A DNA stretch of 35,380 nucleotides, from assembly GCA_025060505.1 (NCBI GenBank), contig JANXBU010000017.1:1-35380 (forward strand). Direction: 5' to 3'. Both the position numbers and the translations under genes were made by a program. Source of the DNA: Candidatus Calescibacterium sp. Its GTDB lineage: Bacteria > Calescibacteriota > Calescibacteriia > Calescibacteriales > Calescibacteriaceae. Shown one piece after another: positions 1 through 35,380 of the stretch; positions within the stretch are counted from its first letter, which is position 1; each line of letters begins with the position of its first letter. The notes below the pieces were generated by a model, which was not told the DNA's origin, searched no databases, and saw only the letters and a program-made list of their open reading frames with translations.

Positions 1-145
1 ATAAAACGATCTCCTCAAGAGATCCATCGTTTTTTCTAACTAGCAATTTGAAACCTTCGCCTATGGAAGTTATGTTCTCCACTTCTACTGGTTCTGAGAA
101 ATACGTTGGCAAGTTCACTTTTTTGCCTTTAAGTTTTTCAATCAT
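1..145 (-). CDS. N-terminus of a helicase-like protein (partial, runs off left edge)
   Basis: Reading right to left from an ATG at 145 there are 48 open codons to the window edge. The peptide begins MIEKLKGKKVNLPTYFSEPV and continues with VEVENITSIGEGFKLLVRK. This resembles, from memory, the short beta-rich N-terminal segment of large SNF2/DEAD helicases of restriction and phage-defence loci, in which a PEPV-type strand precedes a G-x-G-(F/Y)-x-L-x-V-R strand. No helicase motif lies inside the window, so the family call is inference. The gene starts 29 bases after a 31-codon ORF and has no clear Shine-Dalgarno sequence. It belongs to the accessory island that also holds methylase and PLD-helicase fragments, which is part of the reason for the call. 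It could equally be another large restriction-associated protein. Confidence 0.5.
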   Translation of the reverse strand, partial: MIEKLKGKKVNLPTYFSEPVEVENITSIGEGFKLLVRKNDGSLEEIVL

Positions 146-174
146 TTCGTTCTTTCTATATTCTTTAAATTGGC

Positions 175-270
175 TTATAATTTCTTTCGTTCTTTATTCC
201 GATGGATTTTAGTCTCAAGCCATTCTTCGCCCATGCTCTCTAAGGCATTAATACAAACTTTTTCGCTCAT
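175..270 (-). CDS. Possible 31-aa small protein upstream of the helicase-like gene
   Basis: An ATG at 270 opens a 31-codon ORF ending at TAA (175-177). The peptide starts MSEKVCINALESMGEEW and is charged and lysine/arginine-rich towards the end (NKERKKL). It begins 5 bases after the stop of the methylase-tail ORF at 276-374 and ends 29 bases before the helicase-like gene, so it is placed like a gene in a minus-strand operon. I do not recognise a family. It could be a genuine small gene of the defence island, the start of a decayed larger gene, or chance. Confidence 0.3.
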   Translation of the reverse strand: MSEKVCINALESMGEEWLETKIHRNKERKKL

Positions 271-275
271 ATTAT

Positions 276-436
276 TTACACACTCATTGCTTTTTCAAGT
301 CTATTTTTTACAAGTTCTGCGACTGCTAAATAAACCTCTTTGCGCTCGTCTTCTATCTGAGCCAAAGTTATCATACTTTGTTAAATTGTAAAGTTTATAA
401 ACAAGTTGGTCAATTTGCCTTTTACATAAACCTCCA
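276..436 (-). pseudogene. Broken C-terminal tail(s) of Eco57I-like DNA methylase
   Basis: Two methylase-like tails lie in different frames on the minus strand. One frame reads KRQIDQLVYKLYNLTKYD, close to the typical end of Eco57I/type IIG adenine methylases (I-D-x-L-V-Y-x-L-Y-x-L-T). The other frame, ATG 374 to TAA 276-278, reads ERKEVYLAVAELVKNRLEKA and ends in MSV; I recognise this as the end of another N6-adenine methylase-like family. The tails overlap out of frame and no catalytic NPPY motif is present, so this is residue of deleted or fused genes. A close relative of the second tail occurs at 1569-1660. The 32-codon ORF may still be translated, but it cannot be an active enzyme. Confidence 0.5.
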
Positions 437-485
437 TAAGTGTTTGAATTAAACAAACTATTTTAGAAAAAACCTTTTAAATTTT

Positions 486-1499
486 TTATAAACTCCTCTT
501 CAGCAAATTTAAAGCAAATTTTTTCAACATTCTTTCCATTTTTTTATCTTGGTAAACTTGCAAGCTTTTGCATTCAACCCAAAATTCAACAATTGACTTT
601 TCTAACAGAAAAGATACAAGAGGAAAGGGTAAACCTAGCTTTATATACTTCTTGAGAGTATAAATAAACTCTTTGAGATCATCGTAGAATAATTCTTCCA
701 AGTAGACATAAAAGAAGAACCGATGCAAAGGGAAAGGAAACCTATCAAACGCTTCACTCAACCATGCATATCCTTGATATTCTGCTGGTTGGGATTTGAT
801 AAGGCGTTGAATTAAACGCGCCTCATAAGATTCGAACCTGTCATATGCAATCGAATTAGCCAAACTTTCTTCTATTATTCGCCCCCAAATTTTGTCATAT
901 GGAGTAATTCCACTATCCATAATAGCATGTCCAAGTTCATGATAATAAACCTTATCCAAAACAAGTTCAACTGGAATATTTTCTTTCCATGCCCAATTAA
1001 TGATGCGTTCAGGACAAAGGAATATGGCTGGACTTTCTAAATTTTGAAGAGCGCTTTTCGCATCGTCAGAACGATATTCAGTTTTACCTAAACCGATGAT
1101 GTTAGTAACATCATATGTATGAGAAAAATTTTTTATATAAACTCCAACAGCAACTACTTCTTTATAATGCTGCCAAGTTTCTTCTTCAGTTTTTTCAAGT
1201 TCCTTAAATAAATCTTTATCCTTTTCTTCATCCTTTATTCTTTCATCCTCTCTCCATTCATTTAACCGAGCACGAACTTTTTTTGGATCAAGGGCACGGC
1301 GTCGTTCAGGTGGGTAAATGGTGTCCATTTGTGCTTCGTTTACCAGGAAAACGGGAATGGAAACCGCCTTAGCTCCCATAGGTGCATTCATTCTTTCCCA
1401 AAGTTCTTTCCGAAAGAAATTTAACATGCTGCCCGCCTTACTTCCCAGATTATAAATATTGATAGGTAGCTGCGTTAAAAACTTATTATTTCCTGCCAT
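486..1499 (-). CDS. Putative zinc metallopeptidase (HELGH motif), 337 aa
   Basis: The motif VYYHELGHAIMD at residues ~184-195 is a zincin HExxH signature: H187 and H191 would bind zinc and E188 would act as catalytic base. About 20 residues later, IIEESLANSIAY (E210/E211) could give the third, glutamate ligand as in gluzincins. The N-terminal ~120 residues are charged and helical, and the C-terminus is rich in aromatics (FFFYVYLEELFYDDL). There is no signal peptide, so it should act in the cytoplasm. I do not recognise the specific family. The gene is intact, with a strong AAAGGAGGT ribosome-binding site 5 bases before the ATG. It is flanked on both sides by methylase-tail debris, so it is probably an accessory, possibly defence-associated, protein. 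Substrate and role are unknown. Confidence 0.65.
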   Translation of the reverse strand: MAGNNKFLTQLPINIYNLGSKAGSMLNFFRKELWERMNAPMGAKAVSIPVFLVNEAQMDTIYPPERRRALDPKKVRARLNEWREDERIKDEEKDKDLFKELEKTEEETWQHYKEVVAVGVYIKNFSHTYDVTNIIGLGKTEYRSDDAKSALQNLESPAIFLCPERIINWAWKENIPVELVLDKVYYHELGHAIMDSGITPYDKIWGRIIEESLANSIAYDRFESYEARLIQRLIKSQPAEYQGYAWLSEAFDRFPFPLHRFFFYVYLEELFYDDLKEFIYTLKKYIKLGLPFPLVSFLLEKSIVEFWVECKSLQVYQDKKMERMLKKFALNLLKRSL

Positions 1500-1504
1500 T
1501 TCAC

Positions 1505-1513
1505 ACCTCCTTT
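1505..1513 (-). promoter_or_regulatory. Strong Shine-Dalgarno site of the metallopeptidase gene
   Basis: The minus strand reads AAAGGAGGT, a full-length anti-16S match, 5 bases before the ATG at 1499. It fixes the start and contrasts with most genes in the window, which lack such a site. Confidence 0.8.
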
Positions 1514-1540
1514 TACGTTTCTTTTATACACCTTTGTTTT

Positions 1541-1600
1541 TTCTAATCTATTTTTCTAATCTATTTTTTTACAATTCTATTTTTTTTACAATTTCTACTA
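1541..1600. repeat. Two adjacent short tandem duplications in a decayed methylase tail
   Basis: On the plus strand the 13-mer TTCTAATCTATTT occurs twice in a row (1541-1566). It is followed by two near copies of a TTTTTTACAATTCTA-type unit. On the minus strand these are duplicated versions of the codons for V-K-N-R-L-E-K of the methylase tail, comparable with the single copy in the relative at 276-330. The duplications introduce stops and frame changes. Confidence 0.7.
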
Positions 1601-2161
1601 CTGCCAAATAAACTTCTTTTCGTTCTTATTCTCGTAAGCCAAGAGCATCAAAAACAATATCATCAAGTGCTTTTCGGTCTGGTAATGGATTCAACTCTTG
1701 TTCACGAATGGGTTTCGTGGGGTCAAATATTTTGAAGATGTAGAGTTTTGCGTGGTTAGGTTCTAAAGTTTTGCGCAATTCAATTTTTCCTTCTTTCAGA
1801 AGATTCAGAAAAAATCAATCTGCTCATATATCTCCTTTTTGTCGGTATCCGGAGAATTGAAGGCTCTTTTCAGAGATTCAAGAAACCTGTTTTTTACTTC
1901 ATCTTCTCTGATCTCAGATGAATTTTTTGTGAATTCATAAAGACCGTAAACTCCGCTATCAATATCAAGTCCAACAAGTATTTTCAAGAATTTATCTTTC
2001 ATTCTACCTTCTTCGTAGAGTTTTTTTAAGGTTTCGTAAAGTTGTTGGATACCAGAAAAGTAGAAGAAACCGACCAGAAACTTGAGCTCTGAGCTTTTTT
2101 CTATAATCTGATTTAATCTTTCTGCAAGATTCTTAGTCCCGGCTGTGTTGGTAATGAACAT
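1569..2161 (-). pseudogene. Chimeric pseudogene: PLD-nuclease/helicase N-terminus joined to methylase C-terminus
   Basis: From the ATG at 2161 the first 118 codons encode the start of a PLD-type nuclease domain as found at the front of some SNF2 helicases: SSELKFLVGFFYFSGIQQLY, later KFLKILVGLDIDSGVYGLYE. The frame stops at 1805-1807. Adding one T to the T6 run (minus strand, ~1808-1815) restores it, giving LLKEGKIELRKTLEPNHAKL and YIFK, which carries the HxK half of the PLD motif. At about 1733 the homology changes to a methylase C-terminus: PDRKALDDIVFDALGLRE, an in-frame TAA at 1626-1628, then ERKEVYLAVVEIVKK and TAA at 1569-1571. The helicase motor and the methylase catalytic core are both missing, consistent with a large internal deletion. 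The frameshift could be a sequencing error in a homopolymer, but the junction and the second stop would remain. Confidence 0.6.
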
Positions 2162-2328
2162 TTTTCACAATGTAAAAAAAGTATAATCATAAGAAATTTT
2201 TTTGGTATAAATTTCGTCTCTGGGGATCATTCAAGATACCTTTCTTTTTTCGTAGAGCATAGACTTTTGAGTACAAGAAATGAGAAAAAAAGATATTTTG
2301 CTTTGAGATTGCTATATACATTTAGTAT

Positions 2329-4932
2329 ATGCGTTTTGATAGGTTCACAGCACACGCAAGAGAGGTCATTGAGGAAGCAGGAAACGAAGCAAGGTCAAGA
2401 AACAATGGAGAGATATTCCCAGAACACGTAGCCTATGTTCTTGTTAAGGATTCAATGAAAGAGTTCATAAGCAAAATGGGCAAAAATCCCTCGTCTTTGC
2501 TCTCAAAGATTGAGTATTCAATAGCGAGATTACCGAAAATATTTGGAGAATCTGATGATGTATACATCTCTCCGCAGGCAAAGAGATTGTTTGATAGAGC
2601 AATTGATATATCAAAGGATATGGGCGACTCCTATGTTTCAACTGAGCATCTTTTTTTGGCATCAATAGAAAGCCTTCCGGATATTTTCAAGAGCGAAGGT
2701 ATTGATTTCGAATCTGTAGAAAAAGAGATACTTGAAATGAGGAAGGGAAGAAAAGTTGAAAGTCCGGAGCAGGATTTTTCTCAAAGTGTTCTTTCAAAGT
2801 ATGGAAAAGAGCTCGTTGCTCTTGCGAAAGCTGGAAAGCTTGATCCTGTTGTTGGCAGAGAAGAGGAGATAAGGCAGGTTATGGAGATACTTATGAGGAG
2901 AACGAAAAACAATCCTGTTTTGGTTGGTGATCCAGGAGTAGGAAAGACAGCAATAGTTGAAGGACTTGCACGCAGGATTGCAAATGACGATGTTCCTACA
3001 CTTCTGAGAAACAAAAAGATATTCCAGCTTGATATGTCTGCTCTTCTGGCAGGTGCCAAGTACAGAGGAGAGTTTGAAGAAAGGCTCAAAGCTGTTTTGA
3101 AGGAGATTGTTGACTCAAACGGAGAGATAATACTTTTTGTGGACGAGGTTCACACTTTGATTGGTGCTGGAAGAGCGGAGGGTCAAGCTATGGATGCTGC
3201 GAACATAATGAAGCCGGCTCTCGCAAGGGGAGAGCTTCATATGATTGGAGCTACAACTTATGATGAGTACAGAAAATACATAGAAAAAGATCCGGCTCTT
3301 GAAAGAAGGCTTCAGCCGGTCTTTGTGAGGGAGCCAACAGTAGAGGAAACAATAGCTATTTTGCGTGGAATAAAGGAAAAATACGAGGTACATCATGGTG
3401 TGAAGATCTCAGATTCAGCAATTGTTTCTGCTTCAAAACTTTCTGCAAGATACATACAAGATAGAAAGCTACCGGACAAAGCGATAGATCTGATTGATCA
3501 GGCTGCAAGCTCTCTCAGAATGGAGGTTGATAGCCTTCCTGCACCTATTTACGAGATAGAAAGAAAAATATCTGAACTTGAGATACAAAAGCAAGCTCTC
3601 TCTATGGAATCAAAAGGTGCTTCCGAAAGAGAGAGGAAAGAAATGGAAGATAAAATCTCCGATATAGATAAGAAGCTTGCGGAACTAAGAGAGAAGCTAT
3701 CTTCGCTCAAATCTAAATGGGAAAATGAAAAGAGAATCCTTGAGGAGATAAGACGATATAAAGATAAGCTCGGGGAGCTTGAACATCAGGCTCAATCTGC
3801 AAGCAGAGCAGGGGACTACGACAAAGCCGCAAGAATAATATATGGCGAGATTCCCGAGATAAAGAAAAAACTTGAACAGCTCAACGCTGAGTTTGAGAAG
3901 ATACAGGATAAACTTGTCAAAGATCAGGTCACAGAAGAAGATATTGTAAGACTTATATCAAAGAGAACAGGGATACCGATAGAAAAGTTGAAGCAGGAGG
4001 AAATACAGAAACTTGTTGAGATAGAAAAATATCTTGGAAGCAAGGTTGTTGGTCAAGACGAAGCTATAAAGCTTATTTCAAACACAATAAGGCGTGCCAG
4101 AGCTGGTTTTTCTGATCCCAGAAGACCTCTTGGTTCGTTTATGTTCTTTGGACCAACAGGAGTGGGAAAAACACAAACAGCAAAAACTCTCGCGGAGTTT
4201 CTGTTTGGCGATGAAAATGCACTGATAAGAATAGATATGTCTGAGTACATGGAAAAGCATTCTGTTGCAAAGCTGATCGGTGCTCCCCCCGGATATGTAG
4301 GATATGAAGAGGGTGGACAGCTCACAGAAGCGGTCAGAAGAAAACCGTTTTCTGTTATACTCTTTGACGAAATAGAAAAAGCTCATCCTGATGTCTTCAA
4401 TTTACTACTTCAAGTTCTTGATGACGGGAGACTCACAGACTCAAAAGGAAGAACTGTTGATTTCAGAAACACAATAATAATTATGACGTCAAACCTCGGA
4501 AGCGATATAATAATGCGTGAAGACTTTGATACTGCAAAAAGGAGAGTACAAGATCTGATCAAATCTTATTTCAGGCCAGAGTTCATAAACAGAGTAGATG
4601 AGATAGTTGTGTTCAGACCGCTTGATAAGCAAAATATCCTCAAAATAGTTGAGCTACAGCTTGTGGACATCATAAAGAGAGCATCAGAGAGAAAAATTGT
4701 TCTCAAATTCACAGATAAGCTCAAAGACTTTATATCGGAAGTTGGATATGACCCGAATTTTGGTGCAAGACCTCTTCGGAGAGCAATCCAAAAATATATA
4801 CTTGACGAGCTTTCTATGAAGTTCATCTCAGGAGAAATATCCGATGGCGAAACTGTTACTGTGGATTACGAGGATGGAAGAGTAGTTTTCAGAAAAGAAA
4901 CTGAACAGGTGAGAAAACAGAGAAGAAAATAG
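2329..4932 (+). CDS. clpB: ATP-dependent disaggregase ClpB
   Basis: This 867-residue Hsp100 AAA+ ATPase threads aggregated proteins through a hexameric ring, in cooperation with DnaK, in the cytoplasm. Visible parts: Clp N-domain (~1-145); first AAA+ module with Walker A GDPGVGKT (200-207), Walker B ILFVDE (268-273) and the ClpB-like GATTYDEYRKYIEKDPALER; a long charged coiled-coil middle domain (~400-530), whose KISDIDKKLAEL and IYGEIPEIKKKLEQL segments match ClpB rather than the shorter ClpC linker; second Walker A GPTGVGKT (608-615) with Walker B ILFDEIEKAHP (~679-689). No ClpP-binding IGF-type loop was noticed, in line with ClpB. The length is normal for the family. It starts at an ATG preceded by TATATACATTTAGTAT and no Shine-Dalgarno sequence. 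No CIRCE operator is visible upstream. It is divergent from the defence-like island and stands alone. Confidence 0.95.
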   Translation: MRFDRFTAHAREVIEEAGNEARSRNNGEIFPEHVAYVLVKDSMKEFISKMGKNPSSLLSKIEYSIARLPKIFGESDDVYISPQAKRLFDRAIDISKDMGDSYVSTEHLFLASIESLPDIFKSEGIDFESVEKEILEMRKGRKVESPEQDFSQSVLSKYGKELVALAKAGKLDPVVGREEEIRQVMEILMRRTKNNPVLVGDPGVGKTAIVEGLARRIANDDVPTLLRNKKIFQLDMSALLAGAKYRGEFEERLKAVLKEIVDSNGEIILFVDEVHTLIGAGRAEGQAMDAANIMKPALARGELHMIGATTYDEYRKYIEKDPALERRLQPVFVREPTVEETIAILRGIKEKYEVHHGVKISDSAIVSASKLSARYIQDRKLPDKAIDLIDQAASSLRMEVDSLPAPIYEIERKISELEIQKQALSMESKGASERERKEMEDKISDIDKKLAELREKLSSLKSKWENEKRILEEIRRYKDKLGELEHQAQSASRAGDYDKAARIIYGEIPEIKKKLEQLNAEFEKIQDKLVKDQVTEEDIVRLISKRTGIPIEKLKQEEIQKLVEIEKYLGSKVVGQDEAIKLISNTIRRARAGFSDPRRPLGSFMFFGPTGVGKTQTAKTLAEFLFGDENALIRIDMSEYMEKHSVAKLIGAPPGYVGYEEGGQLTEAVRRKPFSVILFDEIEKAHPDVFNLLLQVLDDGRLTDSKGRTVDFRNTIIIMTSNLGSDIIMREDFDTAKRRVQDLIKSYFRPEFINRVDEIVVFRPLDKQNILKIVELQLVDIIKRASERKIVLKFTDKLKDFISEVGYDPNFGARPLRRAIQKYILDELSMKFISGEISDGETVTVDYEDGRVVFRKETEQVRKQRRK

Positions 4933-4974
4933 AGCTTTTTATTTTTGTTTGTCATCCCTCAATTTTTCCTTGAT

Positions 4975-5781
4975 ATGCCAGTGAGAAGGATTCTTTCTTT
5001 TTTGATTTTTTCTGCTTTGGCTGTTTATCCTTTGTCTTTGCTTTTGTTTTCGCTGTTTTCGGATTGTTCTCCAACAGAGATAGACCTTGATAGAACGCTT
5101 CTTTCTCCATCGTTAAGCTTTCCTCTTGGCACAAATGAGCTTGGCCAAAACCTTGCTTGTATGATAGGTCATGGAATCATCACATCTTTGAAGGTATCTG
5201 CTATATCTGTTCTGATTTCATTCGTTTTGGGAGGAGTTTTGGGAACGGCTGCTGGATATATGGGCGGAGCCTATGACTTTGTTATAAGTAGAATGATTGA
5301 ATTTTTCCAGGGACTTCCTGCTCTGATTTTTGTTATATTTATCGTTTCTGTCTTTGGAGGAGGAGATGATAAGATAATAATTTCTCTTTCAGCTTTTGGT
5401 TGGGTATCTTTCGCAAGAATAGCTCGTAATGAATCCGCCAGAATAAAGAACCTTGAGTTTGTCAAATCAGCTTATGTTGTTGGACTTCCTCATTCAAGAA
5501 TAATGCTGAAATACATATTCCCATATGTTTTGCCATCTCTTCTGACGCAAGCTATGTTCTCATTTTCGGCTTTTATTCTCGCAGAAGGAGGTCTTGGATT
5601 TTTGGGTCTGAGACCTGCTGAAAAAATTTCTCTTGGAAGCATAATATCAGACGGAGTTGACTTCATCCTCACAAATCCACGTTTGGTTATATTTCCTGGA
5701 CTTTGTCTTACATGTATCGCAGTTCTATCAAATATAATCGGCCAGAATCTTATAGCTGCTCAGAAAAAGTCTTTCGAATGA
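4975..5781 (+). CDS. ABC transporter permease, DppC/OppC family (orphan)
   Basis: This inner-membrane permease resembles the second permease of dipeptide/oligopeptide/nickel importers. The sequence shows an N-terminal membrane segment, the family hallmark PLGTNELGQNL (usually PLGTDxLGRD), at least five further hydrophobic segments, and the cytoplasmic EAA loop (AYVVGLPHSRIMLKYIFPYV) that contacts the ATPase. The end (GFLGLRPAEKISLGSIISDG) is also typical of DppC. About 270 residues is the normal length. I chose the ATG at 4975; an upstream TTG at 4945 would add ten residues with no ribosome-binding site. The partner permease, ATPases and binding protein are not nearby, so the substrate cannot be inferred. 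It follows clpB by about 40 bases. Confidence 0.85.
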   Translation: MPVRRILSFLIFSALAVYPLSLLLFSLFSDCSPTEIDLDRTLLSPSLSFPLGTNELGQNLACMIGHGIITSLKVSAISVLISFVLGGVLGTAAGYMGGAYDFVISRMIEFFQGLPALIFVIFIVSVFGGGDDKIIISLSAFGWVSFARIARNESARIKNLEFVKSAYVVGLPHSRIMLKYIFPYVLPSLLTQAMFSFSAFILAEGGLGFLGLRPAEKISLGSIISDGVDFILTNPRLVIFPGLCLTCIAVLSNIIGQNLIAAQKKSFE

Positions 5782-5790
5782 ATTTGTTCC

Positions 5791-5832
5791 GAGAATATCT
5801 GGTAATACCTGATAATTCTCTTATAAAATTTT
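5791..5832 (+). terminator. Possible hairpin terminator after the DppC-like gene
   Basis: GAGAAT (5791-5796) pairs with ATTCTC (5815-5820), and the inner TC/GG and CC/GA pairs extend the stem with small symmetric bulges around a TAATA loop. An A/T-rich stretch (TTATAAAATTTT) follows, not a clean T-run. The hairpin lies just past the permease stop. The rest of the gap to 5976 shows nothing convincing. Confidence 0.35.
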
Positions 5833-5976
5833 GGCTTTTGTGTCTTGAGTAATTACCGTTGGGCTTAGTATTGCCGAATTCATAATATTGTTTGATATTT
5901 TATTTTGCGCCAGCATTCAAGTTTCAATTTCTGGATCAAGAGATTCTCCGAAATTTCCGTTTAGAATATAAAGGAT

Positions 5977-6828
5977 ATGATTTTATCAAAAAAATACAGA
6001 GAAGTTCAAGATGTTTTTTCGGGTATGGAAGTTGTTGACGGAGCGGGTGTTAAACTAAAAAGATACATTGGTTCTCCTTATCTGAATCGTTTGGATCCTT
6101 TTCTTTTGCTCGATGAATTCAGAAGCGATGATCCAAAGGATTATATTGCGGGATTTCCTCCCCATCCTCACAGGGGTTTTCAGACATTGACGTATATGGT
6201 CAGTGGAGATTTTGAGCACAAAGATAGCACAGGTAGTCAGAGCAGGCTGAGTTCGGGTGAGCTTCAGTGGATGAATGCTGGTAGTGGAGTTATACATTCA
6301 GAAATGCCGATTATGAAAGATGGATTGCTTTGGGGTTATCAGCTTTGGTTGAATTTGCCATCTGAAAAAAAGATGAGCGATCCTTTCTATCACAATTATA
6401 AGGCTATTGAGCTGACTTTCGGAGAAGATGTGAGAGTTTATCTTCTTGCCGGGAAGTTTCAAAATATATCGCAGAAAAACTGGGCTCCGTATCCATTCTT
6501 GTACATTGATGTAAGGATCAAAAGAGGCGGTGTTTTTGAGTTTGATGTTCAGGAAGATTTGAACTCGTTTTGTCTTGTTTCAGAAGGCTCTATAAAAATT
6601 CAAAACAAGCAGGTGGGTAAATCTCAGATTGCTATACTGTCATTCGGAAACACGGTTAAAATTGAAGCTCTGGACGACGCTGTGGTTTTATTTGGTGCAG
6701 CGATGCCTCTGAAAGAACCAATTGCAAGATGGGGACCTTTTGTTATGAACACTGTTCAGGAAATTCATCAAGCTATTGACGATTATCAAAGCGGAAGACT
6801 CGTTAGAAGAAAAGCAACAGATATATAG
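5977..6828 (+). CDS. Pirin family protein (bicupin, putative quercetinase)
   Basis: This cytoplasmic cupin protein belongs to a family whose members can act as quercetin 2,3-dioxygenases or as metal- and redox-dependent regulators; the physiological role in bacteria is often unknown. The pirin signature is complete: GFPPHPHRGFQTLTYMVSG, then ELQWMNAGSGVIHSEMP. H63, H65, H107 and E109 correspond to the three-His/one-Glu metal site of human pirin. The second cupin half (to ~residue 265) lacks these ligands, as usual. A length of 283 residues is normal. The start ATG has no Shine-Dalgarno sequence; TAGAATATAAAGGAT precedes it. It is a single gene between an ABC permease and a patatin-like gene, with no pathway link visible. 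Confidence 0.92.
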   Translation: MILSKKYREVQDVFSGMEVVDGAGVKLKRYIGSPYLNRLDPFLLLDEFRSDDPKDYIAGFPPHPHRGFQTLTYMVSGDFEHKDSTGSQSRLSSGELQWMNAGSGVIHSEMPIMKDGLLWGYQLWLNLPSEKKMSDPFYHNYKAIELTFGEDVRVYLLAGKFQNISQKNWAPYPFLYIDVRIKRGGVFEFDVQEDLNSFCLVSEGSIKIQNKQVGKSQIAILSFGNTVKIEALDDAVVLFGAAMPLKEPIARWGPFVMNTVQEIHQAIDDYQSGRLVRRKATDI

Positions 6829-6921
6829 TTTTACATATAAGATATCTGATTATTCAAATCGGGAACGGAATCTTTTAACAAAAACCAAAGTTTTTCAGCT
6901 CCACATATTAGCATATAATTG

Positions 6922-8112
6922 ATGGATATTGGGAAAAGCAAAAAAAATGAAAACGAAAAAAAGAACTTTGCAATTGTTCTTTCAGGCGGAGGCTCTCGTG
7001 GAGCTTATGAAGTAGGAGTTCTCAAATATCTATACACTGATTTTGTAAGAGAAACCGGTATTGTTCCTCACTTTGATATACTTTGTGGCACAAGCGTTGG
7101 AGCTATACATATTGCTTTTCTATCTTCTTTTTTAAGAAGTATTCACAACAGCATCAAAATACTTGAATCGGTATGGAGCAACCTTGAAGGAGAGAAGATT
7201 TTTCAGATAAACGTGAAGAATTTTCTTGAAGTTTTTCTGAGACCCTCGGTTGGAAAATCTCTTCTTGACACATCTCCTTTGAACATGATTATATCAAAGG
7301 GTATAAGTTGGAATTCAATAAGGGAAAATATCATTCACAAATATATAAAAGCTGTATGTGTTTTTGCAACTCAGATATCAACTGGAAAAACAGTAGCTTT
7401 CATTGATTCTGCCGAAATCGTCCCAGAGTGGAAAAAGGATCCATTTATGAACTTTGTTCAGTCTGCGATCCGTCCAGAGTATGTTCTTGCTTCTGCTGCT
7501 ATACCTATTTTGTTCCCTCCAGTCAAGATAGACGAAAGATGGTACTGCGATGGAGGTATCAGACTTAACACCCCACTGAGCCCTGCTATTCGTCTTGGTG
7601 CGGACAAAATATTTACTGTGGTTCTAAGATACTATGATCCGTCAGAGGTTCCAGAGAGAGAAAGAGTCTTTCCCAACCCTATATATCTGCTCGGTAAAAT
7701 CATGAATGCTTTATTTCTTGATCGCGTAGCCTATGATATATCAAAGCTTGAAATCATAAACGAACTACTACTTACTGCATCATATTTTGTTCCGATTGAA
7801 AAAATTAACGAAAGAATGAGAGAAGTCAGAGGTTATGATATGAAGGTTGTTGAACCGCTTGTGATAAGACCTAGCGCAGATATATCTGAATTATCTATTG
7901 AATGTGCAAAGAAATACGCAAAATTCCCAAAATCAAAGTACAAGCTTTTCATAAAAGCAATCTTGGAGTTATCACAGGGAATAGATACAGATGTTTTAAG
8001 CTATATATTGTTTGAACCAAGCTATATAAAAGAACTGATTGAGATCGGATATAATGACGCAAAGAAAAGCTCCGATATGCTATACAGATTTTTCTCCGAT
8101 CAGTACTTTTGA
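6922..8112 (+). CDS. Patatin-like phospholipase
   Basis: This is a serine acyl hydrolase of the patatin/RssA type, using a Ser-Asp dyad on phospholipids or other acyl esters. The sequence shows the oxyanion-hole loop LSGGGSRGAYEVGVL near residue 20, the nucleophile elbow GTSVG (S58) and the DGG motif in YCDGGIRLNTPL (D210). The C-terminal ~150 residues are helical and not recognised. There is no signal peptide, so it is probably cytoplasmic or peripheral on the membrane. The start is ATG at 6922 (a TTG three bases earlier is also in frame). TATAAT lies only two bases before the ATG, which is unusual: if it is the -10 box, transcription would begin inside the first codons. obgE follows after 16 bases, so the two are probably co-transcribed. 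Confidence 0.9.
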   Translation: MDIGKSKKNENEKKNFAIVLSGGGSRGAYEVGVLKYLYTDFVRETGIVPHFDILCGTSVGAIHIAFLSSFLRSIHNSIKILESVWSNLEGEKIFQINVKNFLEVFLRPSVGKSLLDTSPLNMIISKGISWNSIRENIIHKYIKAVCVFATQISTGKTVAFIDSAEIVPEWKKDPFMNFVQSAIRPEYVLASAAIPILFPPVKIDERWYCDGGIRLNTPLSPAIRLGADKIFTVVLRYYDPSEVPERERVFPNPIYLLGKIMNALFLDRVAYDISKLEIINELLLTASYFVPIEKINERMREVRGYDMKVVEPLVIRPSADISELSIECAKKYAKFPKSKYKLFIKAILELSQGIDTDVLSYILFEPSYIKELIEIGYNDAKKSSDMLYRFFSDQYF

Positions 8113-8128
8113 GCAAATTAAACCAATT

Positions 8129-9133
8129 ATGGAAAAATTCATAGATGTTGCCAAGGTTTATGTTAGAGCTGGAAAGGGCGGAGATGGTTTAGTTTCATTC
8201 AGACGCGAAAAGTTTCAACCAAAAGGTGGACCAGACGGAGGTGATGGAGGGAAGGGCGGTGATGTAATATTTCGAGCGTCATCTCAAAAATATACTCTGT
8301 TGGATTTCAAATACAAAAAGCACCTTATCGCACAAGACGGTGAGAACGGCAAGCCGAAAAATCAGAAAGGAAAAGACGGAGAAGATCTCATAGTTCTTGT
8401 GCCTGTTGGAACTGTAATAAAAGATGAGCAAACCGGCGAGATCTTGGCAGACCTTGATGAGGATGGGAAAATCTTCGTTGCTGCAAAGGGTGGGCGTGGC
8501 GGAAGAGGGAACAGCTCTTTTCGTTCTTCTACTTTTCAGATAGTAAAAATTGCTGAAAAAGGTACTTCGGGAGAAGAAAGATGGGTCATTCTTGAGCTGA
8601 AATTTATAGCAGATGTTGGAATAATTGGATTGCCGAACGCTGGTAAATCTACTCTCCTCAAAGCTCTTACAAGAGCGAATCCAAAAATTGCTCCCTATCC
8701 TTTCACAACAATCTCTCCAAATTTGGGGGTGATGGATCTTGATGGTCAAAGAAGACTCTATATAGTTGATATCCCTGGCCTCATAGAAGGAGCCTCCGAA
8801 GGAAAGGGGCTCGGAAATGAATTCCTCAGACACATAGAAAGAGCGAGAATATATGTCCATCTAATAGACATAACAGGAGATCCAAAGAAAGATTTTCAGA
8901 TAATTATGAAAGAGCTTGAAAACTATAATCCAGAACTTCTCAAAAGAAAGATGATCGTTGTTCTGAACAAATTAGATCTTCTTGATTCAAAAAAACCGGA
9001 AAACCAGATCAGAAAATGGAAAAATTATTTTGAAAAACTTGGATACCTGACATGCGCTATATCTGCTCTGACCGGATACGGGATCAATGAGCTCAAGGAA
9101 ACTCTGTGGAGTGAATTTCAGAAAGCGAAGTAA
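8129..9133 (+). CDS. obgE: GTPase ObgE/CgtA
   Basis: This is an essential ribosome-associated GTPase that assists 50S subunit assembly and links growth to the (p)ppGpp response. Visible: the glycine-rich Obg fold at residues ~1-160 (VYVRAGKGGDGLVSFRREKF, GGPDGGDGGKGGDVIF, KGGRGGRGNSSF), the P-loop GLPNAGKST, switch II DIPGLIEGASEGKGLG and NKLDL. The protein ends soon after the G5 SALTGYG element, so it lacks the C-terminal OCT domain seen in many longer Obg proteins; about 334 residues matches the short form. The ATG at 8129 is chosen because the Obg fold begins there; the frame remains open upstream, inside the patatin gene. No Shine-Dalgarno sequence is seen. It is probably expressed with the patatin gene upstream. 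Confidence 0.95.
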   Translation: MEKFIDVAKVYVRAGKGGDGLVSFRREKFQPKGGPDGGDGGKGGDVIFRASSQKYTLLDFKYKKHLIAQDGENGKPKNQKGKDGEDLIVLVPVGTVIKDEQTGEILADLDEDGKIFVAAKGGRGGRGNSSFRSSTFQIVKIAEKGTSGEERWVILELKFIADVGIIGLPNAGKSTLLKALTRANPKIAPYPFTTISPNLGVMDLDGQRRLYIVDIPGLIEGASEGKGLGNEFLRHIERARIYVHLIDITGDPKKDFQIIMKELENYNPELLKRKMIVVLNKLDLLDSKKPENQIRKWKNYFEKLGYLTCAISALTGYGINELKETLWSEFQKAK

Positions 9134-9144
9134 AGCTTGTTTTG

Positions 9145-9150
9145 TAAAAT
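9145..9150 (+). promoter_or_regulatory. -10-like box close to the Rpn-family gene start
   Basis: TAAAAT ends 9 bases before the ATG at 9160, with no Shine-Dalgarno sequence between. No good -35 sits 16-18 bases upstream, so the call is weak, but the spacing matches other possible leaderless starts in this window. Confidence 0.35.
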
Positions 9151-9159
9151 TTCAGTAAA

Positions 9160-10134
9160 ATGGGGCAGTATGATATATCTTTCAAAGATCTTATTGCAGG
9201 AGCTGAAAAAGATCTCCTTAAAGTCATTGGTTTTGATGCTACAGACTTGCAGTCTATGAATGACTTGCAGTCTATGAATGTTGAATTCTCTTCTGTAAAA
9301 GAAAGAAGAGTTGATATTGTATACAAATGCATCGTAGATTTACAAGAAGTTATTGCTCAGATAGAGATTCAACTATACTATGAAAGATATTTCCCAATAA
9401 GGATGCTCGGATACTGGACTGATCTGAAACAGAGATTTCCAGAATATCCAATAATTCAGATAGTTCTGACATGCGGAAGGAATATAAAGAATTCTTTTGA
9501 GGAAGAAGTGAAGATAAAAAAATCAACCGGTAAAGAAACAAAGAGCTCAGATCAAAGTGAAACAGAGAAATCTGCCGAGGAGGAAATTTGGTCTGTATAT
9601 GTAAAATCAAAATACATAGTTATAGACCTATGCGAGATACCGTTTGAAAGATTTTTGAGTTTTGATAATCCGAACATAAATGCTTTTGGAATATTAAGTA
9701 AAGATTGTGATGTTGGGAAACTTTTGCAGAGGATAATTGATTACAAACTTGCGGAAGAGCAAACTGTATCTTTGATTACTAAAATATACATACTAAGTAA
9801 GCTAGCAAAGAGAGATAAGGAGGTGGAAAAATTTATGCAAGAGACACAAAAGATAAATCTGATGGAATACGACCTTTTCAGGGAAGCAATAGAGAGAGGA
9901 CTTAAGGAAGGCAGAGAGAAAGGTCTAAAAGAAGGAAGAGAAAAGGGATTGAAGGAGGGATTGATAAAAGGCTTGGAGGTGGCGATAAGGTCAAGGTTTG
10001 GGAGCCGCTCTCAAAGGTTAATATCAAAGCTCAGGCAAGTTGACGATTTGAAGAAGCTTCATCAGATAGCGAAAAAATTTTCAAGAGTAAAAAGTATTAA
10101 AGATATTGAGAAAATTTTGTTGCAAAACTCGTAG
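9160..10134 (+). CDS. Rpn/YhgA-like PD-(D/E)XK nuclease-fold protein
   Basis: This resembles the Rpn (recombination-promoting nuclease, formerly 'putative transposase') family. The N-terminal ~150 residues have the core elements: DISFKDLI, RRVDIVYKC, then QEVIAQIEIQLYYER, where D and the E-x-Q pair would be the metal-binding residues, followed by RMLGYWTDL. The C-terminal third carries the repeated KEGREKGLKEGREKGL segment common in this family, and a helical tail. Residues ~30-41 include an exact duplication, DLQSMN-DLQSMN, from an 18-bp tandem repeat. A second family member starts at 35166. These genes often multiply in thermophile genomes and are not proven transposases. The ATG at 9160 has no Shine-Dalgarno sequence. 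It converges on coaD with a 24-base gap. Confidence 0.75.
   Translation: MGQYDISFKDLIAGAEKDLLKVIGFDATDLQSMNDLQSMNVEFSSVKERRVDIVYKCIVDLQEVIAQIEIQLYYERYFPIRMLGYWTDLKQRFPEYPIIQIVLTCGRNIKNSFEEEVKIKKSTGKETKSSDQSETEKSAEEEIWSVYVKSKYIVIDLCEIPFERFLSFDNPNINAFGILSKDCDVGKLLQRIIDYKLAEEQTVSLITKIYILSKLAKRDKEVEKFMQETQKINLMEYDLFREAIERGLKEGREKGLKEGREKGLKEGLIKGLEVAIRSRFGSRSQRLISKLRQVDDLKKLHQIAKKFSRVKSIKDIEKILLQNS
9244..9279 (+). repeat. Perfect 18-bp tandem duplication inside the Rpn-family gene
   Basis: GACTTGCAGTCTATGAAT occurs twice in direct succession (9244-9261 and 9262-9279), adding six residues (DLQSMN twice) in frame. Two identical copies suggest a recent event. Confidence 0.95.
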
Positions 10135-10158
10135 TTTTTCAAAAGGTTATATTCCAAG

Positions 10159-10647
10159 CTACTTACCTTCTGTTTTTTTCTTGAACCATCTTATAACCTG
10201 TGGAGGAACAAGGGAGCTTATGTCTCCGCCAAGCTTTGCTATTTCTCTAACGAGAGATGAGGAGAAATATGATACATGGTCTTCTGCCATGATGAAAACA
10301 GTTTCTATGGAACTATCGATTTTACGATTTGTAAGGGCCATTTGAAATTCAAATTCAAAATCCGAAACGGTTCTCAGACCTCTCAGAATTACGTTTACAC
10401 CTATCTTTTTTGCGAATTCAACAAGTAGTCCTTCAAATTGCATAACTTCAACTCTGGGGTTTTCGTTGAATACCTCTTTGAGAATTTTATATCTCTCATC
10501 GTATGTGAAGAATGTGTTCTTGTGAGAATCCTTTGCAACAGCTACAATTATCTTATCAAAAACAATCAGAGCTCTTTTTACTACGCTCATATGCCCAAGC
10601 GTTATTGGATCAAAAGTCCCCGGGTATATAGCTTTTCTCTCGCTCAT
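10159..10647 (-). CDS. coaD: Phosphopantetheine adenylyltransferase
   Basis: CoaD makes dephospho-CoA from 4'-phosphopantetheine and ATP, the penultimate step of coenzyme A synthesis. The nucleotidyltransferase motif YPGTFDPITLGH is at residues 8-19, the substrate-binding LRGLRTVSDFEFEFQMAL near 88-105, and the second ATP motif SSSLVREIAKLGG near 129-141. A length of 162 residues is typical. It starts at ATG 10647 (MSERKAIYPG); the upstream sequence TTATATCTGTTT has no Shine-Dalgarno sequence. The gene stands alone on the minus strand, convergent with the Rpn-family gene and divergent from sua5. The first CoA-pathway enzyme, coaX, is at 28394, far away in this window. Confidence 0.95.
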   Translation of the reverse strand: MSERKAIYPGTFDPITLGHMSVVKRALIVFDKIIVAVAKDSHKNTFFTYDERYKILKEVFNENPRVEVMQFEGLLVEFAKKIGVNVILRGLRTVSDFEFEFQMALTNRKIDSSIETVFIMAEDHVSYFSSSLVREIAKLGGDISSLVPPQVIRWFKKKTEGK

Positions 10648-10730
10648 AAACAGATATAATCTGATTAAAAAGTTCGGAATTTTCAGAAAATATATAAAGT
10701 TTTGCCTTTTTTGTTCGTTCTTTTTTATAC

Positions 10731-10775
10731 GAAGATCTAATTATGGAAGATCTAATTGTAGAAGATCTAGCAGAT
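10731..10775 (+). repeat. 15-bp tandem repeat, three units, upstream of sua5
   Basis: Three units begin with GAAGATCTA at 10731, 10746 and 10761, spaced exactly 15 bases. The first two units are nearly identical through GAAGATCTAATT; the third diverges after GAAGATCTA. The array lies in the 181-base gap between the divergent coaD and sua5 genes. Confidence 0.9.
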
Positions 10776-10820
10776 AATTCAGGTTTTGGGTACGCTTGGC
10801 TTATTTTTTATTCGTATTGA
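10743..10820 (+). CDS. Possible 25-codon upstream ORF in front of sua5
   Basis: An ATG at 10743 opens MEDLIVEDLADNSGFGYAWL, then five more residues (IFYSY), and stops 8 bases before the sua5 ATG. The first half is encoded by the 15-bp repeats. No Shine-Dalgarno sequence is apparent. It may be a leader peptide or simply an open repeat. I would not annotate it without expression data. Confidence 0.15.
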   Translation: MEDLIVEDLADNSGFGYAWLIFYSY

Positions 10821-10828
10821 TTCATCAG

Positions 10829-11830
10829 ATGATAGATATCCTAGATCAGCAGATAAAGAAAGGTGCGGAAATAATAAAGAATGGTGGAATTGTAGCATTT
10901 CCAACAGAAACTGTGTATGGTCTTGGAGCGAACGCTTTTGATGAACAAGCGATCAGGAAAATCTTTGAAATCAAGGGCAGGCCGCAAGATAATCCTCTTA
11001 TAGTTCATATATCAAGAAAAGACGACATATACATTGTTGCAACAAATATACCTCAGAAAGCATTTGAGCTTATAGAAAATTTTTGGCCGGGACCACTTAC
11101 TCTTGTTATGAAAAAAAATCCAGTTGTTCCAGACGTGGTTAGTGCTGGACTTGACACTGTTGCAGTTCGAATGCCAGCTCATCCCGTTGCTCTGAAACTC
11201 ATAGATTATGTAGGTTTCCCAATCGCAGCTCCAAGTGCAAACCCATCTGGTAAGCCAAGTCCAACAAAACCAGAACACATAAAGATGTATTTTGGAGATA
11301 AAGTCTTTGTTATAGAAGGTCAGTGCCAACTTGGAATAGAATCAACTGTTATAGATATTACATCAGATCCTCCCGTAGTTCTGAGACCCGGAGGACTTGA
11401 ATTAGAAAAGATCAAAGATGTTCTAGGAAACATAATTGAATTTTCTTCCGAAAAATTGTCCGAAAAACCAAAGAGTCCCGGTGTCAAATATACTCACTAT
11501 AAACCAGATCTTTTTCTTATTCTACTCAGAAAAAGAGATGATATTGAAAAAATTTCCAGCTTTATCAAAGATCACACAAGAATGATTTTTGTGATGACAT
11601 ACGATTTTGATGTATCATTCCAGAATCAGTTCAGACAGAAATTCTATTCTTTGCAGGTTGACTTCATTTTTGCCGGATCAGATGAAAGAGAGATAGCAAA
11701 GAATCTGTTTGATATACTTATTACCAAAACAACCGGATACGATCTGATGATTTTTGAAGGTGTGAATGAACAAGGTATTGGAAAAGGAATAATGAATCGT
11801 TTGAAGAAAGCCGCTGATGTTATTGTGTGA
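10829..11830 (+). CDS. Threonylcarbamoyl-AMP synthase, Sua5 type
   Basis: This enzyme makes L-threonylcarbamoyl-AMP from threonine, bicarbonate and ATP for the universal t6A37 modification of ANN-decoding tRNAs. The YrdC domain (residues ~1-200) shows GGIVAFPTETVYGLGANAFD, KGRPQDNPLIVHI, WPGPLTLVMKKNP, VAVRMPAHP, APSANPSGKPSPT and the ATP-site STVIDI. A linker with SPGVKYTHYKP, the loop that covers the active site, leads to the extra C-terminal Sua5 domain, so this is the long form (333 residues) and not TsaC. I chose the ATG at 10829 because homology starts there; a TTG at 10796 is in frame but extends into the repeat region. Confidence 0.93.
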   Translation: MIDILDQQIKKGAEIIKNGGIVAFPTETVYGLGANAFDEQAIRKIFEIKGRPQDNPLIVHISRKDDIYIVATNIPQKAFELIENFWPGPLTLVMKKNPVVPDVVSAGLDTVAVRMPAHPVALKLIDYVGFPIAAPSANPSGKPSPTKPEHIKMYFGDKVFVIEGQCQLGIESTVIDITSDPPVVLRPGGLELEKIKDVLGNIIEFSSEKLSEKPKSPGVKYTHYKPDLFLILLRKRDDIEKISSFIKDHTRMIFVMTYDFDVSFQNQFRQKFYSLQVDFIFAGSDEREIAKNLFDILITKTTGYDLMIFEGVNEQGIGKGIMNRLKKAADVIV

Positions 11831-11857
11831 TTTAGAAATCTGGCTCAACTATCATTT

Positions 11858-11901
11858 GGTGAATCATTTATTAACACATGGTGAGTCATTTATTAACGCA
11901 T
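11858..11901 (+). repeat. 22-bp tandem duplication between sua5 and the M20 peptidase gene
   Basis: Two adjacent 22-base units beginning GGTGAATCATTTATTAAC and GGTGAGTCATTTATTAAC differ at two positions. They lie just past the sua5 stop in a 190-base intergenic gap. No function is evident. Confidence 0.85.
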
Positions 11902-12024
11902 CATATGATTCGGATTCAACCAAAAATCTATTCGATAATTTTAAGAAACCTGAGTAAAATTTGAAAAATTGTTCTATTGCTCTGTGAAAAAAATAAAATA
12001 GATTATACTATGTATAGAGGAGAG

Positions 12025-13371
12025 ATGGAAGATATAAAGAGTATAATAAATTCTGTAAGGTGGAATGAGATAAGAGATGAAGCTGTTGAGATTCTGCGTG
12101 CTTTGATAAGAATAGATACTACAAATCCTCCGGGAAATGAGCGTCCCGCTGCTGAATATTTGAAAAAATATTTTTCCGACTATGAAATAGACTCTTACAT
12201 AGTTGAGTCTGAGCAATCTCGCGCAAGCATAATAGCAGATTTGGAAAACGGAAGAAAAGAAAAACCACTTATACTACTGAGTCATCTTGATGTTGTTCCA
12301 GCCGACCCAAAGCAGTGGTCTGTTCATCCGTTTTCTGCTGAAGTTAAAAATGGATACATCTGGGGTAGAGGAACTATTGATTGCAAGGGACTTGCTGTTG
12401 TTGAAGCCGTTGCGATGACGCTTGTAAAAAGATTGAAAATACCTTTGAGAAGACCTGTTAAATTCATATCTGTTGCTGATGAAGAAATGGGTGGTGAAAA
12501 AGGTGCTGGATACATTGTTAGAGAAGAGAACATAGACGGATATTGTGTTATAAACGAAGGTGGAACAGGAGCAATTTTAGGAGATAAGAAGGTATACCTT
12601 CCTTGCTTCGGTGAAAAAGGACCGATATGGCTCAAAATAAAAGCAAAAGGAAGATCAGGACATGCCTCAATGCCTATTGAAGATAATCCAAATCTCATTC
12701 TTCTGAGAGCCTTATATAAAATCACATCATCTGGCCTTGGTAAGAAATTCGTTGAAAACTTTGTCAGATCGGTAAAGTTTTATCTTGCAAAAGATATAAA
12801 ACCTCTGGAACCAGTTCTCTCAATTGTTGAAAAATCAGAATTCTTAAAGACAACCATTGGTAATATTCTTTACAACATATTGAAGCGAAAACCAAAATTA
12901 GCAGCAATGCTTTCAAACACAGTCAGCGTTACCATGATAAAATCTGGATACAAAGAAAATGTCATACCTGAGGAAGCAGAAGCTATACTGGATATAAGAA
13001 TACTTCCAGGATATGACTACTATGAAGTAGTAGAGAAACTTAAAAAGATTGTCAATGACCAGAGAGTATCGTTTGAGATAATATCTGCGTATGAACCTTC
13101 TGAATCAGACCCTTCAAGCGATGTACTGAAAAAAATAAAAGATTCTGTCAAACTTGTTTATGACTATCCGTTTGTACCAATAATATCAACCGGTTTCACA
13201 GATTCAAGGTTTTTTAGGAAAAAGGGAATACAGTCATTTGGCCTTCTTCCGTTTTTCTTAACAGAAGAAGAAATATCTACAATGCACGGAGTTGACGAGA
13301 GAATTTCTATTGAGAATATGGAGATTGGAACAAAGCTTATGCTCAGCACAATACTGAATCTTTGTTTGTAG
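12025..13371 (+). CDS. M20 family zinc peptidase (ArgE/DapE/carboxypeptidase-like)
   Basis: This is a dinuclear zinc hydrolase of the M20 family, cutting terminal peptide or amide bonds. The active-site series is complete: LLSHLDVVPAD (zinc His and Asp), WGRGTIDCKG (bridging Asp), SVADEEMGG (catalytic Glu and zinc Glu), VINEGGTG, and a late STGFTDSRFF with MHGVDE giving the last His. The dimerisation lid (GRSGHASMPIEDNP) lies in the middle. About 450 residues suggests a broad M20 peptidase; the exact substrate is not assignable, and DapE or ArgE is not supported by context. Start options are the ATG at 12025, after AGAGGAG spaced only two bases, or the ATG at 12010, directly after TATACT. The protein has no signal peptide and stands alone. 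Confidence 0.88.
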   Translation: MEDIKSIINSVRWNEIRDEAVEILRALIRIDTTNPPGNERPAAEYLKKYFSDYEIDSYIVESEQSRASIIADLENGRKEKPLILLSHLDVVPADPKQWSVHPFSAEVKNGYIWGRGTIDCKGLAVVEAVAMTLVKRLKIPLRRPVKFISVADEEMGGEKGAGYIVREENIDGYCVINEGGTGAILGDKKVYLPCFGEKGPIWLKIKAKGRSGHASMPIEDNPNLILLRALYKITSSGLGKKFVENFVRSVKFYLAKDIKPLEPVLSIVEKSEFLKTTIGNILYNILKRKPKLAAMLSNTVSVTMIKSGYKENVIPEEAEAILDIRILPGYDYYEVVEKLKKIVNDQRVSFEIISAYEPSESDPSSDVLKKIKDSVKLVYDYPFVPIISTGFTDSRFFRKKGIQSFGLLPFFLTEEEISTMHGVDERISIENMEIGTKLMLSTILNLCL

Positions 13372-13421
13372 CCTGATCAACTGCATAGGTTGACTATATT
13401 ATCTATTCCTGATGTTTTTGA

Positions 13422-13450
13422 TTGATCTTTCAGTGAATTAATACTAAATA
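13422..13450 (+). promoter_or_regulatory. Promoter candidate for the JAMM peptidase gene
   Basis: TTGATC (13422-13427), 17 bases, then TAAATA (13445-13450). Transcription would start about 8 bases before the ATG at 13465. No Shine-Dalgarno sequence is present in that short leader. Confidence 0.45.
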
Positions 13451-13464
13451 AATATAAAAATAAC

Positions 13465-13887
13465 ATGGGGTACAAGGTTATACTACCGCAACACATAATT
13501 GAATTTATAGCACAAGATGGTAAGGAAAGATACCCGAACGAAGCTTGCGGAATAATACTGGGGCAGTTCGGTCAAAATGTTTTCATATCAAAGGAAGCTC
13601 AAAAAGCAAAAAACCTGAGCGATAATCCAATAAGGTTCATTCTTGACCCTATGGATTTTTTGAGAATTCAGGATTACGCTGACAAAAATAATCTCGAAAT
13701 AATAGGTGTGTATCATACTCACCCAGATCATCCACCCATTGCTTCTCAGTATGATCTTCAATCGGCAGTTGATGGATTGGTATATGTTATAATGTCTATA
13801 TGGGATGGAAAAATGGGAGATATAAAATCATTTGTTCTTTCACAAGACGGAAATTTCATAGAAATAAAAACAGAAATCACAAAGTAG
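13465..13887 (+). CDS. JAB/JAMM (Mov34) metallopeptidase
   Basis: This 140-residue stand-alone JAMM zinc peptidase is related to Rpn11-type deubiquitinases and to bacterial Mec/QbsD proteins that trim ubiquitin-like sulfur carriers. The full motif is visible: a Glu in YPNEACGIILG near residue 26 and HTHPDHPPIASQYD near residues 84-97, that is H-x-H-x7-S-x2-D. The rest (SDNPIRFILDPMDFLR) matches the same family. No ThiS/MoaD-like carrier or E1 (ThiF) gene is next to it, so its partner is unknown; cysteine or thiamine sulfur transfer is only a possibility. The ATG at 13465 gives the expected N-terminus. Confidence 0.88.
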   Translation: MGYKVILPQHIIEFIAQDGKERYPNEACGIILGQFGQNVFISKEAQKAKNLSDNPIRFILDPMDFLRIQDYADKNNLEIIGVYHTHPDHPPIASQYDLQSAVDGLVYVIMSIWDGKMGDIKSFVLSQDGNFIEIKTEITK

Positions 13888-14014
13888 TTTTGCTCTTGAA
13901 ATTTTAGAGATTTGTTTTGCATCAGTTTTTCCGTATTTTTTATAAGTTTATTCTGCTTTCACAAAAGAGCAAATCAGCTTTCATTGAAGACTACACTAAT
14001 TGATATTAGCTATT

Positions 14015-14479
14015 TCAGAGTATTATAACAATTTCTCCTTCTTTGACTATATCAAAAAGCTCTAATATATCTTTCTTAGACATTCTTATGCAACCTTTGG
14101 ATCTGGGCTCATTTATGTCATCGGGAGTTCCGTGAATATATATGAATCTTTCTTTTGTGTCCACAACAACTCCTTTTTCGTTTTTGCCTTTGTTTATTCC
14201 ATCTTCGCATCCTTCAAGCCATATTATTCTCGTGCTTATTTTGTCTTCTATGTTTTGAGCCTCTTCTGGTGAAACGGGTTTTCTTCCGACAAAAATTGTA
14301 TCCTCAGGCATACCTTCTCCTATTTTTTTGTATATTCTGTGTATCCCTTTTGGTGTTCTGAAGGACCCTTCTTCATTGCCTGCTCCATAACGTGAAGATG
14401 AAATCTGATATTCCTTTACTATCTTTTCCCCATCTATGACGTATAACTTTTGTCTTTCAAGAGATATAACAATAACCAT
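14015..14479 (-). CDS. L,D-transpeptidase (YkuD domain) without signal peptide
   Basis: The YkuD catalytic signature is present: YIHGTPDDINEPRSKGCIRM near the C-terminus, with the His of HGT and the nucleophile Cys of SKGCIRM. Such enzymes form 3-3 peptidoglycan cross-links or attach proteins to peptidoglycan outside the cytoplasm. The N-terminus VIVISLERQKLYVIDG is already the first strand of the domain, so no signal peptide is seen, although export would be needed for peptidoglycan work. The ATG at 14479 shares one base with the TGA of the upstream ABC ATPase gene (TGATG), so translation is probably coupled. The TTG at 14482 is a less likely start. Confidence 0.85.
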   Translation of the reverse strand: MVIVISLERQKLYVIDGEKIVKEYQISSSRYGAGNEEGSFRTPKGIHRIYKKIGEGMPEDTIFVGRKPVSPEEAQNIEDKISTRIIWLEGCEDGINKGKNEKGVVVDTKERFIYIHGTPDDINEPRSKGCIRMSKKDILELFDIVKEGEIVIIL

Positions 14480-15426
14480 CAAGCACTTACTACTTTCAAA
14501 TATATTTCTTCAAGTGAAGGTTTCTCTCTGTAAACTTCAAGCGGTATTATTTTTGCTTCTGTTAATTTCTCAACTATTGACTTTCTTATATCTTGATTTG
14601 AAACAACCAGCAAAGTTGAATCTTCTGAGGATACCTTCTTTACCCCAGATATTTTGGAAACTATATCGTAAGCCATCTGAATTTGTTCTTTGCCATCAAT
14701 AACTACTTTTATTCTTTTCTCTTCCGTTTCTTCTCCAATTTCATCAAGATACTTCCCAAAAACAAGCCTTCCCTGAGATATTATTATTACTCTATCGCAT
14801 ATCTTTGTCACCTCGCTCAGAATATGTGTGGAAAGTATGACTGTTTTTTCTCTTGATATTTCTTTTATTAGATTTCTTATTTCAACAACCTGCTGTGGAT
14901 CAAGTCCAACTGTTGGTTCATCAAAGATTATTATCTCCGGATCGTGTATTATAGCTTGGGCTATTCCGACTCTTTGTTTGTATCCTCTTGAAAGGTTACC
15001 TATTATTCTTCCTTTCACCTGTTCAAGTCCACATTTTTGCAGAACAAAGTCTAATCTTTCTTTGATCTTGTTGCTTGGAACCTTTTTGAGCTTGGCGACA
15101 AATCTGAGGTAAGATAAAACCGTCATTTCCGTATATATTGGGGGATTTTCTGGAAGATATCCTATATGCTTTTTAGCTTCAACGGGTTTTTCAAGCATGT
15201 CTATTCCTGCAACTTTTACACTCCCTTTTGTGGGTGGCATATATCCGGTTATTATTCTCATTGATGTTGTTTTTCCAGCTCCGTTCGGTCCGAGAAAACC
15301 CAAGATCTCTCCCTTCCCAACATCAAAGCTTATGTTATCTACTGCAAGACGATCTCCATAGTACTTTGTTATACCTTCCAAACTTACTAAAACCTCGCTT
15401 TTTCTCGTTCTCAGATCAAGTTCCAT
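14479..15426 (-). CDS. ABC transporter ATP-binding protein (GldA/ABC-2 type)
   Basis: This is the ATPase subunit of an ABC-2-type exporter, similar to GldA/CcmA-like proteins. Visible: Walker A GPNGAGKT (46-53), Q-loop region around YLPENPPIY, signature LSRGYKQ (145-151, in place of LSGGQ), Walker B IIIFDEPTVGLDP (165-177) and the switch His in STHILSE (H201). A C-terminal ~90-residue domain (KRIKVVIDGKE to the end) is typical of this subgroup. The permease partner is not adjacent. It overlaps the L,D-transpeptidase start by one base. Upstream, TTAACT, 18 bases and TAATAC end 8 bases before the ATG, with no Shine-Dalgarno sequence. Confidence 0.9.
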   Translation of the reverse strand: MELDLRTRKSEVLVSLEGITKYYGDRLAVDNISFDVGKGEILGFLGPNGAGKTTSMRIITGYMPPTKGSVKVAGIDMLEKPVEAKKHIGYLPENPPIYTEMTVLSYLRFVAKLKKVPSNKIKERLDFVLQKCGLEQVKGRIIGNLSRGYKQRVGIAQAIIHDPEIIIFDEPTVGLDPQQVVEIRNLIKEISREKTVILSTHILSEVTKICDRVIIISQGRLVFGKYLDEIGEETEEKRIKVVIDGKEQIQMAYDIVSKISGVKKVSSEDSTLLVVSNQDIRKSIVEKLTEAKIIPLEVYREKPSLEEIYLKVVSA

Positions 15427-15586
15427 TTGATTAAGTATTATTCAAACTAAAATGTGTAAGTTAAAAGCTAAATTTTTTGTTGAAATTGTAAGGTTTTATT
15501 GGGAATTTTGAATTACCGACTCTTTTTTATCCAGATCTAAGTTTTGTACCAAAGCATAAAATTTTTGAATTTGAAGTTGGACCGAT

Positions 15587-16141
15587 TTACTTTTTTATAT
15601 CCAGAATTTTTTCATACATTGCTATTTTGAGTGAGTTAGCTGTTATAAGGTTAAGCAAAAGAGCTTCTTGTATGTCTTTGCCTGCACAAAACACTCCATG
15701 GAACTTCGATACACAAACCTTGTATTCTGAGATTATCTCAGGAACTTCTGTATATTCCACAAATTTTATCTTCTGTACATATAGTCTGGCTTCGTGATCT
15801 CGTGGCTCTATTTCTTCAAATATATGAGAAAGCGCAATCGCTTCCGGTGGATGAGAATGAACAACTGCTCCAAAATATTTACTTTTCTTGTCTCCATAAA
15901 TGTATATTTTCCTGTGGAGCTCAAGATCTGATGACGCTACGCTGTCGTTTTTGCTTTTCTTTGATATATATGTGATTACGAAGCTTTTATTTCTAAGATC
16001 ACCCATATTCTCTCCTGACTTTTTTATTATTATCTTATCTATGTTTATCCTTGCACTTATGTTGCCAGACCTTGTATCAACGAGACCTCTTTCAAAAAGA
16101 ACTCTTCCAGCGTATATAAGTCCTTTGTAAAGCTGCTTCAT
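15587..16141 (-). CDS. Class II aldolase/adducin family protein
   Basis: This zinc-dependent aldolase-fold protein has the family to which fuculose- and ribulose-phosphate enzymes and methylthioribulose-phosphate dehydratase (MtnB) belong. The sequence shows DTRSGNISARI, TYISKK, SSDLELHRKIY, the zinc ligands in VVHSHPPEAIALS (HSH), and KFHGVFCAGKDIQEAL with the third His. A length of 184 residues is short but complete. The substrate is unclear: no partner sugar kinase or Met-salvage gene is nearby. It starts at ATG 16141, directly behind TTATAAAA; no Shine-Dalgarno sequence is seen. It is divergent from trpD. Confidence 0.82.
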   Translation of the reverse strand: MKQLYKGLIYAGRVLFERGLVDTRSGNISARINIDKIIIKKSGENMGDLRNKSFVITYISKKSKNDSVASSDLELHRKIYIYGDKKSKYFGAVVHSHPPEAIALSHIFEEIEPRDHEARLYVQKIKFVEYTEVPEIISEYKVCVSKFHGVFCAGKDIQEALLLNLITANSLKIAMYEKILDIKK

Positions 16142-16180
16142 TTTTATAACTTTAATCCGGATCTTTAATTTCCATGAATT

Positions 16181-16209
16181 TTGATTTTCTGCAAGCTACT
16201 CAATAAAAT
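16181..16209 (+). promoter_or_regulatory. Promoter of trpD, leaderless arrangement
   Basis: TTGATT (16181-16186), exactly 17 bases, then TAAAAT (16204-16209). Seven bases later is the GTG at 16217, so transcription should begin at or within a base or two of the start codon. This is the clearest leaderless-type promoter in the window. Confidence 0.65.
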
Positions 16210-16216
16210 TTGCTTT

Positions 16217-17248
16217 GTGGAAAGTTCAGATAGACTCGTTTCTCTTTTGAGGAAAGTGGTAGATGGCGGAGATCTCAATTTGGAAGAATCAAAAACATGT
16301 GCGGAGATAATAATGGAAGGAAAAGTTCCACCAGAAATAGTTTCGGCTCTACTTGTTGCTCTGAGAATGAAGGGAGAAGCATCTGATGAAATAGCCGGTT
16401 TTGCATACAAAATGATTGAAAAAGCTCTAAAACCTGAGATAAGCTTTGATGTTGTAGATACCTGTGGAACGGGCGGAGATCTTGCTCATACATTCAATGC
16501 TTCTACTGCTTCTGCTATAGTTCTTTCTTCTATGGGTTTCCCTATTGCAAAGCATGGCAACAGAGCTGTTTCATCGGCGGTTGGGTCGGCTGATATACTT
16601 GAGAAAATCGGGGTCAAAATAGACTCTAAACCAGATGAAATAAAGAGCGAACTTGAGAGCAAAAATTTTGTTTTCTTGTTTGCACCTTTGTATCATCCTG
16701 CGATGAAAAATGTTGCACCTATAAGAAGACAGCTTGGTATAAGAACCATTTTCAATTTTCTCGGACCAATCACAAATCCGCTGAGACCTAAGGCTCAGTT
16801 AATAGGTGTTATGTCAAAAGAGGTTGCTCGTAAAATAGCACAAGCAATTTTAGTTCTCGGAAGTCCAAAAAAGGCTTTTTTGGTCGTGGGTTCTATTGAC
16901 GGTTCAGAAAACAAAATAGATGAAGTCTCTGTTTGCGGAGATACTTTGTTTATAGAAATAGATGGATCAAGCATCAGGTCAGAGTTTACAGTTTCTCCAT
17001 CTGATTTTGGAGCGAAAAAAGTTTCAATTGAGTCTCTGAGATATAAAGATCCTGTTTCCGATTTTGTGGATACTTTGTCTGGAAAGGGTAGGGAGGAACT
17101 TGTAGATTTTGTATCCGTTAATGTGGCTTCTGCTCTTTATCTTCTTGGTAAGGTTAAGAGTTTTTCAGAGGGTTTTGAAGTGTCGAAGAACTTTATAATT
17201 TCTCAGAAAGTTGTACCACATCTCAGTAAGCTCAGGGGGTTAAGCTAA
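16217..17248 (+). CDS. trpD: Anthranilate phosphoribosyltransferase
   Basis: TrpD joins anthranilate to PRPP, the second step of tryptophan synthesis. Residues show the helical N-domain (LNLEESKTCAEIIMEGKVPP), the PRPP loop DTCGTGGDLAHTFNAST, KHGNRAVSSAVGSADILE, the anthranilate-site LFAPLYHPAMKNVAPIRRQL and NFLGPITNPL. About 343 residues is normal. I chose the GTG at 16217: homology starts there and a well-spaced promoter ends 7 bases before it. A TTG at 16181 is in frame but lies in the -35 box. No other trp gene is beside it, so the pathway must be dispersed in this genome. It converges on the disulfide oxidoreductase gene. Confidence 0.93.
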   Translation: MESSDRLVSLLRKVVDGGDLNLEESKTCAEIIMEGKVPPEIVSALLVALRMKGEASDEIAGFAYKMIEKALKPEISFDVVDTCGTGGDLAHTFNASTASAIVLSSMGFPIAKHGNRAVSSAVGSADILEKIGVKIDSKPDEIKSELESKNFVFLFAPLYHPAMKNVAPIRRQLGIRTIFNFLGPITNPLRPKAQLIGVMSKEVARKIAQAILVLGSPKKAFLVVGSIDGSENKIDEVSVCGDTLFIEIDGSSIRSEFTVSPSDFGAKKVSIESLRYKDPVSDFVDTLSGKGREELVDFVSVNVASALYLLGKVKSFSEGFEVSKNFIISQKVVPHLSKLRGLS

Positions 17249-17274
17249 CCCATCACAAATATGCAATAGAGCAA

Positions 17275-17910
17275 TTAGGCTGCGTTATATGCGCGAAGTA
17301 ATTCTTCAACGAAATGTTCTTCTGGAACTGCTCCTTCTATTTCAATAGTGTCGTTTATTATTGTTTTTGGGACACCGTAGACTGAGTAAGCGTTTGATAG
17401 TTCTGGAAATTCTGTGGCTTCTATCATCTCTGAATTTATGTTTGGATTAATCAGGGCTGCTGAGTGTGCGTATTTTACCATTCTAGGGCAGTATGGGCAT
17501 GTTGGTGTAACAAAAACTTTTATATCTATTGGTTTATCTATCTTCTTTATCTTCTCTACAGATGTGGGAGACAGAAGCGGTTCAGATCTTGATACCTCTA
17601 TTATATCTTCTACTAAAACAGCAAACTCATATCCTGCTGGTATGCCTGAGAACTTTATTCTCTTATCGCCAATAATTATCATAGGAGTTCTTTCTATTTC
17701 TTCTCCGATTTTGTTCTTATCTATAATAACATTGAGTATTTCAAGCTTTATCTTGTCAGATGTTTGAGCAAGTTCTTTCATAAGCTGTTCCGTTTCAGGA
17801 CAGTACTCACAGTCTATTGACTTCGTATAAACTGTTACTTTAACATCATTTATCATTTCCTTACTGAATCTATCTTTTAAGTATGCTCTATCTTTTTCAC
17901 TTAAAAACAT
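17275..17910 (-). CDS. Protein disulfide oxidoreductase (two-domain glutaredoxin-like PDO)
   Basis: Two thioredoxin-fold units lie in tandem, each with a CxxC: CEYC in the N-terminal half (DVKVTVYTKSIDCEYCPETE) and CPYC in the C-terminal half (DIKVFVTPTCPYCPRMVKYA), each followed by a cis-Pro motif (ERTPMIII; VYGVPKTII). This layout and the length of 211 residues match the PDO proteins of hyperthermophilic archaea and thermophilic bacteria, which form and shuffle cytoplasmic disulfides. It therefore supports a thermophilic host. The start is fixed by AAAGGAGGT 6 bases upstream. A hairpin (17921-17936) overlaps that site and may control translation. Confidence 0.92.
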   Translation of the reverse strand: MFLSEKDRAYLKDRFSKEMINDVKVTVYTKSIDCEYCPETEQLMKELAQTSDKIKLEILNVIIDKNKIGEEIERTPMIIIGDKRIKFSGIPAGYEFAVLVEDIIEVSRSEPLLSPTSVEKIKKIDKPIDIKVFVTPTCPYCPRMVKYAHSAALINPNINSEMIEATEFPELSNAYSVYGVPKTIINDTIEIEGAVPEEHFVEELLRAYNAA

Positions 17911-17916
17911 TTAATT

Positions 17917-17936
17917 ACCTCCTTTAGTTTTAAAGG
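17917..17936 (-). promoter_or_regulatory. Shine-Dalgarno site of the PDO gene inside a small hairpin
   Basis: The minus strand reads ACCTTTAAAACTAAAGGAGGT over about 17917-17937. CCTTTA and TAAAGG form a perfect 6-bp stem with an AAAC loop, and the 3' arm contains the first half of the AAAGGAGGT ribosome-binding site (17917-17925). The same palindrome could be an operator. Confidence 0.5.
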
Positions 17937-18153
17937 TAACAACTTTTAAGTAAAGTTTTTCTAATTTTAAAAATTGTTGATTTTTGGATTTTCGGCTTAT
18001 TTTTTATGATTATTGGAAATTACATAATTCAAAAATGTTTTTTGCTTGCGTTTGCTTTTTTGCAATCATACTGTCTTGTGTAGGTTTTTGATTGTATTTG
18101 TAATATTTTTTCCCAAGAGAAGCATCGTTTAGAACAGAGATGTTTATACAAAG
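17937..18153. other. Intergenic gap with no recognisable gene
   Basis: This AT-rich gap between two minus-strand genes contains T-runs and a 25-codon hydrophobic ORF on the plus strand (18006-18083), but no RNA gene, repeat or clear terminator that I can support. Confidence 0.6.
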
Positions 18154-19581
18154 TTAAATATTATTTTTTAGATTGATTTGCTTTTTACTTTTTTGTTTGC
18201 TTTTAGCTTCCGACTGTGTTTTTTCTTGTTTTTGTTCTGTTTTCTGTTCCTGTAAAATTTGTGGTAAAATACTCCGAACAAAGTTTATTGCATCTTCTTT
18301 GGTAGATTTTATATTTCCTTCTATTATAGCGTTTTCTATTGCTGATTTTATCTTTCCTATTATCTTACCTTCTGAAAGTCCGAATATCTCTTGAATCTCG
18401 TTACCATCGAGCGGGCTCTTTATCTCAGATTTTCCGAGCTTTATTATTTCATTCTTTATTCTTTGTTTTAGTTCATCAAGTCCTTGTAAACTTTTTGCTG
18501 GATCTTTGAGCGCTTTTATATCATAGTAAATGAAATCAAGAACATCTTCTATATGAGGCTGTAATCTTTTTATAAGTCTGCGTACTGCTGTATCTGACCA
18601 AGATGAAGAGTAATATACCATATGATTTTTTACTATGAATATTATTTTTTCTCTTTCGTTTTCTGGGAATTTGAATGTTGAGAGAAAATCTCGGCATATA
18701 TCCGCTGATATGAACTCGTGCCCCCAGTATACGGTTCTTCCGTCTGGAAGTTGCTTTTCAGCATAAGCTTTACCTATATCATGGAAGAATGCGGAAAGTC
18801 TCAGAATTATGTCCGGAGGAGTTAAGTCGGTCACTCTTGCGCAGTGTTCAAATACTCCTTCAAAATGGTAAGGTGATTTTTGATCTTTGTAGAGTGCAGG
18901 AACAATTCTTGGAAAAAGAACCTCAAAAAATCCAATTTCGCGCAGGAAGAATAATCCAGCTGATGGTTTTTTGGCCAGAAAAATTTTTCTCAGTTCTTCT
19001 CCTATACGCTCCTTCGGAACCATTGTTAGAGATCTCACTCTTCTCCTTGATTCTTCAATTAGCTTTTGTTCTGGTGTGAATCCTTCTGCTATAAATCGGG
19101 CTGTTCTTACTATTCTTCCCGGATCATCTTTCAGAGTTATTGCGGGATGCACCGGAGTGCGAAGCAGGTGTAATTTCAAATCTTCCTTGCCTATATCCAG
19201 AGGATCCATTATGTTGTTTATTGGATCTAAAATATTTTCAAGGGGTATAACAAGTGTGTCTATGGTGAAATCTCTGCTTTTCAAATCAGATATAAGATCT
19301 CGGTCTTTTGGAGCGCATACATCTATTATCAAGTTCTTATAAAATATTCTCACTATTTTGTATTTTTCTATATCAACGATGCTTGAACCTTTTAGCTCAG
19401 AAGAGAGTATTCTTGCAAACTCTTTATAATCACCGAAAACTACCACATCTATATCGTGAAATTTGTACTTCCCAAGCAGTAAGTCTCTCGGAAATCCGCC
19501 TACTGCATAGGCTTTGTCTGGTATCTTCTTGTAAGATTCAAAAAGAACTTTGAGAACCTTCTTTCTCTTCTTGTCAAACAT
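18154..19581 (-). CDS. CCA-adding tRNA nucleotidyltransferase / poly(A) polymerase family, HD domain
   Basis: This class II nucleotidyltransferase adds or repairs the CCA end of tRNA, or adds poly(A); CCA addition is more likely because every cell needs it. Visible: AYAVGGFPRDLLLGK and HDIDVVVFGD (catalytic Asp pair, residues ~25-50), SRDFTIDTLVIPL, the RNA-binding DDPGRIVRTARFIAEG, then an HD domain with HCARVTD and FFHDIGKAYAE, plus VKNHMVYYSSSW. The last ~35 residues are a lysine/glutamine-rich tail (EQKTEQKQEKTQSEAKSKQK), unusual for the family and perhaps RNA-binding. A length of 475 is within range. It starts at ATG 19581 without a well-placed Shine-Dalgarno sequence. purM lies upstream on the same strand, 89 bases away. 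Confidence 0.87.
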   Translation of the reverse strand: MFDKKRKKVLKVLFESYKKIPDKAYAVGGFPRDLLLGKYKFHDIDVVVFGDYKEFARILSSELKGSSIVDIEKYKIVRIFYKNLIIDVCAPKDRDLISDLKSRDFTIDTLVIPLENILDPINNIMDPLDIGKEDLKLHLLRTPVHPAITLKDDPGRIVRTARFIAEGFTPEQKLIEESRRRVRSLTMVPKERIGEELRKIFLAKKPSAGLFFLREIGFFEVLFPRIVPALYKDQKSPYHFEGVFEHCARVTDLTPPDIILRLSAFFHDIGKAYAEKQLPDGRTVYWGHEFISADICRDFLSTFKFPENEREKIIFIVKNHMVYYSSSWSDTAVRRLIKRLQPHIEDVLDFIYYDIKALKDPAKSLQGLDELKQRIKNEIIKLGKSEIKSPLDGNEIQEIFGLSEGKIIGKIKSAIENAIIEGNIKSTKEDAINFVRSILPQILQEQKTEQKQEKTQSEAKSKQKSKKQINLKNNI

Positions 19582-19670
19582 GGCAGTAAACTATATAATC
19601 TAACTCCTTTCTAAAAACACTGAACTTTTTCAGTTCGTTAGTTTGCTCTTTGTTCTTGATCTCATTTTGA

Positions 19671-20687
19671 TTAGTTTATAATAACTCTTTCCTTTGATTT
19701 TTTATCAGATATATAACCTATTTTGAATATTTTGTCTTTCATTTTTTTTAGGATTTCGTTTGCTTTTTTTTCAGAATAAACTAAAACAAATCCACTTCCC
19801 ATATTGAACACTTTGAACATCTCAGATTCCGGAACAAATCTCGAGATGTAAGAGAAAATCCTAGAGCAAAATTTATCTGATAGAAATTCTAGCGTTTTCT
19901 TATCAATAACGGCGGAGCATTTTTCCGGAAGCATTCTTGAAAGATTTCCCGGTATCCCACCACCTGTTATGTTAGCTGATATTTTTGGGTATCCGAATTT
20001 CTTTACGATCTCAAAGAAATTTCTGACATATATTTTTGTCGGACGAAGTAATATATCTATGACTTTTTCATTGTTGATTTTGTCATCTGGATTGATTTTT
20101 TTTTCTTCAATGAGTTTTCTTATAAGTGAAAATCCATTTGAATGTACTCCGTTTGATGGAAAGGCTAAAACTATATCTCCGGGTTTTACTTTCTCTTTTT
20201 TTGGAAGATCTTTCTTTTTCACCGAGCCAACGCAAAATCCAACGAGTTCAAATCTGTTTTCCAAATAAAAGTTTGGCATCTGTGCTGTTTCTCCACCAAC
20301 AAGAGAGCAATCTGATTCCAAGCAAGCATCAGACATAGATTTCACGATTTTCTCAATATCTGTTACATCAAGGTTTGGTATTCCGATGTAATCCAGAAAG
20401 AAAATAGGTTTCCCATGCATTGCAATGATATCGTTTACATTCATTGCAACAAGATCGTATCCTAATACCTCAACTTTTCCGTATTCTTGAGCTAATGCTA
20501 TTTTGGTTCCAACTCCATCGCATGTTGCTACAACTAATTCAGATGGCATTTTCAAAACGGCAGCAAAAGGACCTATTCCATGTATCACATATTTTTTCAT
20601 GGTTCTTTTGGCTATCTCTTTGATTTTTGATTTCAATACATCTGCTCTTTCAATATCAACTCCGGCTGATTTATATGTTTCATTCAT
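19671..20687 (-). CDS. purM: Phosphoribosylformylglycinamidine cyclo-ligase (AIR synthetase)
   Basis: PurM closes the imidazole ring of AIR with ATP, step five of purine synthesis. Clear motifs: YKSAGVDIERAD at the N-terminus, ATCDGVGTKIALAQ, GYDLVAMNVNDIIAMHGKP, SLVGGETAQMPNFY, PGDIVLAFPSNGVHSNGFSL and ANITGGGIPGNLSRMLP. The length of 338 residues is standard. It begins at ATG 20687; an ATG codon pair close together (ATGAATG) makes the start slightly uncertain. No other purine gene is beside it. It is divergent from the secreted propeller gene at 20821, separated by 133 bases. Confidence 0.95.
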   Translation of the reverse strand: MNETYKSAGVDIERADVLKSKIKEIAKRTMKKYVIHGIGPFAAVLKMPSELVVATCDGVGTKIALAQEYGKVEVLGYDLVAMNVNDIIAMHGKPIFFLDYIGIPNLDVTDIEKIVKSMSDACLESDCSLVGGETAQMPNFYLENRFELVGFCVGSVKKKDLPKKEKVKPGDIVLAFPSNGVHSNGFSLIRKLIEEKKINPDDKINNEKVIDILLRPTKIYVRNFFEIVKKFGYPKISANITGGGIPGNLSRMLPEKCSAVIDKKTLEFLSDKFCSRIFSYISRFVPESEMFKVFNMGSGFVLVYSEKKANEILKKMKDKIFKIGYISDKKSKERVIIN

Positions 20688-20820
20688 AGTTTTTCTATGT
20701 AATTTGAAAAGATATAGATTTGATTTTTTTGACTATGTTTATCAGTTGTGTATAATCTAATTTTTCCTGAAAGTATTATTGATTTTCAGATACGATGAGA
20801 AATATTGAAAAAGTAAAGAG

Positions 20821-21978
20821 ATGAAACTCATTTTGTATTCTCTTGTTATTTTTATCTTGCCTCTGACTCTGATTTCTTTGGAAAGAAAAAAGGACAGGGA
20901 CTTTCTTTATTTGATATGCAAAAACCAGAATGCGATTTACTTTGTAGGTAGAGACTCGGTTCTATACTCAATCGGTGACGAGAATGGAGATCTTATCTGG
21001 AAAACATCTTTGCTGGATTCATGGAAAGAAGCGTTTTTTTTAAATCCACCGATATGCACTGAAAAAAGAATATTTGTGCTGGCGGAAGCACTATCAGGGG
21101 TGATGGTGTACAGTGTTGATTCAGATGGTAAGATATTGTGGCAAAAATATATTGATCAATATCGCACTCACAAATATATAAATGATTTGATTTTCATCTT
21201 GGGAGATAATCAGTTTTATCTAATTGATAAAAACGGCGTTGTTAGCACATATACTCTGAATAATGATTTTTCAAGCTTTCATAGTGAAAGGTATGGAAAG
21301 ATACTTCTTATAACTCACATTCAGTATGGTGAGACTCAGAAAAAATACAAAAAAGTTGGATTCAATGTTTTTGATATAGATTCCAGAAGTTTGGAATACA
21401 GAGAAATATCTTTTGATAAAGATTTTTATAGCTTTCTCTATAATTTCCCAGATTTATGGGTTGTATTTAATGATGAGATTGCGGGCTTTGATAAAGAAGG
21501 ACAAAAAATATTTAGTTTTCAGATTACAAATCAAAGCGGAGTAGAGCAACAGTATGAGATATCTGGGAAGCATAATGATTATCTTGTAGTTTCTGCAAGA
21601 TACTACATAAGTGATCGAAAAGGTTTTACAACATGGGCTAAAGTATTTGTATTTGATACAACAAAATCGACCCACTGTGAGATTGAAAATCTTTCATTCG
21701 GTCAAATTTTTTATGGTAGAGGAAACTATGTTTCAGATGGAAATAGTGTTATTGATCTGGGTAGCTGTAAAGTGAAATTTACAGATTACAAATCGCATTT
21801 TTTTGATGGTGAGTATATTTACTTTTTTGATCCTTCTTTGATGCTATCTGTTGAGAGGAGTATGTCCTTTTGTTTGTTTGAACAATATGTTCCAGCTGCG
21901 TATTATCCAGAAAAGCTTATTAAATTGAATGTTGAAGGAGAAGAAATATGGAGTTTGCAATTATATAAGATCAGATAG
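20821..21978 (+). CDS. Secreted PQQ-repeat beta-propeller-like protein
   Basis: The N-terminus MKLILYSLVIFILPLTLISL is a signal peptide or anchor, so the protein probably faces the periplasm. The rest contains PQQ/propeller-type blades: DSVLYSIGDENGDLIWKT, GVMVYSVDSDGKILWQKY and a final VEGEEIWSLQLYKI, each with a G-x-x-x-W strand end. Between them are repeated strand-rich segments (VVFNDEIAGFDKEGQKIFSF). BamB-like scaffolds and dehydrogenase-like PQQ domains share this appearance; there is no sign of cofactor residues. The length is 385 residues. The function is unknown. The next gene, a secreted phospholipase-like protein, follows after 83 bases. Confidence 0.6.
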   Translation: MKLILYSLVIFILPLTLISLERKKDRDFLYLICKNQNAIYFVGRDSVLYSIGDENGDLIWKTSLLDSWKEAFFLNPPICTEKRIFVLAEALSGVMVYSVDSDGKILWQKYIDQYRTHKYINDLIFILGDNQFYLIDKNGVVSTYTLNNDFSSFHSERYGKILLITHIQYGETQKKYKKVGFNVFDIDSRSLEYREISFDKDFYSFLYNFPDLWVVFNDEIAGFDKEGQKIFSFQITNQSGVEQQYEISGKHNDYLVVSARYYISDRKGFTTWAKVFVFDTTKSTHCEIENLSFGQIFYGRGNYVSDGNSVIDLGSCKVKFTDYKSHFFDGEYIYFFDPSLMLSVERSMSFCLFEQYVPAAYYPEKLIKLNVEGEEIWSLQLYKIR

Positions 21979-22023
21979 AAATTCTACCAGAATAAGGAGA
22001 CTGTATGTCAAATTTTCTAATTT

Positions 22024-22052
22024 TTGTTTTCTTGTATTCAAAAATGTAAAAT
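22024..22052 (+). promoter_or_regulatory. Promoter candidate of the phospholipase C-like gene, near-leaderless
   Basis: TTGTTT (22024-22029), 17 bases, then TAAAAT (22047-22052). The GTG start at 22062 follows after 9 bases, so the leader would be only a few bases long. No Shine-Dalgarno sequence is visible. Confidence 0.5.
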
Positions 22053-22061
22053 TAGTATGAA

Positions 22062-23018
22062 GTGAGAACTGGGTATCTTTTGTTTCTTCTGTTCCCAACT
22101 GCATTATTTTCACTGCTATTATTTCCTTCTGATGCTTTGTCATGGGGACCTGGAGTTCATGCGATGATATCCTCTTCTTTGATCGGAGGAGACTTTCTAC
22201 CATTTATCTCAAAGCTTATAACTTCTTTTCAGAAAGAGTTTATCTGGGGAAGTCTTATGGCTGATATGATGATAGGTAAGAATTTATCAAATTGGAAATT
22301 TCATCCGCATAATTGGGAATTTATCTTCAAGATTTTCGAGAATGCCAAATCAGACAATATAAGATCGTTCATGATAGGTTATATGACACACCTTAGCCAT
22401 GATATAGTTGCTCATAATTTTCTTGTTCCAGAGATTGCTCTTTTTAGTTCATTGGAAAAAAATAACATAGTGGGAGAAAAGAATTTAGTGCACTTTAAAA
22501 TAGAGGTCAATGCAGAAAGGCTTGTTCCGCTTGATGTATGGAAAAAGATAAAAGAAGTTCAGGACGCAAAAGAATCAAGGGTTTGTTCTGAGTTCCTTGA
22601 AGAAAATTTACAGAAGGGATTTCTGACCCCAAAGGTAAGTGGAGCAATTTACAGAAGAACAATAAAGATAAATGCTTTTAAGGAGTTTATTAAATCAAAG
22701 ATAGCTTTCAGACTCAATGGAAATACCGCTGATCCACACAAGGCCGTTTTACTCAAACTTACGAGAGGATATGTTGATATGGCCTATAAGCTTTCCGAAA
22801 ATTTTTTGAAGAAATTCAACAGATCAATTTGTCTGAAAATGGATCCGACCGGGACAGAAGCCATAAGCGTATCATTCTCTATGGTCGGAGCAATCAGGGA
22901 GGTAAAAAACAGAAAAGGTGATGTAAGTGTTGACAAATTCTTTAAAGCTCTTGGACAATTTCAACCTTCTATTTTCGGGAATAAAACACCGGTGCTTGAA
23001 ACTTTGAAAATCTCATAA
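22062..23018 (+). CDS. Secreted zinc-dependent phospholipase C-like protein
   Basis: This resembles the bacterial zinc phospholipase C / S1-P1 nuclease fold, which hydrolyses phospholipids with three zinc ions. A signal peptide (RTGYLLFLLFPTALFSLLLF) ends near ALS/W, so the mature protein may start with Trp (WGPGVHAMI); in the B. cereus enzyme the mature N-terminal Trp is itself a zinc ligand. Further likely ligands: GSLMADMM (Asp), FHPHNW, GYMTHLSHDIVAHNFLVP (two His and Asp) and HFKIEVNAE (His and Glu). The length is 318 residues. The start GTG at 22062 is supported by a promoter candidate; an ATG at 22057 meets a stop at once. Its last 58 bases overlap the 3' end of metG on the other strand. 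Confidence 0.82.
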   Translation: MRTGYLLFLLFPTALFSLLLFPSDALSWGPGVHAMISSSLIGGDFLPFISKLITSFQKEFIWGSLMADMMIGKNLSNWKFHPHNWEFIFKIFENAKSDNIRSFMIGYMTHLSHDIVAHNFLVPEIALFSSLEKNNIVGEKNLVHFKIEVNAERLVPLDVWKKIKEVQDAKESRVCSEFLEENLQKGFLTPKVSGAIYRRTIKINAFKEFIKSKIAFRLNGNTADPHKAVLLKLTRGYVDMAYKLSENFLKKFNRSICLKMDPTGTEAISVSFSMVGAIREVKNRKGDVSVDKFFKALGQFQPSIFGNKTPVLETLKIS

Positions 23019-24457
23019 CCTACAAGAATGTCTTTCTTCAAATCTTCCTCGCTTTTTGATTTTTCTATCTTTATACCAAACTTTTCAGAAACCTCTGTTG
23101 ATGTAGAGGGACAAAACGGGTACAACATATACAGTATGACTTTTATCAGGTAGCACAGATCATATATAATTTTTTGTGCTTCTTCTCTGTTTCCTATTTT
23201 CAGAGATTTCCAAGGAGCTTTTATATCCATATACCTGTTTGCGTAAGATACAACTTGGAACATCAAATTCAGTGCTGAATAAAAATCTAGCTCAGACATA
23301 CTCTTTATCCAATCATCTAGTATATTTGAAAGATTTATTTCAGCAAAATTAAGGTTGCCAGATTTTCTTACCCCATCTGGGAAGTTAGTTTCGGAGAATT
23401 TTGAAACTCTTAAAAACAAGTTTCCTATATCTTTTGCAAGGTCATTCTCATATCTTTTTAGTATGAGTTCATCTGAAAAATCTCCGTCGTTTCCGAAAGG
23501 TATTTCTCTGAACAGAAAGAACCTTACTGTGTCTTCTTTAAATACTTTTGATAGTTCAAAGGGATCCACAACGTTTTTGAGAGACTTTGACATTTTTTGT
23601 CCTTTGACCTTCCACCACCCATGCGCGAAAATTTTCTTTGGTAGTTCAAGTCCAGCTGACATAAGCATAATAGGCCATATTATAGAGTGGAATTTCAGTA
23701 TGTCTTTCCCAACTATGTGAATATCCGCCGGCCAAAACTCCATTGGTTTGGGATAACCTATTGCAGATATGTAATTTATCAGGGCATCAAACCACACGTA
23801 TATTGTTTGGCTTTCATCGTCTGGAACCCGTACTCCCCAGCTTACTCTTGAACTAGGCCGTGAAATTGATATATCTTGTAGGTCGTCAATGGCGTTTAGT
23901 ATCTCATTCCTTCTGAAGTCTGGTTTTATTACATCATGTTCTTTGATGTATCTTCTCAAATTTTCTTTGTGCTCAGACGTTGATAGAAAATAGCTTTCCT
24001 CTTCAAGAAATTCAAGTTTTCTCCCACAGGTTGGGCAGGTCTCTTGTTCTCCGATCTGAGAGCTCGGAACAAATGTCTCACAGGGAATACAGTACCACCC
24101 TTTGTATTTAGACTTATATATGTTCTTTTTTATTTTGAGCCAAAAATATTTTACAGCTTCCTGGTGTTCCTGATCTGTTGTTCTGATGAATTTATCATAA
24201 GATATGTTCAATCTCTTCCAAAGTTCCTTGAATCTCTGGTGTGTTGTATCTGCAAGTTCTTTTGGAGTTACGCCTTTTTCTTGTGCTGCTTTTTCTATTT
24301 TCTTACCATGTTCATCTGTGCCTGTGAGGAAGAACACTTTGTATCCACACATTCTCTTGAAACGCGCGATTATGTCTGCTGAAATTGTTGTGTAAGCGTG
24401 TCCTATATGCGGAACATCGTTCACGTAGTATATGGGAGTTGTAACATAAAACTTCAT
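22961..24457 (-). CDS. metG: Methionyl-tRNA synthetase
   Basis: MetG charges tRNA-Met. It is a class I synthetase with the HIGH motif at residues 17-20 (NDVPHIGHAYTTIS) and KMSKS at about 288-292 (KVKGQKMSKSLKNV). The connective domain carries one zinc knuckle (CIPCETF with CPTCGRKL). The helical anticodon-binding domain fills the last third, including the W-K-S stretch IKAPWKSLK. The protein of 498 residues lacks the C-terminal EMAP/Trbp111-like dimerisation domain found in longer versions. It starts at ATG 24457 (MKFYVTTPIYYVNDVPH), with TATAAA upstream and no Shine-Dalgarno sequence. The C-terminal codons overlap the convergent phospholipase C-like gene. Confidence 0.96.
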   Translation of the reverse strand: MKFYVTTPIYYVNDVPHIGHAYTTISADIIARFKRMCGYKVFFLTGTDEHGKKIEKAAQEKGVTPKELADTTHQRFKELWKRLNISYDKFIRTTDQEHQEAVKYFWLKIKKNIYKSKYKGWYCIPCETFVPSSQIGEQETCPTCGRKLEFLEEESYFLSTSEHKENLRRYIKEHDVIKPDFRRNEILNAIDDLQDISISRPSSRVSWGVRVPDDESQTIYVWFDALINYISAIGYPKPMEFWPADIHIVGKDILKFHSIIWPIMLMSAGLELPKKIFAHGWWKVKGQKMSKSLKNVVDPFELSKVFKEDTVRFFLFREIPFGNDGDFSDELILKRYENDLAKDIGNLFLRVSKFSETNFPDGVRKSGNLNFAEINLSNILDDWIKSMSELDFYSALNLMFQVVSYANRYMDIKAPWKSLKIGNREEAQKIIYDLCYLIKVILYMLYPFCPSTSTEVSEKFGIKIEKSKSEEDLKKDILVGYEIFKVSSTGVLFPKIEG

Positions 24458-24568
24458 AGTTTCTAACTTTATATTCGCTATATTCAGAAATCAATTTGTT
24501 TGAAATGTTAAAAGTAGAAAATATTTGAACAAAATAAAAATTGTTATCTTTGAGCTAAAAGAGAAAAT

Positions 24569-25504
24569 ATGAAAACAAACGCAAAGCTCATTGTTAATCC
24601 TAACGCGTCGGGTGGAAGAGCTAAGAAGATAGCAAACATAATAGGTGAAAAATATCAAAACCTTTTTTCTGAAATAGTTTTTACAAAGCGTCCCCTTGAA
24701 GCAATTGAGCTGGCCTCAAAATCAGATGGATTTGAAAAATTGTGTTTCATAGGCGGAGACGGAACACTTAATGAAGTTATAAATGGTGTCTTACAGATGC
24801 CACTTCAAAGAAGACCTGCTGTTGGTATAATTCCGGTTGGAACTGGTAGCGATTTTATAAAAACTCTCGGAATTCCCAAATCTGTTGAACATTCGGTTGA
24901 AGTTATTGTCAATGGAAAAACTCGGGATCTTGATGTTGCAAAGTGCGTCTTCAAAGACTTCAACAACAGAACAGTGGAACGATATTACATAAATATAACT
25001 GAATTTGGTATGGGAGGAGAAGTCGCTAATCTCGTGAACAAATATGGAAAAGTATTAAAAGGAACTTTACCATTTCTTATATTTGCAATTGTTTGCAACT
25101 TTACTTTCAAAAACAGAGAGGTTTTGATAAGAACCGACTCAGAGAATGAAAAATTCAGAGAATTCAGAGCAAATATAAGGGTTGTTGCTGTGGCAAATGG
25201 AAGATTCTACGGTGGAGGTATGGAAATAGCACCGCGAGCTAAGCCAGATGATGGACTACTTGATGTAGTTATTGTCAAAGATATGGGTTCTTTTGAGACC
25301 CTTAAAAATATGCCCTTGCTTTATCAAGGTGAAAAAGGTTTTTCAAAAGCTCTTGACACGGGTAAGGTATTGTACTTCCGAGCAAAAAAAGTTGAAATTG
25401 AAAATTCAGATAATCTTATGATAGAGATGGAGGGCGAAGTGCCGGGACATTCTCCAACAAAATTTGAAATTCTTCCAAAACAAATAAAATTTCTTGTTCC
25501 TTAG
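24569..25504 (+). CDS. Diacylglycerol kinase family lipid kinase (YegS/DgkB-like)
   Basis: This is a soluble or membrane-associated lipid kinase of the DAGK-catalytic fold. Visible: LIVNPNASGGRAKKI, the GGDGT ATP-site motif in CFIGGDGTLNEVINGV, PVGTGSDFIKTLGIP, FGMGGEVANLVNKYGK and ANGRFYGGGMEIAPRAKPDD followed by LLDVVIVKD, all in family order. About 311 residues is normal. The substrate (diacylglycerol, phosphatidylglycerol or a sphingoid-like lipid) cannot be told. It starts at ATG 24569 and is followed by a ~210-base gap before the mutase gene, so it is probably a single transcript. Confidence 0.92.
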   Translation: MKTNAKLIVNPNASGGRAKKIANIIGEKYQNLFSEIVFTKRPLEAIELASKSDGFEKLCFIGGDGTLNEVINGVLQMPLQRRPAVGIIPVGTGSDFIKTLGIPKSVEHSVEVIVNGKTRDLDVAKCVFKDFNNRTVERYYINITEFGMGGEVANLVNKYGKVLKGTLPFLIFAIVCNFTFKNREVLIRTDSENEKFREFRANIRVVAVANGRFYGGGMEIAPRAKPDDGLLDVVIVKDMGSFETLKNMPLLYQGEKGFSKALDTGKVLYFRAKKVEIENSDNLMIEMEGEVPGHSPTKFEILPKQIKFLVP

Positions 25505-25668
25505 TTTTTGACAGTCAGTAAGATGTTCCTGCCCAATGCCCCTGTTTTTATAGTTTTCAAGCTCGCAGGTTTTTACAGTATTGTACTTTTCCAAAAGATT
25601 GTTCAGAAACATTATGCCGAATCAAAAAATACTCAAAAATCGTTCAAATTTCATTCAAAAGTCTAAAT

Positions 25669-25706
25669 TTGTGATGATTTTAATTAAATTGTAAATTGTA
25701 GGGAGG
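25669..25706 (+). promoter_or_regulatory. Promoter-like boxes and Shine-Dalgarno of the mutase gene
   Basis: TTGTGA (25669-25674), 17 bases, TAAATT (25692-25697). GGGAGG (25701-25706) follows, 10 bases before the ATG at 25717, and is a good ribosome-binding site. If the -10 box is used as drawn, transcription would start close to or inside the binding site, so one of the two may be coincidental. The rest of the gap from 25505 shows nothing convincing. Confidence 0.45.
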
Positions 25707-25716
25707 ATTAAGAAAA

Positions 25717-27348
25717 ATGTCAGATAAGGTAAAAAATTATGCAGATGGAAAAAGCCTTTCTGGGTTTGATATCGACATATTCTGCAAACCAAACGGATAT
25801 ACTACCGAGGAATATTACAAAAACAAACTCGGTGATCCGGGGGAATATCCTTACACGCGTGGAATTCACAAAGATATGTATCGGAGCAAATTATGGACAA
25901 TAAGACAGTTTTCTGGATTCGGAAGAGCAGAGGACACGAACAAAAGATGGAAATTTCTTCTTTCACAAGGTCAGACTGGACTTTCCACAGCATTTGACAT
26001 GCCAACGCTTATGGGACTTGATTCAGATTCTCCAATTGCGGAGGGCGAGGTTGGTGTTGAAGGAGTTGCAATAGATACAATAGCTGATTTTCAGAAACTA
26101 TTTGATGGTATTGATCTTGAAAAAGTTTCAGTTTCTTTCACAATAAATGCTCCTGCTATATGGCTTTACTCTATGTATGTTCTTCTTGCTGAGCTCAGAG
26201 GTGTTGATACAAAACTTTTGAGAGGAACTATACAGAACGATATACTGAAAGAATATCACGCTCAGAATGAATGGATCTTTCCACCAGAGCCATCTATGAA
26301 GCTCATAGTTGATATGTTTGAATACTCTGTAAAGCATACACCAAAGTTCAATATAATATCTGTTTCTGGATATCACATAAGGGAAGCTGGTTCAGATGCT
26401 GTTCAGGAGCTTGCTTTTACTCTCGCAGATGGATTCGCTTATGTTGAAGCTTGCTTGAGACGAGGTCTCAATATAGATGAATTTGCACCACGCATTTCGT
26501 TTTTCTTCAACTGCCATATGGATTTCTTTGAGGAGATCGCAAAGTTCAGAGCTGCAAGAAGAATATGGGCGAGATACATGAAAGAAAAATATGGAGCAAA
26601 AAACCCAAACTCTATGAAATTGAGATTTCACACTCAAACCGCTGGATGTTCTCTGACAGCTCAACAACCCGAGATAAATATAGTCAGAACAACAATTGAA
26701 GCTCTGGCTGCTGTTTTGGGAGGAACACAATCTTTGCACACAAACTCATTCGACGAAGCCTTAACTCTACCATCAGAAATAGCAGCAAGAATAGCCGTTA
26801 GAACTCAGCAGGTTATAGCATATGAATCTGGTGTCGCAAATGTAGTAGACCCACTTGGGGGATCTTATTTCGTAGAAAGTATGACAGACAAGATTGAAGA
26901 GGAAGCGGAAAAATATTTCCAAAAGATACTTCGTATGGGTAACGGTAGCTTTTATGATGGAGTTGTGGAAGGAATAAATAACGGATTTTTCAGAAGAGAG
27001 ATAGCAAGGGCATCATATGAGTTCCAAAGCAGAGTAGAGAAAGGTGAAAGAATAATTGTTGGTGTCAATGCTTTTCAAGATGAACAAGGGGGTTCTTTTG
27101 AATATGAAAAATTTAAACTACATTCATCCGTTCAGGATGAGCAGAAGAACTTCCTTAAACTTATAAAAAGCAAGAGGGATTGGGGTTCTGTGAAAAAATC
27201 TCTGGATGAGCTATCATCAGCTGTAAGAAGAGGAGATAACCTTGTTCCCTATATAAAAGAAGCTGTTAAAAACTTTGCAACAGAGGAAGAAATAATGAAT
27301 ACCTTAAAAGAAATATATGGAGAGTATCTTGATCTCAAAACACTTTAG
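25717..27348 (+). CDS. Methylmalonyl-CoA mutase, catalytic (large/N-terminal) subunit
   Basis: This TIM-barrel subunit interconverts succinyl-CoA and (R)-methylmalonyl-CoA with adenosylcobalamin. Typical blocks: YPYTRGIHKDMYRSKLWTIR, FSGFGRAEDTNKRWKFLLSQ, QTGLSTAFDMPTLMGLDSD, TINAPAIWLYSMYV, GTIQNDILKEYHAQNEWIFP, ISVSGYHIREAGSDAVQELA, FHTQTAGCSLTAQQPEINIV and NSFDEALTLPSEIAARIA. At 543 residues it ends before the ~130-residue B12-binding domain (DxHxxG), so that domain must be a separate protein elsewhere; this split form occurs in many thermophiles. The isobutyryl- or ethylmalonyl-CoA-type mutases are alternatives, but the sequence reads as methylmalonyl-type. gspK starts 2 bases after it and coaX follows, so one transcript is likely. 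Confidence 0.9.
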   Translation: MSDKVKNYADGKSLSGFDIDIFCKPNGYTTEEYYKNKLGDPGEYPYTRGIHKDMYRSKLWTIRQFSGFGRAEDTNKRWKFLLSQGQTGLSTAFDMPTLMGLDSDSPIAEGEVGVEGVAIDTIADFQKLFDGIDLEKVSVSFTINAPAIWLYSMYVLLAELRGVDTKLLRGTIQNDILKEYHAQNEWIFPPEPSMKLIVDMFEYSVKHTPKFNIISVSGYHIREAGSDAVQELAFTLADGFAYVEACLRRGLNIDEFAPRISFFFNCHMDFFEEIAKFRAARRIWARYMKEKYGAKNPNSMKLRFHTQTAGCSLTAQQPEINIVRTTIEALAAVLGGTQSLHTNSFDEALTLPSEIAARIAVRTQQVIAYESGVANVVDPLGGSYFVESMTDKIEEEAEKYFQKILRMGNGSFYDGVVEGINNGFFRREIARASYEFQSRVEKGERIIVGVNAFQDEQGGSFEYEKFKLHSSVQDEQKNFLKLIKSKRDWGSVKKSLDELSSAVRRGDNLVPYIKEAVKNFATEEEIMNTLKEIYGEYLDLKTL

Positions 27349-27350
27349 TT

Positions 27351-28391
27351 GTGCCGCCTTTCAAAAAGCTCAGTAGGTTTCTTAAATCTGCTATTCTTGG
27401 GAGTAAGAGAGCTTTCTTTCTGGTAACGGTTCTTTCTTCTATAGCTTTTCTTTCTGTTATTGTAACTCAGGTTTCTGATATGATATTTCAATCAGCAAGT
27501 ATTGTTTCTTCTGTGAAAGATTCTCTCTCAGCTGATTCTGTATGCGATTCTGCTTTGGAGATAGTAAAATCTGTTCTGAAAGATGATATACAGAAAAATG
27601 GTTATGATTTTTACTCTGAGGATTTTTCAAATACTGAGGAGCTTTGGTCAAAAACATATATTCTTCCAGTTGATGTAATTTATGGAACTGTTAGAGCTGT
27701 GATAACAGATGAAACAGCAAAACTGAATGTGAACTCTTTGGTTGATTCAGCTGGTAGGGCAGAGGGTTTGGCCAAAAATAGCTATCTTATCGTGCTTCAG
27801 AAATTCTTTAAAACGATGAATGTTGATGAATCACTTGCTGGCTACATACTAGATTGGATTGACTCCGATTCCGAAGGAATGTTTGAACGCGATAAACCAA
27901 GAAACTGGTTTATACCATACCCCGAAGAACTTCTAAAACTTTCGGAAAAGATACCTTTAAGATCCGATAATTTTCAAAAACTGTTTTCAAATTACTTTGA
28001 GGGAAGGGAAGATGCTACATCTTCTCCGTATCTAACATTTTGGCCTTATGCTGGCGTTATTAAAATAAATGTCAATACTGCTCCAAAGGAAGTGATAGCT
28101 TCTGTTATAGATACGCCGGATTCTCTGGACATAGCTGACAAAATAGTTCAAGAAAGGAAAAGAGCTCCCTTCAAGTCTTATTCGGAGTTTGTTAATTTTT
28201 TGCAGAGACTTATTCCGGTTAGGAAAGAGAGATTTTTCAACATCGATCCTACTTTTTTGTTTGATGTGAGATCTGATATTTTCTCTGTAAAAATTTACTG
28301 CAAGGTCAACGAAACACAGGTTGGAATTTTTTCTGTTATTTCCAGACCATACGCGGGAGATATGAAAATACTTGCTTTCAGGAGGTTTTGA
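27351..28391 (+). CDS. General secretion pathway protein GspK-like pseudopilin
   Basis: GspK is the large minor pseudopilin that caps the type II secretion pseudopilus. The sequence has a basic N-terminus (PPFKKLSRFLKSAILGSKRA), one hydrophobic segment at residues ~21-40, then the GspK features VITDETAKLNVNSL, YILDWIDSDSE, PRNWFIPYPEELLKL and VIKINVNTAPKEVIASVID. A length of 346 residues is normal. The GTG at 27351, two bases after the mutase stop, gives this N-terminus; no Shine-Dalgarno sequence is seen. The N-terminal pilin-like cleavage site is less clear than usual. Other Gsp genes are absent here, and the association with the mutase and coaX is unexplained. It supports a diderm cell. 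Confidence 0.85.
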   Translation: MPPFKKLSRFLKSAILGSKRAFFLVTVLSSIAFLSVIVTQVSDMIFQSASIVSSVKDSLSADSVCDSALEIVKSVLKDDIQKNGYDFYSEDFSNTEELWSKTYILPVDVIYGTVRAVITDETAKLNVNSLVDSAGRAEGLAKNSYLIVLQKFFKTMNVDESLAGYILDWIDSDSEGMFERDKPRNWFIPYPEELLKLSEKIPLRSDNFQKLFSNYFEGREDATSSPYLTFWPYAGVIKINVNTAPKEVIASVIDTPDSLDIADKIVQERKRAPFKSYSEFVNFLQRLIPVRKERFFNIDPTFLFDVRSDIFSVKIYCKVNETQVGIFSVISRPYAGDMKILAFRRF

Positions 28392-28393
28392 TT

Positions 28394-29239
28394 ATGCCTG
28401 ACAAACAATATATTTGTGTTATTGATATAGGAAACACAAATACAAATTTTGGTATATACGATAGAGAGAAATTAGTTTCTCTGTTTCATATTCAATCAGA
28501 TGTTAATAGAACCGAGGATGAATTCTTCATGATATTCAAGTCTATTTTAGAGAATTTCTCAATTGATCTGAAAAAAATTGCTGGTTTTTGTATTTCTTCT
28601 GTTGTTCCTCCACTTCAAGATACGTTTGAATTGGTTATCTCAAAATATTTTCCAGATTCTGAGTTAGTTATTCTTGGTCCCGGGACAAAAACTGGAATAA
28701 GTATAAGATATAATCCGCCAACTGATGTTGGTGCAGATAGAATAGCAAACGCTGTTGGAGCTTGGGAGAAATATGCAAAGCATAAAAAAGCAAAGGAAAG
28801 AATACCTTTGGTGGTTGTTGATTTTGGAACAGCTATAACTTTTGATTGCATAAGTCAGCGAGGAGAGTATGTTGGTGGAGCGATATTCCCGGGCATAGGT
28901 CTAGCTCTTGAATCACTTTTCAGAAGAACTGCTAAACTTCCAAGAGTCCAGCTCAAAGAACCAGATGGAGTAATAGGAAAAAGTACAATTCACAGCATAC
29001 AATCCGGTATAATATACGGCTACTCATCTATGATAGATGGAATGATAGATCAAATCTCAAAGTCTTTTGGAACCGAAGTTTACAGTATTGCTACCGGAGG
29101 GTATGCAGAGATTATATCTCCCCACACAAAATCAATAAAGATCATAGATAAAACTTTAACCCTTGATGGATTACTTTTTGTATATATGAAAAATAGCCGA
29201 TTATATATGAAAAATAGCCGATCTTTTTATTCTGAATAG
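28394..29239 (+). CDS. coaX: Type III pantothenate kinase
   Basis: CoaX phosphorylates pantothenate, the first step of coenzyme A synthesis; type III enzymes are not inhibited by CoA and need a monovalent cation. Visible: the N-terminal phosphate-binding VIDIGNTNTNFGIYD, SSVVPPL, NPPTDVGADRIANAVGAW, VVVDFGTAITFD and GGAIFPGIGLALESLF, and GGYAEIISP near the end. The normal end is about residue 258; an extra tail contains LYMKNSR twice, from a 21-bp tandem duplication, and then SFYSE. AGGAGG (28380-28385) lies 8 bases before the ATG at 28394, inside the end of gspK, so coupling is likely. The FTR1 fusion gene converges with a 19-base gap. Confidence 0.94.
   Translation: MPDKQYICVIDIGNTNTNFGIYDREKLVSLFHIQSDVNRTEDEFFMIFKSILENFSIDLKKIAGFCISSVVPPLQDTFELVISKYFPDSELVILGPGTKTGISIRYNPPTDVGADRIANAVGAWEKYAKHKKAKERIPLVVVDFGTAITFDCISQRGEYVGGAIFPGIGLALESLFRRTAKLPRVQLKEPDGVIGKSTIHSIQSGIIYGYSSMIDGMIDQISKSFGTEVYSIATGGYAEIISPHTKSIKIIDKTLTLDGLLFVYMKNSRLYMKNSRSFYSE
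29181..29222 (+). repeat. Perfect 21-bp tandem duplication in the coaX 3' end
   Basis: The 21-base unit starting TATATATGAAAAATAGCCGA is present twice in succession (29181-29201 and 29202-29222). It lengthens the CoaX tail by seven residues (LYMKNSR). The perfect copies indicate recent origin. Confidence 0.95.
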
Positions 29240-29258
29240 TATATAGACAAACAAAAAA

Positions 29259-31067
29259 TTACTTTGCTATTTGCCTTGGTCTTCCTTTTGAAAGATATAT
29301 GATTGTAGCTCCAAAGAGAGCTAAAAATAGTATGATTTGCGGAATCAATGTTTGTAGTGTCGGATAAATTCCTATTATTTCTATTTGTGGTATATTTACA
29401 AATGATATTGGTATCAGCCCAGCTTCTTGAAACTCAACTATGGCTTTGCCCAAAAGCACTACGGCTACTATGTTCAAGATGATATTAGTTAATATGAAAA
29501 ACTTTATTGTGTCTAGTTTCATTTTGAGTATGTATATTGCAAATGCTACTGCAAAAAGCGATATAAAACCAATTATCACTCCTTTTTCTATTCCTTCTCC
29601 AAGAGCTCTGAGAAAGAGCACAGTCTCTCCTGCTTCTCTTGAAGTTGCAAGAAAAGAAAGGAACATCAGGAACAGATACTTTCTACCGAATGCCGCGTTT
29701 TTTACTTTGTCTATAAATTTTTTCAGGTTCTCTTTTCTCGTTTTTTCAAGAATCCAAAGGCTTACCCATATTATAACAAGAACTGCTGTGATCGTAAAAA
29801 CACCTTCCATTATCTCTCTGTTTATTGATATTATCTTTCCGGTTATTTCCCACAGAAGTATTCCACCAATAATTCCAGATAACGCTCCAATGTATATTGG
29901 AATCTGACTTATGCTTGCTGCGGATACAACTCCAAGAATTGCTGAAACTATTATTATAGCTTCAAGACCCTCTCTGAAAACTATTATAAAAGATGCAATC
30001 GTTTTTCCTACATCCTTTTGTTTCTCTATTTCTTCCACAGCTTTCAGTATCTCGTTCAGTTTTTCTTTTGTGTTGTCTTTCCCTTCCTTCATAGATAAGA
30101 TTGCATCTTGATAGAGAAGCTCTATTTTCACTACTGCATCCTGATTTCTTACTTTGAGTTCAGGTTCAATTTCTTCAAATATCATATAAGACTTTGTCAG
30201 AATAGCGGAAGAAACATCGTTGTTTTTTTTGTCTATCTCTTCAATGGCTTTTAATATTCCAGACTTGAAAACATCAAGGTTTTTAAGTTCGAAAACTTTT
30301 TTTCTTATGTCTCCTGCTTTCTCGCCAAAAATTTGCTCCAACTCTTCGTTCGATTTGAGACCATACTCAAAAAGTAAATCAAAGTTTTCCGTTGTTTGGA
30401 TACCATTTGAGTTATTCTTCTGGCCATCTAACATATATTTCAGATAAGCAACATAAAAAGATAAAGACCATCTTTCTTTTTCGCTCAGGGAAAAGGCAGG
30501 CATTGTTGTACCTTCTATTCCAAATTTTGTGGTAAGATATACTCTTGTTGGTGATATGTGTGGAGATGTAAGTGGAGCCGGTGGAGGAGGAGAATCCGAT
30601 GATACTTTCATCTCTATACCTTCTCCCATTTTACCATGACAAGATATACAGAGATTTGTGTAAAGCTTTCTTCCTAGATTGAATTCTGGTATATGGGTTG
30701 GGGAGATAGCTCCCTTTTTTCCAAGAAAACTCAGTATTTCTGATGTTATCTCTTTTATTTTCTCTGTACTTTCTTTTTTCTCTATAGAATCGCAAAGTTC
30801 CTTTACTTTTTCTTTTATTTCGTTTGGTGAGAGTTGCATTATCTGATTGCAAAACTCCTTCATTTCATCGTATTCAAATTCAGATACTATCTGACCATCT
30901 TTTACAGCATTTTCATAATCTGAAGATATATAATTTGTAAGGAGAAACATCTTCTGAAACTTCTCATCTGCATACAAGGAGTTTCCCGAAAGCACCAAAA
31001 AAGTAAAGAGAGTTAAGCCAAAAAGCATTCCGATTTTTTGTTCCGAGATTTTGATAATGATTTTCAT
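29259..31067 (-). CDS. Cytochrome c-FTR1 iron permease fusion
   Basis: The C-terminal ~270 residues are an FTR1/EfeU-type high-affinity iron permease with about seven membrane helices and both REGLE-type iron motifs: FIIVFREGLEAIIIVSAILG and LATSREAGETVLFLRALGEG. A signal peptide (GLTLFTFLVLSGNSLYA) comes first. About residues 130-215 form a cytochrome c domain with heme-binding CISCH (142-146 from the upstream GTG) and a distal Met in TTMPAFSLS. A charged, largely helical region (~220-365) connects them and may sit in the periplasm. Iron oxidation/reduction could thus be tied to transport in one polypeptide. The ATG at 31067 is preferred over the GTG at 31073. No efeB or efeO gene is nearby. 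Confidence 0.9.
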   Translation of the reverse strand: MKIIIKISEQKIGMLFGLTLFTFLVLSGNSLYADEKFQKMFLLTNYISSDYENAVKDGQIVSEFEYDEMKEFCNQIMQLSPNEIKEKVKELCDSIEKKESTEKIKEITSEILSFLGKKGAISPTHIPEFNLGRKLYTNLCISCHGKMGEGIEMKVSSDSPPPPAPLTSPHISPTRVYLTTKFGIEGTTMPAFSLSEKERWSLSFYVAYLKYMLDGQKNNSNGIQTTENFDLLFEYGLKSNEELEQIFGEKAGDIRKKVFELKNLDVFKSGILKAIEEIDKKNNDVSSAILTKSYMIFEEIEPELKVRNQDAVVKIELLYQDAILSMKEGKDNTKEKLNEILKAVEEIEKQKDVGKTIASFIIVFREGLEAIIIVSAILGVVSAASISQIPIYIGALSGIIGGILLWEITGKIISINREIMEGVFTITAVLVIIWVSLWILEKTRKENLKKFIDKVKNAAFGRKYLFLMFLSFLATSREAGETVLFLRALGEGIEKGVIIGFISLFAVAFAIYILKMKLDTIKFFILTNIILNIVAVVLLGKAIVEFQEAGLIPISFVNIPQIEIIGIYPTLQTLIPQIILFLALFGATIIYLSKGRPRQIAK

Positions 31068-31122
31068 TTTCACATATTTATTTTTGTTGTTATGGGTACA
31101 TCCTTTTATTTTTCAGGATTTT

Positions 31123-31737
31123 TCATCTTGTTTTTGATTGATGTCTTTTGGTAGGAATTACAATTGTTCCTTCGTTTTTATCTCCTATTTCTTTTGCTTT
31201 ACCTTTGTAAAAAAGATACATTGTGTAGGCACATGCTACTGCGTCTACTTCGTCTTGTGTTATATTTTTGTGCAAACCTTTTATTTTTATTTTCTGGTAT
31301 TTGAAGAATTTCAAAATTTTTTTTATTGATTTTCTTGGAATTCCAAATATATCGTAAAGTGCTCCGGGGAAAACTTCAGCCACAAGTATCTTTGGTTTGA
31401 TTTTCAGAAGGTTTCGTTTGAGTTTGATCCCTCTTGCCGTAAGTTTTCGCATTGGTCCTAATGTCACAGGAAAGAATTTTATTCCAAGTTTTCTGAGTTC
31501 AAGATCACATTTTCTGAAATGCGGACCACTTGAGTTTATGTTCTTTCGGCCATACGGCAAAGATAGGGGAGCATCTATTCCAACAGATACTATGGTGGGC
31601 GAAATTTTTTTTATCTCATTTAGTATATCTTGATCTGTTTTGACTATTTTTACAAGTGCTCTTTTTGTTTCATCAAGAAAGCATAATCCTGTGTTTCTTT
31701 TCGGGCTTCCTGCAAGATCTAACCCGACAAATATCAC
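31123..31737 (-). CDS. DUF429 family protein (RNase H-like fold, predicted nuclease)
   Basis: The sequence begins FVGLDLAGSPKRNTGLCFLD, then SVGIDAPLSLPYG, AEVFPGALYDIFGIP and ITQDEVDAVACAYTMYLFYK. These acidic positions in a ribonuclease H-like order are characteristic of DUF429, a family of unknown function with a predicted nuclease core. It is 204 residues long, normal for the family. The GTG start (31735-31737) overlaps the TGA of the upstream siroheme decarboxylase-like gene (GTGA), so the two are translationally coupled, yet no functional link is known. The lysine-rich middle and tail (KIKPK, KFFKYQKIKIKG) suggest nucleic acid binding, which is inference. Confidence 0.82.
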   Translation of the reverse strand: MIFVGLDLAGSPKRNTGLCFLDETKRALVKIVKTDQDILNEIKKISPTIVSVGIDAPLSLPYGRKNINSSGPHFRKCDLELRKLGIKFFPVTLGPMRKLTARGIKLKRNLLKIKPKILVAEVFPGALYDIFGIPRKSIKKILKFFKYQKIKIKGLHKNITQDEVDAVACAYTMYLFYKGKAKEIGDKNEGTIVIPTKRHQSKTR

Positions 31738-32792
31738 AGCTGACTAAGAACACTGTTTTCCCAAGCTTCCCAGTCTGGTGTGAAGTATTTCAATCTTACT
31801 TTTTTGTATTCTTTTGTTGAAACGAGCTCGGCTCTTTCTTTTATTCCGGTTTCTTCTGCCATCTTCTGTATGATTCTATCTCCTTCTTCCTTTGAGTGAG
31901 CGTGGATCATTGTGAATATTGAGTATGGCCAGTTCCTATAAGTAGGTCTTCGATAGCAATGACTCACTCCTCTGTATGATGCAAATTTTTCCCCGATGGA
32001 GTTTATGTATTCATCTGTTCCCTCGACTTTCCATACAGCCATAACATTGTATTTGTATCCAGCTTTTTTGTGGTATAGTATTGCGGCGTATCTTCTTATC
32101 TTACCTTCTTGTCTGAATTTATGGAAATAGGTTTTGAGCTCATCAAAGCTTTTGCTGTGTTTTTCAACTACATGTGCAAAGGGCTCTTTTTCTGGAAATA
32201 TGTCCTCCTGCAATGCTAGTATATAGGGAATTTCATCCTCATTCACTCCGCAGTATTTTCTGTTGCTTTCTGTGTAGTACTCGTATTTTTCTTCTTCGGC
32301 TATGTCTTCTTTGCCAGTCATATCAAGAACAACTCCTATCTTATACAGTTTAAGTGTTGGTAGCATTATCATCTCATCGGCTCCGCTGATTTTTTCAAGA
32401 ATCTTGACAGTTCTTTCAAGTCCAATCTTTGAGTTTGGCGGAACTGCTATTGTGTACCATATGTTGAAATCATGATTTCTTCTGTAATTGTGGCTCACTC
32501 CGGGGTGAGTGTTTATTATTTTTGCAGCCTCGTCTTCTATTTCTTTTCTGGTTCTTGCGGCAACGAGCATTGATTTGTATCCAAGAGATCTCGTGTCAAA
32601 TATCGCACATATCTGCCTTATTATTCTTCTTTCAAAGTATTCTCTGACTATGTCAATTACCTCGTTTTCTTCAAGGCCAAGCATCTCGCCTATTTTTTTG
32701 AAAGGCCTCCACTCAAATGGAAAATCTGCTTGTATTATGTTCAGAACCTTCTTGCGCCTGACTTCAATTTCTTCCTGATTCAAGACTACCAT
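31734..32792 (-). CDS. Fused AhbA/AhbB-like siroheme decarboxylase (Lrp/AsnC-type)
   Basis: Two Lrp/AsnC-like halves lie in one 352-residue chain. Each half has a small helix-turn-helix and a ferredoxin-like RAM domain: residues ~1-165 (FKKIGEMLGLEENEVI, then GVSHNYRRNHDFNIWYTIAV) and ~185-345 (VEKHSKSFDELKTYFH, then GVSHCYRRPTYRNWPYSIFT). These Tyr-Arg-x-x-x-Asn/Tyr-x-x-Trp segments are hallmarks of the AhbA and AhbB siroheme decarboxylases, which turn siroheme into 12,18-didecarboxysiroheme on the way to heme (alternative pathway) or heme d1. Usually these are two genes. Upstream, TTCAAA, 17 bases and TAAAAT end 8 bases before the ATG. It is coupled to the DUF429 gene. A transcription regulator function is less likely. 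Confidence 0.85.
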   Translation of the reverse strand: MVVLNQEEIEVRRKKVLNIIQADFPFEWRPFKKIGEMLGLEENEVIDIVREYFERRIIRQICAIFDTRSLGYKSMLVAARTRKEIEDEAAKIINTHPGVSHNYRRNHDFNIWYTIAVPPNSKIGLERTVKILEKISGADEMIMLPTLKLYKIGVVLDMTGKEDIAEEEKYEYYTESNRKYCGVNEDEIPYILALQEDIFPEKEPFAHVVEKHSKSFDELKTYFHKFRQEGKIRRYAAILYHKKAGYKYNVMAVWKVEGTDEYINSIGEKFASYRGVSHCYRRPTYRNWPYSIFTMIHAHSKEEGDRIIQKMAEETGIKERAELVSTKEYKKVRLKYFTPDWEAWENSVLSQL

Positions 32793-32800
32793 AGCTGTAA

Positions 32801-32829
32801 ATTTTATTTATTATTCTTAAAGTTTTGAA
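32801..32829 (-). promoter_or_regulatory. Promoter candidate of the Ahb fusion gene, leaderless arrangement
   Basis: On the minus strand, TTCAAA (32824-32829), 17 bases, TAAAAT (32801-32806), then 8 bases to the ATG at 32792. No Shine-Dalgarno sequence is present. Transcription should begin at or next to the start codon. Confidence 0.5.
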
Positions 32830-32896
32830 TTTTGACTGAATTGTTTCGTTTCTCTTGTTCTGCTCTGATGTTTTGGTTGGATCTGAGTTATATAAT

Positions 32897-34621
32897 TCAA
32901 AGATTTACCTTTAAACCGAAAGATAATCTAGGTTCTCCAACATCTGTAAAGTTATAAACTCCCTCTATGAAGATTTCCGAGCAAATTCTTCTTATGTTGT
33001 ATGAAATCAAAGAACTTATCTGCACTGGTTTTATCTGATAGAAAAGCATACCGAACTGAAATCTCAGCGGACTTAAAAGAATTTCTGATCTATATGAAGG
33101 AAAAACTTCTGTTTTTTTGTTCTGGATTTCTTGTCTGAAAAATGGAGCTGAATTAGATATAAAAACAGATATTTCATTTCTCAGATTTCTTGAACCAAAT
33201 AAAAAAGATTGCAACAAAGATATTCTTGTCATAAATCTATTTTTGTATGTTGTGTTCCTCAACTCAAAGGTGATTAAATCTAGCGACCAGATTATACCAG
33301 AATCAGAAAATATTTCGGAATTTTTTGTTTGCTTTATTCCAAAAGATCCGAAAAAATTAAAGCCCCCACTTATAAGAGAAAAACCCGCTTCCGGGATCAA
33401 ACTGATATCTTTTGGTGGAAAATCTGAACTCAGAACATTCAATGCTGTATATCCTTGTGAAGACAAGAAATACAGATCGTAAAAGTCTGAGTATGACAAA
33501 GAAAAGAGAAATGGATAGAGAAAATCTTCTGAAAGGATATAAAAATATGCTTCGTATGGTAGGAATTGAGAATCTTTCTCGTATATTTTTGATCCAAATG
33601 GTACTATTTTGCCGGAGAGACCAAATTGATCAAGCTGAAAGAAAAATTTTGCTGTTGGAAGTAATGTATTTACTCGTTTTGGATTTTGTGAGAAATTTCC
33701 TATGCCTCCGATGGAAAAAAATGATCTTTTTCCGTATGTCAGAAGTATTCTTGAGAAGTTTTCAAATCCAGTTAGGAAATCAGAAAAAGTATACGTGTAA
33801 TTTTCTATTTGGAGATTTTCGTTATTTAATCTTCCCTCTTGTTGAACTATTCCGAATGGAGCTGATGAAATTTCAACCCTTGCTGGTATTCTTTCCAAGA
33901 ATGCCTCTGTGAATATGTTTCCGAAAGAAAAGAGCTGATAATTTTGGTTCTGTAAATTTAGGTTATGTTTTACTAAAATTATTTCTGGATTAGCATATCT
34001 TACATCAAAAGAGAAATTTTCGTTCAGTGTCTTGCCGTATAGTCCGCCAAGAAATATCTTATCTCTTTGAAAATACAGAGTTGAGAGTGAAAAATCTATA
34101 CTTGGAAAAGGAAAGTAAAAATCAACACCGGTTATAAGTTTATTATTTCTTGAAATAGAGAAAGTTGGATTTGTGAATCCTGGAGATCTGCCGTAGCTAT
34201 CGGTTTTTTCTGAGATAAAGAACAAAGGTATTTCTGTGTTAAGTATCTTTACTTTTGGGTTTTGTATGTGTATGTATTCTCTCTGAACATCAAGATTTCC
34301 AAATATACCGTTTTTTGGACAATTGAGTTCACACAGAGATATACACAGGTTGTATATTTTTACTCTTTCTGGTGATAGCTCAAATTTTTGTGCTTCAAAA
34401 TATCTATCAAATAAGTATCCAGATACCTCTTTGGAATCTATACTCGTACCTTCAACCGAAAGCGAAAATTTTTTCTCTCCGATTTTCAGTTCAAAATCTT
34501 TTTTTGTTGGATATATCAGAAGTTCTCTGCAACTTATTGTGATGTTGCTAAGGTAAACTGTTGATTCTAACAGATATACTTTTGTGTTGAGAATAAGGAG
34601 AGCGATTGCGGTCAGTATCAC
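32897..34621 (-). CDS. LptD/OstA-like outer-membrane protein (short form)
   Basis: LptD is the outer-membrane barrel that places lipopolysaccharide on the cell surface. A hydrophobic N-terminus (ILTAIALLILNTKVYLL) is the likely signal peptide. Residues ~85-175 carry LptD-style features: Cys residues in YNLCISLCELNCPKNG, VKILNTEIPLFF and GRSPGFTNPTFSISRNNK followed by LITGVDFYFPF, close to the R-x-S-G-F-L-x-P motif. The remaining ~400 residues alternate polar and aromatic as in barrel strands. At 574 residues it is shorter than the ~780 of E. coli. The GTG at 34621 overlaps the fabZ stop (GTGA), so it is co-translated with fabZ. Barrel identity is less secure than family-level similarity; another outer-membrane protein is possible. 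Confidence 0.7.
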   Translation of the reverse strand: MILTAIALLILNTKVYLLESTVYLSNITISCRELLIYPTKKDFELKIGEKKFSLSVEGTSIDSKEVSGYLFDRYFEAQKFELSPERVKIYNLCISLCELNCPKNGIFGNLDVQREYIHIQNPKVKILNTEIPLFFISEKTDSYGRSPGFTNPTFSISRNNKLITGVDFYFPFPSIDFSLSTLYFQRDKIFLGGLYGKTLNENFSFDVRYANPEIILVKHNLNLQNQNYQLFSFGNIFTEAFLERIPARVEISSAPFGIVQQEGRLNNENLQIENYTYTFSDFLTGFENFSRILLTYGKRSFFSIGGIGNFSQNPKRVNTLLPTAKFFFQLDQFGLSGKIVPFGSKIYEKDSQFLPYEAYFYILSEDFLYPFLFSLSYSDFYDLYFLSSQGYTALNVLSSDFPPKDISLIPEAGFSLISGGFNFFGSFGIKQTKNSEIFSDSGIIWSLDLITFELRNTTYKNRFMTRISLLQSFLFGSRNLRNEISVFISNSAPFFRQEIQNKKTEVFPSYRSEILLSPLRFQFGMLFYQIKPVQISSLISYNIRRICSEIFIEGVYNFTDVGEPRLSFGLKVNL

Positions 34622-35052
34622 TTTTTTACTTCTGCAGCTATTATTTGAGCATATGCAGCTTCTTCATTGTTCAGAAAAGCTTGGCATCTGAAAAACCATA
34701 CGTTAAACTTTCTTGATTCTAATTCTGATTTCATCAAAACTTTCGTTGGTGGTATTATTGCCTTTTTGAATTTTGCTTCCTTAACTCCTGCCAAAACGAA
34801 AGGTCTGCCTCGGAGCTCCTCAAAAGAGAGAAGAACTAAAAGAGCAGAGGTTTGAGCCATAGCTTCTATAAGAATTACACCTGGCATAATTGGGTTTGAG
34901 GGAAAATGATCACGATACCAGAATTCGTTTTCGGAAACATCTTTGTATGTGGTTATATGTTTTCCTTTATCAAGATCAATTACTCCGTCCACAAACAAGA
35001 AACCATTTCCGTGAGGTAGTATTTCAGATGGTTTTGGAAACATAAGTTTCAT
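34618..35052 (-). CDS. fabZ: 3-hydroxyacyl-ACP dehydratase FabZ
   Basis: FabZ removes water from (3R)-hydroxyacyl-ACP in fatty acid synthesis; it is a hot-dog fold enzyme in the cytoplasm. The sequence has ILPHGNGFLFVDGVIDLDKG, the active-site FWYRDHFPSNPIMPGVILIE (catalytic His in HFP) and EAMAQTSALLVL (catalytic Glu). A length of 144 residues is standard. The start at ATG 35052 gives MKLMFPKPSEILPHG; a second ATG three codons on is possible. It overlaps the LptD-like gene by four bases. In many diderms fabZ sits with lpxD/lpxA, so coupling to an LPS-export gene fits an envelope operon. Confidence 0.92.
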   Translation of the reverse strand: MKLMFPKPSEILPHGNGFLFVDGVIDLDKGKHITTYKDVSENEFWYRDHFPSNPIMPGVILIEAMAQTSALLVLLSFEELRGRPFVLAGVKEAKFKKAIIPPTKVLMKSELESRKFNVWFFRCQAFLNNEEAAYAQIIAAEVKK

Positions 35053-35151
35053 TTAGAAATTTTTTATCATTCTTTTGAAAAAATGAAATCTTACTTTTGA
35101 AAAAGCGAATCTCTTTACATCTTCTGGTTTTCGGAGACCGGTTTCCTTTCT

Positions 35152-35157
35152 TAAAAT
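35152..35157 (+). promoter_or_regulatory. -10-like box before the right-end Rpn-family gene
   Basis: TAAAAT ends 8 bases before the ATG at 35166, as at the Rpn-family gene at 9160. The -35 region is poor (TTTCGG at 17-base spacing). Confidence 0.3.
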
Positions 35158-35165
35158 TATACATA

Positions 35166-35380
35166 ATGAAGTTTGATACAACTTTGAAGAACATCATTTC
35201 TTCATCTGTTGAGGAGCTCCTTGAAGCTTTTGGTATAAAAGCAAAAATAAAACAGGAGATAAACATTGAGTTCCCAAGTGTCAGGAAAAAGATCGTTGAT
35301 ACGGCATTTATATGTGAGATTGATGGACAACTTTACATACTCCACATTGAAATTCAAAGAGGATTTTCACAAGATATAGT
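35166..35380 (+). CDS. Rpn/YhgA-like PD-(D/E)XK protein (partial, runs off right edge)
   Basis: From the ATG at 35166, 71 open codons reach the window end. MKFDTTLKNIISSSVEELLE, then RKKIVDTAFICEIDGQLYIL and HIEIQRGFSQDIV match the N-terminal core of the Rpn family: D of IVDT and E-x-Q of IEIQ would be the metal-binding residues. It aligns with the gene at 9160 in layout (KDLI...RRVDIVYKC...IEIQ) but is clearly diverged. No Shine-Dalgarno sequence is seen. No terminal repeats of a mobile element are visible near its start. Confidence 0.7.
   Translation, partial: MKFDTTLKNIISSSVEELLEAFGIKAKIKQEINIEFPSVRKKIVDTAFICEIDGQLYILHIEIQRGFSQDI

Follow-up and report, generated by a model that had tools for sequence, protein, structure and literature searches.

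Gene fragments at the left edge

The window, i.e. the whole stretch of 35,380 nucleotides that was analysed, is the start of contig C24 in the genome of a Candidatus Calescibacterium sp., the assembly of which is fragmented (115 contigs, 86% complete). At its left edge, the minus strand carries pieces of helicase and methylase genes together with one intact metallopeptidase gene. The order proposed by a sequence-only reading, namely a PLD-helicase N-terminus, a methylase C-terminus, an intact metallopeptidase-like gene, a further methylase tail, a small ORF and a helicase-like N-terminus, was borne out, as the fragments match PLD-helicases and methylase tails and the peptidase ORF is intact and has homologues. 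The small ORF itself (31 codons, about 175..270, minus strand), which separates the edge helicase from the second methylase tail, yielded no credible homologue and is unsupported as a gene.

The first element (1713..2161, minus strand) derives from a PLD-Snf2 helicase, of which it keeps the N-terminal HKD (phospholipase D-like) domain, about 148 residues long, with a frameshift near 1810 and a truncation at about 1720. In a tblastn search of 72,556 plasmids, positions 1805-2161(-) together with 1814-1713 in another frame matched a helicase-related protein from Thermus oshimai (E 6e-20); positions 2158-1808 correspond to residues 4-116 of this 1123-residue protein with 47% identity and, after the frameshift, positions 1814-1713 to residues 115-148 with 65% identity. 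The helicases of Allomeiothermus and Parabacteroides align to the fragment similarly, the helicase of locus L054 in a genome of the same family matches it too, and the EPNHAKLYIFK stretch at the end of the fragment is where the HKD nuclease domain has its H-K motif.

Around position 1727, helicase similarity gives way to methylase similarity. The last 50 or so codons of a Type IIG-like methylase, including one in-frame stop, are thus fused to the helicase fragment (1580..1727, minus strand); positions 1727-1580 are 80% identical at the nucleotide level, over 148 bp, to the methylase 3' end of locus L065 in another same-family genome and, at the protein level, 68% identical to the T. oshimai methylase and 65% to that of Thermococcus. 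To judge from this junction, the helicase gene has been joined to the methylase 3' end through the loss of both gene bodies. Indeed, the Swi2/Snf2 motor domain is absent from the locus, since the helicase fragment stops at about 1720, as is the methylase catalytic domain (NPPY), 3' ends alone being present. A search of the same genome for the missing halves of the helicase and methylase found none. Contig C82 of this genome carries another fragmentary, stop-bearing DNA methylase (L058, 8978-11137), which was rejected as the missing half because it is a different gene.

Beyond the peptidase gene, positions 278..424 (minus strand) hold a second methylase 3' end, in which the closing codons of a Type IIG-like methylase of the PDLC03596 type, QIDQLVYKLYNLT, are followed in another frame by a relic tail left from another methylase, EDERKEVYLAVAELVKNRLEKA. 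This segment matches L054 with 92% identity over 38 bp and 81% over 74 bp, and an intact methylase there ends in the same two consecutive pieces; the segment also matches the methylases of Parabacteroides and Thermococcus. In relation to the first methylase tail, the relic tail is a direct repeat with 80% identity. In the repeat comparison, the two minus-strand copies (copy 1 at 1567..1632 and copy 2 at 291..354) are 80% identical over 66 bp (E 9e-12) and flank the peptidase gene, which suggested a cassette insertion of this gene. However, as the relic tail in G001, the genome harbouring L054, follows an intact methylase without any peptidase, the repeats may merely reflect two neighbouring methylase ends. 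The relic tail is common to two genera (L054 15340-15460; window 278-365) and lies in both 3' of the end of another methylase, as though the final codons of one methylase gene had persisted after another took its place.

The outermost element (1..145, minus strand) probably represents the opening 48 codons of a helicase of the HmaA type (Swi2/Snf2). Positions 145-1 are 50% identical over 44 aa (E 1.9e-9) to an intact 1145-aa protein of a same-family genome (L057, 5341-8778), which itself scores against the PADLOC HmaA profile with an E-value of 4.5e-187; in the plasmid search, a Calothrix plasmid helicase was matched at 37.5% (E 8e-4). Searching the genome with the HmaA (Snf2) profile retrieved no remaining HmaA. 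Because the window starts at a contig end, this helicase is cut by the contig rather than evidently decayed.

Intact counterparts in same-family genomes

The same-family loci described here belong to the genomes G001 (L054), G003 (L065) and G004 (L055, L056 and L057). In L054, an HKD-Snf2 helicase (1070 aa) precedes a pair of small ORFs (101 and 106 aa), which were read from their sequences as MNT/HEPN-like, and then a 1146-aa methylase matching the PADLOC profile PDLC03596 (REase_MTase_IIG) with E=0. Another HKD-Snf2 helicase and methylase are encoded in L055, where the methylase is cut by the end of its contig. The order from helicase to methylase is found in L054, L055 and Parabacteroides, and is reversed in T. 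oshimai. In G003, the equivalent methylase is directly followed, on contig C4 (L065, 8102-9790), by a gene for an HTH protein, the HExxH motif of which resembles that of ImmA/IrrE, and then by a PIN-like gene; this metallopeptidase-like gene differs from that of the window, yet occupies the same position.

Since same-family genomes carry whole systems, the first locus of the window is a deletion remnant, which would have lost roughly 6-7 kb if it was spaced as in G001. The proposal that a helicase/methylase locus of the restriction type once stood here and was mostly deleted is thus upheld by the intact counterparts in L054 and L055 together with the PADLOC profiles. Like the HKD-Snf2 and N6-methylase systems (PADLOC C3a139 'HKD+Snf2' with REase_MTase_IIG), of which same-family genomes keep the helicase-methylase pair, the window retains an HKD domain with HAKLYIF as well as methylase C-termini, but it differs from them in having neither the motor domain nor the methylase catalytic domain. 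The Type-2 BREX-related systems serve as a comparison for this type of system (PMC12839542); among the relatives examined, neither a DUF499 ATPase nor DUF3780 was recognised next to the HKD-Snf2/methylase pair.

The edge helicase had been taken for a part of the same decaying locus. Its reading as a helicase-like N-terminus stands, given the HmaA match in L057, but it is better assigned, on sequence similarity, to the start of a second, Hma-type locus, separate from the HKD-Snf2 one and cut by the contig end. The Hma system is a Type-1 DUF499 BREX-related system (PMC12839542), and G004 contains two Hma loci, L056 and L057, the latter with HmaA, HmaB, a 224-aa ORF and HmaC. While the window helicase matches the HmaA of a genome with HmaABC in order, it differs in showing 48 codons alone, the HmaB methylase and the HmaC DUF499 ATPase lying, if present, beyond the contig.

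Altogether, the left edge probably preserves the remains of two adjacent defence loci of the restriction type, between which lies the gene of an accessory metallopeptidase. Because the assembly is fragmented, a chimeric join at about 1720 is conceivable, the more so as the window begins at a contig end and methylase-tail repeats could drive misjoining, but a frameshift and an in-frame stop also occur inside the fragments, as real decay predicts, the same relic tail is found in G001 with its own stop codon 3' of the intact methylase, and no further helicase N-terminus or methylase-tail parts are found elsewhere in the genome, all of which makes a fusion produced by a chimeric or collapsed contig highly improbable.

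The metallopeptidase: motifs, fold and constraint

The intact gene (486..1499, minus strand) encodes 337 aa and is preceded by AGGAGGTG, with a good AGGAGG site 5' of the ATG. Its product contains HELGH at residues 187-191 and EESLAN at 210-215; H187, E188, H191 and E210/E211 are invariant in 12 homologues, and the two motifs are invariant or nearly so. This HExxH...E pattern would be that of a gluzincin, and the protein is designated hereafter as the zincin. No significant match to it was obtained in Pfam, NCBIfam, PADLOC or PDB sequences. The AF2 model reached a pLDDT of 82, with a good core, and its structural neighbours are mostly metal hydrolases, the best being YbeY (Z 7.6), DPP III (7.5) and ACE (5.5), values that stay below the level excluding chance and may merely mean a common arrangement; a Foldseek search of the model against PDB and BFVD gave no E-value below 0.001.

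Regarding known families, the zincin resembles the ImmA/IrrE proteases (M78, PF06114) in its HExxH...E pattern with an N-A stretch after the Glu, and a protein with such a motif, as seen by eye, is encoded 3' of the equivalent G003 methylase. A relationship to this family was not detected, however, either by Pfam in any of 12 members or by the hhalign profile comparison with the G003 protein, which indicated no homology. A weak match to the putative metallopeptidase family DUF4344 (PF14247) appeared in three of 12 members (best E 0.015), too weak for membership. The reading as a viral gene was discarded, with no match in IMG/VR or phages, and a match in genome G020 (28%, E 8e-4) proved to be an unrelated ORF that was lost with a profile.

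By eye, the N-terminus bears no signal peptide. Most unsaturated pairs of homologues have a dN/dS of 0.30-0.51, the closest T. thermophilus pair being near 0.95; values below 1 thus prevail, which indicates constraint on the protein. The peptidase probably remains functional and is best described as a putative zinc-dependent gluzincin, cytoplasmic and made of a single chain, that belongs to a rare family.

Distribution and gene neighbourhood of the metallopeptidase

A contig scan with the single zincin sequence found no homologue, while an alignment query recovered homologues in Thermus plasmids and genomes, in Armatimonadota and in other hot-spring assemblies, as well as one distant copy in G718. 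The zincin is present in eight of 111 genomes of the Thermus phylum, in 2/251 and 1/147 genomes of two other phyla, in 2/386 genomes broadly and in none of the four same-family genomes. The family is therefore rare, patchy and mostly thermophilic, and its copies are often broken by insertions or frameshifts.

Two arrangements are found in Thermus. In lineage A, the order is a YCF48-like gene, a 66-aa ORF, an MBL-fold hydrolase, the zincin and GmrSD/DUF262; the zincin is followed by GmrSD after a gap of about 30 bp in L006, L012 and L016, which is kept in a divergent pair (L033, 59% and 62%), and an MBL-fold gene lies upstream of the zincin in at least seven Thermus-type loci. In lineage B, the zincin is followed by a YCF48-like gene, a 66-aa ORF and an AddB-like gene; the T. 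brockianus copies lie beside a YCF48-like gene and an AddB-like nuclease. CRISPR, Csx1 or Argonaute (pAgo) occur within several kb of other Thermus copies. In the Armatimonadota loci L015 and L017, the zincin, a Type II REase and an MTase succeed each other with gaps of about 20 bp, the zincin of L017 being broken. As for the G718 copy, it is a lone gene among chromosomal genes. Across the loci compared, there is no universal gene combination around the peptidase. The zincin does recur beside restriction genes in three lineages, i.e. with GmrSD/DUF262 in Thermus, with a Type II REase-MTase in Armatimonadota and with methylase remnants here; this adjacency was read from the loci themselves, and defence genes are in any case abundant on Thermus megaplasmids. 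Members of the family repeatedly form apparent operons with differing types of restriction enzyme. Type IV restriction of the GmrSD/DUF262 kind (PF03235) adjoins the zincin downstream in several Thermus loci, but is absent from the window.

Two side observations concern these loci. A divergent gene or gene pair (about 340 aa each) of an uncharacterised family adjoins the zincin in L005 (15815-17841), L006 (13390-15431), L009 (7872-8912) and L011 (5409-7429); no domain match was found for the two-gene pair beside the Thermus zincins, a weak EAD1 match (E 0.016) not being used. Besides, on the L012 contig, which is labelled Bipolaricaulota, the zincin, MBL and GmrSD genes are 98-100% identical to Thermus copies, and this contig is probably misbinned Thermus DNA or a very recent transfer.

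Possible roles of the metallopeptidase

ATP-dependent restriction-modification is established for the HKD-Snf2/N6-methylase families. By family membership, the N6-methylase of the ancestral system would have marked self DNA, while the Snf2 motor would have moved the HKD nuclease along unmarked DNA, which the latter would have cut. As neither the motor domain nor the methylase catalytic domain remains, this restriction activity has been lost here. The zincin probably serves restriction loci as an accessory protease, which may cleave a specific protein when a restriction system is engaged or unbalanced. Proteases act as effectors or regulators in other immune systems; ImmA acts proteolytically on its repressor and ClpXP on HsdR. 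By analogy, regulated proteolysis limiting or releasing restriction activity is a plausible though tentative function for the zincin, and a cell-stopping effector is conceivable with some reserve. It is rather doubtful, if worth considering, that this undescribed gluzincin family would provide a dedicated protease to restriction systems of several unrelated kinds (GmrSD, Type II REase-MTase and helicase-methylase), controlling restriction or triggering cell arrest by protein cutting. Among the GmrSD papers that a literature search listed, none uses the word "metalloprotease", and no description of a protease as partner of GmrSD or Type II restriction was found in the literature.

The zincin could instead be a stand-alone mobile defence gene, i.e. 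an abortive-infection effector deprived of a dedicated partner and moving from one defence island to another, a possibility to be held with caution; its rare and patchy occurrence, its presence on plasmids and in several contexts and the frequent breakage of its copies would fit, whereas the conserved short gaps to GmrSD and to REase-MTase suggest partners in at least two lineages. Less favoured is a passenger gene whose role, housekeeping or not, would lie outside restriction, as the singleton in G718 and the MBL-fold, YCF48-like and AddB-like neighbours in Thermus might indicate; rarity and patchiness argue against housekeeping, and the apparent lack of a signal peptide and the restriction genes adjacent in three lineages also make this reading unlikely.

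Finally, the sequence-only reading had envisaged a methylase-helicase cassette with a zincin subunit, intact versions of which would exist elsewhere. In favour of the zincin being a true component of a single HKD-Snf2/methylase system, the window peptidase comes directly after one methylase 3' end and before another, and the G003 methylase is also followed by a metallopeptidase-like gene, albeit a different one, and then by the PIN-like gene. Against it, the helicase-methylase loci of G001 and G004 are devoid of zincin, those of T. oshimai, Allomeiothermus, Thermococcus and Parabacteroides list none, and the HKD-Snf2/methylase pair is adjacent at no zincin locus. With the zincin missing from all four same-family genomes and the pair beside it nowhere, the zincin is not considered part of this system, and the subunit reading is quite improbable. 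What survives of the cassette idea is the association with restriction partners elsewhere, namely GmrSD and the Type II REase-MTase, and not with the HKD-Snf2/methylase system.

Significance

As an example of the decay of a defence island, the helicase-methylase remnant is clear but ordinary, and its losses are visible from same-family genomes. The surviving peptidase family, and not the island, is the part worth following. If this family is indeed a dedicated partner of several restriction systems, DNA restriction would carry an additional, recurring layer of proteolysis, a question that the Thermus MBL-zincin-GmrSD operon makes testable in culturable bacteria; if real, such a partnership would reveal a way in which restriction is controlled or backed up in thermophiles.

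Follow-up and report, generated by a model that had tools for sequence, protein, structure and literature searches.

BREX-related Type-2 systems are described, in the passages of PMC12839542 drawn on here, as combining an HKD endoDNase and a Swi2/Snf2 helicase with an N6-MTase and DUF3780. Excerpts from two further sources (PMC3874152, PMC3031569) report that RM genes insert with long, variable target duplications of ~100 bp, and an extract of PMC3874165 describes an RM operon carrying an accessory anticodon nuclease, prrC. The locus analysed here lies near one edge of a 35,380-nucleotide stretch of Candidatus Calescibacterium sp. (the whole of it referred to below as the window), where a short hybrid gene on the minus strand combines pieces of a helicase and of a methylase. 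In all likelihood ~6 kb were lost from inside an operon of two defence-type genes, and this gene is the resulting pseudogene, most likely an ordinary deletion pseudogene of an already known kind of operon.

The original prediction held that the gene joins a PLD nuclease front to a methylase tail, two segments that normally belong to different proteins. Both halves stand, the first being more exactly the PLD front of an SNF2 helicase. The helicase front (1731–2161, minus strand) covers the first ~144 codons of a gene for a PLD–SNF2 helicase, with its ATG at 2161, and is 53% identical to residues 22–151 of the helicase frame of a related genome, G058 (E 8.8e-34). Its open reading frame keeps an intact start codon and runs from 2161 to 1805, giving 118 aa and a stop. 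Among 60 related genomes, this 118-aa front found matches in eight (the window's own counted), all of them N-termini apart from itself; the best relatives are in G002 (E 8.9e-37, 56% identity), G058 (5.7e-34, 56%), G021 (8.9e-24) and G023 (1.4e-19), with weaker matches in G001, G042 and G015. The second half matches in seven of the 60 genomes and splits between two proteins: its residues 1–36 find the same large frames as the front, and residues 28–78 find the end of another protein. The latter segment, tail copy 1 (1572–1727, minus strand), is the C-terminal tail of an Eco57I-type N6-methylase gene and aligns with the methylase of G058 at 82% identity (E 2.7e-19), over residues 1098–1146 of 1154. 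A profile of this conserved tail confirms its presence in the window, with E-values of 4.2e-16 for copy 1 and 4.4e-11 for a second copy discussed below. In Pfam and NCBIfam both remnant pieces stay below the curated cut-offs, and homology was therefore taken from the relatives; judged by sequence comparison, it is far above chance for both halves.

In those relatives the two halves correspond to separate full-length proteins encoded by neighbouring genes on one strand, as seen in G058 (L019) and G021 (L020), where the methylase of G021 is split over two overlapping frames. The G058 helicase frame (1131 aa) carries PLDc_2, SNF2-related and Helicase_C domains, its methylase (1154 aa) carries Eco57I and N6_Mtase domains, and SNF2/Helicase_C is found in the full-length relatives P0002 and P0004. 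The helicase part of the window stops at NHAKLYIFK and the GSSNLTKAGL... part of the relatives is gone, the two being what we take to be the halves of the PLD motif. Measured on the G058 frame, PLDc_2 spans residues 75–215, the cut falls at residue 164 and GSSN starts at 180: the PLD domain of the window is truncated ahead of its second half.

The place of the join had been predicted at ~1733 and interpreted as a deletion junction. That interpretation stands and the position is slightly refined, since a codon-anchored DNA alignment against three helicases and five methylases shows helicase-like DNA to ~1731 and methylase-like DNA from ~1727 (junction 1727–1731, minus strand), joined in frame and with no visible microhomology. 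As had been proposed, NHAKLYIFK leads into PDRKALDDIVFDALGLRE on one frame-corrected chain, both lying within a single open frame (1814 to 1629, minus strand) that overlaps the 118-aa reading frame, and past the in-frame TAA at 1626–1628 the tail reads on in the same frame as ERKEVYLAVVEIVKKIEL, down to 1572. The two lesions foreseen in the remnant are likewise present, namely one frame change (expected near 1810 and located at about 1808–1814) and this one internal stop. Two short tandem duplications with units of 13 and 17 nt (1538–1593; Tandem Repeats Finder and a repeat search) additionally scramble the end of tail copy 1. From the start codon to 1572 the remnant measures 590 nt, with all its features on the minus strand, and the frame change, the TAA and the tandem duplications together indicate a dead gene rather than a new fusion protein.

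We surveyed the spacing of the two pieces in 107 sequences, made up of the window and 106 loci, among which L023 and L049 represent one contig. The helicase front is present in 89 of these and the methylase tail in 38. In the 13 other loci that hold both in order on one strand, front and tail lie 6,670–7,373 nt apart, compared with ~0.6 kb in the window; the top value of 7,373 nt comes from G001 (L022), where the tail is an orphan behind another methylase, and without G001 the range is 6,670–7,108 nt. These 13 loci have no 60-mer in common with each other. In 75 of the 88 other front-bearing loci no such tail follows within the available DNA, and many of them end at contig ends or carry another methylase end. 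A single family containing both segments contiguously was sought in the 106 other loci and none was found; we thus reject the fusion as a normal family, as the pieces are not close together in any other locus examined. The missing DNA would amount to about 6 kb (6.1–6.8 kb), beginning inside the PLD domain of the helicase and ending where the final 57 methylase codons start. In the draft genome of the window (G000), the SNF2/Helicase_C core is missing (no helicase match outside 1707–2161), as is the methylase catalytic domain (matches only to residues 1098–1146 and 1126–1154 of 1154); an internal methylase segment has zero matches, and no further helicase or methylase match occurs elsewhere at E 0.001. 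The outer parts of two adjacent genes are joined and the inner part is absent relative to longer relatives, which is the pattern of a pseudogene by deletion. No strain of the same species with an intact operon was found, the nearest helicase being only 56% identical.

The intact operon would have encoded the PLD–SNF2 helicase, a putative restriction effector, followed by the Eco57I-type N6-adenine methylase, with putative roles in self-protection and target recognition; such a two-gene operon is probably anti-phage, a function that we infer, together with a deletion in one step, how long exactly it was and in which order the changes took place. One illegitimate recombination would have fused the helicase, broken within its PLD domain, to the methylase's final 57 codons. 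The losses would comprise the PLD motif's second half, the entire helicase core and, on the methylase side, the catalytic domain together with the variable region that precedes the tail. The frame change, the internal stop and the duplication of the 3' end by slippage would have arisen with the deletion or after it.

The remnant sits in a decayed defence-type island, together with a second methylase-tail relic read from 365 to 279. This tail copy 2 (279–365, minus strand) is an orphan that matches the G058 methylase over residues 1126–1154 (79% identity, E 1.5e-4), and it is preceded by the remnant of a TaqI_C-type methylase end (376–423, minus strand), recognised by tblastn against window positions 1–2330 (12 of 16 residues, E 5.6e-7) and by alignment to L022. 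Between the two tail copies lies an intact 337-aa gene with an HELGH motif (486–1499, minus strand), which has no match at curated cut-offs in Pfam or NCBIfam and none in PADLOC, and which was found in only one of seven genomes searched, its own. It shows no similarity to the M78 protein that occupies the same position in G003, and a viral origin was set aside, there being no relative in viral_contigs.

One possibility, which we hold to be doubtful although it would be compatible with the helicase–methylase deletion as a separate event, is that the 337-aa gene entered a methylase 3' end and duplicated the tail in doing so. The two copies flank the gene in the same orientation, 1,278 nt apart, and are 82% identical over 51 nt; at the same position in G332, an 80-nt repeat of 93% surrounds an AAA_13 gene; and long, variable target duplications have been described for RM genes in the cited portions of PMC3874152 and PMC3031569. 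Against it, copy 2 has higher-scoring matches among tails from other genomes, copy 1 is not one of its four best matches, and a recent duplication of the two window tails is accordingly not supported. Copy 2 moreover comes after the end of another methylase and so may derive from an operon of its own. The same order as in the window is seen in G001 (L022), with an orphan tail containing a TAG directly behind a TaqI_C methylase frame whose last position is 12034. No empty site is known.

We ran a 60-residue tail query against 386 genomes, calling a match short when its frame was under 150 aa, a limit set after the tables had been seen. The query gave 29 matches in 23 genomes, 12 of them short. 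One of these (G093) is just a frameshifted methylase, leaving 11 in eight genomes with the window's two counted; among the 11, one in G090 (114 aa) keeps ~55 residues before the tail and another in G090 runs off its contig. Run on the same 386 genomes, a 60-residue segment from inside the methylase matched 86 times in 72 genomes, always in frames of at least 395 aa and never with stops. Short pieces without a methylase body thus make up 11 of 29 tail matches versus 0 of 86 for the internal segment (Fisher's test 4.9e-8, where matches from the same genome are not independent and the internal segment also matches other methylase families; by genome, 8/23 versus 0/72). A profile built from 17 tails and run on 245 genomes of the phylum of G332 (some searched before) matched nine genomes and added one new short place, in G454. 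A further short match to the tail profile occurs on a Patescibacteria contig (L087, 8353–8445, plus strand; E 8.3e-6). The short tails start at varied residues, from ~7 to 41 of 60 depending on the search, and site-specific integration at one fixed crossover point is not supported.

Defence-type genes lie next to several of these short tails, the clearest case being that of G332. In G332 (L162), a methylase tail, an AAA_13 gene (PF13166, 1e-173) and an orphan tail follow one another, and the 80-nt direct repeat mentioned above (5238–5317 and 7590–7669) places methylase 3' ends on either side of the AAA_13 gene, which we take to be PrrC/RloC-like; this repeat demonstrates a genuine duplication of at least one tail. 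G140 has four tail copies, spaced 1,528, 6,228 and 2,115 nt and including an exact duplication of at least 300 nt, with a DUF3368-like (below cut-off)/UPF0175 pair, a DUF1016 nuclease, a DUF2851-like gene, a helicase and a Schlafen AlbA_2 gene between them. G090 has a tail, a MazF-type toxin gene and a tail at the contig end. In G454, a 412-aa gene without known identity (L219, 3172–4660, minus strand) lies between two tail relics, surrounded by AMP-binding, aminotransferase and M48 peptidase genes; neither the helicase front nor the methylase has a match in its 8 kb, and no direct repeat was called between the two relics. G277, G196 and G005 have single orphan tails. A stretch resembling a TaqI_C-type methylase end follows the DUF2851-like gene in L162, L167 and L169 (tblastn E 1.5e-4, 4.3e-6 and 8.9e-9, respectively).

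Two other kinds of gene recur at these loci. A truncated DUF2851-like gene is found downstream of the methylase in L020 and L021 (by Pfam match) and in L162, L166, L167 and L169 (by similarity), and its start is also present at the edge of L019; the variable genes between methylase and DUF2851-like gene include M78 + DUF4411, AAA_13, Schlafen AlbA_2, DUF3800 and others unnamed. IS200-like (Y1_Tnp) transposase-type frames stand directly after orphan tails in L162 (7646–8323), L161 (6653–6994) and L164 (6549–6800), with a Pfam match in L162 only; the L161 frame is 57% identical to that of L162 over 99 aa, and the L164 frame is similar over just 15 residues.

On a plain reading, the orphan tails mark places in defence-type islands where genes next to the 3' ends of methylases were turned over, through deletions or replacements that spare the 3' end. 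A more speculative proposal, which we consider improbable as a whole, is that the methylase 3' tail serves as a portable landing strip: accessory genes would be gained and lost by recombination at the tail, giving tail–cargo–tail arrays, and this process would have left both the fused gene and copy 2 as its scars. The tail would often also supply the ribosome-binding site of the next gene, so that each exchange would leave a tail copy. The cargo would comprise the anticodon-nuclease-like AAA_13, Schlafen AlbA_2, the DUF1016 nuclease, the MazF-type gene, DUF3368/UPF0175 toxin–antitoxin-like pairs and the 337-aa HELGH gene. An AGGAG-type ribosome-binding sequence is found at the tail end in seven of 12 short tails, compared with five of 28 tails in frames of at least 150 aa; erosion may therefore halt at the translation start of the next gene, and these counts favour such erosion over exchange at the tail. 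The sequence is absent from both window copies. In the same 12 short tails, the next start codon lies within 33 nt in seven and at 73–182 nt in three (both window copies and G005), and is unassigned in two by the rule of the script. A recombination role of the methylase tail is possible; none of the sources returned by a limited search of the open literature, with few term sets, describes methylase tails at the borders of other genes. Among the searched genomes, the 3' ends of methylases, unlike the internal control segment, persist as short pieces near other genes, several of them defence-type, and if tail recombination rather than only slow erosion is the cause, it would offer defence islands a simple, testable route to swap cargo.

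Returning to the hybrid gene itself, an assembly artefact, in which the assembler linked the helicase front of one strain to a methylase end belonging to a different copy or strain while the real operon is intact, seems quite unlikely. The genome is a draft (115 contigs, 86% complete), and, judged from the assembly alone, it is conceivable that 1727–1731 was wrongly joined or that the six-base run contains an indel error; in addition, the helicase or methylase genes lie at or near contig ends in three relatives of the same family (L023, L021 and L022), so the region assembles badly. However, the junction has no repeat or microhomology that could mislead an assembler, the DNA on either side has decayed independently (frame change, TAA and tandem duplications), a second decayed tail lies close by, and the rest of the assembly gives no match to this helicase or methylase. 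Retention of a small functional fusion, or of a translated 118-aa helicase front in a regulatory or decoy role, is highly improbable: despite the intact start codon, the open 118-aa frame and the in-frame join, the frame change parts the two halves, the TAA breaks the tail, the PLD domain is cut ahead of its second half, and the short form has no counterpart in the 106 other loci. The fused gene, read as an ordinary relic of a restriction-type operon, warns against annotation as a new fusion protein.

The site of the deletion remnant can be compared with relatives through the adjacent clpB, which is present in the four other genomes of the family. The operon is not beside clpB in any of these four (in G002, only ~1.6 kb are available on that side), and of six window proteins compared, ClpB alone was found in the stretches around clpB of the family genomes (again ~1.6 kb in G002). 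As far as these data go, the remnant appears private to this genome at this site, and because the operon is not beside clpB in the four same-family genomes, the ancestral state at the site is one we infer. The ClpB homologue of the window (2329–4932, plus strand) is 70–72% identical to its family relatives and scores 1185 bits, just below the NCBIfam equivalog cut-off of 1232. At the left contig edge (2–252, minus strand), an open frame shifts near 190 (MGEEWLETKI... and then RTKEIISQF...), and its second part has no Pfam match. The first part (252–168) had been suspected by eye to be DUF2851, as DUF2851-like genes follow the methylase in relatives; this was rejected, since a profile from six such genes has no window match at E 0.01. 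An imperfect inverted repeat surrounds the remnant (1565–1590 and 2171–2196; 21 of 26 positions pair, and none of 100 shuffles reaches that). A mobile element bounded by it was given no weight, as arm length and region were picked post hoc and, as a further ground, one arm falls in the T-rich tandem duplication. The 36-base junction sequence has no exact match in viral_contigs.

Overall, the closest counterparts of the remnant are the pairs of a PLD (HKD)–SNF2 helicase and an Eco57I-type N6-methylase in G058 and G021, to which the window halves are homologous in the same order and on the same strand; in contrast to these pairs, the window keeps ~144 helicase and ~52 methylase residues, with a frame change between the parts and a stop. 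In PADLOC, the full-length helicase gives partial matches to DrmD (2e-38) and C3a139 (HKD+Snf2; 5.6e-32) and the methylase to REase_MTase_IIG (2.4e-52), which gives the kind of system and not the exact system, whereas the window front piece (P0001) has no match. The BREX-related Type-2 systems, as far as the cited passages of PMC12839542 describe them, are alike in pairing an HKD-nuclease/Snf2 helicase with an N6-methylase. They differ in that neither DUF3780 nor the DUF499 ATPase of the Type-1 form was seen among the few neighbours scanned in L019 and L020, and in that the methylase here resembles Eco57I and has a variable region close to the C-terminus. Finally, the direct repeats of ~50–100 nt around an inserted gene resemble the RM insertions with long target duplications in the excerpts of PMC3874152 and PMC3031569, although in those accounts the RM genes enter a target, whereas here other genes lie between copies of the methylase's own 3' end.
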